Assembly (NCBI RefSeq): GCF_016592575.1
Contig: NZ_AP017470.1
Location: forward strand, 1,808,501-1,872,500
DNA: 64,000 bases
Direction of reading: 5' to 3'
DNA from: Thermotomaculum hydrothermale
GTDB lineage: Bacteria > Acidobacteriota > Holophagae > Thermotomaculales > Thermotomaculaceae
Part shown: positions 1-64,000 of the stretch, piece after piece
Layout of the letters: each line of letters opens with the position of its first letter
Position numbering within the stretch: position 1 is the stretch's first letter
Made by a program: the position numbers and the translations under genes
The notes under the pieces: generated by a model
Told to the model about the DNA's origin: nothing
Seen by the model: only the letters and a program-made list of their open reading frames with translations
The model's database searches: none

Positions 1-185
1 AAAGGCACTTTAAACAGTGCGATTGCAGCAATTACCAGAGTAAGTATTGATAACCCTGCAAGCAAATGGGTTTTCTTTTTAGCGAAAAACGCTCCGAATA
101 GCACCACTGTTGCGCCTATTATAAGCACAATCTCAGGCAGCAACAGCGAACTGCTACTTGCTATCTGAGAGAGGATGTTATTCAT
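1..185 (-). CDS. nuoN: NADH-quinone oxidoreductase subunit N, N-terminal part (cut by window edge)
   Basis: Antiporter-like membrane subunit of complex I. About 61 N-terminal residues are visible before the left window edge. The ATG sits inside the end of nuoM and overlaps its stop, which is typical for tightly coupled nuo genes. The visible part is a hydrophobic start with two predicted membrane helices (around LLLPEIVLIIGATVVLFGAF and AGLSILTLVIAAIALF). The identification rests mostly on position after nuoL and nuoM; the sequence seen is consistent but too short to prove it. Confidence 0.85.
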   Translation of the reverse strand, partial: MNNILSQIASSSSLLLPEIVLIIGATVVLFGAFFAKKKTHLLAGLSILTLVIAAIALFKVP

Positions 186-1803
186 GGTGTCCCTCTTCTG
201 CCTCTTTTTCTATTTCTTTCTTTGCTTTGTTTAAATCAAATTTAACCTGTTCCCTGCTGAAAAACCCTGGTTCAACCTGTTCAACAAGGTGGTTTACAGG
301 TGCTTCTAATGCCCTGAACAATGGCTTTGGATAAAGGCCTATCCAGAATGCAAGCAAAATCAAAGGCATAAAGTAAGCAACTTCCCTTGGTGTTAAGTCT
401 TTTAAAACACCTTTCTTGTGAAGCTCAAGGTTTTCTTCTGAAACTTCGTTGAACATTACCCTCTGATATAGCCAGAGCATATATGCAGCGCCTAAAACAA
501 TACCTGATGTTGCAACAATTGCCCAGATTGGTTTTGCCTGGAATGCACCAGCAAGTATTGTAAATTCACCAACAAAGCCATTTAACCCAGGAAGTCCTAT
601 TGATGATAAAGTCATTATCATAAACACGGTTGCGTAAACAGGCATAATCTTTGATAATCCGCCGTACTCTTTAATAAGCCTTGTGTGCTTTCTCTCATAA
701 ACAATACCAACTATCAAGAAGAGTGCGCCTGTTGAAATACCGTGGTTAATCATCTGGATAATTGAACCGTTAATTCCATTTGGATTTAAGGCAAAAAGAC
801 CAAGCATACACATACCAAGGTGGGAAACGGATGAGTATGCAACAAGCTTTTTCATATCCTTCTGAATAAGTGCAACTAAAGCACCGTAAATAATACCTAC
901 AATTGCTAAGAATACAAAGTAAGGTAACAGAGCCTTTGTTGCATCAGGAAAAATAGGAAGCAAGAATCTCAAAAATCCGTAAGTTCCCATCTTTAAGAGA
1001 ACACCGGCAAGGATTACTGAACCTGCTGTCGGTGCTTCAACGTGAGCATCTGGCAACCATGTGTGGAATGGGAACATTGGAACCTTAATTGCAAATCCTA
1101 AAAAGAATGCAATTGCAAGCAAGTACTGCCAGGTTTTTGAAGTGTGGGCAGCAATGTATGATGCAAGCTGATGGTAAGACTGAATATCAAATGTCCACAC
1201 ACCGTTAACCTTGTGGTTGTAAAAGTAAAGTGCAAGGATTGCCACAAGCATTAAAACAGAACCTGCAAGTGTATAGAGGAAGAACTTGATTGCTGCATAA
1301 AGCTTCCTTGGGCCTCCCCATACTCCAATAAGGAAGTACATTGGAACAAGCATTACTTCCCAGAAAACATAAAACAAGAAGAAGTCTTCTGCAATAAATA
1401 CCCCTAACATACCTGTCTGCAAAAGCAGCAACAGAACATAGTACTCTTTTTCTCTGTGCTTAATAGCTTCAAAGGAAGACCAAATAGCAATAAAACCCAA
1501 TAAAGTCGTTAAAAGAACGAGAACCAAAGATATACCGTCAATCCCAACTGCATACCTTATACCTAATGAAGGAATCCAGCTAACACTTTCCTCAAACTGC
1601 ATCTTCCATGTTGTTGGGTCATAGTAAAACCACAACGGAAGTGAAAGAATGAAATCAACAACCGCAATAAAGAACGCACTGTACTTTATTGCCTTTGTGT
1701 TTTCCTTGTTCAGGAAAAGTGCTATAAGTATCGCTCCAATTGTCGGTAAAAAGGTTACAATTGTTAAAATTGGAAACCCTAACACATTGTTCACATTACT
1801 CAT
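178..1803 (-). CDS. nuoM: NADH-quinone oxidoreductase subunit M
   Basis: Proton-pumping antiporter-like membrane subunit of complex I, 541 residues with about 14 hydrophobic helices. The family signature FWEVMLVPMYFLIG places the conserved membrane glutamate at residue 149. The broken-helix region reads VPMFPFHTWLPDAHVEAPT, and a lysine precedes it in GFAIKVPMFP. The C-terminus is charged and ends in His-His-Glu. It lies between nuoL (20 bases upstream) and nuoN, whose start overlaps the stop codon, so the genes are cotranscribed. Length and motifs are normal for NuoM. Confidence 0.97.
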   Translation of the reverse strand: MSNVNNVLGFPILTIVTFLPTIGAILIALFLNKENTKAIKYSAFFIAVVDFILSLPLWFYYDPTTWKMQFEESVSWIPSLGIRYAVGIDGISLVLVLLTTLLGFIAIWSSFEAIKHREKEYYVLLLLLQTGMLGVFIAEDFFLFYVFWEVMLVPMYFLIGVWGGPRKLYAAIKFFLYTLAGSVLMLVAILALYFYNHKVNGVWTFDIQSYHQLASYIAAHTSKTWQYLLAIAFFLGFAIKVPMFPFHTWLPDAHVEAPTAGSVILAGVLLKMGTYGFLRFLLPIFPDATKALLPYFVFLAIVGIIYGALVALIQKDMKKLVAYSSVSHLGMCMLGLFALNPNGINGSIIQMINHGISTGALFLIVGIVYERKHTRLIKEYGGLSKIMPVYATVFMIMTLSSIGLPGLNGFVGEFTILAGAFQAKPIWAIVATSGIVLGAAYMLWLYQRVMFNEVSEENLELHKKGVLKDLTPREVAYFMPLILLAFWIGLYPKPLFRALEAPVNHLVEQVEPGFFSREQVKFDLNKAKKEIEKEAEEGHHE

Positions 1804-1823
1804 TTACCCACTCTCCTCTTTCT

Positions 1824-3950
1824 TTATCTAAATATGTAATAACCGATTAAAACTATAAACCCAAGTGCCATAACAAACGCATAGGTTTGAACATAACCTG
1901 TTTGTACCCTTCTGAAAAGATAACCTATGCCTTCAACCGTCTGTCCAACAATGTTTACCAGGCCGTCAACAACAATTCTGTCAAAGTATCCGCTTGCCTC
2001 TGAAACCATGATAGTAAAATGTCTTGCGCCGTTAACAATTCCGTCAACAACCCAGACATCAAAACCCCAGAGGTAAGTACCTAAATTCTTTGTAGCCTGA
2101 ACAAACATTGCTTCATATATTTCGTCAACAAAGAACTTGTTGTGAACAACATGGAAAACACCGCTAAATGTATTGACAAATTTTTCAGGTAAATCTGGCC
2201 TTTTAATGTAAAAGAGGTATGCAATACCGATACCAATTAAAGCAATCAGTATTGAAAGCCCCATAAAGCCAAACTCAACCGCTTCGCTTGCATGGTGTGT
2301 TGCACGCAGGAAATGAGGATGCCTTAAAGCAGGCTCAAGCCACTCTTCAAGCATATTGGGAATATGCCCTAAATACTTTCCTAAAAGCTGAGGAAATCCA
2401 AGGTAACCGCCTAAAAGAGCGCCTGCGGCAAGAATTATCAAAGGCCATGTCATAACCTTGGGAGATTCGTGAATATGCTTTTTCTCCTCCTCTGTTCCCT
2501 TAAATTCTCCAAAGAAAGTCATAAAAACAAGCCTGAACATATAGAAAGCGGTAAACCCAGCGGCAATTGCCCCTAACAGCCAGTAAAACCAGTAAATCTT
2601 ATGCCCATAAACAAGAGCCATCTCTGCATTCTTCCAGAGGATTTCATCCTTTGAGAAGAAACCAGAAAAACCGGGGATTCCGGCAATTGCCAAAGTTGCA
2701 ATCAAGAATGTCCAGTATGTTGTAGGCATCAACTTCCTTAACCCGCCCATATTTCTCATATCCTGCGGGTCTTTATGATGCTCGTTTGTTTTGTGATAAG
2801 CATGGTGCATAGCATGGATAATAGAACCTGAACCCAAAAACAGGCAAGCTTTAAAAAAAGCGTGAGTCATAACATGGAAAATACCTGCCCAGTATGCAGC
2901 AGCACCCATTGCCATAAACATATAGCCTAACTGTGAAACTGTTGAATATGCAAGCACCTTCTTTATGTCGTACTGTGCAGTGCCTATAATTGCGGAAAAT
3001 AGTGCTGTTGTTGCTCCAACAAGGCCAACAACCATTAAAGCTATAGGTGCGTTTGAATAGATAGCACTTGACCTTGCTATCATGTAAAGCCCTGAAGTTA
3101 CCATTGTAGCAGCGTGAATAAGAGCAGAAACAGGAGTTGGGCCTGCCATAGCATCAGGCAACCACACATAGAGTGGAATCTGAGCAGATTTTCCTGTTGC
3201 ACCAATAAAAAGGCAAACACCAATTATGTTAAAAAGCATCTGCCCTGAAATGTGCCAGTTTCCATAGTTGAAACCCATCTGGTAAACTTCAGCAACCCTT
3301 GAGAAAACCTGGTCAAAGTTTAAAGACCCAAATGCAACAAATATAAACATCAAACCAATAACAAAACCAAAGTCTCCAACCCTGTTTACAATAAACGCTT
3401 TTTTACCTGCATCTGATGCAAACTTTTTGTCAAAGTAATAACCGATAAGAAGGTAAGAACATAGCCCAACGCCTTCCCATCCGATAAACATCATCAGGTA
3501 ATTTCCACCTAAAACAAGGATAAGCATTGAACCCATAAAGAGGTTAAGGTATGCAAAGTACCTTGCAAACCCCTCTTCTTCCCACATATACCCTATTGAG
3601 TAAATGTGGATTACAAAACCAACGCCTGTAACAACAAGCCCCATTACAGCTGACAACGGGTCTAACTTAAATTCCCATGCAACATTGAATACTGCATTTA
3701 AATTGTTTGAGATATGTGCAGCACCAACATTTATCCAATCAAATAGGTGAACAGTTACATTCCTCGCTTCAGCAGGAAGTTTTGCAAGTTCAAAAACAGA
3801 TAGCACCATCAGTATAAAAGAAAGTGCAACTGTTGTGTTTGCAATAGCAGCAACTGTTTTTTTGGAAAACCTCTTCCTGCCAACAAGCCCATTAATAAAA
3901 GTCCCGATAAAAGGAAACAGCGGTACTAACCAGATATACTTCATAAACAT
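1824..3950 (-). CDS. nuoL: NADH-quinone oxidoreductase subunit L
   Basis: Largest antiporter-like subunit of complex I, 708 residues, with the lateral amphipathic helix expected at the C-terminus. Diagnostic segments are GWEGVGLCSYLLIGYY (carrying the conserved glutamate), GKSAQIPLYVWLPDAMAGPT and the His-rich loop HAMHHAYHKTNEHH between membrane helices. The start MFMKY follows nuoK by four bases; a second Met at position 3 could equally be used. The role is proton translocation coupled to quinone reduction by the rest of the operon. Nothing in the sequence looks degraded. Confidence 0.97.
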   Translation of the reverse strand: MFMKYIWLVPLFPFIGTFINGLVGRKRFSKKTVAAIANTTVALSFILMVLSVFELAKLPAEARNVTVHLFDWINVGAAHISNNLNAVFNVAWEFKLDPLSAVMGLVVTGVGFVIHIYSIGYMWEEEGFARYFAYLNLFMGSMLILVLGGNYLMMFIGWEGVGLCSYLLIGYYFDKKFASDAGKKAFIVNRVGDFGFVIGLMFIFVAFGSLNFDQVFSRVAEVYQMGFNYGNWHISGQMLFNIIGVCLFIGATGKSAQIPLYVWLPDAMAGPTPVSALIHAATMVTSGLYMIARSSAIYSNAPIALMVVGLVGATTALFSAIIGTAQYDIKKVLAYSTVSQLGYMFMAMGAAAYWAGIFHVMTHAFFKACLFLGSGSIIHAMHHAYHKTNEHHKDPQDMRNMGGLRKLMPTTYWTFLIATLAIAGIPGFSGFFSKDEILWKNAEMALVYGHKIYWFYWLLGAIAAGFTAFYMFRLVFMTFFGEFKGTEEEKKHIHESPKVMTWPLIILAAGALLGGYLGFPQLLGKYLGHIPNMLEEWLEPALRHPHFLRATHHASEAVEFGFMGLSILIALIGIGIAYLFYIKRPDLPEKFVNTFSGVFHVVHNKFFVDEIYEAMFVQATKNLGTYLWGFDVWVVDGIVNGARHFTIMVSEASGYFDRIVVDGLVNIVGQTVEGIGYLFRRVQTGYVQTYAFVMALGFIVLIGYYIFR

Positions 3951-3954
3951 AGGC

Positions 3955-4257
3955 CTATCCCTTCAACTCATTAAAATGGTCTATTTGAATAGAATTTTTA
4001 TTCCTGTAAAGAGCCACCGCGATTGCCAGGCCTATGGCCACCTCGCTCGCCGCAACGCACATAACAAATATGGCAAAAACCTGTCCTGCAACATTGTCTA
4101 AATACCTTGAAAAGGCAATCAGGTTAACATTTGCCGCATTCATCATCAACTCTAATGACATAAGCATAATAAGAGCATTTCTTCTAATTAAAACACCTAA
4201 AACCCCTATTGAAAAAAGAATAACTGAATAAATTAAAACATGGCTTATCGGTATCAT
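3955..4257 (-). CDS. nuoK: NADH-quinone oxidoreductase subunit K
   Basis: Small membrane subunit of complex I, 100 residues with three transmembrane helices. Both conserved intramembrane glutamates used in the proton path are visible, in SLELMMNAAN and in AASEVAIGLA. The start codon overlaps the nuoJ stop (ATGA-type overlap). Length is the standard 100-105 residues of the family. Confidence 0.97.
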   Translation of the reverse strand: MIPISHVLIYSVILFSIGVLGVLIRRNALIMLMSLELMMNAANVNLIAFSRYLDNVAGQVFAIFVMCVAASEVAIGLAIAVALYRNKNSIQIDHFNELKG

Positions 4258-4781
4258 TGTTCCGTCCTCGCTTTTGTTAGAATTATCGCGCCAATTAAAG
4301 CGACAAGAAGAAGAACAGACGCAATTTCAAATGGAAGAATAAACTTTGTGTAAAGTGTCATAGCCACAGCCTCTGTACTTCCGCCTGCAATTATGTTGTG
4401 TACAACCTTAGGTGCTTCTCCAAAAGGCATTGCATAAAAGGTTGCACCTAAAAGAACAATTAAAGCAATGACTAAAATAACAGACACAAGGGAATAGGTG
4501 TTGTAAAGCCTTAAATTCTCCAATTTATGCAGAGCAACAAGCAAAACCACAAAGAGGAATAGAACAATTATACCCCCTGCATAAACAAGCAATTGAACAG
4601 CAGCAAGGAATTCTGAATCAAACAAAAGGTAAATCCCCGCAACTAAAATCATTGTAAAAAGCATTGCAATAACCGAGTGAATCGCATTCTTTGAAAATAC
4701 AATTCCCAGAGCGGTTACAATGCTCAACCCCATTACAATATAGATAAGGTAATGGGATAAAAATTGACTTAACGCTTCCAT
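4254..4781 (-). CDS. nuoJ: NADH-quinone oxidoreductase subunit J
   Basis: Membrane subunit of complex I, 175 residues and five predicted helices. The reading frame is open for a further 36 codons upstream, but those codons overlap the end of nuoI and give a charged, unlikely N-terminus. I therefore place the start at the ATG giving MEALSQFLSHYL, which has a G-rich SD (GGGGGG) just upstream. The conserved NuoJ pattern LLVYAGGIIVLFLFVVLL is present at about residues 54-71. nuoI stops 10 bases upstream and nuoK overlaps downstream. Confidence 0.95.
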   Translation of the reverse strand: MEALSQFLSHYLIYIVMGLSIVTALGIVFSKNAIHSVIAMLFTMILVAGIYLLFDSEFLAAVQLLVYAGGIIVLFLFVVLLVALHKLENLRLYNTYSLVSVILVIALIVLLGATFYAMPFGEAPKVVHNIIAGGSTEAVAMTLYTKFILPFEIASVLLLVALIGAIILTKARTEQ

Positions 4782-4791
4782 CTGCCCCCCC

Positions 4792-5250
4792 TTACTTCTT
4801 GTACTCCACCTTAGGGGTGGGAACATACATTTTTTCTTTGTTAAAGTAAAAATCCTTTCTTGAGTACTGTGCAAGCTCGTATTCATCATTTAGCTTAATA
4901 GCACCAAAGTTGCACGACTCAACACAGAGCCCACAGAAAATACATCTATCCATATTAAAGTTATACTCTTCAGGATACCTTGTTTTTCTGCCCTCTTTTT
5001 TACCAGGCTTAATCTCAATAACCTGAGTGGGGCAAATCCTTACGCATGCCATACAGCATACGCATTTGTCCTCACCGTTTTCGTCTTTTAGTAAAGTAAG
5101 CCTTCCTCTAAACCTCGGAAAAGGCTTTAACTTTTGCTTAGGATACTGCACAGTTACAGTTTTCTTAAACTGATGCTTAAATGTAACGGCAGCACCCTGT
5201 ATCAAATCCTTGTAATTGAATGTCTTTATAAAATTCACTAACCCCTTCAC
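4792..5250 (-). CDS. nuoI: NADH-quinone oxidoreductase subunit I (8Fe ferredoxin-like)
   Basis: Peripheral-arm subunit carrying clusters N6a and N6b, 152 residues. Two CxxCxxCxxxC motifs are seen: C63/C66/C69/C73 and C103/C106/C109/C113, each binding a 4Fe-4S cluster. The start is a GTG (KGLVNFIKTF follows). In complex I this subunit passes electrons towards NuoB. Since no nuoE/F/G genes accompany it here, the immediate electron donor of the complex is not defined by this window. Confidence 0.97.
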   Translation of the reverse strand: MKGLVNFIKTFNYKDLIQGAAVTFKHQFKKTVTVQYPKQKLKPFPRFRGRLTLLKDENGEDKCVCCMACVRICPTQVIEIKPGKKEGRKTRYPEEYNFNMDRCIFCGLCVESCNFGAIKLNDEYELAQYSRKDFYFNKEKMYVPTPKVEYKK

Positions 5251-5262
5251 TTTGCCACCTCT

Positions 5263-6276
5263 TTACTTCAATAAAAAGAATGCTGTAATAAAAATGTTAA
5301 TCAAGGTTACCGGGATAAAGAACTTCCAGCCTATCTGCATCAACTGGTCATACCTGTACCTTGGATAGGTTGCCCTAATCCACAGATACCCAAAAAGGAA
5401 TAAACCAACCTTGATTGCAAACCATACAAAAGACGGAATAGGTAAAAACCCCAAACCGTAGAATGGCTGCCAGCCACCTAAGAAACAGATTGTTGCAATT
5501 GATGAAACAACAATCATATTTGCGTATTCAGCAAGGTAGAAGAAAGCAAACTTCATACCTGAATACTCTGTGTGAAATCCTGCAACAAGCTCTGTTTCCG
5601 CCTCAGGCAAATCGTAAGGAGCCCTGTTTGTCTCAGCAACTGCACAGGCAATATAAACAAGAAATGCTAAAATTTGCGGAAAAACAAACCACATATCCTT
5701 TTGAGCCTCAACAATTCCCCTTGTTGAAAGGGTATTTGCCATCATAACAGGGCCTACCAGAGCCAGTGTTAATGGCACCTCATAGGAAACCATCTGGGCA
5801 GCGGAACGAAGCCCACCTAAAAGTGGATACTTTGAATTTGATGCCCAGCCGCCTAAAAGTATGCCGTAAATCCCAATTGAGGAGATGGCAAGTATATACA
5901 AAATACCAATGTTTAAGTCCGATATCACAGCAGGAACAGGCTCTTTCGCCAGTCCAAACAATGTGGTTTCACTTCCCCATGGAACAACTAAAAATGAAAG
6001 CAATGCTGGTACAATAGAAATTGTCGGGGCAATCCAGTAAACAAGTTTATCAGCCTTTAAAGGAATAATATCCTCTTTTAAAAATAGCTTTAGACCATCA
6101 GCAATAGGCTGTAATAAACCATATGGTCCAACCCTCATAGGACCTAACCTTACCTGCATAAAAGCAATTACCTTTCTCTCAGCATAAGTCAAAAACAATA
6201 CCACTAACAAAACCACAAGGAAAACCGCAATAATTTTAGCGGTAGGTAGCAACACATAAGCAGTCGTCCAGTCCAT
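5263..6276 (-). CDS. nuoH: NADH-quinone oxidoreductase subunit H
   Basis: Membrane subunit forming the quinone chamber with NuoB and NuoD, 337 residues with eight predicted helices. The conserved loop [19 protein letters not shown] is at about residues 43-61. A second conserved acidic loop reads [20 protein letters not shown]. It follows nuoD by nine bases and precedes nuoI by twelve, so it belongs to the same transcript. Length and motifs are standard. Confidence 0.97.
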
Positions 6277-6285
6277 AGATTCCCC

Positions 6286-7386
6286 CTACCTGTCTATTTC
6301 GCCTAAAACAACATCAAGGGTACCGATAATAGCAACTGTATCAGCAACCATGTGCCCTTTGCACATCGGCTTTAATCCTTGAAGGTTAACAAATGAAGGC
6401 CCTCTAACCTTTAATCTATACGGGCCAGTCCCCTTGCCATCACTTATCAGATAGTATCCCAATTCTCCCTTTGGTGCTTCAATTGAATGGTAAACCTCAC
6501 CTTTTGGAAGTTTTAATGTTTTGGGAACCTTTGCCCTGAAATCACCTTCAGGCATTCCCTCTAAAGCCTGCTCAACAATCCTTAGAGACTGCCTCATCTC
6601 TTTCAATCTAACCTTATACCTCGCATAAGTATCACACCCGTCTTCAACGGCAACTTCCCAGTCAAGCTCATCGTAAACCTCGTAAGGCTCAACCTTTCTT
6701 ATATCGTATGGAACACCTGAACCCCTTAAAACAGGACCAGAAAGGCCTAAATTTATAGCATCTTCTGCTGAAATCACACCAACATTTATTGTTCTCTTCT
6801 TCCAGATTCTGTTTTCAGTTAAAAGCGCTTCGTAATCCTCCATCCTTGAAGGAAAAATTTTAATAAACTCTTTTACCTTTTTATCAAAACCTTCCGGTAT
6901 GTCTTCCTTTAAACCACCGTATCTAAAAGTGGTTGTTAAAAGCCTTCCGCCTGTGTACATCTCAAACATATCAAGAATCATCTCTCTTTCACGGAAAGCA
7001 TAGAGGAATACAGTCATTGCCCCAATATCAAGGGCATGTGTGGCAAGCCACAACAAGTGAGAAGCAATCCTGTTTAACTCTGTCAAAAGCACCCTGAAAT
7101 ACTTAGCCTTTCTTGGAACTTCAACACCGCCTAACTTCTCAAGCGTCTCAATATAACCTAAATTGTTAGAAACAGCGGCAATATAATCAAGCCTGTCGGT
7201 AAGGGTTAAAGCCTGCAAATAATTAAAGTTTTCAGCAAGCTTTTCAACCCCTCTGTGGAGGTACCCAATTTCAGGCTCTAAATCAACTATTGTCTCGCCG
7301 TCAAGTTTAAGTTTAAGCCTTAAAACACCGTGAGTTGATGGGTGCTGCGGCCCCATGTTTAATTCAACTATCTCTCTCTTAAACAT
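6286..7386 (-). CDS. nuoD: NADH-quinone oxidoreductase subunit D (49 kDa type)
   Basis: Quinone-binding subunit of the peripheral arm, 366 residues. The N-terminal signature MGPQHPSTHGVLRLKLKLDG and the EPEIGYLHRGVEKLAE segment are intact. The C-terminal PMCKGHMVADTVAIIGTLDVVLGEIDR-type ending is also present, as expected for the [NiFe]-hydrogenase large-subunit fold without metal ligands. nuoC is a separate gene here, not fused to nuoD as in enterobacteria. The gene begins four bases after nuoC. Confidence 0.97.
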   Translation of the reverse strand: MFKREIVELNMGPQHPSTHGVLRLKLKLDGETIVDLEPEIGYLHRGVEKLAENFNYLQALTLTDRLDYIAAVSNNLGYIETLEKLGGVEVPRKAKYFRVLLTELNRIASHLLWLATHALDIGAMTVFLYAFREREMILDMFEMYTGGRLLTTTFRYGGLKEDIPEGFDKKVKEFIKIFPSRMEDYEALLTENRIWKKRTINVGVISAEDAINLGLSGPVLRGSGVPYDIRKVEPYEVYDELDWEVAVEDGCDTYARYKVRLKEMRQSLRIVEQALEGMPEGDFRAKVPKTLKLPKGEVYHSIEAPKGELGYYLISDGKGTGPYRLKVRGPSFVNLQGLKPMCKGHMVADTVAIIGTLDVVLGEIDR

Positions 7387-7390
7387 AAGC

Positions 7391-8056
7391 CTAATCCTCT
7401 TCCCTTAATTTTCTTACCAACCTTGCGGTATACTCTTCTCTTCCCTCTATCTTGCTCTCATCCTTTCTCAAAGGATGGCCAACCCAGTCATCAGGGAGAA
7501 GAATCCTTTTAAGGTTGTCTCTTCCGGTGAAAACAATACCCATTAAATCGTATGCTTCCCTTTCGTGAAAATCAGCGGTTTTCCATATATCCATAACGGA
7601 AGGAACCTTTTCGCCGTCATCAAGGAAAACCTTAACCCTCATTCTCTTATTCATCTTTACAGAGTAAAAATGATAGGAAAGCCCAAACCTCTTCGGTGCA
7701 CCTTCAAACTTCAGGTAATCAACCGAAGAGATATCCGCAAGGTAATCAAACCCAAAATCTTTTATTTTCTGAAATGAATCAAGGTAATTTTCGTTATTTT
7801 CTATAACAACATTAAACTCACCTACAGAAACATAAGCCTCTTTTACATTATCGCCTAACTCTTTCAAAATATTCTTCTGCCAGTCTTCCTTTGGTTCTTC
7901 CTTTGGTGCAACAACAATCTGAGGCTTTGGAGGAACTTTCTTTGCAGCCACTTTAGCCTTTGCATCAGCATTAGGTTTAGCCTTTGGAGCTTCCTTTTTT
8001 ACCTCTTCCTTTTTGTTGACTTCAGGAGAGGGAGTATTTTTTACTTCATCAGACAT
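7391..8056 (-). CDS. nuoC: NADH-quinone oxidoreductase subunit C with low-complexity N-terminal extension
   Basis: 30 kDa subunit of the peripheral arm, 221 residues. The core domain starts near residue 60 ([18 protein letters not shown]), and the conserved end reads [18 protein letters not shown] followed by [14 protein letters not shown]. The first ~58 residues are a Lys/Ala/Pro/Glu-rich extension (for example [20 protein letters not shown]), likely disordered and not part of the family core. The start overlaps nuoB by eight bases. I cannot tell what the extension does; it could be a flexible tether. Confidence 0.95.
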
Positions 8057-8552
8057 TTATCCCCTCCTTGATATACTTGTCTCTCAATGAAGACTTCATA
8101 ATCTTATCCTGAAGCCTCATAAAACCGTACAAAAGAGACTCAGGCCTTGGCGGACATCCAGGAATATAAACATCAACAGGCACAATCTTATCAACCCCCT
8201 GCAATGTTGAGTAAGAATCAAACAACCCGCCAGAATTTGCACATGCACCCATTGATATAACCCACTTTGGCTCAGGCATCTGGTCATAAACCTTTCTCAC
8301 AACCGGTGCCATTTTCAGGGTAACAGTGCCTGCAACAATCATTAAATCTGACTGCCTTGGAGTAGCCCTGAAAATACCTGCGCCAAACCTATCCATATCA
8401 AACCTTGACGCACCTGTCGCCATCATCTCAATGGCACAGCATGCAAGGCCGAATGTCATTGGCCAAACAGAAGACTTCCTGGCCCAGTTAAAAACCCATT
8501 CAAGCCTTGTTGTAATAAGAAACTTATCAATTAATTCCTGTGTTACTCCCAC
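8049..8552 (-). CDS. nuoB: NADH-quinone oxidoreductase subunit B (cluster N2)
   Basis: Carries the terminal 4Fe-4S cluster N2 next to the quinone site. With the GTG start chosen here the protein is 167 residues and begins [11 protein letters not shown]. The cluster ligands are the tandem cysteines C38-C39 ([12 protein letters not shown]), C104 (MGACANSGG) and C133 (IPGCPPRPE). An ATG 21 bases further upstream is in frame but lacks an SD, whereas the GTG has a GGGGG tract about eight bases upstream. Either start overlaps the end of nuoA. Confidence 0.95.
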
Positions 8553-8902
8553 TCCAACGCCCCCTTCTTCCATGCATAGACATAACCAAAGATTAATATC
8601 AAAAGGAAAATGCCCATTTCAATAAATCCGAAAAGGCCTAACGCTCTGTACTTAACGGCCCACGGATAGAGAAATATTGTTTCAACATCAAAAATCAAAA
8701 ACACAACCGCAACCACATAGTACCTTACATTAAAATTTTCCCTTGCTTCGGTAATCTCTTCAATACCGCACTCGTACGGCGAAAGTTTAGACTTGCTAAA
8801 CTTTGAAGGCCTGAAAAACCTTGCTATCGCCAGAGTTATTAGCGGAAAAAGAATCGCAATTACAAGGAAAATCAACAGTGGAATATACTGTGCGTGGGAC
8901 AA
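8543..8902 (-). CDS. nuoA: NADH-quinone oxidoreductase subunit A, first gene of the nuo operon
   Basis: Small membrane subunit of complex I, 119 residues with three helices. The conserved segments [20 protein letters not shown] and [15 protein letters not shown] are present. The start codon is TTG, preceded by a strong SD (AGGAGGG) four bases upstream; no ATG or GTG fits. It is the 5' end of the operon, with the promoter region in the 288 bases up to the accessory island. Confidence 0.96.
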
Positions 8903-8957
8903 GGTTCCCTCCTTTTAAATAGAGTCAAGACACAAAAAATCCAATCATTTAAAAACT

Positions 8958-8981
8958 ATCACAAAATGTGATGTAAATCAA
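8958..8981 (-). promoter_or_regulatory. Candidate Crp/Fnr-family operator upstream of nuoA
   Basis: On the minus strand TTGATTTACATCAC (8968-8981) matches the Fnr-type consensus TTGAT-N4-ATCAA at nine of ten defined positions. It overlaps a second perfect inverted repeat, ATCAC-N5-GTGAT (8958-8972). The Fnr-like site ends about 65 bases upstream of the nuoA start codon. Family knowledge links such sites to oxygen, redox or cAMP control; actual binding is inferred. Confidence 0.45.
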
Positions 8982-9144
8982 TTTATTATTGTTTTTGTAA
9001 TACTGACAGAAAATAGCAAACTGATGCAAAAAAAGTTTGATACCACACTTTAAATTATCTTTTTACATTGAAAATAATTTTATAAGTTTGATTTAAAGTA
9101 ATAATAATAATTTTTAGGTTTTTCTCCCTGCTTTTTTTGTATAG

Positions 9145-9160
9145 TGTCATTTGATAGAAT
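9145..9160 (+). promoter_or_regulatory. Cassette 1 extended -10 promoter
   Basis: TG-A-TAGAAT (-10 hexamer 9155-9160) matches the extended -10 consensus TGnTATAAT with one mismatch. The stretch is repeated at the same place in every cassette. No good -35 is visible. It follows a degraded terminator half (CCTGCTTTTTTT, 9127-9138) whose left stem arm is missing, marking the left edge of the array. Confidence 0.65.
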
Positions 9161-9190
9161 TTTAAAGAAAAAGGAATAAGGATTTAGGGA

Positions 9191-9313
9191 ATGAATAGCA
9201 GCAAACTTGGAGCGTTGGAAAGAAAAATAACATCTGAAAAAATAGATGATGCAATAACTACTCCTATAGAAAAGACAATAAATGACAAGTTGTCTAAAGG
9301 AAATGATAATTAA
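9191..9313 (+). CDS. Cassette 1 leader ORF, 40-residue peptide
   Basis: Small ORF starting ATG with an AAGGA-type SD, giving MNSSKLGALERKITSEKIDD and a further 20 residues. A copy in cassette 6 differs at only a few residues and uses TTG as start. The peptide is charged, without a signal sequence or membrane segment. Translation is not proven. Conservation of SD, start and frame in the duplicate supports it, but the two cassettes are recent copies. It could be a functional leader peptide, one partner of a two-gene module, or the remnant C-terminus of a longer ancestral protein. Confidence 0.5.
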   Translation: MNSSKLGALERKITSEKIDDAITTPIEKTINDKLSKGNDN

Positions 9314-9335
9314 TAAAAATACAAAGGAGTTGTCT

Positions 9336-10076
9336 ATGAAAAAAAGATTTTTCAAAAGATTTTCCCAGGTATTATTGATTTTAATTTTAACATTTACAAT
9401 GGGATGTCATCTTCCAAACAACAAAGAAACAGCAAAAGAATTTATAAATGCATGTAAAGCCAATAACATATCAGAAATAAAACTAATGCTTGCAATGGGA
9501 GTTGACCCTGATATAACAGATGATGGTTTAACAGGTCTAATGGTTGCTGCGTATAATGGTTACATTGAATTAACCCAATTGCTTTTAAAGAAAGGGGCAA
9601 ATGTAAATAAAAAATATTATGGGACAGCATCAGCTGCTTGGCGAGGAGAAACAGCCTTAAGCTTTGCAATAAGTGGTTACGCTTATTATAAAAAACATGA
9701 CAAACAGAAGGCAAAACGAATAGAAAAAATTGCTCTCTTTTTAGTAGATAAAGGTATAGATATAAACTCTCAAACAGAGGATGGGAGTAATTATTTGATG
9801 CATGCAAGCTGGGCAGGAATGGAATCTTTGATTAAGAAACTTATTGAAAAAGGAATTGATGTGAATTTTACATCACCAGATGGATTTACTGCATTGATGA
9901 CAGCATCTCTTTCTGGAAGATATAATGTTGTAAAACTCTTACTTGAACATGGAGCAAACCCGAACTTGAAGGTTAAAAAGGGAAAATATAAAGGTTACAC
10001 AGCCTTGAAATTGGCAGAAAAGAAAGGTTACAAAGACATAGTAAAACTCCTCAAGCAATACGGAGCAAAAGAGTAA
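9336..10076 (+). CDS. Ankyrin-repeat lipoprotein (cassette 1 cargo)
   Basis: 246 residues. An N-terminal hydrophobic signal (about 9-23) ends in TMGC, giving a probable lipidation cysteine at residue 24. The -3 residue is Thr rather than the usual Leu, so the lipobox is imperfect. Ankyrin repeats follow: TGLMVAAYNGYIELTQLLLKKGANVN, a less regular middle, then FTALMTASLSGRYNVVKLLLEHGANP and a last repeat ending KQYGAKE. The start is the ATG behind AAGGAG; a longer in-frame start overlaps the leader ORF. Ankyrin lipoproteins are protein-binding and often act as inhibitors or immunity factors, but the ligand here is unknown. It is a near-duplicate of the cassette 6 cargo. Confidence 0.85.
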   Translation: MKKRFFKRFSQVLLILILTFTMGCHLPNNKETAKEFINACKANNISEIKLMLAMGVDPDITDDGLTGLMVAAYNGYIELTQLLLKKGANVNKKYYGTASAAWRGETALSFAISGYAYYKKHDKQKAKRIEKIALFLVDKGIDINSQTEDGSNYLMHASWAGMESLIKKLIEKGIDVNFTSPDGFTALMTASLSGRYNVVKLLLEHGANPNLKVKKGKYKGYTALKLAEKKGYKDIVKLLKQYGAKE

Positions 10077-10087
10077 CCAATCCCCCC

Positions 10088-10114
10088 GCAGGCCTTCATA
10101 GGCCTGCTTTTTTT
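10088..10114 (+). terminator. Cassette 1 terminator
   Basis: Perfect 7-bp stem GCAGGCC / GGCCTGC with a six-base loop, followed by seven T residues. It lies just after the ankyrin gene stop and is shared in core sequence with the other cassette terminators. Confidence 0.9.
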
Positions 10115-10127
10115 GTTTGGTATGATT

Positions 10128-10136
10128 TGATAGAAT
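10128..10136 (+). promoter_or_regulatory. Cassette 2 extended -10 promoter
   Basis: TG-A-TAGAAT with hexamer 10131-10136, 17 bases after the T-run of the preceding terminator, followed by an AAGGA SD and a TTG start. Same arrangement as cassettes 1 and 6. Confidence 0.65.
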
Positions 10137-10218
10137 TTTATAAAAAGAAAATAAGGATTTAAGAATTGAATAGCAAACAAGGGCAGTGTAACATTAATTG
10201 TGTCAGGGAGAAAAAAAA

Positions 10219-10274
10219 CTCCTTTCGGGAAGGAGAGGTTAAAATAACCTCAGAAGAAAAATTCCCGAAAGGAG
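10219..10274 (+). promoter_or_regulatory. Hairpin that would sequester the transposase ribosome binding site
   Basis: CTCCTTTCGGGAA (10219-10231) is perfectly complementary to TTCCCGAAAGGAG (10262-10274), and the latter contains the SD AAAGGAGGT of the transposase. Nested inside is a second perfect hairpin, GAGGTTA-AAA-TAACCTC (10235-10251). Transcripts entering from outside would fold and hide the SD; a transcript starting inside would lack the left arm. This is a known protective design in some insertion sequences. Confidence 0.75.
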
Positions 10275-10283
10275 GTACCACCA

Positions 10284-11417
10284 ATGAGTGATTTAATTTT
10301 CACTCAATTTAAAGAATTTTTCAAGAAAATGTTGCAGGAAATGTTGTTGGAAGAGAGGGAAAGATACTTAAAAGAAGCAAGAGGCCAAACAAGGGCAAAC
10401 GGTTATTATAAGCGAACGCCTAAAAGCTTTTTAGGAGAGATTGAATTGCAAATTCCAAGAACAAGAGACAGTCAGTTTAAGGTTAAATGGCTTCCCCAGA
10501 GAAAAAGGGTAATGTTTTTTCTTGAAGATATTGTGGAGGCAATGTTTATAGCAGGAGTATCCACAAGAAAGACAGCAGGGGTAATTAAAAATCTCATAGG
10601 AACTAACATATCAGCTCAATATGTAAGCAGAATAAGTGAAATATCTGAAGAAGTAATTGAAAAATGGAAAAACAGAAGATTAACAAAAACATACCCCGTG
10701 CTATATATAGACGCAACATACATTTCATTAAAAAGAGACAGTGTGGCAAAAGAGGCAGTATATGCAGTATTGGGCTTATCTGAAGACGGTAAAAGAGAAA
10801 TTTTAGGATACTTTCTTCCTGGAGGAAACGAAAAAGCATCCCTCTGGCAGGAAATATTCAGGGATTTAAAAGAAAGAGGCTTAAAAGGAGTAAAACTGAT
10901 TATAAGTGATGATTTAACAGGTTTATCTGAAGCGATAAAAGAAGAATTTCCTGAGACTATGCACCAACTTTGTTGGTTTCACCTGAAAAGAAACATAAAA
11001 AACAGAGTAAGAAAACATCATTTTGAGAAAATAAAAGAAGAATTAGACGAGATAATGAAATGCGAAAGCAGGGAAGAAGGGGAAACCAAACTTCTTGCAT
11101 TTATTGAAAAATGGAAAAAGATATACAGGTTTTTAAAAAACATTGAGGCAAAAGTTGATAACTATACATTCTTTCTCCTTGCCCCTCATGAGATAAGAAG
11201 TTACTTCAGGACAACAAACTGGATGGAAAGGTGTTTTAAAGAGTTAAAAGATTACATACGAATACGAGGATTTTTCCAGAATGAACAAAGCGCAGAGAAG
11301 TTTCTTTACATTTTCTTCACAGACAAGAATGAGAAGTATCAATCAAGGAGTTTGAGGTATTCTTCTTCTTTTAATCGCTTTTTTTCTTCTCTTTCCCGGA
11401 AGGCTTCCCATGCCTGA
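10284..11417 (+). CDS. IS256-family (MULE-type) transposase
   Basis: 377 residues. A DDE-type catalytic core is visible: first Asp in VLYIDATYISLK, second Asp in LIISDDLTGLSEAI followed by the family C/H motif (HQLCWFHLKRN), and Glu in TNWMERCFKELKDYIR. An N-terminal DNA-binding region carries the usual basic motif (TRANGYYKRTPKS). It has a strong SD (AAAGGAGGT) that lies inside a long hairpin. The stop codon lies within the right terminal repeat. The gene appears intact and slightly shorter than the ~400-residue norm. Confidence 0.95.
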   Translation: MSDLIFTQFKEFFKKMLQEMLLEERERYLKEARGQTRANGYYKRTPKSFLGEIELQIPRTRDSQFKVKWLPQRKRVMFFLEDIVEAMFIAGVSTRKTAGVIKNLIGTNISAQYVSRISEISEEVIEKWKNRRLTKTYPVLYIDATYISLKRDSVAKEAVYAVLGLSEDGKREILGYFLPGGNEKASLWQEIFRDLKERGLKGVKLIISDDLTGLSEAIKEEFPETMHQLCWFHLKRNIKNRVRKHHFEKIKEELDEIMKCESREEGETKLLAFIEKWKKIYRFLKNIEAKVDNYTFFLLAPHEIRSYFRTTNWMERCFKELKDYIRIRGFFQNEQSAEKFLYIFFTDKNEKYQSRSLRYSSSFNRFFSSLSRKASHA

Positions 11418-11647
11418 CACAATTAACTTGACATTACCCAAACAAGTTTCAGGAATGGAAAAAAGTTTAACTGGTTCTGAAAAGGATAAAAAAGATGCGT
11501 TATTTAGTACTTTTTGGTTTTTTGGTTCTTTAGGTGCTAGTAAAATGGTAAATAATTCTTCTTTGCCGGAAGAATATAAAAATTTAATTAATGCTTTTGT
11601 AACTGATGCATCAAATGAAGGTGCATCAAGTAATCAGTGAGGTAAAT

Positions 11648-12115
11648 ATGTTTCATTTTGAATATGCCTTATCAGTATTAACGCAAGCATTGATTTTTTT
11701 AAGTGGTGCATTTTATGTATCATTAGGTAAAAAATTAACTAAATTGGATATGGTAGATAGCGTCTTTGCTGCAGTTGGATTGGTAACAGGGGTAATTGGT
11801 ATAGGTTTCAGCTTTGAGAGTTTAGGGAGGGGCTGGGATGTGCGATATACAATAAAACATTTTCAATTAACAATAAGCGGTCGTGAAAGTTTGGCTATTA
11901 TTTTACTTTCATTGTTTTATTTATGCTGCGGATTTTTAGCAGGATGGATAAGGGAAAATGGTAAAAGGCAGGAAGACGGCAAAGATAAAATCACTTACCG
12001 TGATTTTATCTCAAGACACAAACTATTTTTCATCAACCTGCACACTATAATAGGCATAGTATTGTTGGTTGTATATATTTACCTTCAGAAATACGCAATA
12101 ATCCAGACATTTTAA
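11648..12115 (+). CDS. Four-helix membrane protein (cassette 2 cargo)
   Basis: 155 residues, unrecognised family. Four predicted transmembrane helices: about 6-26, 37-57, 78-100 and 130-150, with a charged loop (ENGKRQEDGKDKITYRD) before the last. The start ATG is seven bases after the leader ORF stop and has a GAGGT SD; a longer in-frame start overlaps the leader and is less likely. Position and membrane location match the other cassette cargos. An immunity or stress role is only a guess from context. Confidence 0.75.
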   Translation: MFHFEYALSVLTQALIFLSGAFYVSLGKKLTKLDMVDSVFAAVGLVTGVIGIGFSFESLGRGWDVRYTIKHFQLTISGRESLAIILLSLFYLCCGFLAGWIRENGKRQEDGKDKITYRDFISRHKLFFINLHTIIGIVLLVVYIYLQKYAIIQTF

Positions 12116-12135
12116 AAAAGAAATTATTTCCCCCC

Positions 12136-12159
12136 GCAGGCCTTGTGGCCTGCTTTTTT
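12136..12159 (+). terminator. Cassette 2 terminator
   Basis: Stem GCAGGCC / GGCCTGC with loop TTGT and a six-T run. The arms are identical to cassette 1 while the loop differs. Confidence 0.9.
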
Positions 12160-12181
12160 GTTTGTTGGAATATTGCTGAAT

Positions 12182-12190
12182 TGATAAAAT
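12182..12190 (+). promoter_or_regulatory. Cassette 3 extended -10 promoter (second leader type)
   Basis: TG-A-TAAAAT, hexamer 12185-12190. The surrounding leader (TTGCTGAATTGATAAAAT, then a segment ending CACAGGGAAAAC) is shared with cassette 5 but differs from the leader of cassettes 1, 2, 4 and 6. Confidence 0.65.
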
Positions 12191-12218
12191 AAACACAGAC
12201 CAGTTCACAGGGAAAACA

Positions 12219-12350
12219 TTGAGCTCAGAAGATGGAGAAAACAAAGTAAGAAAATGGAAAGAGATAATGAAAGGGATACAAATTAATTTTCCAAAAACAG
12301 GAATAATAAAACACCAAGCAAAGATAAAACAATTTACTCCGGGAGAATAA
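12219..12350 (+). CDS. Cassette 3 leader ORF, 43-residue basic peptide
   Basis: TTG start behind CACAGGGA, product beginning LSSEDGENKVRKWKEIMK and ending IKQFTPGE. The stop is one base before the ATG of the next gene, so translation would be coupled. The frame is also open upstream of the TTG to a stop overlapping the promoter. It is basic and polar with no signal sequence. No family recognised. It could be a true small protein or the tail of an ancestral longer one. Confidence 0.45.
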   Translation: MSSEDGENKVRKWKEIMKGIQINFPKTGIIKHQAKIKQFTPGE

Positions 12351-12351
12351 T

Positions 12352-12870
12352 ATGACCAAAGAAAAGAAGATTGCTTTAGGTATAATGCTAATAATAATCC
12401 TGGCAATAGTACTTTATTTAAGATTTTTTGTAGGCATGGTGTTATTTAGAATCCCATGGAGGGATGCTGAAATTGGTTGTTCAGAAACTGTGTCTGACCT
12501 TTGCATATTCAATCCATTTCGCGATAGGACACTGGAAAGAAAATTCCAGAAGATGATAGATTATTTAAGTTGCACAGACAAAAAGAAAGCAGAACAGATT
12601 CTATCAGAATTAAAAAAAGATAAAAGCATTTCCCAAAATGCTATTAATTTTTTAATTGATTTAAAAACAAAACGACCAGATATTGCTCCGCTTTATGGTG
12701 GTATAAAGCCCAGGGATTATTTTAAAAAGAATGGAAAAATATATTTTGTCTTTTTTAATACTTATAACAAAAAATCTAAATATAAACCGTATAAATCAAG
12801 ACATATTCCTGATTGCGGTAAAGCAGTAATAGACCCTAACACAAAGAAGATTTTAGAGTTTTATCCATAG
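12352..12870 (+). CDS. Single-pass membrane protein (cassette 3 cargo)
   Basis: 172 residues, no family recognised. One N-terminal hydrophobic helix at about 8-32 (LGIMLIIILAIVLYLRFF) is followed by a soluble, probably periplasmic domain with several cysteines (residues near 43, 51 and 74, and one near the end in PDCGKAV). It has a GGGAG SD and follows the leader ORF with a one-base gap. The domain end, GKAVIDPNTKKILEFYP, looks like a complete fold rather than a truncation. Confidence 0.75.
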   Translation: MTKEKKIALGIMLIIILAIVLYLRFFVGMVLFRIPWRDAEIGCSETVSDLCIFNPFRDRTLERKFQKMIDYLSCTDKKKAEQILSELKKDKSISQNAINFLIDLKTKRPDIAPLYGGIKPRDYFKKNGKIYFVFFNTYNKKSKYKPYKSRHIPDCGKAVIDPNTKKILEFYP

Positions 12871-12891
12871 TAAAATAAATATTTCCCCCAC

Positions 12892-12914
12892 AGGCCATCT
12901 GGCCTTCTTTTTTT
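12892..12914 (+). terminator. Cassette 3 terminator
   Basis: Shorter stem AGGCC / GGCCT with loop ATCT and a T-rich tail. Same family as the other cassette terminators, with weaker outer pairs. Confidence 0.8.
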
Positions 12915-12925
12915 GGATGGTAATT

Positions 12926-12934
12926 TGATAAAAT
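12926..12934 (+). promoter_or_regulatory. Cassette 4 extended -10 promoter
   Basis: TG-A-TAAAAT, hexamer 12929-12934. It is followed by the first-type leader ending in ...GGGATTGAATAGC. Confidence 0.65.
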
Positions 12935-12962
12935 CATAAAAAGGAAAATAAGGGTTTTGGGA

Positions 12963-13001
12963 TTGAATAGCGGGCAAATTTCAGGAATGACGCAGCCGTA
13001 A
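12963..13001 (+). CDS. Cassette 4 leader ORF remnant, 12 residues
   Basis: TTG start in the conserved TTGAATAGC context with an AAGGG SD, product LNSGQISGMTQP, then stop. It shares only the Leu-Asn-Ser start with the other leaders and looks like a truncated version. It is listed because the conserved start context recurs across cassettes; a functional peptide is doubtful. Confidence 0.3.
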   Translation: MNSGQISGMTQP

Positions 13002-13071
13002 AAAAAGATTAAAAATTTTTGAGGAGTTTTCTGAAAATAAAAAACATTTGAAATTATTAAGGAGATTAGAA

Positions 13072-14067
13072 ATGAATAAGTTATGGTTGACAATTTTGCT
13101 TTTGATATGCATTTTAAATCAATCATTTACCTATAAAAATAAAAAGATTGAAATATCCCCCATAACCAAAACAAAAGGGTACTATGCTGGGGTAATTAAT
13201 TTATATATAAAGGGAGGATTTTATCCATTAGAAACACTATTTTGCTGCAAAAACTCATATCCTTTATTTGACGGGTCAAATCCATTTATATTTTCTTACA
13301 GTTATGGAAATTCATCCGTGGAAAAGGCGCTTGAAAATGGGAAAGACTATCTATACTATGTTGTTGTAAAAGGCGAATTAACTTACGGTAATAAACATAG
13401 AATGGTCTTTGGAAATATTAAAATTGAAAAAGTTATTTATTCCAGAAAAGTAACAGAAGACTTTTTAGACTGCATATTAAATAAAGAATTTCCTGATGAA
13501 AAAATTAACTACTACAGAAAACACCCATTAAAAGTTCTTGATATCTGCCCAATGAAAAACCCAAACAAGATAAAGTACTCAAATCTAAACGAACTAAAAA
13601 TTCTAAAATATAAAGGTACTATTGAACGATTTGAAAACAAAGACAAGAAATTACTTGAAAACAAGGTTTACTGTGGAATTTTGGATAATAAACATTCAAC
13701 ATTTTCCCCTATTGACAGACTATTATCAAAAAGTTTTAATACAAAATGCATAAAACATTTAAATAAATGCGGATTTAAGGATTCATGGCAATCTATGAAG
13801 CATAATGAAATTCATTATCTATTGGATGATTCTCACAAAAGATTCTTTTTTGCTATAGCCAAAATGGATTTTATCCCCTATGAATCAGAAGATTATGGAA
13901 TTATAGACATAAAAAAAATCTATTACCTAACCCCTATTTCATTGGAAACAATGAAAAAATTGTTAAAACTAAAACTGCCTGAGAGTAAAATAAACTTTCT
14001 TCTAAAAAACCCTGAGCAATTGGTTAGATTTATAGAAAAAATAGGAGAAAAGAATAAATTAAAATGA
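13072..14067 (+). CDS. Secreted protein of unknown family (cassette 4 cargo)
   Basis: 331 residues with a signal sequence (MNKLWLTILLLICILNQSFT), cleavage probably near residue 20. The body has two similar halves: an EKVIYSRKVTEDFLDCILNK-type segment followed by KINYYRKHP near the middle, and a YYLTPISLETMKKLLKLKLP-type segment followed by INFLLKNP near the end. This suggests an internal duplication of a ~150-residue domain. The ATG behind AAGGAG is chosen over a TTG eight codons upstream. It is exported, like all cargos in the array. Function unknown. Confidence 0.75.
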   Translation: MNKLWLTILLLICILNQSFTYKNKKIEISPITKTKGYYAGVINLYIKGGFYPLETLFCCKNSYPLFDGSNPFIFSYSYGNSSVEKALENGKDYLYYVVVKGELTYGNKHRMVFGNIKIEKVIYSRKVTEDFLDCILNKEFPDEKINYYRKHPLKVLDICPMKNPNKIKYSNLNELKILKYKGTIERFENKDKKLLENKVYCGILDNKHSTFSPIDRLLSKSFNTKCIKHLNKCGFKDSWQSMKHNEIHYLLDDSHKRFFFAIAKMDFIPYESEDYGIIDIKKIYYLTPISLETMKKLLKLKLPESKINFLLKNPEQLVRFIEKIGEKNKLK

Positions 14068-14103
14068 TTTTTTTTAAAACTATTTATTAGTGTTAAACTT
14101 CCT

Positions 14104-14126
14104 CAGGCCATTCGGCCTGCTTTTTT
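14104..14126 (+). terminator. Cassette 4 terminator
   Basis: Stem CAGGCC / GGCCTG with loop ATTC, then C and a six-T run. Confidence 0.88.
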
Positions 14127-14148
14127 GTTTGTTGAGATTTTGCTGAAT

Positions 14149-14157
14149 TGATAAAAT
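14149..14157 (+). promoter_or_regulatory. Cassette 5 extended -10 promoter (second leader type)
   Basis: TG-A-TAAAAT, hexamer 14152-14157, within the TTGCTGAATTGATAAAAT block shared with cassette 3. Confidence 0.65.
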
Positions 14158-14205
14158 TAAACAGACCACTTCACAGGGAAAACACAGAAAGCGAAGAAAC
14201 AAAAA

Positions 14206-14277
14206 ATGAATAAAAAGATAAATATAATGGTTAAAAACAAAGATGAAATAAATTTTGAATCTAAAAAAGGTTGTTAA
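14206..14277 (+). CDS. Cassette 5 leader ORF, 23 residues
   Basis: ATG start giving MNKKINIMVKNKDEINFESK plus GC, stopping three bases before the cargo ATG. There is no clear SD (a purine tract GCGAAG is nearby). The leader DNA before it aligns with cassette 3, but the TTG used there is not preserved. Weak evidence for translation. Confidence 0.3.
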   Translation: MNKKINIMVKNKDEINFESKKGC

Positions 14278-14279
14278 TT

Positions 14280-14798
14280 ATGAGAAAAGAAAAAGTGTTA
14301 TTCACATTAGACCCTAATTATAAATGTGGAATTTCACTAAGAAATATTATAATTTTTTTAATTTTCATTTTTCTTTTTGTTTGGGTTAATTATTGGTTTT
14401 TTGACTTGTTTAAAAAATTAATGATATCAAAACATTTCAATATTACTTTTTTCTTAGGGTTATTTGGTTTTATTACTGTATTCTGCTTAATCAATATCTT
14501 TCTGTATCTTGGTTTAATGAAAATTGTGAGTAATATCTTGCTTTATGATTCTTTTTTTGAAATTTGTATTCTTTTCTCTAACAAAAGAGTTTTTTATAAA
14601 GATGTAGAAAAAATCATTTTTAAAAAATCAAAAGGTGGAGGATTTTTTGAATTTCTTTGTACAAGCAAGGGGAAAAAGCACTATTATATTTTTATGTTCT
14701 CTATTAATGAAGAATTAAAAGGGAAGGATGCTGATTATGTAATTCAAAAACTTAAAAAGATTTTTGAAGAAAAAGGAATACCTGTTATTGAAAAATAG
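14280..14798 (+). CDS. Two-helix membrane protein with a PH-like C-terminal domain (cassette 5 cargo)
   Basis: 172 residues. Two predicted transmembrane helices, about 20-44 and 58-86, are followed by a ~85-residue C-terminal domain. That domain's strand pattern (FEICILFSNKRVFYKDVEKI ... YYIFMFSINEE, then a helix) resembles bacterial PH domains of the YcxB type. The ATG behind AAAGG is chosen over a TTG three codons upstream. The PH-like assignment is a pattern judgement; the function is unknown. Confidence 0.7.
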   Translation: MRKEKVLFTLDPNYKCGISLRNIIIFLIFIFLFVWVNYWFFDLFKKLMISKHFNITFFLGLFGFITVFCLINIFLYLGLMKIVSNILLYDSFFEICILFSNKRVFYKDVEKIIFKKSKGGGFFEFLCTSKGKKHYYIFMFSINEELKGKDADYVIQKLKKIFEEKGIPVIEK

Positions 14799-14808
14799 TA
14801 ATTTTTTC

Positions 14809-14832
14809 GCAGGTCTTATAACTTGTTTTTTT
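14809..14832 (+). terminator. Cassette 5 terminator (degenerate stem)
   Basis: CAGGT / ACTTG weak stem plus a seven-T run. It aligns with the other cassette terminators but has lost two GC pairs, so termination is probably less efficient. Confidence 0.6.
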
Positions 14833-14845
14833 GTTTGGAGTGATT

Positions 14846-14854
14846 TGATAGAAT
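14846..14854 (+). promoter_or_regulatory. Cassette 6 extended -10 promoter
   Basis: TG-A-TAGAAT, hexamer 14849-14854. The following leader is almost identical to cassette 1. Confidence 0.65.
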
Positions 14855-14884
14855 TTTGAGGAGAAAGAAACAAGGATTTAAAAA

Positions 14885-15007
14885 TTGAATAGCAGCAAAC
14901 TTGGAGCGTTAGAAAGAAAAATAACATCTGAAAAAATAGATGATGCAATAACTACTCCTATAGAATTGATAATAAATGACAAGTTGTCTAAAGGAAATGA
15001 TGAATAA
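14885..15007 (+). CDS. Cassette 6 leader ORF, 40-residue peptide
   Basis: Copy of the cassette 1 leader ORF with a TTG start instead of ATG and substitutions Lys28-Thr29 to Leu-Ile and Asn40 to Glu. Frame, length and stop are preserved. The SD AAGGAT lies about seven bases upstream. Frame maintenance after the duplication mildly supports translation, though the duplication may be too recent to judge. Confidence 0.5.
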   Translation: MNSSKLGALERKITSEKIDDAITTPIELIINDKLSKGNDE

Positions 15008-15031
15008 AAAACGAATAGAAAGGAGCTATAT

Positions 15032-15772
15032 ATGAAAAAAAGATTTTTTAATAGATTTTCCCAGGTATTTTTGATTTTAATTTTAACATTTACAATGGGA
15101 TGTCATCTCCCAAACAACAAAGAAACAGCAAAAGAATTTATAAATGCATGCAAAGCCAATAACATATCAGAAATAAAACTAATGCTTGCAATGGGAGTTG
15201 ACCCTGATATAACAGATGATGGATTAACAGGTCTAATGGTTGCTGCGTATAATGGTTACATTGAATTAACCCAATTGCTTTTAAAGAAAGGGGCAAATAT
15301 AAATAAAAAATATTATGGGACAATATTAGCTGGATTGGAAGGAGAAACAGCCTTGAACTTTGCAATAAGTGGTTACGCTTATTATAAAAAACATGACAAA
15401 CAGAAGGCAAAACGAATAGAAAAAATTGCTCTCCTTTTAGTAGATAAAGGTATAGATATAAACTCTCAAACAGAGGATGGGAGGAATTATCTAACGCAAA
15501 CAAGCTGGGCAGGAATGAAATCTTTGATTAAGAAACTTATTGAAAAAGGAATTGATGTGAATTATACATCACCAGATGGATTTACTGCACTTATGGTAGC
15601 ATCTTTCAATGGCCATTTTAATGTTGTAAAACTATTGCTTGAACACGGAGCAAACCCAAATTTGAAGGTTAAAGAGGGAGAATATAAAGGTTACACAGCC
15701 TTGAAATTGGCAGAAAAGAAAGGCTACAAAGACATAGTAAAACTCCTCAAGCAATACGGAGCAAAAGAGTAA
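15032..15772 (+). CDS. Ankyrin-repeat lipoprotein (cassette 6 cargo)
   Basis: 246 residues, the same length as the cassette 1 cargo and nearly identical through the signal and first repeats. Differences cluster in the segment around residues 90-100 (TILAGLEGETALNF here against TASAAWRGETALSF), around 152-158, and in the fourth repeat (VASFNGHFNVVKLL against TASLSGRYNVVKLL). These are solvent-exposed ankyrin turn positions, which suggests altered binding specificity. Probable lipidated Cys24. It has a GGAG SD and follows the leader ORF by 24 bases. Confidence 0.85.
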   Translation: MKKRFFNRFSQVFLILILTFTMGCHLPNNKETAKEFINACKANNISEIKLMLAMGVDPDITDDGLTGLMVAAYNGYIELTQLLLKKGANINKKYYGTILAGLEGETALNFAISGYAYYKKHDKQKAKRIEKIALLLVDKGIDINSQTEDGRNYLTQTSWAGMKSLIKKLIEKGIDVNYTSPDGFTALMVASFNGHFNVVKLLLEHGANPNLKVKEGEYKGYTALKLAEKKGYKDIVKLLKQYGAKE

Positions 15773-15783
15773 ACAATCCCCCC

Positions 15784-15808
15784 GCAGGCTATTTGGCCTG
15801 CTTTTTTT
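15784..15808 (+). terminator. Cassette 6 terminator
   Basis: Stem GCAGGCT / GGCCTGC (one G-T pair) with loop ATTT and a seven-T run. Confidence 0.88.
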
Positions 15809-15821
15809 GTTTTGTGTGATT

Positions 15822-15830
15822 TGATAGAAT
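15822..15830 (+). promoter_or_regulatory. Cassette 7 extended -10 promoter
   Basis: TG-A-TAGAAT, hexamer 15825-15830. The leader up to GGATTTAAAA is identical to cassette 6, then diverges. Confidence 0.65.
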
Positions 15831-15860
15831 TTTGAGGAGAAAGAAACAAGGATTTAAAAT

Positions 15861-15899
15861 TTGCAAGAGAAACAAATTTTAGGGATAAAAAATGAATAA
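15861..15899 (+). CDS. Cassette 7 leader ORF remnant, 12 residues
   Basis: TTG start with an AAGGAT SD, product LQEKQILGIKNE. Its last codons overlap the ATG of the next ORF, so translation could be coupled. The conserved Asn-Ser start is lost. Probably a truncated leader. Confidence 0.25.
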   Translation: MQEKQILGIKNE

Positions 15900-16155
15900 T
15901 CCTATTAATAAATGTATGGGATATTTTTTATTAAGTATTTTTTTATTTTTTTTAGGGTTAATATTTTACAAAAGTGATAAAAGTGAAAAAAAACTTTCCT
16001 TGAATGACAAACTAATAACTTTTAATGTGTTTGTAGCAGCAATAATATCATTTTTTATTTTTGTAAGATATTTAATAATTTTATTAATAGGTTTATCCCA
16101 CAGGCCATTTGGCCTTTTTTATTTGTTTTATTTATCTAAAAGTGAGTTTCTGTAG
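15892..16155 (+). CDS. Small two-helix membrane protein reading through its terminator (cassette 7 cargo)
   Basis: 87 residues, no family recognised. Two hydrophobic helices, about 10-26 and 44-66. The frame has no stop before the cassette terminator. It translates the stem-loop as HRPFGLF and continues into the 3' end of dusB on the other strand. This looks like a gene that has lost its natural 3' end, so the cassette is probably a truncated right-hand remnant of the array. Weak SD (AGGGA). Confidence 0.45.
   Translation: MNNPINKCMGYFLLSIFLFFLGLIFYKSDKSEKKLSLNDKLITFNVFVAAIISFFIFVRYLIILLIGLSHRPFGLFYLFYLSKSEFL
16102..16120 (+). terminator. Cassette 7 terminator, right edge of array
   Basis: Stem AGGCC / GGCCT with loop ATTT and a six-T run, lying inside the read-through cargo ORF. 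No promoter follows it, so this is the right end of the array. dusB ends eight bases further on the opposite strand. Confidence 0.8.
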
Positions 16156-17114
16156 TTTTCAAAGACATTGAGTACTTCTTTTGAGGTTTTTGCATCGTTA
16201 AGTTGAAGGCGGATTGATTTGCCTTTGGGAAGGCTTCTTGAGTACCATGAGAGGAATAGTTTCATTTTGTGCTTTGCAAGGTTTTCAGGGTATATTTTCA
16301 TAATTCGTTTAAACTGTTTTTCAATTATTTCAATAAGTTTTTCTATTTCAACTTTTTCATTATCAAGCAATTCTTTGAATATCCACGGTTTTTTTATTGC
16401 AGCGCGGGCAATCATTACACCGTCGCACTTTGTTTCAAGCATTTTTAATAAACTTTCCCTGCCAACAATGTCTCCGTTTCCAATAACGGGAATTTTTAAC
16501 CTTGATTTTAAATCAGCAATCCACTCGTAATTCACATTGCCGCTGTACATCTGTTTTTTTGTTCTTCCGTGAAAGAACACTGCGTCAACTCCCTCGTTTT
16601 CAGCAATTTTCCCTATTTCTTTATAAACAAGATTATTTTCATTCCAGCCAGCCCTGATTTTTATTGTTAATGGGATAGACAATACCTTTCTAACTTTTCT
16701 AATAATCTCTTCAGCCTTTTTTAAATCCATAAGCAATGCAGAACCGCCGCCGCTTTTTGTAACATTTTTTGAAGGACAACCCATGTTTATGTCAATTCCA
16801 TCTGCCCCTAAATCCTCAAGCATTCTTGCAGCCATTGCCATTCTTAAAGGTTCTTTTCCAACAATTTGAAAGAATAGCGGTTTTTCAGAAAAATCAAAAT
16901 TAAGCATAAAGGATGTTTTTTTACATCCCCTTGTTAAAGCATCTGCTGAAATCATTTCTGAAAAAACAACTCCAATTCCACCGAATTCCTTTACAATCTG
17001 CCTGAAAACAGAGTCGCTTATGTCAGCAATAGGGGCTAAAAAGGTTGGTGGGGAAACTTCAAGGCTTCCTATTTTTATCTTTTTGTTTTTAAATTCTTCA
17101 ATTGTATTTTTCAT
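16128..17114 (-). CDS. dusB: tRNA-dihydrouridine synthase (Dus family)
   Basis: FMN-dependent reduction of uridine to dihydrouridine in the tRNA D-loop; 328 residues. The TIM-barrel signatures are APIADISDSVFRQI at the N-terminus, the catalytic-cysteine motif INMGCPSKNVTKSGGGSALL, and the FMN-binding GNGDI and MIARAAIKKPW segments. The ATG start (MKNTIEEFK) lies three bases after the galE stop; a TTG nine codons upstream would overlap galE. Placement in the DusB rather than another Dus subgroup is by general resemblance. Confidence 0.92.
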   Translation of the reverse strand: MKNTIEEFKNKKIKIGSLEVSPPTFLAPIADISDSVFRQIVKEFGGIGVVFSEMISADALTRGCKKTSFMLNFDFSEKPLFFQIVGKEPLRMAMAARMLEDLGADGIDINMGCPSKNVTKSGGGSALLMDLKKAEEIIRKVRKVLSIPLTIKIRAGWNENNLVYKEIGKIAENEGVDAVFFHGRTKKQMYSGNVNYEWIADLKSRLKIPVIGNGDIVGRESLLKMLETKCDGVMIARAAIKKPWIFKELLDNEKVEIEKLIEIIEKQFKRIMKIYPENLAKHKMKLFLSWYSRSLPKGKSIRLQLNDAKTSKEVLNVFENYRNSLLDK

Positions 17115-17116
17115 TG

Positions 17117-18100
17117 TTAAAATCTCTTGTTTTTTTCCCAATTCCAGGCTGTTTGAATTATGTATTCAATGTCATTGTATTGAGGTTTCCAGTTTAAAAC
17201 CTTTTTTATCTTTTTATTGTCGGCAACAAGCACAGCAGGGTCTCCTTCCCTTCTTTCTGTTTCTTCAACCCTAAAATCTATCCCTGTTACCTTTTTTGCA
17301 GTATCTATAATCTCTCTCACTGAGTAACCTATTCCGTATCCGCAGTTGAATACATCGCTTTTGCCCCCCTCAATCAGGTAATTTAATGCAAGTATGTGGG
17401 CATTTGCTAAATCGTTTACATGTATGTAATCCCTTATGCAGGTACCGTCTTTTGTTGGGTAATCTGTTCCAAAAATCTTTATGCTTTCCCTCTCCCCCTT
17501 TGCTGTTTTTAAAACAAGGGGAATAAGGTGGGTTTCAGGGTTGTGGGACTCCCCTATTAAACCAGACTCATCGGCACCTGAAGCGTTGAAATACCTTAAA
17601 GCAATGTATGAGATTTCTCCAGCATTTGACATATCTCTTAAAGCATTTTCAACAGCAAGTTTTGTGTTGCCGTAAGGGTTTACAGGCTTTAATTCAAAGT
17701 CTTCCTTTATCGGCGTTTTTTCAGGGTTGCCGTAAACTGCAGCAGTTGAGGAGAAAACAAAGTTTTTAACATTGTATTTTTTTAAAAGCGTCAGAAGGTT
17801 TAATGTTCCTGCAACATTGTTTTTATAAAACTTTAAAGGGTTTTTTACAGACTCCCCCACTTCAATAAATGCAGCAAAGTGAATACATGCATCAAATTTA
17901 ACTTCAGAAAGTAAAGATGACAGCCTCTCTGTGTCTAAAATATCCCCTTCAACAAACTTTACATTTTCAACCGCTTCCCTGTGGCCGTTTGAAAGGTTGT
18001 CGTAAACAACAACATTAAAGCCTTTTTCAGAAAGCAATTTAACTGTGTGGGAGCCAATGTATCCTGCGCCACCTGTAACCAGGATGTTTAGTTTAGCCAT
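17117..18100 (-). CDS. galE: UDP-glucose 4-epimerase
   Basis: Short-chain dehydrogenase-type enzyme interconverting UDP-glucose and UDP-galactose; 327 residues. The NAD-binding motif GGAGYIGS is at residues 9-16, and the catalytic YxxxK appears as NPYGNTKLAVE. The substrate-binding segment YFNASGADESGLIGE and the C-terminal RRE-GDPAVLVAD stretch are typical of GalE. The ATG behind a GGAAAGTGGA tract is chosen; longer in-frame starts overlap the upstream membrane protein gene. It likely supplies sugars for envelope polysaccharide. Confidence 0.95.
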   Translation of the reverse strand: MAKLNILVTGGAGYIGSHTVKLLSEKGFNVVVYDNLSNGHREAVENVKFVEGDILDTERLSSLLSEVKFDACIHFAAFIEVGESVKNPLKFYKNNVAGTLNLLTLLKKYNVKNFVFSSTAAVYGNPEKTPIKEDFELKPVNPYGNTKLAVENALRDMSNAGEISYIALRYFNASGADESGLIGESHNPETHLIPLVLKTAKGERESIKIFGTDYPTKDGTCIRDYIHVNDLANAHILALNYLIEGGKSDVFNCGYGIGYSVREIIDTAKKVTGIDFRVEETERREGDPAVLVADNKKIKKVLNWKPQYNDIEYIIQTAWNWEKNKRF

Positions 18101-18764
18101 TTTCCACTTTCCTTTTTGCAAGGAATTTATAGGCAATTGTTGCAATAAACATTAAAACAGGCAGCAATAAATTTTTGTAATCAAATGAAAGGGAATACTT
18201 TTGATAGAGGGGAAGTGCATAGTACTTTGCTTCAATTAAAGAGGCATAATCTGGAATTAAAATATCCCTGAAATTGTAAAGGTAAATGAGCAAACCGGAA
18301 AATGCGTTTACAAGAATAATGTACAAAGCCCCTATCCCCCTTGAATTAAAAACTGCATCAAATAAAAATATGTGGGCAAAGAGGGTAAAAAGAAGGGCTG
18401 AAATTGAAACAAATGAGTTTAAAAATGGGTTAAAGCCAAATTTTAAACCAAAAATTGCGGAAAAAATCAAATAGACAATCAAAAGAAAGACAAATGGACG
18501 GATTACGCTTCTCTCATTATCCTCAACGACAAAAATTAAATAGGCAAAAAAAGCAAAAACAGCAAATACAGAGTGGTAGTTTTTCCAGAAAATAAGGGAA
18601 ATTGAGCCTTTAACCTGAAGGGGAACCTTTATAAAAAGGTAAGAGATAGAGTTTTTTTCAACCTTTACACCAAAAAACAAAAGCAGTGAAAAAATTAATA
18701 AAAGGATTAGAATGAAAATTTCACTCTTTGATAAATTCAAGTATCTTTTCAACAACATCTTCAA
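18093..18764 (-). CDS. Polytopic membrane protein of unknown function
   Basis: 223 residues, strongly hydrophobic with about six predicted transmembrane helices and short loops; no family recognised. It overlaps the cmk 3' end by 44 bases and the galE start by eight, so it is embedded in the same transcript. A GGAG SD precedes the chosen start; a second Met at codon 3 is equally possible. The overlap with both neighbours and the preserved frame argue that it is a real gene. Confidence 0.7.
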   Translation of the reverse strand: MKMLLKRYLNLSKSEIFILILLLIFSLLLFFGVKVEKNSISYLFIKVPLQVKGSISLIFWKNYHSVFAVFAFFAYLIFVVEDNERSVIRPFVFLLIVYLIFSAIFGLKFGFNPFLNSFVSISALLFTLFAHIFLFDAVFNSRGIGALYIILVNAFSGLLIYLYNFRDILIPDYASLIEAKYYALPLYQKYSLSFDYKNLLLPVLMFIATIAYKFLAKRKVENG

Positions 18765-19377
18765 TCTCCATTCCTGTGGTATCTATGTAAATTGCGTCTT
18801 CGGCTTTTTTTAAAGGGGCTAAATCCCTTGAAGAATCCTGCTTATCCCTTTCCAATTGCTGTTTTAATACCTCTTCAAAGGTTATTTTTGTTTCAGGGTT
18901 TTTCTCCTTCAACTGCAAATACCTTCTCCTTGCCCTCTCTTCAGGGGAAGCATCAAGGAAAAACTTGTACTTTGCGTCAGGAAAGACAACCGTTCCTATA
19001 TCCCTTCCCTCTAAAACAGATGGTCTTGACAGCCCTATCTTTCTCTGCTGCTCTGTTAAAAACTTTCTTACAACCTTTAGTTTTGAAAAATCAGAGGCAA
19101 GTTTTGAAATTTCAGGGGTTATTATTTTGTCTGAAACATTCTCCCCGTTTAAATATATGTTTCCCTCATCGTCAAAATCAAGTTCAATTCCCTTTAAATC
19201 CTTTTCTGTTATTTCGTCAGACGGTTTTTCCCCTTTCCTGTGTAAGTACAGTGCAACAGCCCTGTACATTGCACCTGTATTCAAATAAAAATACCCTAAC
19301 TTTTTTGCAATAATCTTTGCGATTGTGCTTTTCCCTGCACCTGAAGGCCCGTCAATTGCAACAACATTCTTTTTCAT
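18721..19377 (-). CDS. cmk: Cytidylate kinase
   Basis: Phosphorylates CMP/dCMP to the diphosphate; 218 residues. The P-loop GPSGAGKST is near residue 9, followed by the CMP-binding pattern YLNTGAMYRAVALY. The family segment VLEGRDIGTVVFPDAKYKFF and the LID region ERARRR are intact. The ATG overlaps the hisC stop by one base (TGATG), indicating translational coupling. Confidence 0.97.
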   Translation of the reverse strand: MKKNVVAIDGPSGAGKSTIAKIIAKKLGYFYLNTGAMYRAVALYLHRKGEKPSDEITEKDLKGIELDFDDEGNIYLNGENVSDKIITPEISKLASDFSKLKVVRKFLTEQQRKIGLSRPSVLEGRDIGTVVFPDAKYKFFLDASPEERARRRYLQLKEKNPETKITFEEVLKQQLERDKQDSSRDLAPLKKAEDAIYIDTTGMEIEDVVEKILEFIKE

Positions 19378-20480
19378 CAAGTTAACACCTCTTTCAATGC
19401 ATTTAAAAACATTTCATCGTGCTCTCTTAAACCAAAACTCATTCTAAACCAGGTTGGCATATTGTATCCGCCCTTTAAGGGCCTGACAATTACACCTTTC
19501 TTTTGCATATTGTGGAAAACCTCCTCAACATCCTTCCCAGTATCAACCGCAATAAAGTTTCCCTCTTCCGCAAGAACCCTCAACCCCATCTTTTCTATTT
19601 CAGGCACAACACAGGCCTTTTCTTTCTTCACATGCTCTTTAGACTTTAGAACATGGTCTTCGCAATCTAAAGCAGCAATGCAGGCTTCCTGGGCAAGCAG
19701 GTTTAGGTTGAAGGGGGAACGCACCTTTTCAATCTTTTGAATTAAATCAGGGTTTCCAAAGCCATAGCCAACCCTTAATCCTGCAAGGCCGTATATCTTT
19801 GAGAAAGTTCTTAATATTAAAACATTATCCTTTCTCCAGTCTTTAATATACTTCATACTGTCAGGATAATCAGGATTATCAACAAACTCATAGTATGCCT
19901 CGTCAAGCACAATTAAAACACTGTCAGGCACTTTTTCAACAAACCTGTCTAACTCTTCCCCTTTTATCATTGTTGAGGTTGGATTGTTGGGGTTAGCAAT
20001 GTAAATAATTTTGGTTTTATCGTCAATTGCCTTTAAAAAAGCGTCTAAATCGTGCCTATAATCCTTTGCGGGAATCTCTTTATAGCCGTGGTTTGACGCT
20101 AAAGTGGCAATCTTGTACATTGCAAACGAGTACTCTGAAAATATTGAATGCTCTCCGTAATCAAGCAAAGCCTTTGCACAGTATTCTATTATTTCGCATG
20201 AACCATTGCCGAATATTATCCAGTCAGGGTCAAGATTAAACTTTGAGGCAACCTTTTCCCTTAAATAATAGGCTCCCCCATCTGGGTAATAGTGAATATC
20301 TTTAATCTTTTCCCTTAAAACTTCGGTTACTTTTTCCGGTGGGCCTAACGGGTTTTCATTTGAGGCAAGTTTTACTATCTTTTCAGGGTCAAGCCCGTAT
20401 TCCCTTGCAACAGTCTCAATAGGTTTACCCGGAACATACGGGGCTAAAGAGGCAATATAATCAGGTTGTTTTACCGTCAT
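19377..20480 (-). CDS. hisC: Histidinol-phosphate aminotransferase
   Basis: PLP-dependent aminotransferase of the HisC type, 367 residues. Landmarks are KLASNENPLGPP near the N-terminus, YIANPNNPTS, DEAYYEF, and the PLP lysine in RTFSKIYGLAGLRVGYG. No other his genes are nearby. Its neighbours are an RNA pseudouridine synthase and cmk, a layout often seen for HisC homologues that also act on aromatic amino acids, so in vivo specificity may be broader. It overlaps the preceding gene by 20 bases with its own GGGAGG SD. Confidence 0.9.
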   Translation of the reverse strand: MTVKQPDYIASLAPYVPGKPIETVAREYGLDPEKIVKLASNENPLGPPEKVTEVLREKIKDIHYYPDGGAYYLREKVASKFNLDPDWIIFGNGSCEIIEYCAKALLDYGEHSIFSEYSFAMYKIATLASNHGYKEIPAKDYRHDLDAFLKAIDDKTKIIYIANPNNPTSTMIKGEELDRFVEKVPDSVLIVLDEAYYEFVDNPDYPDSMKYIKDWRKDNVLILRTFSKIYGLAGLRVGYGFGNPDLIQKIEKVRSPFNLNLLAQEACIAALDCEDHVLKSKEHVKKEKACVVPEIEKMGLRVLAEEGNFIAVDTGKDVEEVFHNMQKKGVIVRPLKGGYNMPTWFRMSFGLREHDEMFLNALKEVLT

Positions 20481-21210
20481 TTTTCCTCCCTTTTTTTAAA
20501 GCAAGGGTTTTTAAACCTTCCACTTCCTGAGGGGTTAACCTCCTGTATTCCCCGGGCTTTAAATCTCCAACTTCAAGGTTTCCAATTTTAACCCTTTTCA
20601 GTTTAACAACAGGATGTCCAACCTTTTCAAACATTCGCCTTATTTGATTCTTCTTCCCCTCAGTTAATACCACCTTAAGCCACGAATTGTTTTGATGCCC
20701 TAAAAGAGTAATCTTTTTTGCGCTTAACCTTCTATCTTCTACAATTACACCGTTTAACAACCTCTCAATACTCTTTTTATCTGGCACTCCCCTAACTTTG
20801 ACAAGGTATGTTTTTTCAACCTTTGTTTTTGGATTAGTAACTAAATTTGCAAACTCTCCGTCATTTGTAATTAGCAACAAGCCTTCTGTGTTTATATCAA
20901 GCCTTCCAACCGGAAATAATGCCTTTTTTTCCTCTCTTGCAAGTAAATCCATAACGGTTGGTCTGTGTTTTTCATCGCTTTTTGTCGTCACATAGCCCAA
21001 TGGTTTGTAAAGAAGGATATAAACCTTTTTTTTAAGGGGCTTTATAATTTCTCCGTCAACCTTGATTATGTCTTTTTCAGGGTCTGCTTTGTCTCCCAAT
21101 CTTGCCTTTTTGCCGTTTACAAAAACCCTTCCCTCTTCAATCAACTCCTCTGCTTTTCTCCTTGAAGCAATGCCTGCCCTTGCAATAATCTTTTGAAGCC
21201 TCTCTTTCAT
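20461..21210 (-). CDS. rluB: rRNA pseudouridine synthase, RluB/RsuA family
   Basis: 249 residues. An N-terminal S4 RNA-binding domain (about 1-60, RLQKIIARAGIASRRKAEEL) is joined to the catalytic domain, which contains the active-site aspartate in GRLDINTEGLLLITNDG. The EGKKNQIRRMFEKVGHPV motif is characteristic. It probably makes a pseudouridine in large-subunit rRNA. The start overlaps the scpB stop (ATGA), matching the widespread scpA-scpB-rluB arrangement. RluB is preferred over RsuA on context. Confidence 0.92.
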   Translation of the reverse strand: MKERLQKIIARAGIASRRKAEELIEEGRVFVNGKKARLGDKADPEKDIIKVDGEIIKPLKKKVYILLYKPLGYVTTKSDEKHRPTVMDLLAREEKKALFPVGRLDINTEGLLLITNDGEFANLVTNPKTKVEKTYLVKVRGVPDKKSIERLLNGVIVEDRRLSAKKITLLGHQNNSWLKVVLTEGKKNQIRRMFEKVGHPVVKLKRVKIGNLEVGDLKPGEYRRLTPQEVEGLKTLALKKGRKNDGKTT

Positions 21211-21728
21211 TCCTCAACCCCCATCTCTTCAAGGTCAGGTAAGTCTTCAAGAGAGTTTAAGCCGAATGTTTCAAGAAAGTATCTTGTGGTTTTATAAAGG
21301 GACGGCTTTCCTATTACATCCTTTTTCCCGGCAATCTTAATCAAATTCTTTTCAAGCAAATTCCTTAAAATATGGGAAACAGACTGCACCCCCCTCAATG
21401 CTGCAATCTCCTGCGCAGTTATAGGCTGTCTGTAAGCAATTATTGCAAGGGTTTCAAGAGCTGCCCTTGAAAAACTTTGCCTGCTCTCCCTTTTGTGAAA
21501 TTCAGCAACAAATGAATAAACATTGGGATTTGTTAAAAACTGATAGCCGCCTGCAATTGAAACAAGGTTTACCCCTTTTGATTTGTAATCATCCTTTAAC
21601 TCTTCAAGTATTTCCTCTACCTCTTTTTTGTCTTTTTCTAAAAAAGAAGCAATTTCTTTCGCCGTTAGCGGCGTATCTGAGGAAAAAAGTATTGCTTCAA
21701 CAACCTGTTTTAAAGTTTCTTTATTCAT
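21207..21728 (-). CDS. scpB: Segregation and condensation protein B
   Basis: Winged-helix partner of ScpA in the SMC complex that compacts and segregates chromosomes; 173 residues. Typical segments are EAILFSSDTPLTAKEIASFL, ALETLAIIAYRQPITAQEIA and GVQSVSHILRNLLEKNLI. The start lies inside the scpA stop region, so it is translationally coupled. A slightly acidic C-terminal tail is present. Confidence 0.95.
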   Translation of the reverse strand: MNKETLKQVVEAILFSSDTPLTAKEIASFLEKDKKEVEEILEELKDDYKSKGVNLVSIAGGYQFLTNPNVYSFVAEFHKRESRQSFSRAALETLAIIAYRQPITAQEIAALRGVQSVSHILRNLLEKNLIKIAGKKDVIGKPSLYKTTRYFLETFGLNSLEDLPDLEEMGVEE

Positions 21729-22473
21729 ACCTTGATATTATCCTGTCCCTTTCCTTATATGAGTAATTTTTATCCCTGATTAGTATAATCTCTGAAAATG
21801 TTGAAGTTTGAACGCTTTTTAAAATATGTTCTTTAATTAACTCAAGTATTGAGGTGAAGGAATAAACCACATAGGTTCTGTCCTTTCCCTTTACAATCTC
21901 ATAAAACCTTGTTTTTTTTCTATTTTTGAAAATCTCATAAATTGCCGATACAACCTGTCTCATTGAGTATTTTGCTTTTCTAACAATATCAGGTTCTAAA
22001 GCCTTCAGCCTTCTCAAGATATTTGCGTATAGGTTTGCAAGGAGAAAAGCACCGTTTTCGGAAACAATTAGAGGCCTTTCCTTTGAGACAAAGTCTTCCT
22101 TAAATCCCCTTTCAAACATCTTTTGCCTTCTGTTAAGGTTTTCAGAAAGAATTGAAGCCTGCTTTGTTATCTTTTCATACTCTTCAAGTTTGAAAATCAA
22201 CTCTTCCTTCATCTCCTCAAAAGCCTCTTTCTCCCTTGGAATCAGGGATTTTGCCTTCATCAGCATTAGCGTTGACGCCATAACAAAGTAATCCCCTGCA
22301 ATATCAAGGTTCATTTCCTGCATTTTGTTTAATATCTTCGAATACTTTTCTGTAATTTCTGCAATTGAAACCTCTGATATTTCAAGCTTATTTTTCCTTA
22401 ACAACTGTAAAAGTAAGTCTAATGGGCCTGTAAAGTTTTCAAGCTGAATCTCAAAGTTTTCAAAATTGTCCAT
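21721..22473 (-). CDS. scpA: Segregation and condensation protein A
   Basis: Kleisin subunit of the bacterial SMC complex, 250 residues. The N-terminal signature FTGPLDLLLQLLRKNKLEIS and the DYFVMASTLMLMKAKSLIP helix are diagnostic. The C-terminal winged helix, which binds the SMC ATPase head, follows (FTSILELIKEH). The gene abuts trpS with a one-base overlap and overlaps scpB. Confidence 0.95.
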   Translation of the reverse strand: MDNFENFEIQLENFTGPLDLLLQLLRKNKLEISEVSIAEITEKYSKILNKMQEMNLDIAGDYFVMASTLMLMKAKSLIPREKEAFEEMKEELIFKLEEYEKITKQASILSENLNRRQKMFERGFKEDFVSKERPLIVSENGAFLLANLYANILRRLKALEPDIVRKAKYSMRQVVSAIYEIFKNRKKTRFYEIVKGKDRTYVVYSFTSILELIKEHILKSVQTSTFSEIILIRDKNYSYKERDRIISRYE

Positions 22474-23471
22474 TATCTCCTCTTTAGATTCATTGCCTCT
22501 CTAACCTCTTCCATTGTTTGAGAGGCAACCTCTCTTGCCTTTCTTGCCCCTTCGTCAAGTATAGAATCAAGGAATTGCTTATTCTCTTTTAATTTTCTCA
22601 ATTTTTCCCCAACAGGTGCAACCTTTTTAATCAAGTGTTCAGACAAAAACTTCTTACACTGGAAGCAACCAATCCCAGCTGTCCTGCACCCTTCGGCACA
22701 CTCTTTTCTTACCTCTTCAGGGGAAAAAATCTTATGCAGTGCAAAAACAGGGCAATCTTCAGGAACACCGGGGTCTGTTTTTCTAACCCTTCTCGTGTCT
22801 GTTTTCATAACCCTTAACTTTTCCCATATCTCTTCAGGGGTATCTTCTATTAAAATTGCATTGTTATAGCTTTTGCTCATCTTTCTTCCATCAAGGCCAG
22901 GAACCCTCTTCGCCTCTGTAATCTTTGCTTCAGGCTCAGGGAAAATCTCCTTGCCGAAGATATGGTGAAACCTTCTTACAATTTCCCTTGCAAGTTCAAG
23001 GTGGTACAGCTGGTCTTCACCAACTGGAACATAGTTTGCCTTGTAAATAATTATATCTGCCGTCTGTAAAACCGGATAACCTAAAAACCCGTAATTTGAG
23101 AGGTCTTTATCCTTTATCTGTTTCTTTTTTTCTTTGTAAGTGGGAACTCTCTCAAGCCAGCCTAACGGGGTAATCATTGAGAGGAGAAGGTGCAACTCTG
23201 CATGCTCTTTTACATCAGACTGAACAAAAATTACCGACCTATCAGGGTCAACCCCTGCTGCAATAAATCCCGCAGCAACATCGTAAATATGCTCTTTAAT
23301 TGCTGAAGTGTTTGAATACATAGAAGTTAAAGCATGCCAATCAACAACACAGTAAAAACACTCATTTCCTTCGTTTTGAAGGTTAACATAATTCTCAAGT
23401 GCACCAACAAGATGCCCTATGTGAAGTTTGCCTGTCGGCTGAGTTCCGCTTAAAACCCTTTTTCCACTCAT
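22473..23471 (-). CDS. trpS: Tryptophanyl-tRNA synthetase with probable 4Fe-4S motif
   Basis: Class I synthetase charging tRNA-Trp; 332 residues. The HIGH motif appears as KLHIGHLVGAL and the KMSKS motif as GRKMSKSYNN. In the anticodon-binding domain there is C240-x21-C262-x6-C269-x2-C272. This closely resembles the C-x22-C-x6-C-x2-C cluster-binding motif described for Thermotoga maritima TrpRS. The ATG behind GGGAG is chosen over a TTG four codons upstream. It overlaps scpA by one base. Confidence 0.96.
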   Translation of the reverse strand: MSGKRVLSGTQPTGKLHIGHLVGALENYVNLQNEGNECFYCVVDWHALTSMYSNTSAIKEHIYDVAAGFIAAGVDPDRSVIFVQSDVKEHAELHLLLSMITPLGWLERVPTYKEKKKQIKDKDLSNYGFLGYPVLQTADIIIYKANYVPVGEDQLYHLELAREIVRRFHHIFGKEIFPEPEAKITEAKRVPGLDGRKMSKSYNNAILIEDTPEEIWEKLRVMKTDTRRVRKTDPGVPEDCPVFALHKIFSPEEVRKECAEGCRTAGIGCFQCKKFLSEHLIKKVAPVGEKLRKLKENKQFLDSILDEGARKAREVASQTMEEVREAMNLKRR

Positions 23472-23496
23472 ATCCACTCCCAATAAATTTTTATAA

Positions 23497-24144
23497 TCAA
23501 GACATTATTCTAATTAGCATTAAATAAAAAGGCCTGAAAATAATATCAAAAACATTGAAATAGATTAAGCCAAGAAGAATTATAAATCCGTAAGGGCCTA
23601 TTTTAGACACATAGTTCTCATAGTTCCTTAAACCAATAAACTTTGCAAGCACACCTGAACCGTCAAGTGGGGGAACAGGTAAAAGATTAAATACAGCAAG
23701 TATAAGGTTAATTGCCGCAAGATAAAATAGAAAAAGCCTTAACGGCTGAAAAGCCGCAAGGGCAGGAAACATCATTACAACTTTATATAACACTATTGCA
23801 ATTATCATAATTATCAGGTTTGATAATGGCCCGGCAAAAGAAACTATTGAAATTCCCCCTTCCCTATCTCTAAAATTTAAGGGATTTATAGGCACAGGCT
23901 TTGCCCAGCCAAATAAAGGAATTGATGAGGGGAAAAATATCATAAATAGGGGGATAATAACAGTCCCTACAATATCAATGTGGGCAATAGGATTCAAAGA
24001 TATCCTGCCTAAATGCTTTGCCGTATCGTCTCCCATAAAATGAGCAGACAAAGCATGAGCCGATTCATGAACCGTTAATGAAAAAAGCAACGCTATATAC
24101 TGCATTAACCCGATTGCTATCTTCATCCCTAAATCTGTATTCAA
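23497..24144 (-). CDS. Site-2-type intramembrane metalloprotease (M50 family)
   Basis: 215 residues with about six membrane helices. The zinc-binding motif HESAH lies at residues 26-30 and the distal aspartate motif reads NLLPVPPLDGSGV. No PDZ domain is present, so this is the compact M50 (YwhC/Rip-like) type rather than RseP. The start is TTG behind a strong GGAGG SD. Such proteases cut membrane-anchored regulators; the substrate is unknown. Confidence 0.9.
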   Translation of the reverse strand: MNTDLGMKIAIGLMQYIALLFSLTVHESAHALSAHFMGDDTAKHLGRISLNPIAHIDIVGTVIIPLFMIFFPSSIPLFGWAKPVPINPLNFRDREGGISIVSFAGPLSNLIIMIIAIVLYKVVMMFPALAAFQPLRLFLFYLAAINLILAVFNLLPVPPLDGSGVLAKFIGLRNYENYVSKIGPYGFIILLGLIYFNVFDIIFRPFYLMLIRIMS

Positions 24145-24229
24145 AATAACCTCCGTCGTAAAAAACTATAGCTTTATTTTACCAGAAAAAAATTCTTATA
24201 ACTTTGAGATTTATAAATAAGGGAATAAT

Positions 24230-25285
24230 TTACCCTGACACTCTCTTTAAATAATGAAGTGAGCTTCCTTCCTCTCCTATTGCTGGAATAAATCCTGCCC
24301 TGTCAATAACCAGTAATATTGAATTCAGGGATTGTTCAAGGGGAGAATTTAAAGACGGCTTGTTTTCATAAAGTTTGTAATTCTCCTTATATTCAGGAAG
24401 AGTAATATCTGGCATTATTACATTCCCCCCTGCCTTCAATCCTATAACCCTGCCCTCAGAGTGTAACGCAGCAAGAGCAGAGGTTGAAGCTATGTTTATA
24501 TCTTTCATTACAATCCTTGTAGCAGCAATCATCTTAATTGCAAGTTTAAAAATATTCTCCCTTTCCCTTTCAAACCAATCTTTAAATTCACTTCCCCAGG
24601 GTGTCTGATAATGAATAACATAGGGCCCCATCCCAATCATATCAACATCAAAATCTTTGTAAAACAGTATATCTTTTGCCAAATCCTCAATTGTCTGGTA
24701 TGGTGCTCCAATTAAAACCCCTGTCCCTGTTTGATATCCTATTTTTTTTATATTTTCAAGACATTTCAGCCTTTCCTCAAATTTGTGGTCTTGGGGATGC
24801 CACTTTTTATACAAATCGCTATTTGAGGTTTCAATTCTCAACAAACACCTTTCAGCACCTGCATCAAACCATCTTTTATAATCGTCAAAACCTGCCTCAC
24901 CAAGGGAGAGAGTAATCATCAAGCTTGAATCAATTCTTTTTATCTCTTTTATTATTTCTTCAATAAATGAAACATACTGTTTCCCCTTTAATTCTCCTCC
25001 CTGCAAAACAACAGAGCCTAACCCCTTTTCAGAGGCAAACCTGACAGATTTCAGTATATCTTCTTTACTCATAAAATATCGTTTTAAGCTTTTATTGCCT
25101 TTTCGTATCCCACAGTAATAGCAATTTTTGCTACATTTGTTTGTAAATTCAATTACTCCTCTTAAATAAACCTTATTTCCAACATGCTTTCTTCTCACTT
25201 TGCCTGCTTTCTCTATGAGCAAATCAAACTCTTTTCCCTCAGCTTTTAACATTTCCTCAATTTCTCTTTGTGAAACATTTCTCAT
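24230..25285 (-). CDS. hydE: [FeFe]-hydrogenase maturase HydE (radical SAM)
   Basis: 351 residues. The radical SAM cluster motif CSKNCYYC gives C51, C55 and C58, within EFTNKCSKNCYYCGIRKGN as in HydE/BioB-like enzymes. LRIETSNSDLYKKWHP and VLIGAPYQTIEDLAKDI match HydE rather than biotin synthase. HydE helps build the active-site cluster of [FeFe]-hydrogenase together with HydF and HydG. No hydrogenase, hydF or hydG is in the window, so these would have to be elsewhere. It stands alone between the protease and the pilin gene. Confidence 0.88.
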   Translation of the reverse strand: MRNVSQREIEEMLKAEGKEFDLLIEKAGKVRRKHVGNKVYLRGVIEFTNKCSKNCYYCGIRKGNKSLKRYFMSKEDILKSVRFASEKGLGSVVLQGGELKGKQYVSFIEEIIKEIKRIDSSLMITLSLGEAGFDDYKRWFDAGAERCLLRIETSNSDLYKKWHPQDHKFEERLKCLENIKKIGYQTGTGVLIGAPYQTIEDLAKDILFYKDFDVDMIGMGPYVIHYQTPWGSEFKDWFERERENIFKLAIKMIAATRIVMKDINIASTSALAALHSEGRVIGLKAGGNVIMPDITLPEYKENYKLYENKPSLNSPLEQSLNSILLVIDRAGFIPAIGEEGSSLHYLKRVSG

Positions 25286-25305
25286 AATAAACCGCCTACA
25301 AAAAA

Positions 25306-25327
25306 ACCGCCTTTTATTAAAGGCGGT
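25306..25327 (-). terminator. Terminator of the pilin gene
   Basis: Perfect 9-bp stem ACCGCCTTT / AAAGGCGGT with a four-base loop, followed on the minus strand by a run of seven T residues. It lies 18 bases after the pilin stop. Confidence 0.9.
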
Positions 25328-25344
25328 CTATTTAAAAAGTGATT

Positions 25345-25854
25345 TTATTCAGCTGGAGTTTCTTCTGTTGCTCCCTCTTCGCCTTCCTGCCCCTGAGTGT
25401 CAGCAGCCTCTTCATTAGCCTGTTCCTGGGCAACCAACTCCTGATACTGTTCTTCTGTTAAGAAATTACCGTCTTTAATATAGTATTTAGGATACTTTAT
25501 TCCCCATTTCCCTGGAGCAGCATGTCCTATAAAAAGATAACCGTCCTTCTTTGAATAGCCTTCATACTTCTGGCCAAATTTATCCTTTAAGGGAATATAG
25601 TCAATTAAGCCTTCTTTTACAACAACATTATCGGAAGTTGCAATTTCATCCCAGCTTGCATATTCAGGGTAGTACCCATGGTCAAGGTTATACTGGTCAA
25701 AAGCCTCAGCAACTTTTTTCAATTGCTCTCTTGAAGCAATCCACCTTGCCTTGTTAACACTGTTTAAGTACTTTGGAACCGCAATTGAACCGATTAAAAG
25801 GATAATTGTAATAGCAATGAGCATCTCTAAAAGTGAAAAACCCTTATTTTTCAT
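25345..25854 (-). CDS. Type IV pilin / type II secretion pseudopilin-like protein
   Basis: 169 residues. The prepilin cleavage and methylation motif KG-FSLLEMLIAITIILLIG is at residues 4-21, giving a mature N-terminal Phe with Glu at position +5. A globular domain typical of GspG-like pseudopilins follows, then an acidic Gln/Glu/Ala-rich tail of about 30 residues (from QEQANEEAADTQG). No other pilus genes are adjacent. Whether it serves a pilus or a secretion system cannot be decided here. Confidence 0.85.
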   Translation of the reverse strand: MKNKGFSLLEMLIAITIILLIGSIAVPKYLNSVNKARWIASREQLKKVAEAFDQYNLDHGYYPEYASWDEIATSDNVVVKEGLIDYIPLKDKFGQKYEGYSKKDGYLFIGHAAPGKWGIKYPKYYIKDGNFLTEEQYQELVAQEQANEEAADTQGQEGEEGATEETPAE

Positions 25855-26013
25855 TAGTCACCTCTTACAAAGTATTTTCATTCCTTAATAACTATATAAT
25901 AGCAAAGAAGTATATTCAAGCAAAAATACAACACAAATATTATTGAAATTTCATAAAAACTGCATAAATTCTAAATGTAGTTAATTTAATAGGATTTTTT
26001 TTGCAAATTTTTA

Positions 26014-26042
26014 TTGACTTTTTTTTTCGAGTATATTATTAT
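26014..26042 (+). promoter_or_regulatory. Strong sigma-70-type promoter of the tRNA pair
   Basis: TTGACT (26014-26019), a 17-base spacer, then TATTAT (26037-26042). It is the closest match to the -35/-10 consensus in the window and lies 40 bases before tRNA-Lys. Confidence 0.8.
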
Positions 26043-26052
26043 TCCTTCCTGT

Positions 26053-26067
26053 CAGCGATATTCGCTG
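26053..26067 (+). other. Small perfect hairpin in the tRNA leader
   Basis: CAGCGA-TAT-TCGCTG, a 6-bp perfect inverted repeat between the promoter and tRNA-Lys. It lies just past the expected transcription start. It may affect processing of the tRNA precursor; no T-run follows, so it is not a terminator. Confidence 0.5.
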
Positions 26068-26081
26068 TTCTTTGAAAATAT

Positions 26082-26157
26082 GACCCCGTAGCTCAGCAGG
26101 TAGAGCATCTGCCTTTTAAGCAGAGGGTCGCTGGTTCGAGACCAGCCGGGGTCACCA
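26082..26157 (+). tRNA. tRNA-Lys (TTT anticodon)
   Basis: 76 bases with CCA encoded. The acceptor stem GACCCCG / CGGGGTC, D-arm GCTC...GAGC, anticodon loop CTTTTAA and T-arm CTGGTTCGAGACCAG all pair. First of a two-tRNA unit. Confidence 0.97.
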
Positions 26158-26170
26158 TTTTTTCTTATGC

Positions 26171-26248
26171 GTCCCCATCGTCTAGCCCGGCCTAGGACAC
26201 CGCCCTTTCACGGCGGCGACAGGGGTTCAAATCCCCTTGGGGACGCCA
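26171..26248 (+). tRNA. tRNA-Glu (TTC anticodon)
   Basis: 78 bases with CCA encoded. Acceptor stem GTCCCCA / TGGGGAC, anticodon stem CCGCC / GGCGG around the loop CTTTCAC, and T-arm AGGGGTTCAAATCCCCT. It lies 13 bases after tRNA-Lys and shares its promoter. Confidence 0.97.
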
Positions 26249-26279
26249 TCTTTTTATCCACCTAAAAATTCATCAAAAA

Positions 26280-27548
26280 TCAGTAATACCACGCTTTTCT
26301 TGTCCATGGTAAGTTTGCCCTGCCTTTTTCAGGTTTTACAAGCAGTGTTTGATAAAGCCCAATTTTTCCTATGGCAAATTGATAAGAGCTTGCAGCAAGG
26401 TATAAACGCCATACCCTGTACCTTTCTTTGCCTGCCTCTCTTATGCACTTTTCAGCATTTTCTTCCAGATTTTTAACCCACAGCGCAGTTGTTCTTGAGT
26501 AATGCTCCCTTAACTGCTCTATATCTCTTATCTCAAAGCCTGCATCCTCTGAAAATACCGAAATAAGGGATATAGGCAACAATTCTCCGTCAGGGAAAAC
26601 ATATTTCTGAATAAATTCCGACCTTGGTTTTCCAAAATCCACTTTGTTAATTGTAATCCCGTGATTTAAAAATAATCCCCCTTCTTTTAGCAAATTGTAC
26701 GCATGCTTCATATAAATTGAATAATTTTTCTCCCCAACATGCTCAAACATTCCGACACTAACTATTTTGTCAAACTTGTCATTTTCATCTAAATCCCTGT
26801 AATCCCTGAATTCCATTTTTACCCTATCTTCAAGCCCCTCTCTTTTTATCCATTCATTTGCAAATTCATACTGGTTTTTACTTAAAGTTATCCCCTTAGC
26901 ATACACCCCATAATTCTTTGCCGCATAGATAATCAAACCACCCCAGCCTGCACCAATATCAAGAAGCCTTTCCCCTTCTTTAAGATAAAGCTTCTTGCAG
27001 ATATAATCCATTTTCTGTATCTGCGCAGTGTTAATATCTTCCTCTCCTGTCTGAAAATAAGCACAGGAATACTGTAAGTTTTTGTCTAAAAATATTTTGT
27101 AAAACTCATTTGAAACATCGTAATGGTATGAAATTGCCTGAGCGTCCCTCTCCTTACTGTGCTTTTCTCCTTTCAATTTTGCTCTAATTTTGCTGTAAGG
27201 CTTATCCCTTTTAGGAAGCTTTCTCAAAAGGTTAAAGAGAGAAGCCTTCTCCAAAAGGCTTAACTTTTTTTCCACAAGGTATTCAGCCATGGGGAAAATT
27301 CCATATATATTTCCCTCAATGTCTATATCACCGTAAACATAGCTTTCAGCAAGTGAAAGCTCAGAGGCATCAATAAACATTTCCCTTAAAGACCATGGAA
27401 AGTTTATTTTGATTATTGTATCTTTTAAATCACCAAAAACCTCTTCTCCGTTCCAGAGCACAAAAACAGGCTTTTTATCAAATTCCCCCAATAATTTAGC
27501 TAAAAAATCTTTCGCAATTGAAATATATTCACCGTTTTTTCCCTCCAT
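26280..27548 (-). CDS. cfa: Cyclopropane-fatty-acyl-phospholipid synthase-family methyltransferase
   Basis: 422 residues. SAM-dependent modification of unsaturated acyl chains in membrane lipids. The methyltransferase motif I is LLDIGAGWGGL, preceded by YHYDVSNEFYKIFLDKNLQYS, a hallmark of Cfa. The C-terminal SRTTALWVKNLE and RVWRLYLAASSYQF segments are also typical. An N-terminal ~120-residue domain resembles the lipid-binding region of Cfa. The ATG has a GGAGGTG SD. Cfa-like enzymes also include methyl- or hydroxy-mycolate-type activities, so the exact product is not settled. Confidence 0.9.
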   Translation of the reverse strand: MEGKNGEYISIAKDFLAKLLGEFDKKPVFVLWNGEEVFGDLKDTIIKINFPWSLREMFIDASELSLAESYVYGDIDIEGNIYGIFPMAEYLVEKKLSLLEKASLFNLLRKLPKRDKPYSKIRAKLKGEKHSKERDAQAISYHYDVSNEFYKIFLDKNLQYSCAYFQTGEEDINTAQIQKMDYICKKLYLKEGERLLDIGAGWGGLIIYAAKNYGVYAKGITLSKNQYEFANEWIKREGLEDRVKMEFRDYRDLDENDKFDKIVSVGMFEHVGEKNYSIYMKHAYNLLKEGGLFLNHGITINKVDFGKPRSEFIQKYVFPDGELLPISLISVFSEDAGFEIRDIEQLREHYSRTTALWVKNLEENAEKCIREAGKERYRVWRLYLAASSYQFAIGKIGLYQTLLVKPEKGRANLPWTRKAWYY

Positions 27549-27645
27549 GTTCACCTCCAAAGTAAAAACAAGTTTTTAAAGAATAGATTTAAAAGAATTT
27601 CTTTATTTTTATTATATCTCAAAAAAATTTTTGCAACATATTTTG

Positions 27646-27654
27646 TGATAAAAT
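27646..27654 (+). promoter_or_regulatory. Extended -10 promoter of the DnaG-like gene
   Basis: TG-A-TAAAAT with hexamer 27649-27654, about 24 bases upstream of the ATG. No convincing -35. Same promoter form as in the cassette array. Confidence 0.5.
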
Positions 27655-27677
27655 TTAAGAAAAATTCGGAGGGAATT

Positions 27678-28679
27678 ATGAAATTAGCTGAAAAAATAAA
27701 GTATCAGGTGCCAATTAAGGCGGTACTGGATAAATTGGGAGTAAAAGAGGGGGCTTTAGGTTATTTTTGCCCATTCCATAAAGATGAAACAGGAAGCCTG
27801 ATAATAAAAGAAACAGACAATACATTCAAGTGCTCTGTTTGCAAAGCGTCAGGAGACCAGATTGAAATAACCAAGAAGGTAAAGGGCTTTGATTTTGAGC
27901 AGGCTATTGAGTTTTTAGCAAAAGAATTTGATATTAAAGAAGATAAAAACGAGGGGATTTTAGACGACTGGCTTTCTAACAGGGATAAAAGAGAAACCCT
28001 TGAAAGTGTTTTTGGCAAGGAGACTGAAGGGGAAATTAGCGAAAAAGACAGAGAGATTTATTCTTACATTTCAGAAAACACTTCCCTTTCTTTCATCCAT
28101 CAGACTTTTTTAGAAAAGAAAGGCTTTGATAATGCTTTAATTGAAAAACTAAAACTTAGTTCAATAGAAAAACCACACCTTTTTGTTGAAGAGTTAAAGG
28201 ATAGATTTGGAATTGAAGCCCTTGATAAAGCGGGATTACTAAACAGAAAGAGGGAGTTTGTTTTTCAGAAAAATAATCTTATAATCCCATTTTTTGAAAA
28301 CGGGGAGATTACCTTTCTTGCAGGCTGGGATATTTCAGGGGGAAGGTATGAGTTTGTTTTCCCCCACCACAAAACAAAAAAATGTTATATCCCCCAACTT
28401 GAAGAAAAGGAAGAAATTTACATTACAGGCGATTTTAGAGGATGCTTTGCATTCTTAAAGAAAAACTGTTTCTCTGTTGCCGCTTTCGGAGATTTTGAAA
28501 AACTTTTGCAATTTAAAGGAAAGAAAATCTTTGTTTGCGGGGATAAAGACGAAAAGGGGCAACAGTTTAATAGAAAAATCATTAAATTTTTTGCTGAAAG
28601 CGGGGTAAATTACACAATAGGTGGATTTGAAAACTGTTTCACAGATTACCTTGATTACCTCACTTTTAAAAGAAAATAG
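27678..28679 (+). CDS. DnaG-like CHC2 zinc-finger protein with degenerate Toprim domain
   Basis: 333 residues. The N-terminus is a primase-type zinc finger with C31, H34, C52 and C55 (FCPFHKDETGS and FKCSVCKASGDQIEI), followed by GFDFEQAIEFLAKEF as in DnaG. The C-terminal part looks like a Toprim domain. It keeps the D-x-D motif (GDKDEKG, D289/D291), but the usual catalytic EG motif is replaced (YITGDFRGC). The helicase-binding domain of true DnaG is missing. It is unlikely to be the replicative primase. The start is the ATG behind GGAGGG. Confidence 0.75.
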   Translation: MKLAEKIKYQVPIKAVLDKLGVKEGALGYFCPFHKDETGSLIIKETDNTFKCSVCKASGDQIEITKKVKGFDFEQAIEFLAKEFDIKEDKNEGILDDWLSNRDKRETLESVFGKETEGEISEKDREIYSYISENTSLSFIHQTFLEKKGFDNALIEKLKLSSIEKPHLFVEELKDRFGIEALDKAGLLNRKREFVFQKNNLIIPFFENGEITFLAGWDISGGRYEFVFPHHKTKKCYIPQLEEKEEIYITGDFRGCFAFLKKNCFSVAAFGDFEKLLQFKGKKIFVCGDKDEKGQQFNRKIIKFFAESGVNYTIGGFENCFTDYLDYLTFKRK

Positions 28680-28687
28680 CAGTTTTT

Positions 28688-28715
28688 TTGCTTTTAAACT
28701 ATTTTCTCTTATAAT
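28688..28715 (+). promoter_or_regulatory. Promoter upstream of the radical SAM-RNase G operon
   Basis: TTGCTT (28688-28693), a 16-base spacer, then a perfect TATAAT (28710-28715), 41 bases before the ATG of the downstream gene. Confidence 0.6.
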
Positions 28716-28756
28716 CTTAAAGCGGCTTTTTGCCAGAAACACCTATTTGGAGAAAA

Positions 28757-31237
28757 ATGTACCCTTACTCTGATTTAATAAAAGTAAAAAAACCTGGCCA
28801 ATACACTGGGGGAGAATTAAACTCAATAGTTAAAAACACTGAAAATAAATTAAGGTTTCTTTTAGCATTCCCAGACCTTTACGAAATTGGCATGTCTTAC
28901 ACAGGGCTTCATATACTCTATGAATTGATAAACAGACAAGAAAATATATTTGCCGAAAGGGTTTTTGCACCGTGGATTGACTTTGAGAAAATTTTAAGGG
29001 AAAAGAAATTACCTTTACTTTCCCTTGAGACAAAAACACCAATGAATAAATTTGATGTTGTCGGCTTTACCTTTCAGTATGAGTTAACCTACACAAACTT
29101 TCTAAATATGCTTGATTTGTCAGGCATCCCATTGAGAAGCAAAGAGAGAACAGATTTCCCTTTGATTATGGCAGGGGGACCTTGCGTATCCAACCCGGAA
29201 CCGATTGCCCCGTTTGTTGACTTTTTCTATATAGGGGAAGCGGAAACCTACTTAATTGAGATTTTAAACAAAATTCAAACCTTAAAACAAAGCGGGAAAA
29301 ACAGGAAACAGATACTTGAACAACTTGCTGAATATGAATTTATCTATGTGCCAGAGTTTTCAAAGTACAGACAAACAGAGTTTTTTCTCATCCCGGAGTA
29401 CCCTAAAAAAGTAAAAAGGACATTTCCCCTAAATTTTGAGCAGAGGGATTTCCCTGAAAAGGCGGTACAGCCTAATGTTCAGATTGTTTACGACAGAGTA
29501 ACACTTGAAATTTCAAGAGGTTGCGACGAGGGGTGCAGATTCTGTCAGGCAGGGTACATTTACAGGCCTCAAAGGGAGAGAAAGCCTGAAGATTTAATAA
29601 CTCAGGCAGATACACTTTTAAAAAACACAGGCCAGGATGAAATATCCTTAACCTCTTTAAGCGCCGCAAATTATCCAGGTATTGAACTTTTAATTGAAAC
29701 ACTTATGAAAAAGTATTCAGATGAAAGAATATCACTCTCGCTTCCATCAATAAGGGCAGACAAATTTAAAGACGAGTTTGCAATATCCATAAAAGAGGGA
29801 AGAAAAACAGGTTTTACAATAGCCCCTGAGGCAGGCACAGAAAGGTTGAGAAAAATTATAAACAAAAACCTGAAAGAAGAAGATATTTTCTGGAGTGCAA
29901 AAACAGCATTTGAAAACGGCTGGGACCACATAAAATTTTACTTTATGATAGGGCTTCCCTTTGAGGAGTATGAAGACCTTGAAGGAATTGTAAAAATATG
30001 CGAAAAAAGCCTTGAGTTTGCAAAAAGGGGGCATGTAATTCTATCTGCCTCAACCTTTGTGCCAAAGCCCCACACCCCTTTTCAATGGATTGGACAGATT
30101 ACTTACCACGAAACTGTAAACAGGCAGGAGTACATAAAATCACTGGTAAAAACAAGGAGAATAAGGTACAAATTCCACGACCCTGCTATGTCTGTTTTAG
30201 AGGGGATAATATCAAGGGGAGATGTGCTTGTTGCAGATGTTATTGAAAAAGCATTTAAAATGGGGGTGAGGTTTGACGGCTGGAGTGACACCTTTGATTT
30301 TTCAATATGGGAAAAAGCAATTAAAAAAAGCGGTATAAACATAGAAAGGTATTACATAGACCTACCTGAAGATACAGAATTCCCATGGGATTTTATTGAC
30401 ATTGGAGTTAGAAAAAAGTTTCTATTACAGGAATTGAAAAGGGCAATAGAAGGCAAAAACACAGAAATGTGTGTTGATGTCAAATCCTGCAATGCATGTG
30501 GCACATGTTCAGGCAAATACTTAAAGGAGAGGTTTGAAAAGAGAATAGAATTTTACAACAAACTAAAACAGGCTGTTAGCATTGAAAACAATAGAACAAA
30601 GACAGAAAAAGAAGAGGAGAGATACCATTACCTTTTTATTTTCAACAAAAAGAATGAAATGAAATTTATATCCCACCTTGACTTAATAAGGATAATCCAG
30701 AGGGGGTTGAGGATAAGCAAACTCCCAATAGCATTTACAAAAGGCTTTTCCCCCAAACCAATTCTCACCTTTTCTCCAGCCCTTGAATTGGGAATTGAAG
30801 GAGAAAATGAAATGTTTATAGTTGAAATGAAAGAAAAGGTTGACATAAATCAGGCTATTTTCAAAATCAACAGAGGATTGCCAGAGGGGATAAGGGTTAA
30901 AGAGGGGAAAATTGTACCGTTTGAAAAAAGAAAATTTCTGTCAGGAAAGTGTAAATTGTACTATCTTATTGAATCAAAAGACAACCTTGAAATAAATAGA
31001 GATTGGCAAAAACTAAAAACTAAAAAGAAAACCAAAAGGGGATTTAAAGAGATTGAAGTAAAAAATTATGTAAAAAAAGTAACTGAAATTGAAAAGGGCA
31101 AATACATTATTGAAAGCGAATTCAGTCCTGATAAAGGCAGCTTAAAGATAACCGAGATAGTGCCTTTAATCTTTAAGAATACAAATTTAGATAATGCTAT
31201 AATAAAAAGACAGAAAATAGAATACGGAGAATTATGA
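28757..31237 (+). CDS. Two-domain radical SAM protein with DUF2344 domain
   Basis: 826 residues. The N-terminal half (about 1-600) is a B12-type radical SAM protein of the TIGR03960 kind: VKKPGQYTGGELNSI at the start, cluster ligands C256, C260 and C263 in SRGCDEGCRFCQAGYI, and APEAGTERLRKIINKNL. A CNACGTCSG cysteine cluster lies near 580. The C-terminal ~200 residues (FISHLDLIRIIQRGLR, AFTKGFSPKPILTFSPAL) match the TIGR03936/DUF2344 domain. The two are separate genes in some bacteria and fused here. The biochemical role is unknown, but the gene is regularly next to RNase G. The ATG with GGAG is chosen over an upstream TTG. Confidence 0.88.
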   Translation: MYPYSDLIKVKKPGQYTGGELNSIVKNTENKLRFLLAFPDLYEIGMSYTGLHILYELINRQENIFAERVFAPWIDFEKILREKKLPLLSLETKTPMNKFDVVGFTFQYELTYTNFLNMLDLSGIPLRSKERTDFPLIMAGGPCVSNPEPIAPFVDFFYIGEAETYLIEILNKIQTLKQSGKNRKQILEQLAEYEFIYVPEFSKYRQTEFFLIPEYPKKVKRTFPLNFEQRDFPEKAVQPNVQIVYDRVTLEISRGCDEGCRFCQAGYIYRPQRERKPEDLITQADTLLKNTGQDEISLTSLSAANYPGIELLIETLMKKYSDERISLSLPSIRADKFKDEFAISIKEGRKTGFTIAPEAGTERLRKIINKNLKEEDIFWSAKTAFENGWDHIKFYFMIGLPFEEYEDLEGIVKICEKSLEFAKRGHVILSASTFVPKPHTPFQWIGQITYHETVNRQEYIKSLVKTRRIRYKFHDPAMSVLEGIISRGDVLVADVIEKAFKMGVRFDGWSDTFDFSIWEKAIKKSGINIERYYIDLPEDTEFPWDFIDIGVRKKFLLQELKRAIEGKNTEMCVDVKSCNACGTCSGKYLKERFEKRIEFYNKLKQAVSIENNRTKTEKEEERYHYLFIFNKKNEMKFISHLDLIRIIQRGLRISKLPIAFTKGFSPKPILTFSPALELGIEGENEMFIVEMKEKVDINQAIFKINRGLPEGIRVKEGKIVPFEKRKFLSGKCKLYYLIESKDNLEINRDWQKLKTKKKTKRGFKEIEVKNYVKKVTEIEKGKYIIESEFSPDKGSLKITEIVPLIFKNTNLDNAIIKRQKIEYGEL

Positions 31238-32739
31238 TAAGAGAAATTTTAGTAAACTCAACAAATCAGGAAACAAGGATTGCGTTAATAGAAAACAACA
31301 AACTTGTTGAGGTATTTGTTGAAAGAAGGTTTAACAGAGGGATTGTAGGAAACATTTACAAAGGAAAGGTAACAAAGGTTTTACCTGGAATGCAGTCAGC
31401 ATTCGTAAACATAGGGCTGGATAGAGACGCATTCCTCTATGTTGGAGACATTTCTGAAAATATCCTGAATATTGAAGAATTCATTGACGAAGAAAATATT
31501 GAAGATACCGATGACGAAAAAGTAACAAGCCACAGCGATGTTCACATTGAAGATTTGTTGAGAGAGGGACAGGAAATACTCGTCCAGATTGCTAAAGAGC
31601 CTATTGGAACAAAGGGGCCGAGGATTACAGCACACATAAGCCTTCCTGGAAGATACCTTGTCTATATGCCAACAATTTCTCACATAGGTGTTTCAAGAAA
31701 GATTGAAGACGAAGAAGAGAGAGAAAGATTAAAACAGATAATGGAAAAGATAAAAAAAGGCACAGGTGGATACATTGTAAGAACAGCAGCAGAGGGAATG
31801 GATGAAGAGGCTTTAAAACAGGATGTTGAGCTTTTACAAAAGATATGGAAAGAGATAATCCAGAAAACAGAGAACTCAAGGGCACCTAAACTTATCCACG
31901 AAGAATTGGGGCTTCTTGAAAAGGTGATAAGGGATTACTTTACAGATGACACAACCTTAATGCTTGTTGACAACGAAACTGCATACCAGCAAACCATTCA
32001 ATTCCTTGACAAAATAAACAGCAGGTGGATTAACAGGGTAAAACTGTACACAAAAAAACAGCCAATATTTGAGTTATACGACATTGAAAGCCAGATTGAA
32101 GGGGCACTTCGTTCAAAGGTATGGCTAAAATCAGGGGGGTACATTGTTATAAACCAGACGGAAGCCCTTGTTTCAATTGATGTAAACACAGGAAGGTATA
32201 TAGGTAAAAAATCCTTAGAAGAAACTGTGTTTAAGACAAACAAAGAGGCTGTATCGGAGATAGTAAGGCAAATCAGGCTAAGAAACTTAGGGGGAATTAT
32301 AGTTGTTGATTTTATTGATATGGAAGAGGAAGAGCATAGAAAAGAGGTTTTAGACCTTCTTGAAAATGAGTTAAAAAAAGACAAATCAAGAACAAATGTA
32401 CTGACAATTGAAGAAATAGGGCTTGTTGCAATTACAAGAAAAAGGGTAAAGCAGTCTTTGGAGAGGGAATTAACCCAGGTTTGCCCTTACTGTCGCGGTA
32501 CTGGAAGGGTAAAATCAATACCAACCATACTCCTTGAAATTCAAAGGGAAATAATAAACAGGATTGTAATAAATTATGACAGGGATATTACCATAAGGGT
32601 GCACCCTTACATAGGAGAATACCTTAAAAACGACAATTACTTCATAGTTAAAGAATTAACCGAATACTTTAATATAAGAATAAATGTGAAGGAAGACCCT
32701 AACCTTCATTTAGAGGAGTACGATATTGTCTTTAATTAA
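31234..32739 (+). CDS. rng: Ribonuclease G/E family
   Basis: Endoribonuclease for rRNA maturation and mRNA decay, 501 residues, RNase G length without the long RNase E C-terminal scaffold. An S1 domain (about 35-130, GNIYKGKVTKVLPGMQSAFV) is interrupted by an acidic insertion around residues 80-100. The catalytic aspartates are D316 (SIDVNTGRYIGKK) and D359 (VVDFIDME). The zinc-link is CPYC at residues 417-420. The start overlaps the upstream radical SAM gene (ATGA). Confidence 0.96.
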   Translation: MIREILVNSTNQETRIALIENNKLVEVFVERRFNRGIVGNIYKGKVTKVLPGMQSAFVNIGLDRDAFLYVGDISENILNIEEFIDEENIEDTDDEKVTSHSDVHIEDLLREGQEILVQIAKEPIGTKGPRITAHISLPGRYLVYMPTISHIGVSRKIEDEEERERLKQIMEKIKKGTGGYIVRTAAEGMDEEALKQDVELLQKIWKEIIQKTENSRAPKLIHEELGLLEKVIRDYFTDDTTLMLVDNETAYQQTIQFLDKINSRWINRVKLYTKKQPIFELYDIESQIEGALRSKVWLKSGGYIVINQTEALVSIDVNTGRYIGKKSLEETVFKTNKEAVSEIVRQIRLRNLGGIIVVDFIDMEEEEHRKEVLDLLENELKKDKSRTNVLTIEEIGLVAITRKRVKQSLERELTQVCPYCRGTGRVKSIPTILLEIQREIINRIVINYDRDITIRVHPYIGEYLKNDNYFIVKELTEYFNIRINVKEDPNLHLEEYDIVFN

Positions 32740-33619
32740 TGAGAATTTTTCAATTGCATTAGGCAGCGGCGGGGCAAGAGGGCTGGCACACATAGGGATT
32801 TTAAAAACTCTTAAAGAAAACGGGCTTAAAATTGGAGCAATTTCAGGCACATCAATGGGTGCAGTAATAGGGGCTTTCTATGCCGCTGACAAATTGGAAG
32901 ATGCAGAAGAATATTATCGAAGCATGAAGGTTACAGATGTAATATTCAACTTTGACCCTATATTCCCAACTTCAGGGCTTATAAACGGCAAAAAGGTAAT
33001 CCAGATGCTGAGAGATGTAATCGGAGACATCTATGTTTTTGATACTAAAATCCCCTTTTACCCTGTGGCAACAGACCTTGATTCAGGGGAATGGGTTGTA
33101 TTGCAGGACTGCAAACTCTGGGAAGCGATAAGGGCATCAATATCAATCCCGGGGCTTTTCAGGCCTTTTAAAATCAAGAATAGATACTATATTGACGGGG
33201 GAATAACAAACCCTGTTCCTGTAAATGTTTTAAAGGAAAGACATTCAGATACAAAGACAATAGCAGTAAACCTAAACCTGAAACCAACTGATTATAAGAG
33301 GGCCTGGATAAAAGAAACAGATAGCGAAACTGGATTTCTTTTAAACAAATTCCCCAGGCTAAAACGACTGGCAAGAAGGGTTGGAATAAACGGAAGAAAC
33401 AAAAAGGAGAAAGACCCAAATATTCTCCATGTATTAAACAGGACATTCCACATTGTTCAATACGAACTTGCGTGGAGAAGCCTTGAGTTTGACAAACCTG
33501 ATTACCTTTTAACCCCTAATTTAAACGATGTTGTCTTTATTGAATTTCACAAAGCGGATAAATCAATCTCTGAAGGTGAAAGGGTAGCAAAAGAGTTAAT
33601 TGAAAAGCTTAAAAATTAG
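32726..33619 (+). CDS. Patatin-like phospholipase (RssA/NTE type)
   Basis: 297 residues. The oxyanion motif GSGGARG is at 13-19, the nucleophile serine S43 lies in GTSMG, and the catalytic aspartate D157 in DGG; all three dyad elements are intact. It probably hydrolyses lysophospholipids or other lipids at the inner face of the membrane. The start is TTG with a good AGAGGAG SD, overlapping rng by 14 bases. Confidence 0.9.
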   Translation: MSLINENFSIALGSGGARGLAHIGILKTLKENGLKIGAISGTSMGAVIGAFYAADKLEDAEEYYRSMKVTDVIFNFDPIFPTSGLINGKKVIQMLRDVIGDIYVFDTKIPFYPVATDLDSGEWVVLQDCKLWEAIRASISIPGLFRPFKIKNRYYIDGGITNPVPVNVLKERHSDTKTIAVNLNLKPTDYKRAWIKETDSETGFLLNKFPRLKRLARRVGINGRNKKEKDPNILHVLNRTFHIVQYELAWRSLEFDKPDYLLTPNLNDVVFIEFHKADKSISEGERVAKELIEKLKN

Positions 33620-34458
33620 CACGGGTCAAGAAAAATATCCCTGTTTGCAATATCTGAAAGTTTTATAACCTCAACCTTTTTCCCTTTTTTCTCAAAAATC
33701 CTTTTTCTCCACTCAAGGTTGTCGTAAGGTTCAAGAAAAATCCTTAATTCATAGGCGTACTTTAAAACATTTTCTGTCGGCTTATGTTTATAAAAAACAA
33801 AACCAGTTTTTAGATTATTCCTTTCAATGTGTTTTTTCACGCTGTCTAAATCAAAAATCCCAACCTTATCTCCGTAAAAAAGAAAAACAACATCTCCGCT
33901 TTCCGCATCCTTAAACATCTTTCTATAAACAAGGGAAGACTCACAACCGCAGTAATCCTGCCTGTAAAGGTTTAACTTCTTTCCCTCTTCAACAGACTTT
34001 TTAAACCCGTCATTCTTTTTAAAGTTTGAAGGCATATACTCAACGCCGTACTTTTCCCCAACCTCTTTACCAATTATGTTTATCTTTTCAAAATCCTTGT
34101 GGGGAGATACAGTCAAAACAGTTGCAAAAACCTGGCAATTTAACTCCTTTGCCTTTCTTGCACTCTCTTCCATTCTCATTCTTAAACAAAAATCACACCT
34201 TGCTGACTTTTCCGGCAAATAGTACAGTTTCTCCGCTGACTTAACAAAATCCTCATAATTGTAATCCCCGACAACTAATTCATAGCCTTTTGCCTCTGCA
34301 ACCCTTTCCATCTCCCTTTTTCTCTTTTCATACTCCTCTTTCGGAAAGATATTTGGATTGTAAAAATAGCATATAACCTCAAACTCATCTGATAGTGTTT
34401 CCGGAATGTAAACCCCATCAGGGGCACAGCAAATATGCAAAAGCAACCTCTTCTTCAT
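33616..34458 (-). CDS. queH: Epoxyqueuosine reductase QueH
   Basis: Last step of queuosine biosynthesis in tRNA, the non-homologous alternative to QueG; 280 residues. The family features are HICCAPDGVYIPE (tandem C10-C11), ARCDFCLRMRMEESA, ATVLTVSPHKDFEKI and DYCGCESSL, providing cysteines for the Fe-S cluster. The ATG is chosen because a perfect extended -10 sits so close upstream that the message would begin at or next to it. The 3' end overlaps the patatin gene on the other strand by four bases. Confidence 0.93.
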   Translation of the reverse strand: MKKRLLLHICCAPDGVYIPETLSDEFEVICYFYNPNIFPKEEYEKRKREMERVAEAKGYELVVGDYNYEDFVKSAEKLYYLPEKSARCDFCLRMRMEESARKAKELNCQVFATVLTVSPHKDFEKINIIGKEVGEKYGVEYMPSNFKKNDGFKKSVEEGKKLNLYRQDYCGCESSLVYRKMFKDAESGDVVFLFYGDKVGIFDLDSVKKHIERNNLKTGFVFYKHKPTENVLKYAYELRIFLEPYDNLEWRKRIFEKKGKKVEVIKLSDIANRDIFLDPC

Positions 34459-34467
34459 AGCAATCAA

Positions 34468-34476
34468 ATTATAGCA
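34468..34476 (-). promoter_or_regulatory. Perfect extended -10 immediately before queH (leaderless)
   Basis: On the minus strand TG-C-TATAAT (hexamer 34473-34468) lies nine bases before the queH ATG. Transcription starting about seven bases after the hexamer would leave a leader of only two to four bases. No SD is present upstream of the ATG. Confidence 0.6.
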
Positions 34477-34665
34477 GGGTTACAAAAAGATAACAAAACA
34501 AAGCCTGAAAACTTTAAAAATTTTAACTAAACCAAAACACAATTGAGTTAATAAAAGACAACAACGAAATAAAGAAAACAAAAACAGAAAAAACAAAAAT
34601 ACCAGCAAATCTTTTATAATAATAGGGAATAGATTATTTTCTTTTATTTTGCTTAGGGGGGACAA

Positions 34666-34941
34666 ATGATTACTGTGTTTATCCTTGCTATAGTTTTTCT
34701 AATCTTGGCTTTTGTTTTTGGCTTTGGTATTGCCTCTCTTCCTGAAAATCAGGCAAAAAGGGGATTAGTAAGCGGAATTACAGGAATTATAATTTTTGTT
34801 ATCATCTTTTACGGTTATCTCTTTTTCTGGAAAGGGAAATACTCATTAACAGAAACAATTATCGGAGTACTATTTGCTGTGGCAATAATCATTAGCCTTC
34901 TTTCTGGACACCTCACTGGCAAGAAAAAACAACAAAATTAA
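34666..34941 (+). CDS. Small three-helix membrane protein
   Basis: 91 residues, unrecognised. Hydrophobic helices at about 3-24, 35-55 and 63-80 with a basic C-terminus (GKKKQQN). A GGGGGG SD lies four bases before the ATG. It sits between queH and the next small gene with no clear operon partner. A TATAAT at about 34616 could be its -10. Confidence 0.65.
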   Translation: MITVFILAIVFLILAFVFGFGIASLPENQAKRGLVSGITGIIIFVIIFYGYLFFWKGKYSLTETIIGVLFAVAIIISLLSGHLTGKKKQQN

Positions 34942-35113
34942 TTCTGGAAAAAACTGCTTTTTTGTTTCCTCAAGATTGATGGATGCAATTTCAATTAAAA
35001 CAGATAATTCAAAATCATTAGCCGGAATGGTATTGGGAGGTGAATGGTTTTAAAAGTGGTAAAATTTATAATGAAATATATTGAAAAACCGGATTTATTT
35101 TGAGGAGGCTTTT

Positions 35114-35416
35114 ATGGACAAGATTGAATGTTCAGTTATCTCACCTTTAGAGGTTTTCACATTTGGCTTGCCTTACACTGTTTCAAACAACAGGGGAGAA
35201 TTGATAATTTCAGAGGACAAAATCTTGTTTAAAAAGGATTCCAAAGTTGAATGGGAGATTAAACTAAAAGATTTAAAAAGCGTTAAGGGAATTTTTTATC
35301 TTCATTTAACAACAAAAGACAGGGAAAAAATAATTATAAGAACAAAAAGAAGCAACTTAAAGAAAATTAAAAACCTGCTTTTAGAAAAACTCAATAAACA
35401 AAAAAAGCCGGCGTGA
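35114..35416 (+). CDS. Small PH/GRAM-like protein
   Basis: 100 residues, no named family. The strand pattern (TVSNNRGELIISEDKILFKK ... EWEIKLKDLKSVKGIFYLHL ... REKIIIRTKRSNLKKIKNLL) and a C-terminal helix resemble bacterial PH or GRAM domains. The start is the ATG behind GAGGAGG; a longer frame upstream lacks an SD. TGGTAAAAT about 50 bases upstream may be its extended -10. The stop codon is inside the terminator stem. Confidence 0.6.
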   Translation: MDKIECSVISPLEVFTFGLPYTVSNNRGELIISEDKILFKKDSKVEWEIKLKDLKSVKGIFYLHLTTKDREKIIIRTKRSNLKKIKNLLLEKLNKQKKPA

Positions 35417-35424
35417 AGCTGGCT
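35406..35424 (+). terminator. Terminator after the PH-like gene, possibly bidirectional
   Basis: Stem AGCCGGC / GCTGGCT (one mismatch or wobble) with loop GTGAA, T-run on the plus side and A-run on the other. It also ends the convergent tricorn gene 27 bases away. Confidence 0.85.
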
Positions 35425-35450
35425 TTTTTATTGGTTCTGTTAATAAACCC

Positions 35451-38400
35451 TTACTTTTTCTTGTCTATCTCTTTCAAAAGCACTTCGCAGGCTTTTTTAA
35501 GTTGCAAGTCTTCTCCCTTAACCTTCCAGTCTGGTGGATTGTTAACAATATAGTCGGGAATTGCAGGGTTTCCTTCCATATCCTTATCTGTTTTATAAAC
35601 AAACCAAGCCCTGAATGGCTTTCTTATGTACATTCCGTCAATAAGTGTTTCCCCATCGGTTGAGATAACTGCGCCAAATGTTGGCCTTCCAACAAGTTTA
35701 CCTATTCCCAGTGTCTTGTATGCGTGTGAGAAAATTTCTGCGTTTGAATAACTTGAAGAATTGCACAAAGCAATTGAAGGCTTTGTCCACGGATAGAAAG
35801 GTAATCTTTCTGCAAATGGATAGTAATTCCTGAATTTTAAGTGGTTTTTCAGGGAATCTGTCGCCCCCCGTGGTATTGTGTATGCGTGCTGTTTTACATT
35901 TAAAATTGCCATTAAGTAATCTGTTGTCCAGCCTCCTCCGTTAAACCTGACATCAATTACAAGCCCTTCCTTGCCCTTTCCTGCCGCTTCTAAATCCCTT
36001 TCAAACCTTTCAAAGGACGGCATATCCATTCCCTGAATGTGAATATAACCTAATTTCCCGTTTGAATACTTTTCAACAAGCTTTCTGTTAAATTCAACAT
36101 ACTCTCTGTACAATTCGTTTCTCAAAGATGCAACAGGCCTTATCACAACCTCTCTAATTTTCCCGTCTTTTCCCTTTACATCAAGGTAAACTCTCTTGTT
36201 TACTGTATCGCTAAAGAAAGACCAGAAGTTTGTGTCTCGTGTTACCTCATTGCCGTTAACAGAAAGAATAACATCTCCAACATACAATTTTGAAAACTCT
36301 TTATCAGCGGGAGAGTCTGGCACAATGTGGGTTACTTTAACGCCCTTTTTCAATGGTTCAACCTCAACCCCTATTCTTCCAACAGATTCTCTTTCAACAT
36401 TTTCCCTTCCGCCACCGTAAAGCCCCATGTGAGATGCGTTTAACTGGCCTAACATTTCATTAAAGTAATCCCTGAAATCGTGCTTGTTTGTTGCCGCAAG
36501 ACAGATTGGTTTATAGAGTTTTTTTAACTTATTCCAGTTTCTTCCATGGAATTCAGGGTCATAGAAGTTGTACTTTAAAATTCTCCAGCCTTCTTCAAAC
36601 ATCTGGTTTAATTCAGCAGGGTAATTGATTCTCATTCTTGCTGAAAATGGAAGGGATTTTACTTTATTAGACTTCAAAGAGACTTTTGCAAGGGTACCTC
36701 TCTTTCTCAAAAAGAAAAGGCCGTGTTTTGTATAGGTTAAATTGTAAACTCCCCTGCCGTCTCTTGTAATTGCCTTTGTTTCAGTGCCATCCCATTTAAT
36801 TGAGAATAGGTCTTTATCCTTTTTGCCGGGAAGCTTTGTTGTGTAATAGATTTTTTCTCCATCCTTTGAAAATGCAAGCCCACCTTCGTCACCTGGAAGA
36901 GAGGTAACCTGGACAACCCTGTTGTAAATCTCATCAAAATCAATTTGAATAGGCTTTTTCTTTTCTTCTTTTTTACTATTCTTTTCTTTTTTGCTCTTTT
37001 CTTTCTTTTTGTCCTTTTCTTCAAGCTGTTTTAAGATTTTTTCATCTTCCCAATCCTGTTTGGTTTTCTGATAATCTGATTTTTTAAGCCATACAAACCA
37101 GACATCGTAATCGCTTCTATTTCTTTGAGATAAAAACGCAAGCTTGCTTCCGTCTGGACTCCATACAGGGTGTTTGTCCCCCCGTGGAAACATTGAAACA
37201 TTTACAGGCTTTGCCCCTTCCTTTAAAGGCAAGATGTAAACATCCTCGTTAAAGGTTAAGTCAACAATTGAGTAAGCAATGTAATTTCCGTCAGGGGAAA
37301 AGGTTACTCCCTCAGGGGTTGCCCACCCGTCAAGCAAAACCCTTTTATTTTCAAGTTTTTCTTTCTCAAGGTTTATGTCTGCAATAATTAATTTTCCGTT
37401 GTTTTCCCTGTAAATTATCCTTTTACCATCAGGAGAGACAATGGGCTTTCTCTCCTCTCCCTTTGAATCCGTTAACCTTACTATCTTAAACTTCAAAGCA
37501 GTGTAAAGGTTTTTGCTTCTCTTATCAGCAGACTTTGCAAGGTATAAATCGTAATTCCCGCTTCTATCTGAAGAAAACACAAGGTTGTAATCGTCTATCC
37601 ATGCAACATCCCTGTCCCTAAATGGGGATTTGCTAATATTTACCGATTTTGTCTTTTTATCATCGTTTAGTTTTACAAAAACCTCTCCATGCACAGAGAA
37701 TGCAATAAACTTCCCATTTGGTGAAACAGAGACGCTTTCAATTTTAGATGAAAAGTTTTTTAATTTTATAGGGTCAAAAACATAGTCTTTTGAGAGTGAT
37801 GGAGAAAACTCTTTTGTTTTTCCGTCTTTCAAAATATAGATTTTCCCGGCCTTTTCATAGGCTATAACCTTACCATCTTTTGAGGCAGACATATAATTTA
37901 TAGGGAAATCCTTTACAAAGGTGATTTGCTTTATATTTAATACCTTGCTACCATCATTATTTAATTCAAGGGAATAAACATTGTGCCTTCCATCCCTTGC
38001 ACTTAAAAAGTAAAGTTTTCTCTTTTCAACCCACACAGGATTAAAATCCTGGCCGTTAAATTCTGTAATCTTAAAGTATTTATCCTTTTTTACATTGTAA
38101 ATCCATAAATCCCTGTTTGCAGAGCCTTTGTACGCTTCCCTTGCAATTCTACACTCTCCCTTAACGAGTGCTATAAGTTTCCCGTCTGGCGATACCTTTG
38201 CATCCTGTGCAACAGCGTTTAAAATTCTTTTCGGGGTTTTATCTTTTAAATTTGCAGAAAAAATCTCCCTTTCCCATTCAACCTGCCTGAAATTTCTCAA
38301 GGTTGAAAATAAAATTCCGTATTTTTTACTCCAATCAAGGGCAACATCTGGAGAACCGTAATAAGTCACCCTTTCAGGCACGCTTCCTTCAACACTTACC

Positions 38401-38672
38401 TTAAAAACATCAAAGTGCCCAAACCTGTCGCTTGTAAAGGCAATTTCACTTCCATCTGGCGAAAAAACAGGGTATGCATCGTAAGCCTGATGTACGGTAA
38501 GCCTTTTGACATTTGTACCATCAATATTTGCAACAAAAATATCCCCCTGATACTCAAATGCAATCTTGCTTCCATCAGGGCTTAAAGAAGGAAACCTTAA
38601 CACAGGATTTTCAGCCTTAACCTGTGTTAATGCAAATAAAAAAATAAAAACAAAAATTCCAATTTTTTTCAT
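35451..38672 (-). CDS. Tricorn-like peptidase (S41 family), secreted
   Basis: 1,073 residues. A signal peptide (MKKIGIFVFIFLFALTQVKA) is followed by two beta-propellers of WD40-like PD40 repeats (SLSPDGSKIAFEYQGDI, VFSPDGSEIAFTSDR, and more after residue ~300). A Lys/Glu-rich linker (around 545-575) precedes a core domain, a PDZ domain (VTHIVPDSPADKEFSKLYVG) and a C-terminal S41 domain. The last contains the nucleophile region ALCNSSSYSNAEIF near residue 965. Tricorn-type peptidases degrade oligopeptides; here the signal suggests a periplasmic site. The ATG has an AGGGGG SD. Confidence 0.92.
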   Translation of the reverse strand: MKKIGIFVFIFLFALTQVKAENPVLRFPSLSPDGSKIAFEYQGDIFVANIDGTNVKRLTVHQAYDAYPVFSPDGSEIAFTSDRFGHFDVFKVSVEGSVPERVTYYGSPDVALDWSKKYGILFSTLRNFRQVEWEREIFSANLKDKTPKRILNAVAQDAKVSPDGKLIALVKGECRIAREAYKGSANRDLWIYNVKKDKYFKITEFNGQDFNPVWVEKRKLYFLSARDGRHNVYSLELNNDGSKVLNIKQITFVKDFPINYMSASKDGKVIAYEKAGKIYILKDGKTKEFSPSLSKDYVFDPIKLKNFSSKIESVSVSPNGKFIAFSVHGEVFVKLNDDKKTKSVNISKSPFRDRDVAWIDDYNLVFSSDRSGNYDLYLAKSADKRSKNLYTALKFKIVRLTDSKGEERKPIVSPDGKRIIYRENNGKLIIADINLEKEKLENKRVLLDGWATPEGVTFSPDGNYIAYSIVDLTFNEDVYILPLKEGAKPVNVSMFPRGDKHPVWSPDGSKLAFLSQRNRSDYDVWFVWLKKSDYQKTKQDWEDEKILKQLEEKDKKKEKSKKEKNSKKEEKKKPIQIDFDEIYNRVVQVTSLPGDEGGLAFSKDGEKIYYTTKLPGKKDKDLFSIKWDGTETKAITRDGRGVYNLTYTKHGLFFLRKRGTLAKVSLKSNKVKSLPFSARMRINYPAELNQMFEEGWRILKYNFYDPEFHGRNWNKLKKLYKPICLAATNKHDFRDYFNEMLGQLNASHMGLYGGGRENVERESVGRIGVEVEPLKKGVKVTHIVPDSPADKEFSKLYVGDVILSVNGNEVTRDTNFWSFFSDTVNKRVYLDVKGKDGKIREVVIRPVASLRNELYREYVEFNRKLVEKYSNGKLGYIHIQGMDMPSFERFERDLEAAGKGKEGLVIDVRFNGGGWTTDYLMAILNVKQHAYTIPRGATDSLKNHLKFRNYYPFAERLPFYPWTKPSIALCNSSSYSNAEIFSHAYKTLGIGKLVGRPTFGAVISTDGETLIDGMYIRKPFRAWFVYKTDKDMEGNPAIPDYIVNNPPDWKVKGEDLQLKKACEVLLKEIDKKK

Positions 38673-38763
38673 AATTCCCCCTATTGTATTTTCAATCAAA
38701 ACTATTTTACTTTATTTAACAAGGATTTGTTTCAAATAGGTTAAGTAAATAAACTTTTGCATT

Positions 38764-39888
38764 TTACTCCTTAATTATCACAAAATCCCTGAAATTTTTT
38801 CTATCAATAACCTTTGTTTCTGCTTTATAATTTTTTACAAAGGTTTTAGGTAAACCTTTCCCCCTTTTTTTCTCCCACTTAAACTCGTAACCAAAGATTT
38901 TTCCATCAATATCTTCAATAAAATCCACTTCCTGTTGCTGTTTTGTTCTCCAGAAATAAATTCTTGCAAATCTCCTTTTGTATTCCAGTTGTTTGATTCT
39001 TTCTGCTATTAAAAAATTCTCCCATAATCCACCTTTGTCCTGCCGTAAAGAGAGAGGCCTGAAATCTCCAATCAACGCATTCCTTATTCCTGTATCGTAA
39101 AAATAAATCTTTTTATTTTTTCTTATTTCATTTCTCATATTTCTGCTAAAAGCATTAAGCTTAAAAACAACAAAAGCCTTTTCAAGAATGTCAATGTATC
39201 TTGAAACTGTGTTTTTATCCACCCCGACTGTTTGCGCAATCTCAGAATAACTAATCTCGCTTCCCAATTGTAAAGCAAGAAACTGCAAAAGCCTGTCAAG
39301 TATATCCGGCTTCTTTATTCCACCGAAAGATAAAACATCTTTATACAGATAACTGCTTACAAGTTCTTTTAAAACCTCTTTCTCATTTCCTGGATTGTTT
39401 AAAACCTCAGGATAAAAGCCATAAATAAGCCTGTTTTCAAGTTGCTGTTCTGAGTAAAGGTATCCGTGATGGTTTTTAAATTCTTCCCAGGAAATAGGGA
39501 ACAGCCTGTACTCCCACTTTCTTCCTGTTAAAAATTCGTTTATTTGCCCTGACAATTCAAAAGATGAAGAACCTGTAACAAACAACTGCACCTTTTTAAA
39601 TTTATCCACAATAATCTTAATTGTTATCCCAATCCCCTTGATTCTCTGCGCCTCATCTATAAAAACAAACTTATGATTTCCAATTATTGAACGAATCTCT
39701 TCCGTATTTGGTTCAGAAAAAATCGCCCTGACTTTAGGGTCATCTCCATCAATAAATAAAAAATCCTTATCCTTTAGCAATGTATTAATCAAAGTAGTTT
39801 TTCCAACCTGCCTTGCCCCTAAAACAATTATTGCCTTTCCTGAGTCTATTTTTTCTTGAATAACCCTTTGCAATAGCCTTTCATACAT
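38764..39888 (-). CDS. AAA-type ATPase with DUF4143 domain
   Basis: 374 residues. The Walker A motif LGARQVGKTTL is near residue 25, Walker B reads FVFIDEAQR, and the sensor is VTGSSSFEL. The C-terminal DUF4143 part contains a winged helix (SEISYSEIAQTVGVDKNTVSRYIDIL) and a nuclease-like fold with TKQQQEVDFIEDIDGKIFGYEFKWE. This family is scattered and horizontally mobile in bacteria and archaea, with no settled function. The ATG behind GAGGT is chosen; an upstream GTG adds 13 residues. It has no operon partner. Confidence 0.85.
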   Translation of the reverse strand: MYERLLQRVIQEKIDSGKAIIVLGARQVGKTTLINTLLKDKDFLFIDGDDPKVRAIFSEPNTEEIRSIIGNHKFVFIDEAQRIKGIGITIKIIVDKFKKVQLFVTGSSSFELSGQINEFLTGRKWEYRLFPISWEEFKNHHGYLYSEQQLENRLIYGFYPEVLNNPGNEKEVLKELVSSYLYKDVLSFGGIKKPDILDRLLQFLALQLGSEISYSEIAQTVGVDKNTVSRYIDILEKAFVVFKLNAFSRNMRNEIRKNKKIYFYDTGIRNALIGDFRPLSLRQDKGGLWENFLIAERIKQLEYKRRFARIYFWRTKQQQEVDFIEDIDGKIFGYEFKWEKKRGKGLPKTFVKNYKAETKVIDRKNFRDFVIIKE

Positions 39889-40083
39889 TTTAACCTCATA
39901 ATCAAAATATTTAGTGATTGTGCTCACCTCAAGATATAACTTTCGGTGAATTAACTCACTGTTTTGTAAAATTTTAAACTCTAATCAAAAATTTGTCAAA
40001 TAATCTTTGAAAATACTATCTCAATCAATTTTATTAACAAAATTTTATATAAAAAGAACAAACTTTTATTCTTGAAATTTTAG

Positions 40084-40854
40084 TTATTTCAAAGAGGCTT
40101 TAGCGTGTCGGATATCCTCAACTAAATCCTTTACAGATTCAAGGCCAATGGAAAAGATAAGGTAATTTTTATACCTTTTCACTGAAGATAAGTTTGAGCC
40201 AAATACAAAGTTTTCTTTTTTAAATAGAGAGAGTTTGTTTTTAAAACTTTCAGCAGTATCAATGCTTTCAAATTTTATTGAAAAAACATTGCCTTGAGAT
40301 TTTAAAAAGCTTTTTGCGTTTTTCTTATCAGTTAAATAGGGATAGTAAATCTCTTTAAAAATGCTTTTAAAACCGTCAATCTCCCTTATAAGGTGCAAGG
40401 TTGTGTTTTCAGCCATCTTTCTCCTTGATTCCAAAGTTTCAAGGTATGGCATTTCAGGAAAATCTGAAGAAATGCCGGGAAATTCTTTGTCTTTTGAGAG
40501 AAAAACATACCCCCTCGTTTTATTGTTTCCTGAGACAAAACCCTTTAACGGGAAAAGTGCAAAGTCGCCAATCCACTCAAAGGGGTAAATCTGAAATGGG
40601 GAAAATTCTGCGTATAAAACAGTAATCTTTCCTTTCTCCCTTTTGGTTTTTTTTATTTTATCCCTTAATCCCTCAAAAGATAGTTTTGGAATTTTTAAAA
40701 GAGTTACTATTTCAGAATCCTGTTTCAAAGTGTTTAACACACTCTTATATTCTCTTTCAGATTTTAAAAAATATGCGTATTTGCATTTGAAGATAATCTT
40801 AAATTTTTCTTCACAACTAAATCTATTTGAAACTAAAATCGTTGCTTTATTCAC
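40084..40854 (-). CDS. Divergent, truncated Cys/Met-metabolism PLP-enzyme-like protein
   Basis: 256 residues. The C-terminal ~60 residues (NVFSIKFESIDTAESF ... FSIGLESVKDLVEDIRHA) match the end of cystathionine-gamma-synthase-type enzymes. The middle (LFPLKGFVSGNNKTRGYVFLS) aligns loosely with their PLP-lysine region. The N-terminal ~130 residues of the family fold are missing and most cofactor-contact motifs are unrecognisable. It may have lost catalysis. The start is a GTG overlapping the SpoU gene stop, so it is coupled to that gene. Confidence 0.5.
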   Translation of the reverse strand: MNKATILVSNRFSCEEKFKIIFKCKYAYFLKSEREYKSVLNTLKQDSEIVTLLKIPKLSFEGLRDKIKKTKREKGKITVLYAEFSPFQIYPFEWIGDFALFPLKGFVSGNNKTRGYVFLSKDKEFPGISSDFPEMPYLETLESRRKMAENTTLHLIREIDGFKSIFKEIYYPYLTDKKNAKSFLKSQGNVFSIKFESIDTAESFKNKLSLFKKENFVFGSNLSSVKRYKNYLIFSIGLESVKDLVEDIRHAKASLK

Positions 40855-41596
40855 CTATTCCCCCAAACATACGGGACATTATTATGCCACAGGATACAGC
40901 AACATTCAAAGAGTCAATTAAACCAGTTGTTGGAATTGTTATCTTCTCCCCTATTTTCAAAAAATCTTTTTCAATTCCACTTCCTTCAGAGCCTAAAACA
41001 ATTGCAAATTTTTCTTTAGGGACTTTAACCTGATATAAACCCTTTCCCCCTTTTTTTTCTGCAAGGAAGATCCTTCTATCTTTCAATCCTTCTAAAATCT
41101 CTTCTTTTGAAAGTCTTGCTGTCTTTAAATAAAAAATTCCACCCTTTGATGCCCTCACTGATTTTAAGGAAAAAGGGTCTGCTGAGTTGTGTGTAAGTAT
41201 TACAGAGTTAAAATCAAAGAGTGCCGCACTTCTCAAAATAGCCCCAACATTTTCAGGGTTTTGTACACCGTCAAGAACTGCAATTCTTTGAGAATTGAAA
41301 ACATCCTTTTTAAAATCAGGAAGTTTAAAAACTGCGATTATTCCTGAAAAAGAAGGCTGATTTGATACTGAGGCTAAAACAGAATGTTTTACTTCAAAGA
41401 AATTGCAACCTTCAGGCACAGTTAAATCTTCAAACTTTTTTGATACAAAGAGTGAAACAGGCTTAAATCCGCATTTTATACCTTCGTTATAGGTTTTCAA
41501 ATCGTCAACGAGAAATTTTTTCTCCCTTTTCCTGTGTTTTGTTGAGGTAAGTTTTTTTAAATACTTTATTTTGTCATTATCCTTTGAGGTAATCAT
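40847..41596 (-). CDS. SpoU/TrmH-family RNA 2'-O-methyltransferase
   Basis: 249 residues. The three SPOUT motifs are intact: VQNPENVGAILRSAALF, FAIVLGSEGSGI and IPTTGLIDSLNVAVSCGI. An N-terminal ~95-residue substrate-binding domain (KYLKKLTSTKHRKREKKFLV) is typical of 23S rRNA methyltransferases. It uses SAM to methylate a ribose in rRNA or tRNA; the exact target cannot be read from sequence. It overlaps both neighbours. Confidence 0.92.
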   Translation of the reverse strand: MITSKDNDKIKYLKKLTSTKHRKREKKFLVDDLKTYNEGIKCGFKPVSLFVSKKFEDLTVPEGCNFFEVKHSVLASVSNQPSFSGIIAVFKLPDFKKDVFNSQRIAVLDGVQNPENVGAILRSAALFDFNSVILTHNSADPFSLKSVRASKGGIFYLKTARLSKEEILEGLKDRRIFLAEKKGGKGLYQVKVPKEKFAIVLGSEGSGIEKDFLKIGEKITIPTTGLIDSLNVAVSCGIIMSRMFGGIGE

Positions 41597-43884
41597 TTTT
41601 TAAAAACGCCTATTGCTCTCAGTTTTTTAAGGCTCATAAAGATTGACAGACTTTTCCCCTTTTTTTCTTTTTTCACATCAACCACCTTTACATAATCCGC
41701 AAAGTCTGAATAACCTTCAAGAATATCTGGTAAAACATTTTTAGATTTTTCAAAAAACTCTTTGTTAAAATAATTTCCCTCTTTATCAAGGTAAATTGAA
41801 AGAGGGTATATATTTGCTTCAACTAAATCCTGGAAAAAGTGTGTGCCGTACGAGACTTCACTTGAAAAAACCTCGCTTTGAGTCGCAAGCTCAATTAAAA
41901 CAGAGGTGTTGTTTATATCTCCATATCCAACCTTAACCCCTAATTTCAAATCAGTTGTTCCCCATCTCCCCGGCCCAATAAGGATAAATTTTTTGCGAGG
42001 CAACTTTCTGTTTAACAGTCCTATAATTCTTCCTATCTCTAACTTTTTTGAATCATCAGAAAGGGAATTGTACTTATTAGGAACGACATAGACAATATAT
42101 TCAATATGCTTTGCCACCCCACAGGGAGAAAGACCTTTAACATCAAATAAAAGATTTTCTTTTTTCTTAACCCTCGGCAATTCCACAGTTTCATTAATTC
42201 CAGGCAATGCAAGAGGCCTGCACTGAAGAAGAAAAAACTTTAAATTATTATCTGAATCAACACTTACCGCAAACTCAGTATCAACCTCAATTCCATATGC
42301 TTTTTTCAAAGTGTTAAGCAAAACCTTAAAATCTGAAGCAAATGTCGTTTTTTGAAAAAGTTTTTTGAAAGTAATAACAGGAAATAAATTTTGCTCAGAT
42401 TGAAAGAATGATTCGCTGAAATATCCACCTGCATCAAACTGAAAAGCAAGAGCTTTTTCATAAGGAGAACATAGGGCAAGAGCTGTTTTAACATTAATAG
42501 CCTCAATCTGCTCAGTTTCAAGGTTTAATGCATCAACATACTTTTGAGAATACCTTTTAATATCCTTAACATTCTTTTCTGGCCTCAAAAGAGGGTCACT
42601 TAACGCAACCATTCTCGGGTAATCATTTCCTACCCTTCCTACAGCCCTTGTTCCCAATCCTAAAACAATCCTTAAAAGCCCTTCCTCAGGCTTAATTCTG
42701 CCAGACCACCTGAACATATTAAAGGAAAACCCAACACCGGAAAAAAACGGGAAAAAATAGTTTCCCCTCCTTTCACCCACCACATTTTGAATTAAAACAG
42801 CCATTTTTTCGTCATAGTCAATTAGATTCTTTTCTCTTCTATAGGCGATAACATCTGGCGAAAAAACTGAAGAGTAAACCTCTTTTATTGCATTAAGCAG
42901 AGATTGCAAATTCTCTTCTTCTGTTTTATTGTTTGCAACAAAAATACTCTCATACTTACCAGCAAAGGAAGAGTTTGTATCATCTTCAAGCAAACTTGAA
43001 GACCTGACAACCATAGGTCTACCTTTGAATTTTTCAAGCAATGCCCTTAACTTCAGGACAATATCATCGGGGAAAGAAAATGACAATATCCTTCTCTTTA
43101 ATTCAGGATATTCTCTTTCAACTTCTTCAAGACTCTTATACTTTATAGTCTGAAAATCTAATGCGTTATTGTGTTCAAAAAACCTGTAAAAAACCTCTGA
43201 GCATAAAAAGTAGCATGCAGGAATATTGACTTTTGGAAAAGACTGATTTTTCTCACCTTCTTTTTTTAAAATTGAGTAAGCAAGCAAAAGCCCTGCTGCT
43301 TTCCCGCCAATCTTACCGCTTCCTATAATTCTTGCCTTAATTTCTTTCAAATCTTGAAAAGTAAAATATTTCTTTGCAATTGAGATAAAATCAAGTTTAT
43401 CACTAATAAAGTTTCTTATAATGTTGACCCTTATATGCTCCATTTTAGGGTCATTGTCAAGGTGTTCAAGGTTGCCTTTTTTCAGGTAGTCCTCTGCTTC
43501 TTTAAAAAGTTCAAAAGAAAATTCCTCATTTTCAAGCAATTCCTGAAGTTGAAGGTTTGTTATTTTAACTTCTTCTATAATATCCAGTGCATTATCAATT
43601 GAAAAGTTGAGAGCAAAGTAAAAGTCAGTAAGTTGTTTTATATGCTCTCTAACCCTCTGTTGCCATTTCTCCGCAGATTCCTGATTTATAGGGTCTGTAA
43701 GCCCTTCCCTTCTCTGGTCTGCCATTGCCTTAATCTTTGCTTCCTCTTTTATCTTTTCTCTTGAAATAATTCCGTCTTTTTCAAGTAGTTTTCTCATCTT
43801 CTTGCGAATAATATCCGCAAGCATGGGATATTTGTCTATCATTCTGCTAATTATAAATGCCCGTTCAATAGGATAATGCTTCAT
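41593..43884 (-). CDS. PEP/pyruvate-binding (PPDK N-terminal-like) protein
   Basis: 763 residues. A helical N-terminal region (1-190) precedes a PPDK/PEP-synthase ATP-grasp domain with GSGKIGGKAAGLLLAYS and MVVRSSSLLEDDTNSSFAGKYES. The C-terminal ~200 residues contain IGPGRWGTTDLKLGVKVGY, a feature of a separate family of PEP/pyruvate-binding-domain proteins. The phosphohistidine and TIM-barrel domains of true PEP synthase are absent. The reaction is unknown; phosphotransfer regulation is possible. The ATG has an AAGGAG SD. Confidence 0.8.
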   Translation of the reverse strand: MKHYPIERAFIISRMIDKYPMLADIIRKKMRKLLEKDGIISREKIKEEAKIKAMADQRREGLTDPINQESAEKWQQRVREHIKQLTDFYFALNFSIDNALDIIEEVKITNLQLQELLENEEFSFELFKEAEDYLKKGNLEHLDNDPKMEHIRVNIIRNFISDKLDFISIAKKYFTFQDLKEIKARIIGSGKIGGKAAGLLLAYSILKKEGEKNQSFPKVNIPACYFLCSEVFYRFFEHNNALDFQTIKYKSLEEVEREYPELKRRILSFSFPDDIVLKLRALLEKFKGRPMVVRSSSLLEDDTNSSFAGKYESIFVANNKTEEENLQSLLNAIKEVYSSVFSPDVIAYRREKNLIDYDEKMAVLIQNVVGERRGNYFFPFFSGVGFSFNMFRWSGRIKPEEGLLRIVLGLGTRAVGRVGNDYPRMVALSDPLLRPEKNVKDIKRYSQKYVDALNLETEQIEAINVKTALALCSPYEKALAFQFDAGGYFSESFFQSEQNLFPVITFKKLFQKTTFASDFKVLLNTLKKAYGIEVDTEFAVSVDSDNNLKFFLLQCRPLALPGINETVELPRVKKKENLLFDVKGLSPCGVAKHIEYIVYVVPNKYNSLSDDSKKLEIGRIIGLLNRKLPRKKFILIGPGRWGTTDLKLGVKVGYGDINNTSVLIELATQSEVFSSEVSYGTHFFQDLVEANIYPLSIYLDKEGNYFNKEFFEKSKNVLPDILEGYSDFADYVKVVDVKKEKKGKSLSIFMSLKKLRAIGVFKK

Positions 43885-43987
43885 TTTACTCCTTATACCT
43901 TCTGATAACCTCAAACAAATTTTACACTAAAACTTTGTTAAATAGAATAAAAACACTAAGCAAAGGTTTTAAATAAAGACAATTTTT

Positions 43988-43996
43988 TGTTAAAAT
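43988..43996 (+). promoter_or_regulatory. Extended -10 promoter of the rhomboid gene
   Basis: TG-T-TAAAAT, hexamer 43991-43996, 35 bases before the ATG, in the divergent region between the PPDK-like and rhomboid genes. Confidence 0.5.
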
Positions 43997-44030
43997 TTTT
44001 TTGCTATTCAAAATTTTAAGGAGTATTTTT

Positions 44031-44732
44031 ATGTTTTTTCCTTTTAAGGATGACAACCCTTCATTAAAGTCCCCCTATGTTACCCTGGGGATTATCATAT
44101 TAAACGTAATAATTTACTTTTTCTCAATATCAGGAGGGTTATATAACTTTCAAACAATTGTTATAAATTACGGGTTAATACCTACCGAACTTATCCATAT
44201 GCAAAACCTTTACTCTTCTCCGGCAGTACACCCGATTACCACTATCTTTACCTCAATGTTTTTACACGCAAACCTTTCACACCTTGTGGGGAATATGTGG
44301 TATTTATGGATATTCGGAGATAATGTGGAGGATTTTTTGGGGCATTTCAATTTTCTCCTCTTTTACATTGCAGGGGGAATTTGCGCTGCTTTAATTCACA
44401 CAATGTTTAATCCAACTTCAACCATGCCTGTAATTGGTGCAAGCGGCGCTGTATCTGCTGTGCTTGGGGCATACATGCTTTTATACCCTAATGCAAGGGT
44501 TTATGTGCTTTTCTTTTTCATCTTTATTTTCAGAATATTTACAATGCCTGCGGCAATTTTAATTGGCTTCTGGATATTCTTTCAAATTATAAACGGATTA
44601 ACTTCTCTTGGAGCAGGGCAACAATTAGGAGGAGTTGCATGGTTTGCTCACATAGGGGGATTTTTCTACGGCCTTTACCTTATTAAGTTTGTCCTTAAAT
44701 CAAGGATGCGCTATAATAAACTGGAATTTTAA
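44031..44732 (+). CDS. Rhomboid-family intramembrane serine protease
   Basis: 233 residues with six membrane helices. The catalytic serine S138 is in GASGAVSAVLGAYM and the histidine H207 in FAHIGGFFYG. The conserved HANLSHLVGNMWYLWIFGDNVE loop is present. It cleaves membrane protein segments; substrates are unknown. The start is the ATG behind AAGGAG; a frame extension upstream is not supported. mgtE follows 15 bases later. Confidence 0.94.
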   Translation: MFFPFKDDNPSLKSPYVTLGIIILNVIIYFFSISGGLYNFQTIVINYGLIPTELIHMQNLYSSPAVHPITTIFTSMFLHANLSHLVGNMWYLWIFGDNVEDFLGHFNFLLFYIAGGICAALIHTMFNPTSTMPVIGASGAVSAVLGAYMLLYPNARVYVLFFFIFIFRIFTMPAAILIGFWIFFQIINGLTSLGAGQQLGGVAWFAHIGGFFYGLYLIKFVLKSRMRYNKLEF

Positions 44733-44747
44733 AAAGAGGAGATTTCT

Positions 44748-46124
44748 TTGAATTCAAAAATACTTTTGCTTGCGGAATCAATAAGAAAATTTTTGCGCCG
44801 TAATATGGTGCCTAATTTAAAGAATTTAATAAACAAGGCACACCCTTCCGATATTGCGGCAGCAATAGAAATATTAAAACCTTTCAACAGGGAAAAACTG
44901 TTTAAGTTTATGATTGAACACAATATCGAAAAAGCAGCAGAGGTTTTAATTGAACTTGAAGAACACTTAATAAAAAGCATACTTGATTTATTTGACGATG
45001 AAACAACAGCAGCAATATTGAAACTATTAAGCACAGACGATGCTGTTGCCATCCTTGATTATATAGACGACGAAGAGAAAAAGGAAAAAATCCTCCAATT
45101 AATCCACGACAGCGAAAAGGTTGAAGAGCAACTTCTCTATCAGGATGAAACAGCAGGAAGAATAATGACCACAGACTTCTTTTCACTTAACCACAACCTT
45201 ACGGTAAAAGAAGCAATTGAAAAACTTCATCAACTTGAAGAGAAAGCCGAAATGGTTTTTTACCTCTACCTTGTTGACGATAACCAGAGGCTTACCGGGG
45301 TTATGTCTTTAAGACAATTGCTATTGTCTAATCCTGACGCAAAGTTAAAAGAGGTAATGCAAAAGGATATTATATCGGTAAGAGTTGACACCGACCAGGA
45401 AGAAGTTGCAAGGCTTGTTTCTCAATACGATTTGCTTGCAATCCCGGTTGTTGATCATGACGGGAAATTAGTCGGTATTATCACTGTTGACGATGTTATA
45501 GATATTATCAAAGAGGAAGCGGCAGAAGATATTTACAGATTGGCAGGTACCTCAGAAGAGGAAATTCTATACAAAGGCCATCCTTTCAAAATTGCAAAAA
45601 TCAGGCTTCCGTGGTTGCTTCCTGCATTTGCAGGAACTTTTGTGGTTGCTTCCCTTCTTGATTTAATCTCTGTGAAATTTTCATACTTTGCAATATTTGT
45701 AGTTTTTATGCCTATGATAAACGCTGCGGCAGGAAACATTGGAATACAAAGCTCCACAATTATGGCAAGAGAGCTTGCAGTAAACGAAATGGAAGGTAGT
45801 ATCTGGAAAGAGGTTTTTAGCACACAGTTCAGAGTAGGAGTAATAATAGGCATACTATATGCTCTTATTGCTTTTACTTTTTCCTTTATTCTTGCCAAAC
45901 CTGTACATTTACCAAAACTAATTGTAAGCATTTCAGTTGGAATAGCAATGTTTATAGCAATTATAATCTCATCTGTTTACGGAAGCTTTCTCCCCATATT
46001 CCTGAAAAAAATGGGAGTTGACCCGGCTGTTGCAACAGGCCCCTTTGTCGCAGCTTCAAACGATATTTTAGGAACAATAATATACTTCTCGGTGGCGTAT
46101 AATATAGTTCATCTTTTACAATAG
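44748..46124 (+). CDS. mgtE: Magnesium transporter MgtE
   Basis: 458 residues. The N-terminal MgtE superhelical domain (LINKAHPSDIAAAIEILKP, about 25-125) is followed by two CBS domains (about 140-260, ending VVDHDGKLVGIITVDDVIDII) and a five-helix membrane domain. The latter holds AGNIGIQSSTIMARELA and DPAVATGPFVAASNDILG, the Mg-binding pore signatures. Cytosolic Mg gates the channel through the CBS domains. The start is TTG behind AGAGGAG. Confidence 0.95.
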   Translation: MNSKILLLAESIRKFLRRNMVPNLKNLINKAHPSDIAAAIEILKPFNREKLFKFMIEHNIEKAAEVLIELEEHLIKSILDLFDDETTAAILKLLSTDDAVAILDYIDDEEKKEKILQLIHDSEKVEEQLLYQDETAGRIMTTDFFSLNHNLTVKEAIEKLHQLEEKAEMVFYLYLVDDNQRLTGVMSLRQLLLSNPDAKLKEVMQKDIISVRVDTDQEEVARLVSQYDLLAIPVVDHDGKLVGIITVDDVIDIIKEEAAEDIYRLAGTSEEEILYKGHPFKIAKIRLPWLLPAFAGTFVVASLLDLISVKFSYFAIFVVFMPMINAAAGNIGIQSSTIMARELAVNEMEGSIWKEVFSTQFRVGVIIGILYALIAFTFSFILAKPVHLPKLIVSISVGIAMFIAIIISSVYGSFLPIFLKKMGVDPAVATGPFVAASNDILGTIIYFSVAYNIVHLLQ

Positions 46125-46134
46125 CAGGTGCCTA

Positions 46135-46668
46135 ATGAAAATTCAGGTTGACCCTGAAATTAAAAACCAGCATTCTTCCCTTTATTCCCTTTTAAACTAT
46201 TTTGTAGAAAGAGAAAAAGGCAAATACCTTGTTGAAAAAGTACGGCTTGACAGCTGGATTCTAACCCATTTTGATGAAGAAAAACTAAAAGAGATAAAGC
46301 CATCAAGGTACTTTGAGATAGTAATCTATCTGGAAGAAGTGGAAGTATTCAAAAAAAAGACAAAGAAACTCTTTCTTGAGAGTGTTGATGAGATAGAAGG
46401 ACTTTTAACACCTGCCGCAACAGCTTTTAAACTTTACGATTTAACAAGGGCAAATATACTTCTTGAAAGTATTCTGGAAGGGGTTAATTCAATTTTAGCC
46501 TATATTGACACAATCAATCACCCTGAGAAAAAGCAGGTATTAGAAAATGCACTCTCTGTGTTTGACAGAATGGTCTTCTGCCAGGAAAAGGAGAGATACG
46601 AAGAAATAGGGGATATTTTGAAGATAGAAATTAGAAGGCTTCTTGAACTTTGCAAATCCCTAATTTAA
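46135..46668 (+). CDS. Conserved-looking protein of unknown function
   Basis: 177 residues, soluble, mostly alpha-helical, rich in Glu and Lys; no family recognised. Begins MKIQVDPEIKNQHSSLYSLL and has a helical C-terminal half (LTRANILLESILEGVNSILAYIDTI). It starts 10 bases after mgtE, so it is probably cotranscribed with it and the rhomboid gene. No signal or membrane segment. Confidence 0.7.
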   Translation: MKIQVDPEIKNQHSSLYSLLNYFVEREKGKYLVEKVRLDSWILTHFDEEKLKEIKPSRYFEIVIYLEEVEVFKKKTKKLFLESVDEIEGLLTPAATAFKLYDLTRANILLESILEGVNSILAYIDTINHPEKKQVLENALSVFDRMVFCQEKERYEEIGDILKIEIRRLLELCKSLI

Positions 46669-46735
46669 AAACTTAACTTTTAACTTTATTTTTTTAATCT
46701 AAAATAGGTTTGTAAGAAAAATTAAAGGAGTGGTT

Positions 46736-47938
46736 ATGGCACCTAAAATATCTATCAGAGGAACAAATCAGCCTGCATCTCCAATGAGAAGGCTTGAACC
46801 TCTATTTTTACAGGCAAAAGAAGTGCGAAAAAGAATTTACCAGTTAAATATAGGGCAACCAGATATAGAAACCCCTGAAGAGTATTTAAAGGTAATAAAA
46901 AACCTTCAAGAAAAGGTGATTAAATATGGCCCTTCCGCCGGGCTTCCTGAATACAGAAAAACACTTGCAAATTACTATCGTTCATACGGGATAAATGTTG
47001 ATTGGGAAGATATTGTTGTAACAACAGGAGGAAGTGAAGGAATAATTTTTGTACTCACCGCAATATGCGACCCTGAAGACGAGGTAATAATACCAGAGCC
47101 TTTTTACGCAAATTACAACGGTTTTGCAAATATGGCCAATGTAAAACTTGTGCCTGTAACCTCAAAGCCTGAAAACGGGTATGCTTTGCCACCAATTGAA
47201 GAAATTGAAAAGAAAGTAAATTCAAAAACAAAGGCAATAATAATATGCAATCCAGGTAACCCCACAGGATACGCATACAGTGAAGAGGAAATAGAAAATT
47301 TAAAAGACTTATGCAGAAAACACAGCCTTTTCCTTGTATCTGATGAAGTTTACAGAGAGTTTGTTTACGAAGGGAAACACAATTCAATTTTAGAGAAAGA
47401 GGGGTTTGAAGAGTACGGAATTATAACAGATTCACTCTCAAAAAGGTTTTCTCTCTGTGGAGCAAGGTTAGGATGCGTTGTATCAAAAAATAAAGACATA
47501 ATAAGCTCAATTACAAAAATGGCACAGGCAAGATTATGCCCCCCAACAATAGAACAGCTTGCAGCAATTGAAGTGCATAAATTAGGAAAGGACTACTACT
47601 CAAAGATTAGAGAAGAATACAAACTGAGAAGAGACACAGTAATGAAACACATAGAAGAGATAGACGGTGCATTTTGCAAAATCCCTAACGGTGCCTTTTA
47701 CATGCTTGTAAAACTACCAATAAAAGACTGTATCAATTTTGCCACATATATGCTTAAAGATTTTGAATTAGACAATGAAACTGTGCTCGTTGCCCCCGGA
47801 AACGGCTTTTATGCAACGCAAGGTTTAGGAATGGATGAAATTAGAATTGCGTACATCCTTAACAAAAACGACCTTGATAGGGCAATGGTTATCTTAAAAG
47901 AAGGGTTAAAGGCTTACAGAAAAGAGAGGGGCCTGTAA
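46736..47938 (+). CDS. PLP-dependent class I/II aminotransferase
   Basis: 400 residues. Fold-type I landmarks: NIGQPDIETPEEYLK, PEPFYANYNGFANMA, CNPGNPTGYAYSEEEI, DEVYREFVYEG, and the PLP lysine in DSLSKRFSLCGARLGCVVS. It belongs to the aspartate/tyrosine aminotransferase (AspC-like) group; the substrate is not fixed by sequence alone. The ATG behind AAAGGAG is used. A TAAAAT at about 46700 is a possible -10. Confidence 0.9.
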   Translation: MAPKISIRGTNQPASPMRRLEPLFLQAKEVRKRIYQLNIGQPDIETPEEYLKVIKNLQEKVIKYGPSAGLPEYRKTLANYYRSYGINVDWEDIVVTTGGSEGIIFVLTAICDPEDEVIIPEPFYANYNGFANMANVKLVPVTSKPENGYALPPIEEIEKKVNSKTKAIIICNPGNPTGYAYSEEEIENLKDLCRKHSLFLVSDEVYREFVYEGKHNSILEKEGFEEYGIITDSLSKRFSLCGARLGCVVSKNKDIISSITKMAQARLCPPTIEQLAAIEVHKLGKDYYSKIREEYKLRRDTVMKHIEEIDGAFCKIPNGAFYMLVKLPIKDCINFATYMLKDFELDNETVLVAPGNGFYATQGLGMDEIRIAYILNKNDLDRAMVILKEGLKAYRKERGL

Positions 47939-48256
47939 TTGAGCAAGCAGTCAATTATTGAAAAAAACAATCAATATAAAGGCAATTTAAAGGTTGAAGG
48001 AGATTTGAAAGTTTTAGGGGTAGCAGAAGGCAAAATTGAGGTTGAAAACTGCATCCACCTTGAAGGTGGAAGAATTATAGGGGAAGTGAAGGCAAAATGC
48101 GCTGTTATAAATGGAAATATTGACGGCAAAATTGAGTGCTCAGATTTCTTTGATATGGAAAAGGGAGTATTAAACTCAAAGGTAAAAGCCCCAAAAATTA
48201 TAATCTCTGAATTTGCCGATTACCCTGATTTAAACAACATTATTGAGCAGGATTAA
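47939..48256 (+). CDS. Bactofilin (polymer-forming cytoskeletal protein)
   Basis: 105 residues. A beta-helical core shows the regular hydrophobic/Gly spacing of bactofilins (YKGNLKVEGDLKVLGVAEGKI ... GGRIIGEVKAKCAVINGNIDGKI). Such proteins form nucleotide-independent filaments at the membrane that organise envelope growth. It starts with TTG directly after the aminotransferase stop, using the GAGAGGGG tract at the end of that gene as SD. Confidence 0.88.
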   Translation: MSKQSIIEKNNQYKGNLKVEGDLKVLGVAEGKIEVENCIHLEGGRIIGEVKAKCAVINGNIDGKIECSDFFDMEKGVLNSKVKAPKIIISEFADYPDLNNIIEQD

Positions 48257-48267
48257 AAATAAAAAAA

Positions 48268-48343
48268 TGGAGCGGGCAACGGGGGTCGAACCCGCGACCT
48301 CAAGCTTGGGAAGCTTGCGCTCTGCCAGCTGAGCTATACCCGC
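48268..48343 (-). tRNA. tRNA-Gly (CCC anticodon)
   Basis: 76 bases on the minus strand with CCA encoded. Acceptor GCGGGTA / TGCCCGC, D-stem GCTC / GAGC, anticodon stem CAAGC / GCTTG around loop TTCCCAA. It lies 11 bases after the bactofilin stop on the other strand. Confidence 0.95.
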
Positions 48344-48380
48344 TCACAACAAATAAATATAATATTTTTAAACCTTAAAA

Positions 48381-50768
48381 TCAATACATTTCTGCCCTTA
48401 CAGGCTCAAGATAGTTTAGTTGACTGCCAAAAATTTCTTTCTGATAAATTGTTGCCGTAAAAGAATACAAACCGCTAACCTCAAACCTGTAATAACCCCT
48501 TAGCATAAACTTAAATTCCCTTGAATCACCAGCTTCAACAAATACTTTCGAACTGGAGACAATCTCACCGTTTGCATTAAAAAACGAAATTGTGAAATAC
48601 CCGCTTTCAGTCGAAGTATTTTCAATTGAAATCTGCTGATAGAAGGAGTAGGGATATATAACCCCTTCCATTCTGTTTGCCCTTAAATCAGAAAGTGAAA
48701 GTGCGGAATTTTCACTATCAGAATTTAAAATCAATTTCACATCAACACTGTTTCCGTTTGAAAAGCACTTAACCACATCACCTTTTTTCAAACTTACCAG
48801 CATTTTTTTGCCTGCATTAACACTTACCCTTTCAAACTGCACAGGTTTTAAATTTCTATAAACAACAACATCTACAAATGTATCCTTTCCACAATTGTTG
48901 GAAATTTCAATTTCTCCCTCACCTGAAAATGGTGCATTAAACACCTTGGTGCTGTCCTCGACAATTCTATAAACATCTATTTTCCCGCTTATTCCCTCAG
49001 CAACATACATAATATTATCGCTTGCTATAACCCTTTTCGCATTTGAATGCATCTCAATAAAAGCAACCTGTTCAGGGTTTTGTGTATTAATGTCAAAAAC
49101 ATACATCCCTTTGCTTCCGCAGGCAACATAGAGGTAATTCCCATAATTAAAGAGAGATTCAGGAGTCTCCCCTTCAATATAAAGAGATTCATCAGAAACA
49201 TTGAAGTTTTCATCAAGAGTAAAAACCCTCAACCCATTGTAAAAATCTGCAACATAAAGCCTTGAGTTTACCAATAGAGAATCAATGGCATAGCCGTCAA
49301 CATCAAAAGACTTTAACTCATTTATCTCACCATTGTTAATAGTGCAAAGCTTTACCCCGTTTAACCCTGATGAAACAACAATAATTCCATTATCAGCAAC
49401 CCTAACTTTTACAACAGATTGAAATTCATACTTTGTATCAAGCAATTGAGGATTTTCTCTGTCAGAAATATCAAATAGGTACAGCCCACCATACTCCCCT
49501 GCACAGAGAAGGTAGTTTCCATAAGTATCAACACTTAAAAAGTTTCCTGACAATTCAAGGTAATTTACCTCAGACAATGTTCCATCTTCATTTATTCTCA
49601 ATATCCCTAAACCAAGTGAAGAATCTGCGTAATAAACATAGTTGTCTTTTACTGTTAAAGCAGAGGGGTAATCCTCTCCCCTTTTCAAATCAATAAATTG
49701 TAAATTGGTAATATCCTCCGCAAAAAGGGATTTTATACCATTGTAAAAATCTGCAAGTAATAATTTATTGTTGTAGACAGCCATATCAAGTGGATAAGAG
49801 GTATCATTAAAAAAAGAAACCTCGCTTGCCTCTGCCGGAGAAGAAACATCAAAACACATAATCCCGCCGGTATTGTTTGCGGTAAATATATAATTATCCT
49901 TTTTTACAAGAGCATAGCAAAGGGTGGGGGTTACAACATCTTTAATTAATTCTGGAGTCCCTGTGCTTGAAATATCAAGAACAAGCAATCCATTGTAATT
50001 ATCAGAACAGTACATTACATCTCCATCAACAATAAAATCCGATACAAAATTAACCTGGGTATACCCGCCAATATACTTTAATGAATCAGGGTTTTCAACA
50101 TTGTAAAACTTAACTCCATTCTGGCCGTAAGAGAGTGCAATCTCTGTATCGCTTATAAACTTTATTCTAAACATCTGAGCAGACATTCTTCCTATCTGCT
50201 CATAGGTTTGAAAATCAGATGTTTTTAAAATAAAAAGCCCCTTTTCTCTGTCTATAACATAAATATCCCCATTTGAATTCACGGCAACATCAACCACATC
50301 AGTCATTTCTTCTGAATCAAGGTAAGAACCTAATACTGAAACATTTTCTGGATTTGACACATCCAGAACAATCAAACCTGCATAGCCACCTGCAACATAA
50401 AGCTTGTTATCAACTTTGTACATTCTGTTGCAGTCTGCATCCAGCCTGACAATTGAAATTGTTTCAGGGATTTTGTTTGAAATATCTGTTATATAAATCC
50501 CGCCGTTTACTGAAATATAGGCAATATCCCCGTCAATAAGCATATAGTTGAACTCTTCTATCCTTGAGAATTCTCCCAATTTTACAGGATGGTTAACATC
50601 TGAATAATCAATAATAGAGACACCAGATTCTTTAGAGATACCGTAAACAATATCCCCCTTCATTGCAATCTGGTTGTATCTTCCAAACCCCCATTCTCCT
50701 ATTTTTTCGTATGATATGGAAAAAGCATTAAGGCTTATTAAAAGCGCAACTATTATAAATTTCCTCAT
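48381..50768 (-). CDS. Secreted LVIVD-repeat beta-propeller protein
   Basis: 795 residues. A signal peptide (MRKFIIVALLISLNAFS) is followed by about 14 LVIVD-type repeats up to residue ~620 (AGLIVLDVSNPENVSVLG, NGLLVLDISSTGTPELI, GGLYLFDISDRENPQLL). Two C-terminal beta-sandwich-like segments, rich in Ser, Asn and Glu, follow. LVIVD proteins are surface or periplasmic and of unknown ligand. It has its own upstream region of about 180 bases and no partner genes. Confidence 0.88.
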   Translation of the reverse strand: MRKFIIVALLISLNAFSISYEKIGEWGFGRYNQIAMKGDIVYGISKESGVSIIDYSDVNHPVKLGEFSRIEEFNYMLIDGDIAYISVNGGIYITDISNKIPETISIVRLDADCNRMYKVDNKLYVAGGYAGLIVLDVSNPENVSVLGSYLDSEEMTDVVDVAVNSNGDIYVIDREKGLFILKTSDFQTYEQIGRMSAQMFRIKFISDTEIALSYGQNGVKFYNVENPDSLKYIGGYTQVNFVSDFIVDGDVMYCSDNYNGLLVLDISSTGTPELIKDVVTPTLCYALVKKDNYIFTANNTGGIMCFDVSSPAEASEVSFFNDTSYPLDMAVYNNKLLLADFYNGIKSLFAEDITNLQFIDLKRGEDYPSALTVKDNYVYYADSSLGLGILRINEDGTLSEVNYLELSGNFLSVDTYGNYLLCAGEYGGLYLFDISDRENPQLLDTKYEFQSVVKVRVADNGIIVVSSGLNGVKLCTINNGEINELKSFDVDGYAIDSLLVNSRLYVADFYNGLRVFTLDENFNVSDESLYIEGETPESLFNYGNYLYVACGSKGMYVFDINTQNPEQVAFIEMHSNAKRVIASDNIMYVAEGISGKIDVYRIVEDSTKVFNAPFSGEGEIEISNNCGKDTFVDVVVYRNLKPVQFERVSVNAGKKMLVSLKKGDVVKCFSNGNSVDVKLILNSDSENSALSLSDLRANRMEGVIYPYSFYQQISIENTSTESGYFTISFFNANGEIVSSSKVFVEAGDSREFKFMLRGYYRFEVSGLYSFTATIYQKEIFGSQLNYLEPVRAEMY

Positions 50769-50915
50769 TTACAATTCTCCCTTAATTTTTTGTCAACTAT
50801 AATTTTCAACCAATAGTGCCAAATAGTCAACAAGTTTTAATATAGAGAAATAGACAATAGATTAATTTTTTACCTAAAAACTAAAAAATCAAATATTTCT
50901 GACTTACTATTTTTC

Positions 50916-50924
50916 TGGTATAAT
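50916..50924 (+). promoter_or_regulatory. Perfect extended -10 upstream of the lipid kinase gene
   Basis: TG-G-TATAAT, hexamer 50919-50924, 26 bases before the TTG start. It drives the lipid kinase-plsC pair. Confidence 0.65.
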
Positions 50925-50949
50925 TTCCCTAACTTTTGCGGAGGGGATA

Positions 50950-51843
50950 TTGAAAGCACTATTAATCTTTAATCCAAAAGCGGCAAACGGTAGGGCAATT
51001 AAAAACCTAAAAAAAATCCAGCACCTTCTCTTAAAAAAAGGAATTGACCCCCACATAAAATTAACTGAGTGCAGAGGACACGGAATTGAGCTTGTTGAAA
51101 AAGAGGATTTAAAAAATTATGACGCAGTGCTTTCAGCAGGAGGAGACGGCACCCTTTTTGAAACCCTGAATGGATTGTTTAGAAACAAAAGTGTTGAGAA
51201 AAAGCCTCCAATTGGAATAATTCCAATAGGCACAGGTAATGCCTTTGTAAGGGATATGAACCTGAAAACAGGGGATTTTGAAAGCGCAATTGAGATAATA
51301 TCAAATGGCAAGAAAAAACAGGTTGATGTTGGAAAATTTACCACAGGGAAAGAAACATACTATTATCTCAACATTGTTGGATTGGGATTTGTATCAGATG
51401 TTAACGGCCTTGCCCATAAACTTAAAATATTTGGAAACATTTCATACTCAGTAGCGGTTTTTATAAAACTAATTCCTCTTCACACATACAGAGTAAAATT
51501 GATAATTGACGGAAAAGAGATAGAGAGGGAAAACATATTTGTTGAGGTGTCAAACAGCAGGTACACCTCAAACTTTTTAATGGCGCCTGATGCCAAAATA
51601 GACGACGGATATTTAGACATAACCCTATTAAACAAAACAACAAGGAGAAGAATGATTGCCGCCTTCCCTAAAATATTCACAGGAGAACACATAAAACTCC
51701 CTGAGGTTGAAACCTTCAAAGCAAAAAAGCTTGAAATAATAACAGAAAAAAATAAAATCCTCACCCCAGACGGGGAAATGATTGGTACATCTCCAGTAAA
51801 AATTGAATGCCTGAACAAAGCTTGTGAGGTTTTCTGGAGATGA
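50950..51843 (+). CDS. Diacylglycerol/lipid kinase family (YegS/DgkB type)
   Basis: 297 residues. The DAGK catalytic signatures are IFNPKAANGRA near the start, SAGGDGTLFETLNGLF and IGIIPIGTGNAFVRDM. The C-terminal beta-rich domain includes MAPDAKIDDGYLDI. It phosphorylates diacylglycerol or a related lipid with ATP. The TTG start has a GGAGGGG SD. The stop overlaps the plsC start (ATGA), so the two lipid enzymes are coupled. Confidence 0.92.
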   Translation: MKALLIFNPKAANGRAIKNLKKIQHLLLKKGIDPHIKLTECRGHGIELVEKEDLKNYDAVLSAGGDGTLFETLNGLFRNKSVEKKPPIGIIPIGTGNAFVRDMNLKTGDFESAIEIISNGKKKQVDVGKFTTGKETYYYLNIVGLGFVSDVNGLAHKLKIFGNISYSVAVFIKLIPLHTYRVKLIIDGKEIERENIFVEVSNSRYTSNFLMAPDAKIDDGYLDITLLNKTTRRRMIAAFPKIFTGEHIKLPEVETFKAKKLEIITEKNKILTPDGEMIGTSPVKIECLNKACEVFWR

Positions 51844-52547
51844 AAAAAATCCGCTCTCTAATACTCTGGATTAGCGGGGGAACAGTATTTTTCTTCTCAA
51901 TGAATATAATCCTGATTTGCACATATTTCTTTAAAGAAGAGACCTACGACCCTGTTGTTAAAGTACTCTTAAAAGCAATATTAAGGGCATGTGGGATAAA
52001 GGTTAAGGTTGAAGGGCTTGAAAACATTGACGAAAACAAAACATACCTCTACATGGCAAACCATGTAAACATATTTGATATACCAATTTTAGGAGCATAT
52101 CTTCCCCGCTCAATAAGGGGAATTGAGGCAGAGGAGCAATTTAAATGGCCTCTCTTCGGCTGGGTAATAACAAGGGCGGGAAATATCCCGATTAACAGGG
52201 AAGACCCAAGGCTTGCAATAAAGGCTATAAACAGGGGAATTGAAAGATTAAAAAACGGAAAATCATTGGTTATTCTCCCTGAAGGGCACAGGACACTTGA
52301 CGGAAACTTAAGGGAATTTAAAAAATTACCATTTAAAATGGCAAAGAGAAGCGGCGTTGACCTTGTCCCACTTGCACTCTGTAATCTCTTTGAAATTAAG
52401 CATAAAGGCTCATGGATAATAAACCCCGGCACTGTTACATTAAAAATCGGCAAACCAATAAGCAAAGAAAAAATAAACTCAATGACCCCGGAAGAATTAA
52501 GAGATTATGTAAAAGAGATAATCCAGAAAATGCTTGAAGAAAAATAG
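51840..52547 (+). CDS. plsC: 1-acyl-sn-glycerol-3-phosphate acyltransferase
   Basis: 235 residues. The catalytic HX4D box is NHVNIFD (H75 to D80). The glycerol-phosphate-binding motif reads PINREDP, and the third motif is LPEGHRTLDGNLREFKKLP. One N-terminal membrane helix (about 8-30) is present. It makes phosphatidic acid from lysophosphatidate, matching the lipid kinase upstream and plsB at the right window edge. Confidence 0.93.
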   Translation: MKKIRSLILWISGGTVFFFSMNIILICTYFFKEETYDPVVKVLLKAILRACGIKVKVEGLENIDENKTYLYMANHVNIFDIPILGAYLPRSIRGIEAEEQFKWPLFGWVITRAGNIPINREDPRLAIKAINRGIERLKNGKSLVILPEGHRTLDGNLREFKKLPFKMAKRSGVDLVPLALCNLFEIKHKGSWIINPGTVTLKIGKPISKEKINSMTPEELRDYVKEIIQKMLEEK

Positions 52548-52608
52548 ACAGTATCAGCCTAAAAAAAGTATTAAAATACGAGTATAAAAACAAAAAAAGA
52601 GGTGGATT

Positions 52609-54300
52609 ATGAAAAGAATAATTCCCTTAATCCTGCTTATTTCACTTCCATTATTTTCCCAGACCCTTTATAAAGACAAAATCTGGTACATAAAGCCACA
52701 GGCAAACACAAAAACCGTAAAAACAGACAACTTTATTATGTTTTCCTCTAACTTAAGCGGGCTTAACAATTTTTACCCCTTTTCCTCAAAAGCATTATTA
52801 ACCAGCACCTTTCACAATTGTTTTATAAACGAGGCAAACTTTACAACATCATTTCAGACTGAAGACACCGACAAACTTATCCCTGAAGGCAAAGGGGAAA
52901 GAGACATTCTAATTCCCTATAAAAACTACATTTACTTCCTTTTGAAAGACAGCAAAAACATCTGCTATTACATTTACAGGTATGACATTAAAAACAAAAA
53001 AAGCAAATTTATACTTAAACTAACTCAAAAATACTATCCCGGGTATTCAGCAACTGATAAGGTTAAACAGTCCTGGAAAGAAAACCCATCTTTTAAAAAA
53101 GACTGGTTTAACTTTATAAACGAATTTGCAGAATTTAGAAAAGGCTGGGCTTTTAAGGATAAACTAATCTTATACTATGCCCCTGATTACGGCCTGTTTT
53201 TTGGAAGAGCTTTGATAATTAATTTAAAAACAAAAAAGGTTGAAAAAACAATTGAAAGAGTTGATACAGTTTTCGGGGCAAATGAAAACCATATTCTTTA
53301 CACAAAACTTGTTGACGATGACGCCACAACAGTTGGAGATGATTTATACCTCTTTAAAAATGGCAAAGAATACAAGATTGACAAATTTGACAGAGACAAT
53401 GGGGCATTCTTAAACGGCAATACAGTTGCATACACAAAAGAAAATATAATTACACTGTACAACATAAAAACAGGGAAAAGAAAAGAGGTTTTAAAACTCA
53501 ACCTTAAACTCCCTGTTGTTTTGGGAGTATCAAAAACAGGAAATAGAATTTTTATAGGGGAAAGAGAAGACAAAAAGCAAACACTATACCTTTACGACCT
53601 ATACTCAAAGAAATTAATTACAATACTGCCTCACATTAATAGAAGTTTCCCATCAAATTTCTATGTAAGTTACGACGGAGAGTACGCAAGTTTTTCAGTG
53701 GGAGAAAATTTTTACAGAATTTACTTAAACGACAACTCAAAGCCGTCACTCTATGTAAAAATAAAGGGATTAATTGACAGCAAAACATTTAAGGATAAGG
53801 TAAAAGCAACAGTTTACTTTCAAGACAAATCCTTTGTATCTGGAACAAACGGGGAATTTAAGGTAAACGGGAAATTATATAAAGAAAAAACAATAACCCT
53901 GCCCCTAAAAGAGGGAGTTAACAAGTTTGTATTTGAAGCAAAAGACAGGGCGGGAAATACTGTAAAAAAAGCAAAAAAAATAATTTATGAAAAGCCAATT
54001 AAAACCACAATAAAGGAAATAGACAACAACCCTGAAAAATTCAAAGACAAGTTTGTAATTTTAGAAGGCTTTGCATGGGGATGGGCAAACATAAAAGACA
54101 AAAAAGAGGTGGAAAAATACTCAAAACTCCCATTTGCCAAAAACAACACAGGGCTATCAAGAAGCGACGGCTCATTCTCAGACGGGGAATTAAGAATACT
54201 CCTTCCCCACTTTTCAACAGGAAGCAAAAACCTAACAATACTCGGCCAGATAAAACTGAAAAACGGCAAATGGCTACTAAAACCAATAAACACTATGTAA
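52609..54300 (+). CDS. Secreted multi-domain protein: propeller-like, Ig-like and OB-fold regions
   Basis: 563 residues. A signal peptide (MKRIIPLILLISLPLFSQT) is followed by a long region of beta-strand repeats to about residue 375, resembling a beta-propeller (VLGVSKTGNRIFIGEREDKK). Next comes an Ig-like domain (KTITLPLKEGVNKFVFEAKD, then RAGNTVKKAKK), and a C-terminal OB-fold-like domain from about 470 (FKDKFVILEGFAWGWANI, RSDGSFSDGELRILLPHF). Domain calls are from sequence pattern. The whole architecture is not recognised. It has a GAGGTGG SD and its own upstream region. Confidence 0.7.
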   Translation: MKRIIPLILLISLPLFSQTLYKDKIWYIKPQANTKTVKTDNFIMFSSNLSGLNNFYPFSSKALLTSTFHNCFINEANFTTSFQTEDTDKLIPEGKGERDILIPYKNYIYFLLKDSKNICYYIYRYDIKNKKSKFILKLTQKYYPGYSATDKVKQSWKENPSFKKDWFNFINEFAEFRKGWAFKDKLILYYAPDYGLFFGRALIINLKTKKVEKTIERVDTVFGANENHILYTKLVDDDATTVGDDLYLFKNGKEYKIDKFDRDNGAFLNGNTVAYTKENIITLYNIKTGKRKEVLKLNLKLPVVLGVSKTGNRIFIGEREDKKQTLYLYDLYSKKLITILPHINRSFPSNFYVSYDGEYASFSVGENFYRIYLNDNSKPSLYVKIKGLIDSKTFKDKVKATVYFQDKSFVSGTNGEFKVNGKLYKEKTITLPLKEGVNKFVFEAKDRAGNTVKKAKKIIYEKPIKTTIKEIDNNPEKFKDKFVILEGFAWGWANIKDKKEVEKYSKLPFAKNNTGLSRSDGSFSDGELRILLPHFSTGSKNLTILGQIKLKNGKWLLKPINTM

Positions 54301-54311
54301 AAAATGAAAAT

Positions 54312-54863
54312 TTATATTATTAAAACAATAATTCCTTTTTCTATTTTTTCCCATAAGTCTAAAATATCTTTATTTTTCATTCTTATACAGCCGTGGGAGA
54401 CAGGTTTGCCGATTAATCCCTCTTCGTTTGTGCCGTGAATATAAATATACCGCTTTTTTGTGTCAACAAACCTTCCTTTTTCATTGTAACCCCTGTTTTT
54501 GCCTTCTTCCAATCCTTCAAGCCAGAGAATCCTTGTTGTAATTAAATCCTTTCCTGTTGAAACCGGCCTTTTTTCAATATCTGCAATCTCACCTGTAAAC
54601 TTCCTTCCCTTTAAAACAGCACCTAATGGCAAACCTTTACCTATTTTTTCACAAATTCTGTGAAGCCCCAAAGGAGTGCAGAAGCTTCCCTCAACATTCC
54701 CCACCCCATTTTTTGCCGTTGAAACAGCATACTCTTTTAAAACCTTTTTCCCCTGTAACAAATAAAGCTTTTGCTCGTTAACCTTTACAAGTACCCACAG
54801 GTCATTTTCTTTATAACCATAGTTTTTCAATTTCTCAAAATCAAACTTTTTCAAAAATTCCAT
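54312..54863 (-). CDS. L,D-transpeptidase (YkuD fold)
   Basis: 183 residues. The catalytic motif is SHGCIRMKNKDILDL with H157 and C159, and the upstream histidine is in YIHGTNEEG (H143). L,D-transpeptidases cross-link peptidoglycan or attach lipoproteins to it. No signal peptide or membrane helix is visible at the N-terminus (MEFLKKFDFEKLKNYGYKEN), which is unusual for this family. It is convergent with the preceding gene. Confidence 0.88.
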   Translation of the reverse strand: MEFLKKFDFEKLKNYGYKENDLWVLVKVNEQKLYLLQGKKVLKEYAVSTAKNGVGNVEGSFCTPLGLHRICEKIGKGLPLGAVLKGRKFTGEIADIEKRPVSTGKDLITTRILWLEGLEEGKNRGYNEKGRFVDTKKRYIYIHGTNEEGLIGKPVSHGCIRMKNKDILDLWEKIEKGIIVLII

Positions 54864-55014
54864 GCTTAAATTTTAACCTAAATAAAACTTTTTTGAAAAA
54901 AATCCCTCTTTTGCTCAAAATATACTCTATCTATGCTTTATTTTCATTGAAGAGTTATTTTTTGTTGTTTAAAATAGCAGTGTGGAGAGATTCACTAATC
55001 AGGAGGAGGACAGT

Positions 55015-56538
55015 ATGGATTTCTTAAAAGAATTAGGTTTAGAAGGTGTCTTAAAGGGCACTTATGCGGGCGAATGGATTGGCGGAGAAGACAGGGATAA
55101 GCTTGTTTCATATAATCCAACAACAGGGGAACCAATAGGCACAGTTTTACAGACAAATGAAGAAGATTATGAATTGGTTGTTAAAAGGGCTCAGGAAGCG
55201 TGGAAGAAGTGGAGAATGACACCTGCACCTGTTAGAGGGCTTGTTATCAGAGATTTAGCAGATGAGTTAAGAAAACACAAAGAGGCATTGGGAAGGCTTG
55301 TTTCCCTTGAAATGGGGAAAATCCTTCAGGAAGGGCTTGGCGAAGTTCAGGAAATGATTGATATCTGCGACTTTGCTGTTGGGCTTTCAAGACAGCTTTA
55401 CGGAAAAACAATGCCTTCTGAAAGGCCTGAGCACAGAATTATGGAGCAGTGGCACCCTCTCGGAGTGATTGGCATTGTTACTGCCTTTAACTTCCCAGTT
55501 GCTGTCTGGTCATGGAATGCGGCAATTGCTGCTGTTTGTGGCGATGTAATGATATGGAAGCCTTCCTCAAAAACACCTCTCTGTGCTATTGCAGTTCAAA
55601 ACATTGTAAACAAGGTTGCAAAAAGGCATGATTGCGAAGGTGTATTCAACCTTATTATCGGTAAAGGCTCAACAGTTGGTGAAAGAATGCTTCAGGATAA
55701 GAGAGTTCCTTTAATCTCCTTCACAGGCTCAGTTGCAATGGGTAAGCATGTTGCAGAGGTTGTTGGAAGAAGGCTTGGAAGGACAATCTTAGAGTTAGGC
55801 GGAAACAATGCTGTTGTTGTTATGGAAGACGCAGACATTGACATGGCTGTAAACTCTATCTTCTTTGGCGCAATAGGCACAAGCGGCCAGAGGTGCACCT
55901 CAACAAGAAGGGTAATTGTTCATGAAAGCGTAAAAGATAAGGTTGTTGAAAAGCTTATTGCTAAGTACAACAAAATCAAAATTGGTGATCCTCTCGACGA
56001 AAAAACAACAATGGGGCCTTTGGTTGACGAGCAGGCAATTATTGCCTATGAAAGAGCAATTGAAGAGGTTAAAAAAGCAGGCGGAAAGATACTCTATGAA
56101 GGCGGAAGAATTGAGGGTATGAAGGGACACTTTGTAAAACCAACCATTGCCGAAGTTAAAAACGACTTCAAAATTGTTCAGGAAGAGACATTTGCTCCAC
56201 TGCTTTACATAATCACATTTAAAGATTTTGACGAAGCGATTGAGATTCACAACAATGTTCCGCAGGGATTGTCTTCATCAATATTCACCCAGAACTTCCA
56301 CTATGCTGAAAAATTTATCTCACCTGCCGGTTCAGACTGCGGTATGGCAAATATAAACCTTGGAACAAGCGGTGCTGAAATAGGCGGTGCATTTGGCGGT
56401 GAAAAAGAGACAGGCGGCGGAAGAGAATCTGGTTCTGATGCATGGAAACTCTATATGAGAAGACTTACTTCAGCAATCAATTACGGCAAGGGATTTATTC
56501 TTGCTCAGGGAATTAAGTTCGGAGACGATGAGGAATAA
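55015..56538 (+). CDS. Aldehyde dehydrogenase, ALDH7-like (alpha-aminoadipate semialdehyde dehydrogenase type)
   Basis: 507 residues. NAD-dependent oxidation of an aldehyde, with catalytic C294 in GQRCTSTRR and general base E260 in ILELGGNN. EQWHPLGVIGIVTAFNFPVAVWSWN-type wording and the GGAFGGEKETGGGRESGSDAWK ending are typical of ALDH7 (antiquitin / piperideine-6-carboxylate dehydrogenase). That family oxidises a lysine-degradation semialdehyde. The ATG has an AGGAGGAGG tract upstream. It is paired with an ALDH4-like gene 32 bases downstream. Confidence 0.88.
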   Translation: MDFLKELGLEGVLKGTYAGEWIGGEDRDKLVSYNPTTGEPIGTVLQTNEEDYELVVKRAQEAWKKWRMTPAPVRGLVIRDLADELRKHKEALGRLVSLEMGKILQEGLGEVQEMIDICDFAVGLSRQLYGKTMPSERPEHRIMEQWHPLGVIGIVTAFNFPVAVWSWNAAIAAVCGDVMIWKPSSKTPLCAIAVQNIVNKVAKRHDCEGVFNLIIGKGSTVGERMLQDKRVPLISFTGSVAMGKHVAEVVGRRLGRTILELGGNNAVVVMEDADIDMAVNSIFFGAIGTSGQRCTSTRRVIVHESVKDKVVEKLIAKYNKIKIGDPLDEKTTMGPLVDEQAIIAYERAIEEVKKAGGKILYEGGRIEGMKGHFVKPTIAEVKNDFKIVQEETFAPLLYIITFKDFDEAIEIHNNVPQGLSSSIFTQNFHYAEKFISPAGSDCGMANINLGTSGAEIGGAFGGEKETGGGRESGSDAWKLYMRRLTSAINYGKGFILAQGIKFGDDEE

Positions 56539-56570
56539 ATAAAAACAGACTAACCAACCAGGAGGTTAAA

Positions 56571-58205
56571 ATGGCAAACGGGATTTTTCAGGTACCTAAG
56601 CCTAAAAACGAGCCAATTAAGGCTTATAGAGAAGGAAGCGAAGAAAAGAAGAGTTTAAAGGCAAAGTTAAAAGAGTTGAAAAATGAGCAGATTGAAATTC
56701 CCCTTATAATCGGTGGGAAAGAGGTAAGGACTGGTGATTTAGGCAAATGTGTAATGCCTCACAATCACTCCCATGTGCTTGCAACATACCACAAGGCAGG
56801 GGAAAAAGAAGTTCAGATGGCTATTGATGCTGCATTGAAGGCATGGAAAGAATGGTCAACCACACCTTGGGAGCACAGGGTTGCAGTGTTTTTGAGAATG
56901 GCAGAACTCCTCTCAGGGCCATACAGAGACATTTTAAACGGCGCAACAATGCTAAACCAGTCTAAAAATGTTTTTCAGGCTGAGATTGATTCAGCATGCG
57001 AGTTAACAGACTTTTACAGGTTTAACTCATACTACGCATACCAGATGTACACAGAGCAACCAATGTATTCCCCGCAGGGAACATGGAACAGGCTTGAGTA
57101 CAGGCCACTTGAAGGATTTATATTTGCAGTAACGCCTTTTAACTTTACTTCAATTGCAGGAAACCTTCCAACAGCACCTGTTTTAATGGGTAATGTTTCC
57201 CTCTGGAAACCTGCATCAAGTGCAGTTTTCTCTGCATACAAGTTGATGCAATTGTTCAAAGAAGCAGGATTGCCAGACGGAGTGATTAACTTTATTCCAG
57301 GCTCAGGCGGAAAGGTTGGAAACCCTGTTCTTGCAAGCGAGCACCTGGCAGGAATCCACTTTACAGGCTCAACTGCAACATTCCAGCACATGTGGAGAAC
57401 AGTCGGCACAAACATTAGCAAATATAAATCCTATCCAAGAATTGTTGGGGAAACAGGCGGAAAAGACTTTATCTTTGCCCACGCTTCAGCAGATTTAGAC
57501 GCACTTGTTGCAGCAACTGTAAGAGGCGCATTTGAATACCAGGGACAGAAATGCTCAGCAGCATCAAGAATGTATGTGCCTGAATCAATATGGCCAAAAT
57601 TCAAAGATATGCTCCTTGACGAAATCAAAACAATAAAGATGGGTGATGTTGAAGACTTTACAAACTTTATGAATGCTGTAATTGATAGGGCTGCATTTGA
57701 AACAATTAAGGGATACATTGACTATGCAAAAGATTCAAGTGACGCTGAAATCTTGATTGGCGGAAAATGTGACGACTCTGTTGGTTACTTTATTGAACCA
57801 ACTGTAATTCTTACAACAAACCCGCACTTTAAGACAATGGAAGAGGAAATTTTCGGTCCTGTTCTTACAATCTATGTTTACAAAGACAACGAGTATGAAG
57901 AGGCGCTTGAGCTTTGCGACAACACCTCACCTTATGCATTAACAGGCGCTGTTTTTGCAAACGACAGAAAGGCAATAGAAATTGCAGAAAAGAAACTTAC
58001 CCACACTGCTGGAAACTTCTACATTAACGACAAACCAACCGGTGCAGTTGTTGGACAGCAGCCTTTCGGCGGCGGAAGGGCATCAGGCACTAACGATAAA
58101 GCTGGTTCGCTCCTTAACCTGTTAAGGTGGGTATCCCAGAGAACAATTAAGGAAAACTTCAATCCACCTAAAAATTACAGATACCCATTTATGGAAGCTG
58201 AATAA
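56571..58205 (+). CDS. L-glutamate gamma-semialdehyde (P5C) dehydrogenase, ALDH4-like
   Basis: 544 residues. It oxidises glutamate semialdehyde (from proline) to glutamate. Catalytic C328 is in GQKCSAASRM and the base E294 in VGETGGKD. The N-terminus (YREGSEEKKSLKAKLKELKN) and the GRASGTNDKAGSLLNLLRW region match the monofunctional ALDH4A1-type enzyme rather than fused PutA. AGGAGG SD. No proline dehydrogenase gene is adjacent. Confidence 0.9.
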   Translation: MANGIFQVPKPKNEPIKAYREGSEEKKSLKAKLKELKNEQIEIPLIIGGKEVRTGDLGKCVMPHNHSHVLATYHKAGEKEVQMAIDAALKAWKEWSTTPWEHRVAVFLRMAELLSGPYRDILNGATMLNQSKNVFQAEIDSACELTDFYRFNSYYAYQMYTEQPMYSPQGTWNRLEYRPLEGFIFAVTPFNFTSIAGNLPTAPVLMGNVSLWKPASSAVFSAYKLMQLFKEAGLPDGVINFIPGSGGKVGNPVLASEHLAGIHFTGSTATFQHMWRTVGTNISKYKSYPRIVGETGGKDFIFAHASADLDALVAATVRGAFEYQGQKCSAASRMYVPESIWPKFKDMLLDEIKTIKMGDVEDFTNFMNAVIDRAAFETIKGYIDYAKDSSDAEILIGGKCDDSVGYFIEPTVILTTNPHFKTMEEEIFGPVLTIYVYKDNEYEEALELCDNTSPYALTGAVFANDRKAIEIAEKKLTHTAGNFYINDKPTGAVVGQQPFGGGRASGTNDKAGSLLNLLRWVSQRTIKENFNPPKNYRYPFMEAE

Positions 58206-58231
58206 TAAAAGTTTTAAATTATTAAACCTTC

Positions 58232-58251
58232 AGCCCCTCTTTCGAGGGGCT
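58232..58251 (+). terminator. Terminator of the aldehyde dehydrogenase pair
   Basis: Perfect 8-bp stem AGCCCCTC / GAGGGGCT with loop TTTC and a T-run, 27 bases after the second ALDH stop. Confidence 0.92.
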
Positions 58252-58371
58252 TTTTTTATACCCTGTGTTTTAAATCACAAAAAATAATAATTTTTAGACA
58301 AAATTTCAGTTTTTTTAATATAAAATAAATGAAAATAGATTTTTGAAAAAATGCAGATAGGAGAGGTTGAA

Positions 58372-59091
58372 ATGAAAAAAATATTAGCAATTTTAATCAG
58401 CCTTTTTCTTGTTGTCTCATTTTCTTTTGCCGGTGGAAGCAATTTTGAGATTGAAAAGAAACTGTTAAAACTTCAGAATTCAATAGTCAAAAACTCTTTT
58501 ATAAATCTAAAACCTGGGGCATGGGCAAGCTATAAGGACGGGTCAAAGGCAATTTATGTTGGGGAAGACACAATAGATGGTATGAAACTCAGAGGAATTG
58601 AGCTTCATATAAGGAATAATTTAATTGTTCAAATATGGTATAAAGTTGTGCCAAAGCACTTTGCTTACAATGGAGAAAATTATAAATTACTTACACTTGA
58701 CCCGAGGGTTATTTTTGTTCAGGCAGGGGGAATGAATATTAAACTTGATTATTCACAAATACAGTTAATTGAGCAGTATTACGAAGTAAATGATTTAAGT
58801 GTTATTTTAACCCCGGCAAAAATATACATAGACAACAATACAAATCATAAAATCTCAATTGAAGAAACCACTGTTAAAGTAGGTTCGCATGCAGTAAAAG
58901 CAAGTGTTATTACCAGCCTTGACAACGGTTCAAAGTGCTTTGTAAGCCCTGAAGTGCCTTTCGGGCTAATAAAAACTATTCCAGAGGGAAACCCAACGCT
59001 TGTAAACTTTAGTTTTGCCGGAGCAAGTGTAAGTATAAACAAATCAATAAGAGCAAATGCAAAAGCATTCTCATTTCCCATTGGGTTTTAA
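58372..59091 (+). CDS. Secreted protein of unknown function
   Basis: 239 residues with a signal peptide (MKKILAILISLFLVVSFSFA), cleavage near residue 20; no family recognised. The mature part is beta-rich, with repeated KIYIDNNTNHKISIEETTV-type strands. A pattern GAWASYKDGSKAIYVGED near the N-terminus resembles domains found in exported proteins of unknown role. The ATG lies behind GGAGAGG. It has its own upstream region after the ALDH terminator. Confidence 0.7.
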   Translation: MKKILAILISLFLVVSFSFAGGSNFEIEKKLLKLQNSIVKNSFINLKPGAWASYKDGSKAIYVGEDTIDGMKLRGIELHIRNNLIVQIWYKVVPKHFAYNGENYKLLTLDPRVIFVQAGGMNIKLDYSQIQLIEQYYEVNDLSVILTPAKIYIDNNTNHKISIEETTVKVGSHAVKASVITSLDNGSKCFVSPEVPFGLIKTIPEGNPTLVNFSFAGASVSINKSIRANAKAFSFPIGF

Positions 59092-59231
59092 AAACAATTT
59101 TGTTTAAATAAGTCTTTTTAAATCAAACAATTAACAATATCTATAATTCCTTCTAAAATAAAAAACCAACTTTAACTTGATTTTTTTAATTTTTAATTTA
59201 AAGTTTTAATTAAGTTAAACAGGAGGTAATA

Positions 59232-59654
59232 ATGAAAAGAAGGGATTTTTTAAAGGCTTCATTATTGGGATTAGGTGGAACAGTTTTATTAAAAGGCACA
59301 AATGTTTTTGCATGCGGTAATAAAACAAAATGTATGGGCAAAGAGTTTACCAATATTATTTACACAAAAGACAACCCTGGTAGATGGGCTAAAAAAGTTG
59401 GTTCTCACGCCCCAGTAATTACGGTAAAAAAAGACAAAGTCACTGTCGAAACAAAGCACCCGATGAGCGAAGGCCATTTTATTGTGAGACACACTCTTGT
59501 TTTAAAAGACGGCACAGTTTTAGGAGCTAAAACTTTCAAACCCACAGACAAGCCTGTGTCAGAATACACATTACCAAAGGGATACAAGGGAAAGATTTAC
59601 GCAACATCATTCTGTAATTTACACGATTTCTGGCTAAGCGAAGCAACGGTTTAA
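59232..59654 (+). CDS. Superoxide reductase (neelaredoxin type) with Tat signal
   Basis: 140 residues. An N-terminal twin-arginine signal (KRRDFLKASLLGLGGTVLL) precedes a neelaredoxin/desulfoferrodoxin-type domain. The iron-site ligands can be placed as H59 (GSHAPVI), H76 and H82 (KHPMSEGHFIVRH), C128 and H131 (SFCNLHDFW). No desulforedoxin-like N-terminal centre is present, so it is the one-iron class. It detoxifies superoxide without making oxygen. The Tat signal implies export of the folded protein to the periplasm. Strong AGGAGG SD. Confidence 0.88.
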   Translation: MKRRDFLKASLLGLGGTVLLKGTNVFACGNKTKCMGKEFTNIIYTKDNPGRWAKKVGSHAPVITVKKDKVTVETKHPMSEGHFIVRHTLVLKDGTVLGAKTFKPTDKPVSEYTLPKGYKGKIYATSFCNLHDFWLSEATV

Positions 59655-59776
59655 ATTTAAAAAACACTTTAATTAATAGTAAAAAATATAATCTATTTGT
59701 TTGAATAACCATTTTTGCTTTCAACACTAAAATTGCGTTAAAATTATAGTCTAAAATTAACCTAAAAGGAGTTTTT

Positions 59777-60814
59777 ATGGGTTATAAGGGGTTTTCAGAT
59801 TTTAGAAGCGACACGGTGACAAGGCCAACTGAAGAGATGAGAAAAGCAATGTATGAAGCAGAGGTTGGAGACGATGTTTTAGGGGATGACCCCACTGTGA
59901 AAAGGCTTGAAGAGCTGGCGGCAGATATTACAGGGAAAGAGGCCGGGTTGTTTGTACCGTCAGGGACAATGGGAAATACCATTGCAGTTAAATTAGGCTC
60001 TAAAGAGGGAACAGAGATTATATTGGAAGAAAAAAGCCACATTTACAACTTTGAGGCGGCAAACATGGCAAGGTATGCCTCTGTTATGCCAAGGCCTGTT
60101 GAAAGCAAAAACGGAAGAATGAAGATTGAGGATATAAAAGGAAACATAAAAACTGTTTTAAGGGAACACATGCCTTCAACATCTATGATATGCCTTGAAA
60201 ATACACACAATTATTGGGGCGGGGCTGTTTTACCTGTTGAATACATTGAAGAGGTGAAAAAGGTAGCAAAGAAGAGTAATTTGCACCTTCACCTTGACGG
60301 GGCAAGGGTTTTCAACGCAGCAACCGCTTTAAAGGTTGGTGTTAAAGAAATTACAAAGCACTTTGATTCAGTTATGTTTTGCCTATCAAAGGGGCTTTGT
60401 GCACCTGTTGGTTCAATGCTTGTTGGAAGCAGGGAATTTATAAAAAATGCAAGAATTTTGAGGAAAAGCTTTGGCGGTGGAATGAGACAGGTGGGAATTT
60501 TAGCTGCAGCAGGGATAATTTCAATTGAGAAGATGACAAAAAGGCTTGAGGAAGACCACATAAGGGCAAGGAAACTTGCTGAAGGAATTGCTGATTTAAA
60601 AGGGTTAACAGTTGACTTAAATTCTGTTCAGACAAACTTTGTTATGGTTGAACTTAAAAATATGAATTCAACTCAATTTTTAGATGAATTAAAAAAAGAA
60701 GGTGTGCTTGCACTTCCATTCTCTGAAACAAGGGTAAGGTTTGTAACCCATAACGATATTGATGATAATGATGTTGAAAGGGCAATTAAAGCAATCAGGA
60801 AAATGTTAAAATAA
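59777..60814 (+). CDS. ltaE: Low-specificity L-threonine aldolase
   Basis: PLP enzyme splitting threonine to glycine and acetaldehyde; 345 residues. Signatures are FRSDTVTRPTEEMRKAMYEA at the N-terminus, GLFVPSGTMGN, and LHLDGARVFNAA with the PLP-contact aspartate D174. The PLP lysine is K205 in CLSKGLCAPVGS. AAGGAG SD. Full family length. Confidence 0.95.
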   Translation: MGYKGFSDFRSDTVTRPTEEMRKAMYEAEVGDDVLGDDPTVKRLEELAADITGKEAGLFVPSGTMGNTIAVKLGSKEGTEIILEEKSHIYNFEAANMARYASVMPRPVESKNGRMKIEDIKGNIKTVLREHMPSTSMICLENTHNYWGGAVLPVEYIEEVKKVAKKSNLHLHLDGARVFNAATALKVGVKEITKHFDSVMFCLSKGLCAPVGSMLVGSREFIKNARILRKSFGGGMRQVGILAAAGIISIEKMTKRLEEDHIRARKLAEGIADLKGLTVDLNSVQTNFVMVELKNMNSTQFLDELKKEGVLALPFSETRVRFVTHNDIDDNDVERAIKAIRKMLK

Positions 60815-60823
60815 AAAAATGTA

Positions 60824-61924
60824 ATGAGACTTTTTAAGGATTTTGTAGCAAAAGAAATTTTGTTTATAATTTTCCTCATTGCTGGAATAGTTTTGCTAAT
60901 TTTATCTCCACAATCAATTAAAACACTTCCTCAACTGGTTGATTGGGAAACTATTGCCATATTAAGCGGATTCTTGTTTATCACCAAAGGGATTGAAGAA
61001 AGCGGATACCTTGAAAAACTTGTTCTTTACTTTTCAGGGAAAGTTAATACTGAAAAAATGGTAGCGCTTACATTTATTTTGTTAACTGGTTTTTTATCTA
61101 TGTTTTTAACCAACGATATTGCTTTGTTTATAGTAATACCTTTCACAATAATCTTTTTTAAAACTATTGAAAATAATTTAACCAAATTAATTGTTCTGGA
61201 AGCACTGGCCGCAAACGCAGGCTCCGCTTTAACCCCAATTGGAAATCCTCAAAATATTTTTCTGTGGAAACAGTGGGATATTTCTTTTTTTCAATTTATA
61301 TTCAAACTATTTCCTCTTTTTATAGTTTTAATCTCTATTCTTATTGTTTTTGCACTGGTAATGTTCAGGAAAAATTCTATAATTCAGAATGATAAAAACT
61401 TAAAAAAACCTGTAGATTCTGCCCTTTTTAAGTGGTCTCTTGTTCTATTTCCATTATTTATTGTGGCGATTGAAACAGACAATACTTATTTTTTCTTACC
61501 GTTCATAGTTGTTTTCTATTTGCTATTTTTTCGCAAAATAATAAAAAAAATAGATTACATTTTTATTGTGCTTTTCATCCTGGTTTTTATTGATATGAAC
61601 CTTTTGTCACAGTTAAAAATTGTAAAAGTATTTATTACTCACTTTGACTTTTTAAAAGGATTTAACATCTATTTTTTCTCAGCTTTTCTATCCCAGATCA
61701 CAAGCAATGTTCCGGCAACAATTCTTATTTCAAAGTTTTCAGGAAATTACAGAGCAATTGCCTATGGTGTTAATGTGGGGGGAAGCGGGCTTTTTTTAGC
61801 ATCTTTTGCAAACATTATTGCATTAAGGCTTGCAAAAAAGAAAGGACTGTTTTTTGAATTTCATAAAATATCTATTCTCTACTTTTTAGTTACTCTTTTA
61901 ATTACTTCTTTCTTGTTTTTTTAA
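60824..61924 (+). CDS. ArsB/NhaD-superfamily ion transporter
   Basis: 366 residues with about ten membrane helices. The signature loops FLTNDIALFIVIPF and GSALTPIGNPQNIFLW are typical of the ArsB/NhaD (IT) superfamily. The substrate (arsenite, sodium, or a carboxylate) cannot be decided. It is somewhat shorter than the ~420-residue norm. It starts ten bases after ltaE, with no strong SD (AAATGTAATG), so expression may depend on coupling. The end overlaps the plsB 3' end by four bases on the other strand. Confidence 0.85.
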   Translation: MRLFKDFVAKEILFIIFLIAGIVLLILSPQSIKTLPQLVDWETIAILSGFLFITKGIEESGYLEKLVLYFSGKVNTEKMVALTFILLTGFLSMFLTNDIALFIVIPFTIIFFKTIENNLTKLIVLEALAANAGSALTPIGNPQNIFLWKQWDISFFQFIFKLFPLFIVLISILIVFALVMFRKNSIIQNDKNLKKPVDSALFKWSLVLFPLFIVAIETDNTYFFLPFIVVFYLLFFRKIIKKIDYIFIVLFILVFIDMNLLSQLKIVKVFITHFDFLKGFNIYFFSAFLSQITSNVPATILISKFSGNYRAIAYGVNVGGSGLFLASFANIIALRLAKKKGLFFEFHKISILYFLVTLLITSFLFF

Positions 61925-64000
61925 AAAGCAATTGAAGATATATAAGATTTAATTCTTTCTTTTAATAGATAGTATTTCTCTTTTTCTTCAGTTGTTTCTG
62001 ATTTCTTAAACTGTTCAAAGAGTTTGTGCCAGTCAACATAGTTTGACTGGACAAATTGCTGGTGGGCATTTTGATAATAAAACTTGTTGATAGATTCCCT
62101 TCTCGTTATCTCTCCCATTGCATAGAGGTATTTTCCCCTGTCAATAAATTCAGAAACAATGTTTGAAGGTATATCAACATTGTCCCTTGCAATGGCATAG
62201 TAACCGTCAAGCACAGTGTAATAAGCCTCAAGGTATGAAAGTATCATTGAAGCAACATGTTTAAGTATTGGAATTGCGTGGGAACGGATTGTAATATTTT
62301 CCCCATCAACAGAAACAAGCCTGTAATCTTCAAGGTGTTTAAGCTCTTCCTTAACTTTTTCTACTGTTAATTCATCCTGTTGATATATAAACTCTTTTCT
62401 AAATAACTCAAAAAGAAAGTTAGCATCGTCAAATATTTCCTGAATTGTGAGTTTCTTCTTTTTTCTTAAAAGAATTGCATTTGAAATAAAAGCAACATAT
62501 AAAAATAGGTGAATTACATTATTTTTATAGTATTCGAGATAATTTCTCTTATCCTCATCAACAACATATACCTTTTTACCACCTAATTCCCTTACTTCAA
62601 CAACTCCCTTTTCTATAAAGTAATCAACAACCTTTTTTATTAAAAGCTCGTCATCTTCCATATCAAATACATCTGCAAGGGGTGCATTTATACTTTTAAC
62701 ATAAGTTAGCGCATAGGCAATCCTTCTCTGTAAACCAGTTTCAAGCAGTCCTTTTTTAATGTTTGAAAGCAAAATTAGAGAAGTAAGGGCAATGGGGGTT
62801 ACAATCGTTTCCTTCTCAATATCCCTTAAAACCCTGTAAGCAAGAAGTGAATTAAAGCGCCTGAACTCTTTTTCATCCAGCTGCTCTAAATCTATTCCAA
62901 TTTCATCTGCAAACTCTTTAACAGTAAATGGCTTAGCAAAGTTCATATATATTTTGCCGAAATTTTTGCCTAAAAACTTTGTTGTTTTTAAAACAGCTGC
63001 AGCACTTTCCTTCTCCTTTTTTCTTCCCTCCATTTCGCGCAAATATGCCCCAGACTCAAATAACTTTCCGTAAATAATTGATGTTGGAAGGATTACAATG
63101 TCTTTAACTCTGCCCTCTTTCACCTCTTTTGTGTTAAAAGACAACAACCCCATTTTTGGGTGAAGCAATTTTCCTGTTCTACTTCTTGTTCCTTCAAGGA
63201 AAAACTCCTGTGGCAAACCGTCAAGCAAAAGCCTTCTAATGTATGCCTGCAATATTACAGGATAAAGTTTGTCCCCTTTAATTGTCCTTCTTATAAAGTA
63301 TGCTCCGCTGTTTCTGAAAATATAACCCATAGGGAAAAAGGAAAGGTTTATCCCAGCAGCAATGTATGGCATTCGCAAATTGTATTTAAAAAACAGGTAT
63401 GAAACTATCAGGTAATCTGCGTGGCTTTTGTGGCATGGAAGAACAAGGGCTGGTAATTGCCCTGCAAGTTGCCTGTACTCTTCAAGTCTATTTTCGTTTA
63501 CCCAGAAGCCTTCTATAATTTTAGGCCACGCCCAGTCAAGAGTCCTCTCAAACTTAAAAATTACACTTTCTTTGTAGTTAGCTGCCATTTCATCAAGAAT
63601 TTTCAATGCCTTTTTAATAAGTTTTCTCTTTTTAGATAAATCATTCCCCGAAAGCTCCTCAATTTTAGCCTGCACTTCAGGGTCGTTTAAGACAAGGTGA
63701 ATTATTTTGTCTCTTTCCTTTAAAGGAGGGCCTATAACTATCTTTTCAAGTTTGTTTAATTCTTCGTCTATAACCTTGCCCAATTCCTCTATACTAAGAC
63801 TTTCATCTAACAAAAATGGCTCTCCAAAATCAATAACTGCCTTCTTACAACCTGTTATAACCTGCCAGATTTTGACAAGGGCTCTTGGATTATCCGGCTC
63901 ACCAAAAAGGAAATTCCAGTTGCTGTGTTCCCTTCTTGCAACTTTTTTCCAGAGTATAAAGGTTGGAATAAAAACAGGCTTTTTATTGTATTTGTTACAA
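61921..64000 (-). CDS. plsB: Glycerol-3-phosphate acyltransferase (5' end beyond window)
   Basis: First acylation of glycerol-3-phosphate in phospholipid synthesis. At least 692 codons are visible; the frame stays open to the right edge, so the N-terminus lies outside. The acyltransferase box is LPCHKSHADYLIVSYL (HX4D). Further motifs are FFPMGYIFRNSGAYFIRR, EFFLEGTRSRTGKLLHPKMG and VILPTSIIYGKL. The long C-terminal region and ~800-residue scale are typical of PlsB. The internal TTG near 63813 is not the true start because family-like sequence continues upstream (CKKAVIDFGEPF). Confidence 0.93.
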   Translation of the reverse strand, partial: CNKYNKKPVFIPTFILWKKVARREHSNWNFLFGEPDNPRALVKIWQVITGCKKAVIDFGEPFLLDESLSIEELGKVIDEELNKLEKIVIGPPLKERDKIIHLVLNDPEVQAKIEELSGNDLSKKRKLIKKALKILDEMAANYKESVIFKFERTLDWAWPKIIEGFWVNENRLEEYRQLAGQLPALVLPCHKSHADYLIVSYLFFKYNLRMPYIAAGINLSFFPMGYIFRNSGAYFIRRTIKGDKLYPVILQAYIRRLLLDGLPQEFFLEGTRSRTGKLLHPKMGLLSFNTKEVKEGRVKDIVILPTSIIYGKLFESGAYLREMEGRKKEKESAAAVLKTTKFLGKNFGKIYMNFAKPFTVKEFADEIGIDLEQLDEKEFRRFNSLLAYRVLRDIEKETIVTPIALTSLILLSNIKKGLLETGLQRRIAYALTYVKSINAPLADVFDMEDDELLIKKVVDYFIEKGVVEVRELGGKKVYVVDEDKRNYLEYYKNNVIHLFLYVAFISNAILLRKKKKLTIQEIFDDANFLFELFRKEFIYQQDELTVEKVKEELKHLEDYRLVSVDGENITIRSHAIPILKHVASMILSYLEAYYTVLDGYYAIARDNVDIPSNIVSEFIDRGKYLYAMGEITRRESINKFYYQNAHQQFVQSNYVDWHKLFEQFKKSETTEEKEKYYLLKERIKSYISSIAF

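Follow-up and report, generated by a model that had tools for sequence, protein, structure and literature searches.

A maintained, remodelled DnaG-like protein family, predicted to be a "pseudo-primase", in the Thermotomaculaceae

The genome of Thermotomaculum hydrothermale (one contig of 2,317,141 bases) encodes, in addition to a normal DnaG, a second DnaG-like protein which, together with its orthologues, forms a maintained and remodelled family that we predict to be a "pseudo-primase". The gene occupies positions 27678..28679 (+) of the window, by which we mean the whole 64,000-nucleotide stretch that was analysed, and its 333-aa product (the window protein) combines a zinc-binding domain with a degenerate RNA-polymerase/Toprim domain (RPD) and has no helicase-binding domain. 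As the alignments show, most of the residues to which catalysis and template gripping are attributed have been lost, together with the helicase-docking domain, and the protein probably binds or regulates rather than making primers. The reading that we favour, although tentatively, is that a second DnaG-like protein, chromosomal and vertically inherited, would have given up priming and would now work as an accessory or scaffold.

Domain layout, predicted fold and the normal DnaG

The frame opens at the ATG at 27678, preceded by GGAGGG, and closes with the stop at 28677-28679. A mechanical ORF starts earlier, at a GTG at 27645; the sequence MKL.EKI.YQV nevertheless begins at the point of this ATG in all eight orthologues, so that the start is conserved (in L038, L042 and L044, where the open frame extends farther upstream, the start was placed at the conserved ATG). 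Scanning the gene for a promoter and a terminator gave nothing above shuffles. The zinc-binding domain corresponds to residues 1-90 (27678..27947, +), in which the Pfam model PF01807 (Zn_ribbon_DnaG) matches residues 29-90 at 9.6e-15, with C31, H34, C52 and C55 as ligands; the four ligands are kept, and the model is above its cut-off, in 8/8 orthologues. The N-terminal half of the RPD, delimited by the DnaG alignment and by structure comparison, covers residues 121-240 (28038..28397, +), and the degenerate Toprim half, with the motif TGDFRG and D289-K-D291, residues 241-333 (28398..28676, +). Pfam Toprim models reach E < 0.1 in six of the eight orthologues, always under their cut-off (the window protein included), and the dnaG equivalog model TIGR01391 fails on the window protein, with 63.1 bits for a cut-off of 283.6.

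Homology with DnaG extends beyond the zinc finger. When six family members were made into a profile and aligned with a profile of 19 DnaGs, 298 columns were matched (hhalign, probability 99.4%, E 7.6e-22), residues 1-325 of the window protein being paired with positions 5-342 of the DnaG profile; these are the figures of the local mode (the global mode aligned 1 column), and the 19 DnaGs were taken from 26 loci by a rule demanding the EG motif. The layout is a zinc domain followed by an RPD, terminating at about position 342, where DnaG continues to its C-terminal parts. The helicase-binding C-terminus is absent from the window protein, where Pfam DnaB_bind gives nothing up to E 1. All 333 aa are taken up by the zinc domain and the RPD, no ring helicase domain is present in the protein, and the helicase-named PHROGs families hit it solely in the zinc or Toprim stretch.

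An AlphaFold2 model of the window protein, for which the family alignment was the input, has moderate confidence (pLDDT 73, pTM 0.54; residues 91-111, 221-232 and 315-333 are under 50 pLDDT), and the fold that it predicts retains the primase core. Its core best matches the RPD of Bacillus subtilis DnaG (5guj, VIA Z 17.9, rmsd 2.9, 210 aligned), and its zinc domain matches 1d0q (VIA Z 10.7, rmsd 3.1, 91 aligned). Foldseek also ranks DnaG structures on top, with an rmsd of 20.7 to the two-domain chain 2au3, which indicates that the two domains are positioned differently in the model.

The normal dnaG of the same genome lies at C1:1587 kb. Its 570-aa product scores 406.4 bits with TIGR01391 and has the Pfam domains zinc finger, DNAG_N, Toprim and DnaB_bind, the last just above its cut-off (21.5 vs 20.6 bits). 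A normal DnaG was found in eight of the nine family genomes, the exception being an assembly that is 83% complete. The initial annotation had described an intact CHCC zinc finger, a missing helicase-interaction domain and a derivation from a DnaG-type primase, and had proposed to check for a normal dnaG elsewhere; the profile searches, the predicted fold and the 570-aa DnaG bear it out on all these points.

Remodelling of the primase core

Eight family proteins (hereafter the paralogues) were aligned with 33 DnaGs picked without regard to the Toprim motif, these being mostly the loci that best match the window protein, near-copies included (L027, L060 and L066 have no row under the ORF and zinc-motif rule that was used). 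In this set 37 columns are invariant in the DnaGs, and nine of them are kept in all eight paralogues. The zinc domain keeps 6 of its 12 invariant columns, including all four ligands, and the RPD 3 of its 25, namely G186, P204 and G294, which are Gly or Pro only. The functional roles of the E-G, D-x-D and Arg/Lys residues of DnaG are, in part, general background to what follows.

The losses concern both the basic and the acidic residues. Two arginine columns invariant in DnaG have become N200 and W217 in all paralogues, the K-Y-x-N columns (227, 228 and 230, present in 33/33 DnaGs) are changed in all of them, with a non-basic residue at 227, and a further invariant Lys column is a gap or Ser, so that all eight paralogues lack the basic residue at four columns invariant in DnaG (R, R, K, K). 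The basic cleft position 198 is Arg in 30 and Lys in 3 of the 33 DnaGs, and K198 is found in every paralogue. Both MAFFT and hhalign pair the motif TGDFRG (residues 250-255) with VEGYMD of DnaG, which places G251 in the column of the catalytic Glu, D252 in that of the following Gly and G255 in that of the Asp. The catalytic Glu itself, present in 32/33 DnaGs, is Gly in the five paralogues of the window's genus (g1) and Glu in the three of its sister genus (g2); the next Gly is D252 in all eight, and the final Asp of E-G-x-x-D is replaced by Gly or Ala in all eight. D-x-D is kept in four paralogues, all from g1 (4/5), and replaced by E-K-N, E-K-S or E-K-T in the other four (the three of g2 and one of g1). 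The D-P-D columns are gapped in 8/8, in a stretch where the alignment is weak. The catalytic Glu (3/8) and D-x-D (4/8) never co-occur in one protein, and none of the eight has the full Toprim set.

The replacement of the glutamate-glycine motif by TGDFRG, reported in the initial annotation, is therefore correct, and the alteration of Toprim holds throughout the orthologues. The D-x-D motif pointed out at the same time is indeed present in the window protein, but it is not a feature of the family, half of whose members have lost it.

New residues have been fixed where the old ones disappeared (N200, W217, D252 and F297, each in 8/8 paralogues). K198, D218 and K290 are also identical in 8/8, and position 289 is Asp or Glu in all; with D252 and the acid at 289 constant, metal binding or some chemistry may still be possible. 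RPD positions invariant in DnaG are more often fixed in the paralogues (9/21 vs 40/192, Fisher p 0.03), an enrichment that is suggestive at most, because the nine include the three Gly/Pro residues already named and because several regions were tried. The distribution of charge has changed as well. The N-terminal half of the RPD has a net charge of -3 to -7 in seven of the eight paralogues (0 to +5 in the eight DnaGs of the family), and the Toprim half one of +1 to +7, again in seven of eight (-5 to 0 in the same DnaGs). This evidence is mixed, since an acidic N-terminal half would speak against binding there whereas a basic Toprim half could favour binding.

Distribution, selection and origin

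Orthologues are present in eight of the nine family genomes (5/5 in g1 and 3/4 in g2), all with intact frames, of 333-339 aa. In the ninth genome (G220, 94% complete) neither the orthologue nor purC nor the neighbouring murJ was found, and the locus is probably unassembled, because these neighbours are absent with it; a loss of the gene was considered and dropped, purC being absent and the sole MurJ match of that genome being the other MurJ. When the window protein was searched against the phylum, 325 of 396 genomes gave a match, with a best E of 2.1e-9 outside the family, where the matches listed are weak and for the most part cover no more than the zinc domain; no orthologue outside the family was recognised among them. 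The family profile, run against 93 genomes of the class, matched in 60 of them, and no further member appeared among the matches listed. Phyla beyond Acidobacteriota were covered by one pattern-based scan of genome contigs, which returned 2 loci, both in the family; one viral contig scan returned 1 locus, matching the zinc domain alone at 30% identity, and tblastn against phages and plasmids returned 181 and 75 records, respectively, all below 60% identity, and at most 28.8% among the matches listed.

Nine open frames below 450 aa from outside the family (eight from the phylum search and one from the class search), plus one L027-like copy, were inspected as possible short relatives. Of the nine, seven are truncated by the end of a contig; intact DnaG motifs are visible in two of these seven. 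Another (L071:1947-3023, -) encodes 358 aa in reversed order, with a Toprim-like part (VCEGEFD, YDHDAAG) before a CHC2 zinc finger. The last (L072:1400-2509, -), from genome G290 of another Acidobacteriota family, is a 369-aa protein with a zinc finger and an RPD, no helicase-binding domain and intact catalytic motifs. Unlike the window protein, it keeps E-G, the two arginines and D-x-D, so that a short layout alone does not entail the loss of the catalytic residues; it is closest to ordinary DnaGs and falls outside the clade of the paralogues, and is not an orthologue.

Purifying selection acts on the family. The ratio dN/dS lies between 0.039 and 0.112 for 11 of the 13 pairs compared within a genus (dS is saturated in the other two), and since dS exceeds 1 in 10 of these 11, the pair with a dS of 0.47 (dN/dS 0.082) is the most trustworthy. 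The DnaG-like protein evolves faster than the real DnaG: between the window genome and G013 identity is 40% for the former and 62% for the latter, and with G205 the values are 65% and 77%. By domain, the comparison with G013 gives 56% (zinc) and 35% (RPD), vs 68% and 63% in DnaG; with G205 it gives 68% and 64%, vs 91% and 72%. Between genera the excess change is thus mostly in the RPD, and within the genus (G205) more in the zinc domain; the larger excess of the zinc domain in the latter case means that selection is not clearly centred on it.

The gene is flanked by a divergent gene for a methyltransferase of the cyclopropane-fatty-acid-synthase type (26280..27560, -; profile match to Pfam CMAS) and, after a gap of 77 bases, by a radical SAM gene (28757..31237, +; TIGR03960 and TIGR03936), a neighbour conserved only in g1, followed on the same strand by a gene of the RNase E/G family (31234..32739, +; RNase G-like), likewise found there in g1 only. 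Four of the five g1 genomes have the succession DnaG-like / radical SAM / rng / patatin on one strand, and the contig of the fifth ends inside the radical SAM gene. In g2 the gene is divergent from purC and upstream of murJ, with a RecB/AddA-like gene next in the two longer contigs (the AddA-like gene of the window genome is at C1:412 kb). The conserved neighbourhood that the initial annotation had proposed to look for therefore exists within each genus but not between the two, and because no neighbour is common to both, context cannot tell a role on DNA from a role on RNA. An operon with RNase G was for the same reason, the different sister genus, rejected as a general functional clue. The annotation was right about the housekeeping setting: the 14 neighbours scanned (20.4-40 kb) look like housekeeping genes and include, besides the methyltransferase, radical SAM, RNase G and patatin genes, those for ScpA, ScpB, a class I tRNA synthetase and QueH, and no recognised mobile gene is among them. 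A chromosomal gene, syntenic within each genus, under purifying selection and with no recognised mobile genes beside it, is not a decaying remnant.

A few other features of these regions deserve a mention. In the run at 28757-33619 (+), a single radical SAM protein of 826 aa unites the TIGR03960 and TIGR03936 parts; its gene and rng overlap, as do rng and the patatin gene, a tight arrangement conserved in g1. A gene conserved in g1 at 25345-25854 (-), adjoining another radical SAM gene (24230-25285), encodes a pseudopilin-like protein of 169 aa (Pfam N_methyl 9.5e-07; T2SSG falls just short of its cut-off). Two very different MurJ-like matches exist in three of the four g2 genomes (for example L039:10710-12233 and G268:C98), one of the two genes being, in g2, directly downstream of the DnaG-like gene.

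In phylogenetic trees the eight paralogues group as a single clade (100/100) whose stem measures 2.7-3.1. A first tree puts this long-stemmed clade next to a plasmid protein (94/92), and an AU test does not reject its grouping with the family's own DnaGs (p 0.197). In a second tree, without the plasmid row, the clade stands apart; this tree left out ten rows, six long-branched and four near-copies. The family could thus have arisen from a dnaG duplicate or from a captured primase, the placement in the tree fitting either. Three proteins of another family of the class (L055, L056 and L057; 1062-1276 aa, with a CHC2 zinc finger) make a long-branched clade of their own, and are possibly large primase-helicases of mobile elements.

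Candidate roles and known systems

A role in binding DNA or RNA, or as a regulator, is plausible for such a protein. In the accessory or scaffold reading the zinc domain would touch single-stranded DNA (or RNA) or, alternatively, would dock in trans onto the real DnaG, at its polymerase domain, with the remodelled RPD core as a binding surface; the protein, making no primers itself, would then tune or compete with priming, or mark single strands. The idea of an action in trans comes from Corn et al., cited in PMC5634424 and PMC6163395, who are said to have reported in 2005 that subunits of DnaG primase act on one another in this way. Our confidence in this mechanism is tentative, and was lowered slightly because the split of conservation is not always in favour of the zinc domain and because the charge evidence is mixed. 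It can also be imagined, although we find it rather doubtful, that the primase cleft has been rebuilt, and would sense a nucleotide or a nucleic-acid end, or carry out a different reaction, acting in trans on DnaG; this reading comes from the residues fixed in the family in or next to the catalytic positions (K198, N200, W217, D218, D252, K290 and 289).

The other explanations seem to us less than convincing, to various degrees. That the protein is a phage or plasmid primase, domesticated to serve the host or to interfere with the replication of phages, is somewhat unlikely. Viral proteins annotated as primases and of about the same length are among its structural matches (such as the 313-aa protein of Rhodococcus phage Trina), although the whole-chain rmsd is large, 20.7, and the first tree joins the clade to a plasmid protein; this junction, however, involves branches that are long, grouping with the family's own DnaGs is not rejected, and the paralogues stand apart once the plasmid row is removed, while the phage and plasmid matches are all distant, no mobile gene was seen among the 14 neighbours and the GC of the gene (0.346) is like that of the window (0.358). 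In any case, this explanation bears on origin more than on present function. We consider unlikely a helper of RNA decay that would bind RNA, as the DnaG of the archaeal exosome does, with the RNase G of the second gene downstream as its partner: the run in four of the five g1 genomes is in its favour, as is the binding of RNA by archaeal DnaG through its own N-domain and Toprim, described in PMC4227792, but the g2 genomes have murJ downstream, then, in two longer contigs, the RecB/AddA-like gene. Still harder to accept is an active, atypical short primase, independent of helicase docking, on the model of TtDnaG2. The layout is that of TtDnaG2, which primes in vitro according to PMC5634424, and D252, the acid at 289 and K198 are kept in 8/8; against this, the R, R, K and K residues, the Gly after the catalytic Glu and the following Asp are changed in 8/8, and E-G and D-x-D are never together in one protein. 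Finally, a decaying and functionless duplicate of dnaG would explain why catalytic residues and one domain were lost, but this view is largely contradicted, and to our mind extremely improbable, given intact frames of 333-339 aa in 8/8, dN/dS values of 0.04-0.11 and new residues fixed at the lost positions (N200, W217, D252 and F297 in 8/8).

None of the known systems that we compared is the same thing. Bacterial DnaG (TIGR01391) shares with the window protein the CHCC zinc-binding domain and an RPD/Toprim of like order and predicted fold, but the window protein has lost most of the catalytic and template residues, is changed at the K-Y-x-N columns and has no helicase-binding C-terminus. TtDnaG2 of Thermoanaerobacter tengcongensis, compared here by its described layout, is a second, short DnaG with a zinc domain and an RPD, without a helicase-interaction domain and coexisting with a normal DnaG; it is reported to make RNA primers, and its physiological role is described as unknown (PMC5634424). 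Human Twinkle chains share a primase-type Toprim fold with the window-protein model (VIA Z 10.3-10.4), and the N-domain of Twinkle is reported to have lost priming and to bind DNA (PMC9860392); this N-domain is, however, part of a helicase ring, whereas the window protein is a stand-alone protein of 333 aa with an intact zinc finger. Archaeal DnaG, a Toprim protein that shares the DnaG name, is a cap subunit of the exosome and binds RNA through an N-terminal domain (PMC4227792), whereas the window protein begins with a CHC2 zinc finger; on either side of Toprim, E. coli DnaG is reported to be dissimilar to the archaeal protein. The short phage primases, of about 310-345 aa, have, like the window protein, a zinc finger and an RPD and no helicase-binding domain, but the viral ones are 10-20% identical to it among the structural matches listed, and match the model loosely. 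A search of the open-licence literature (titles and abstract openings) found, among the matches listed, nothing on a bacterial paralogue of DnaG that is catalytically inactive. The family is a stand-alone, zinc-finger-bearing, catalytically stripped derivative of DnaG.

Bacterial replication is usually described with a single primase. A second primase-like protein, kept by selection alongside an ordinary DnaG, amounts to a natural experiment in the uses of a zinc domain and a primase shell without priming and, if the cleft has really been rebuilt, the protein would be a stand-alone bacterial counterpart of the inactive primase domain of Twinkle. The Thermotomaculaceae thus offer a small and well-defined family in which non-catalytic roles of the parts of DnaG, such as regulation in trans or the marking of strands, may be tested.
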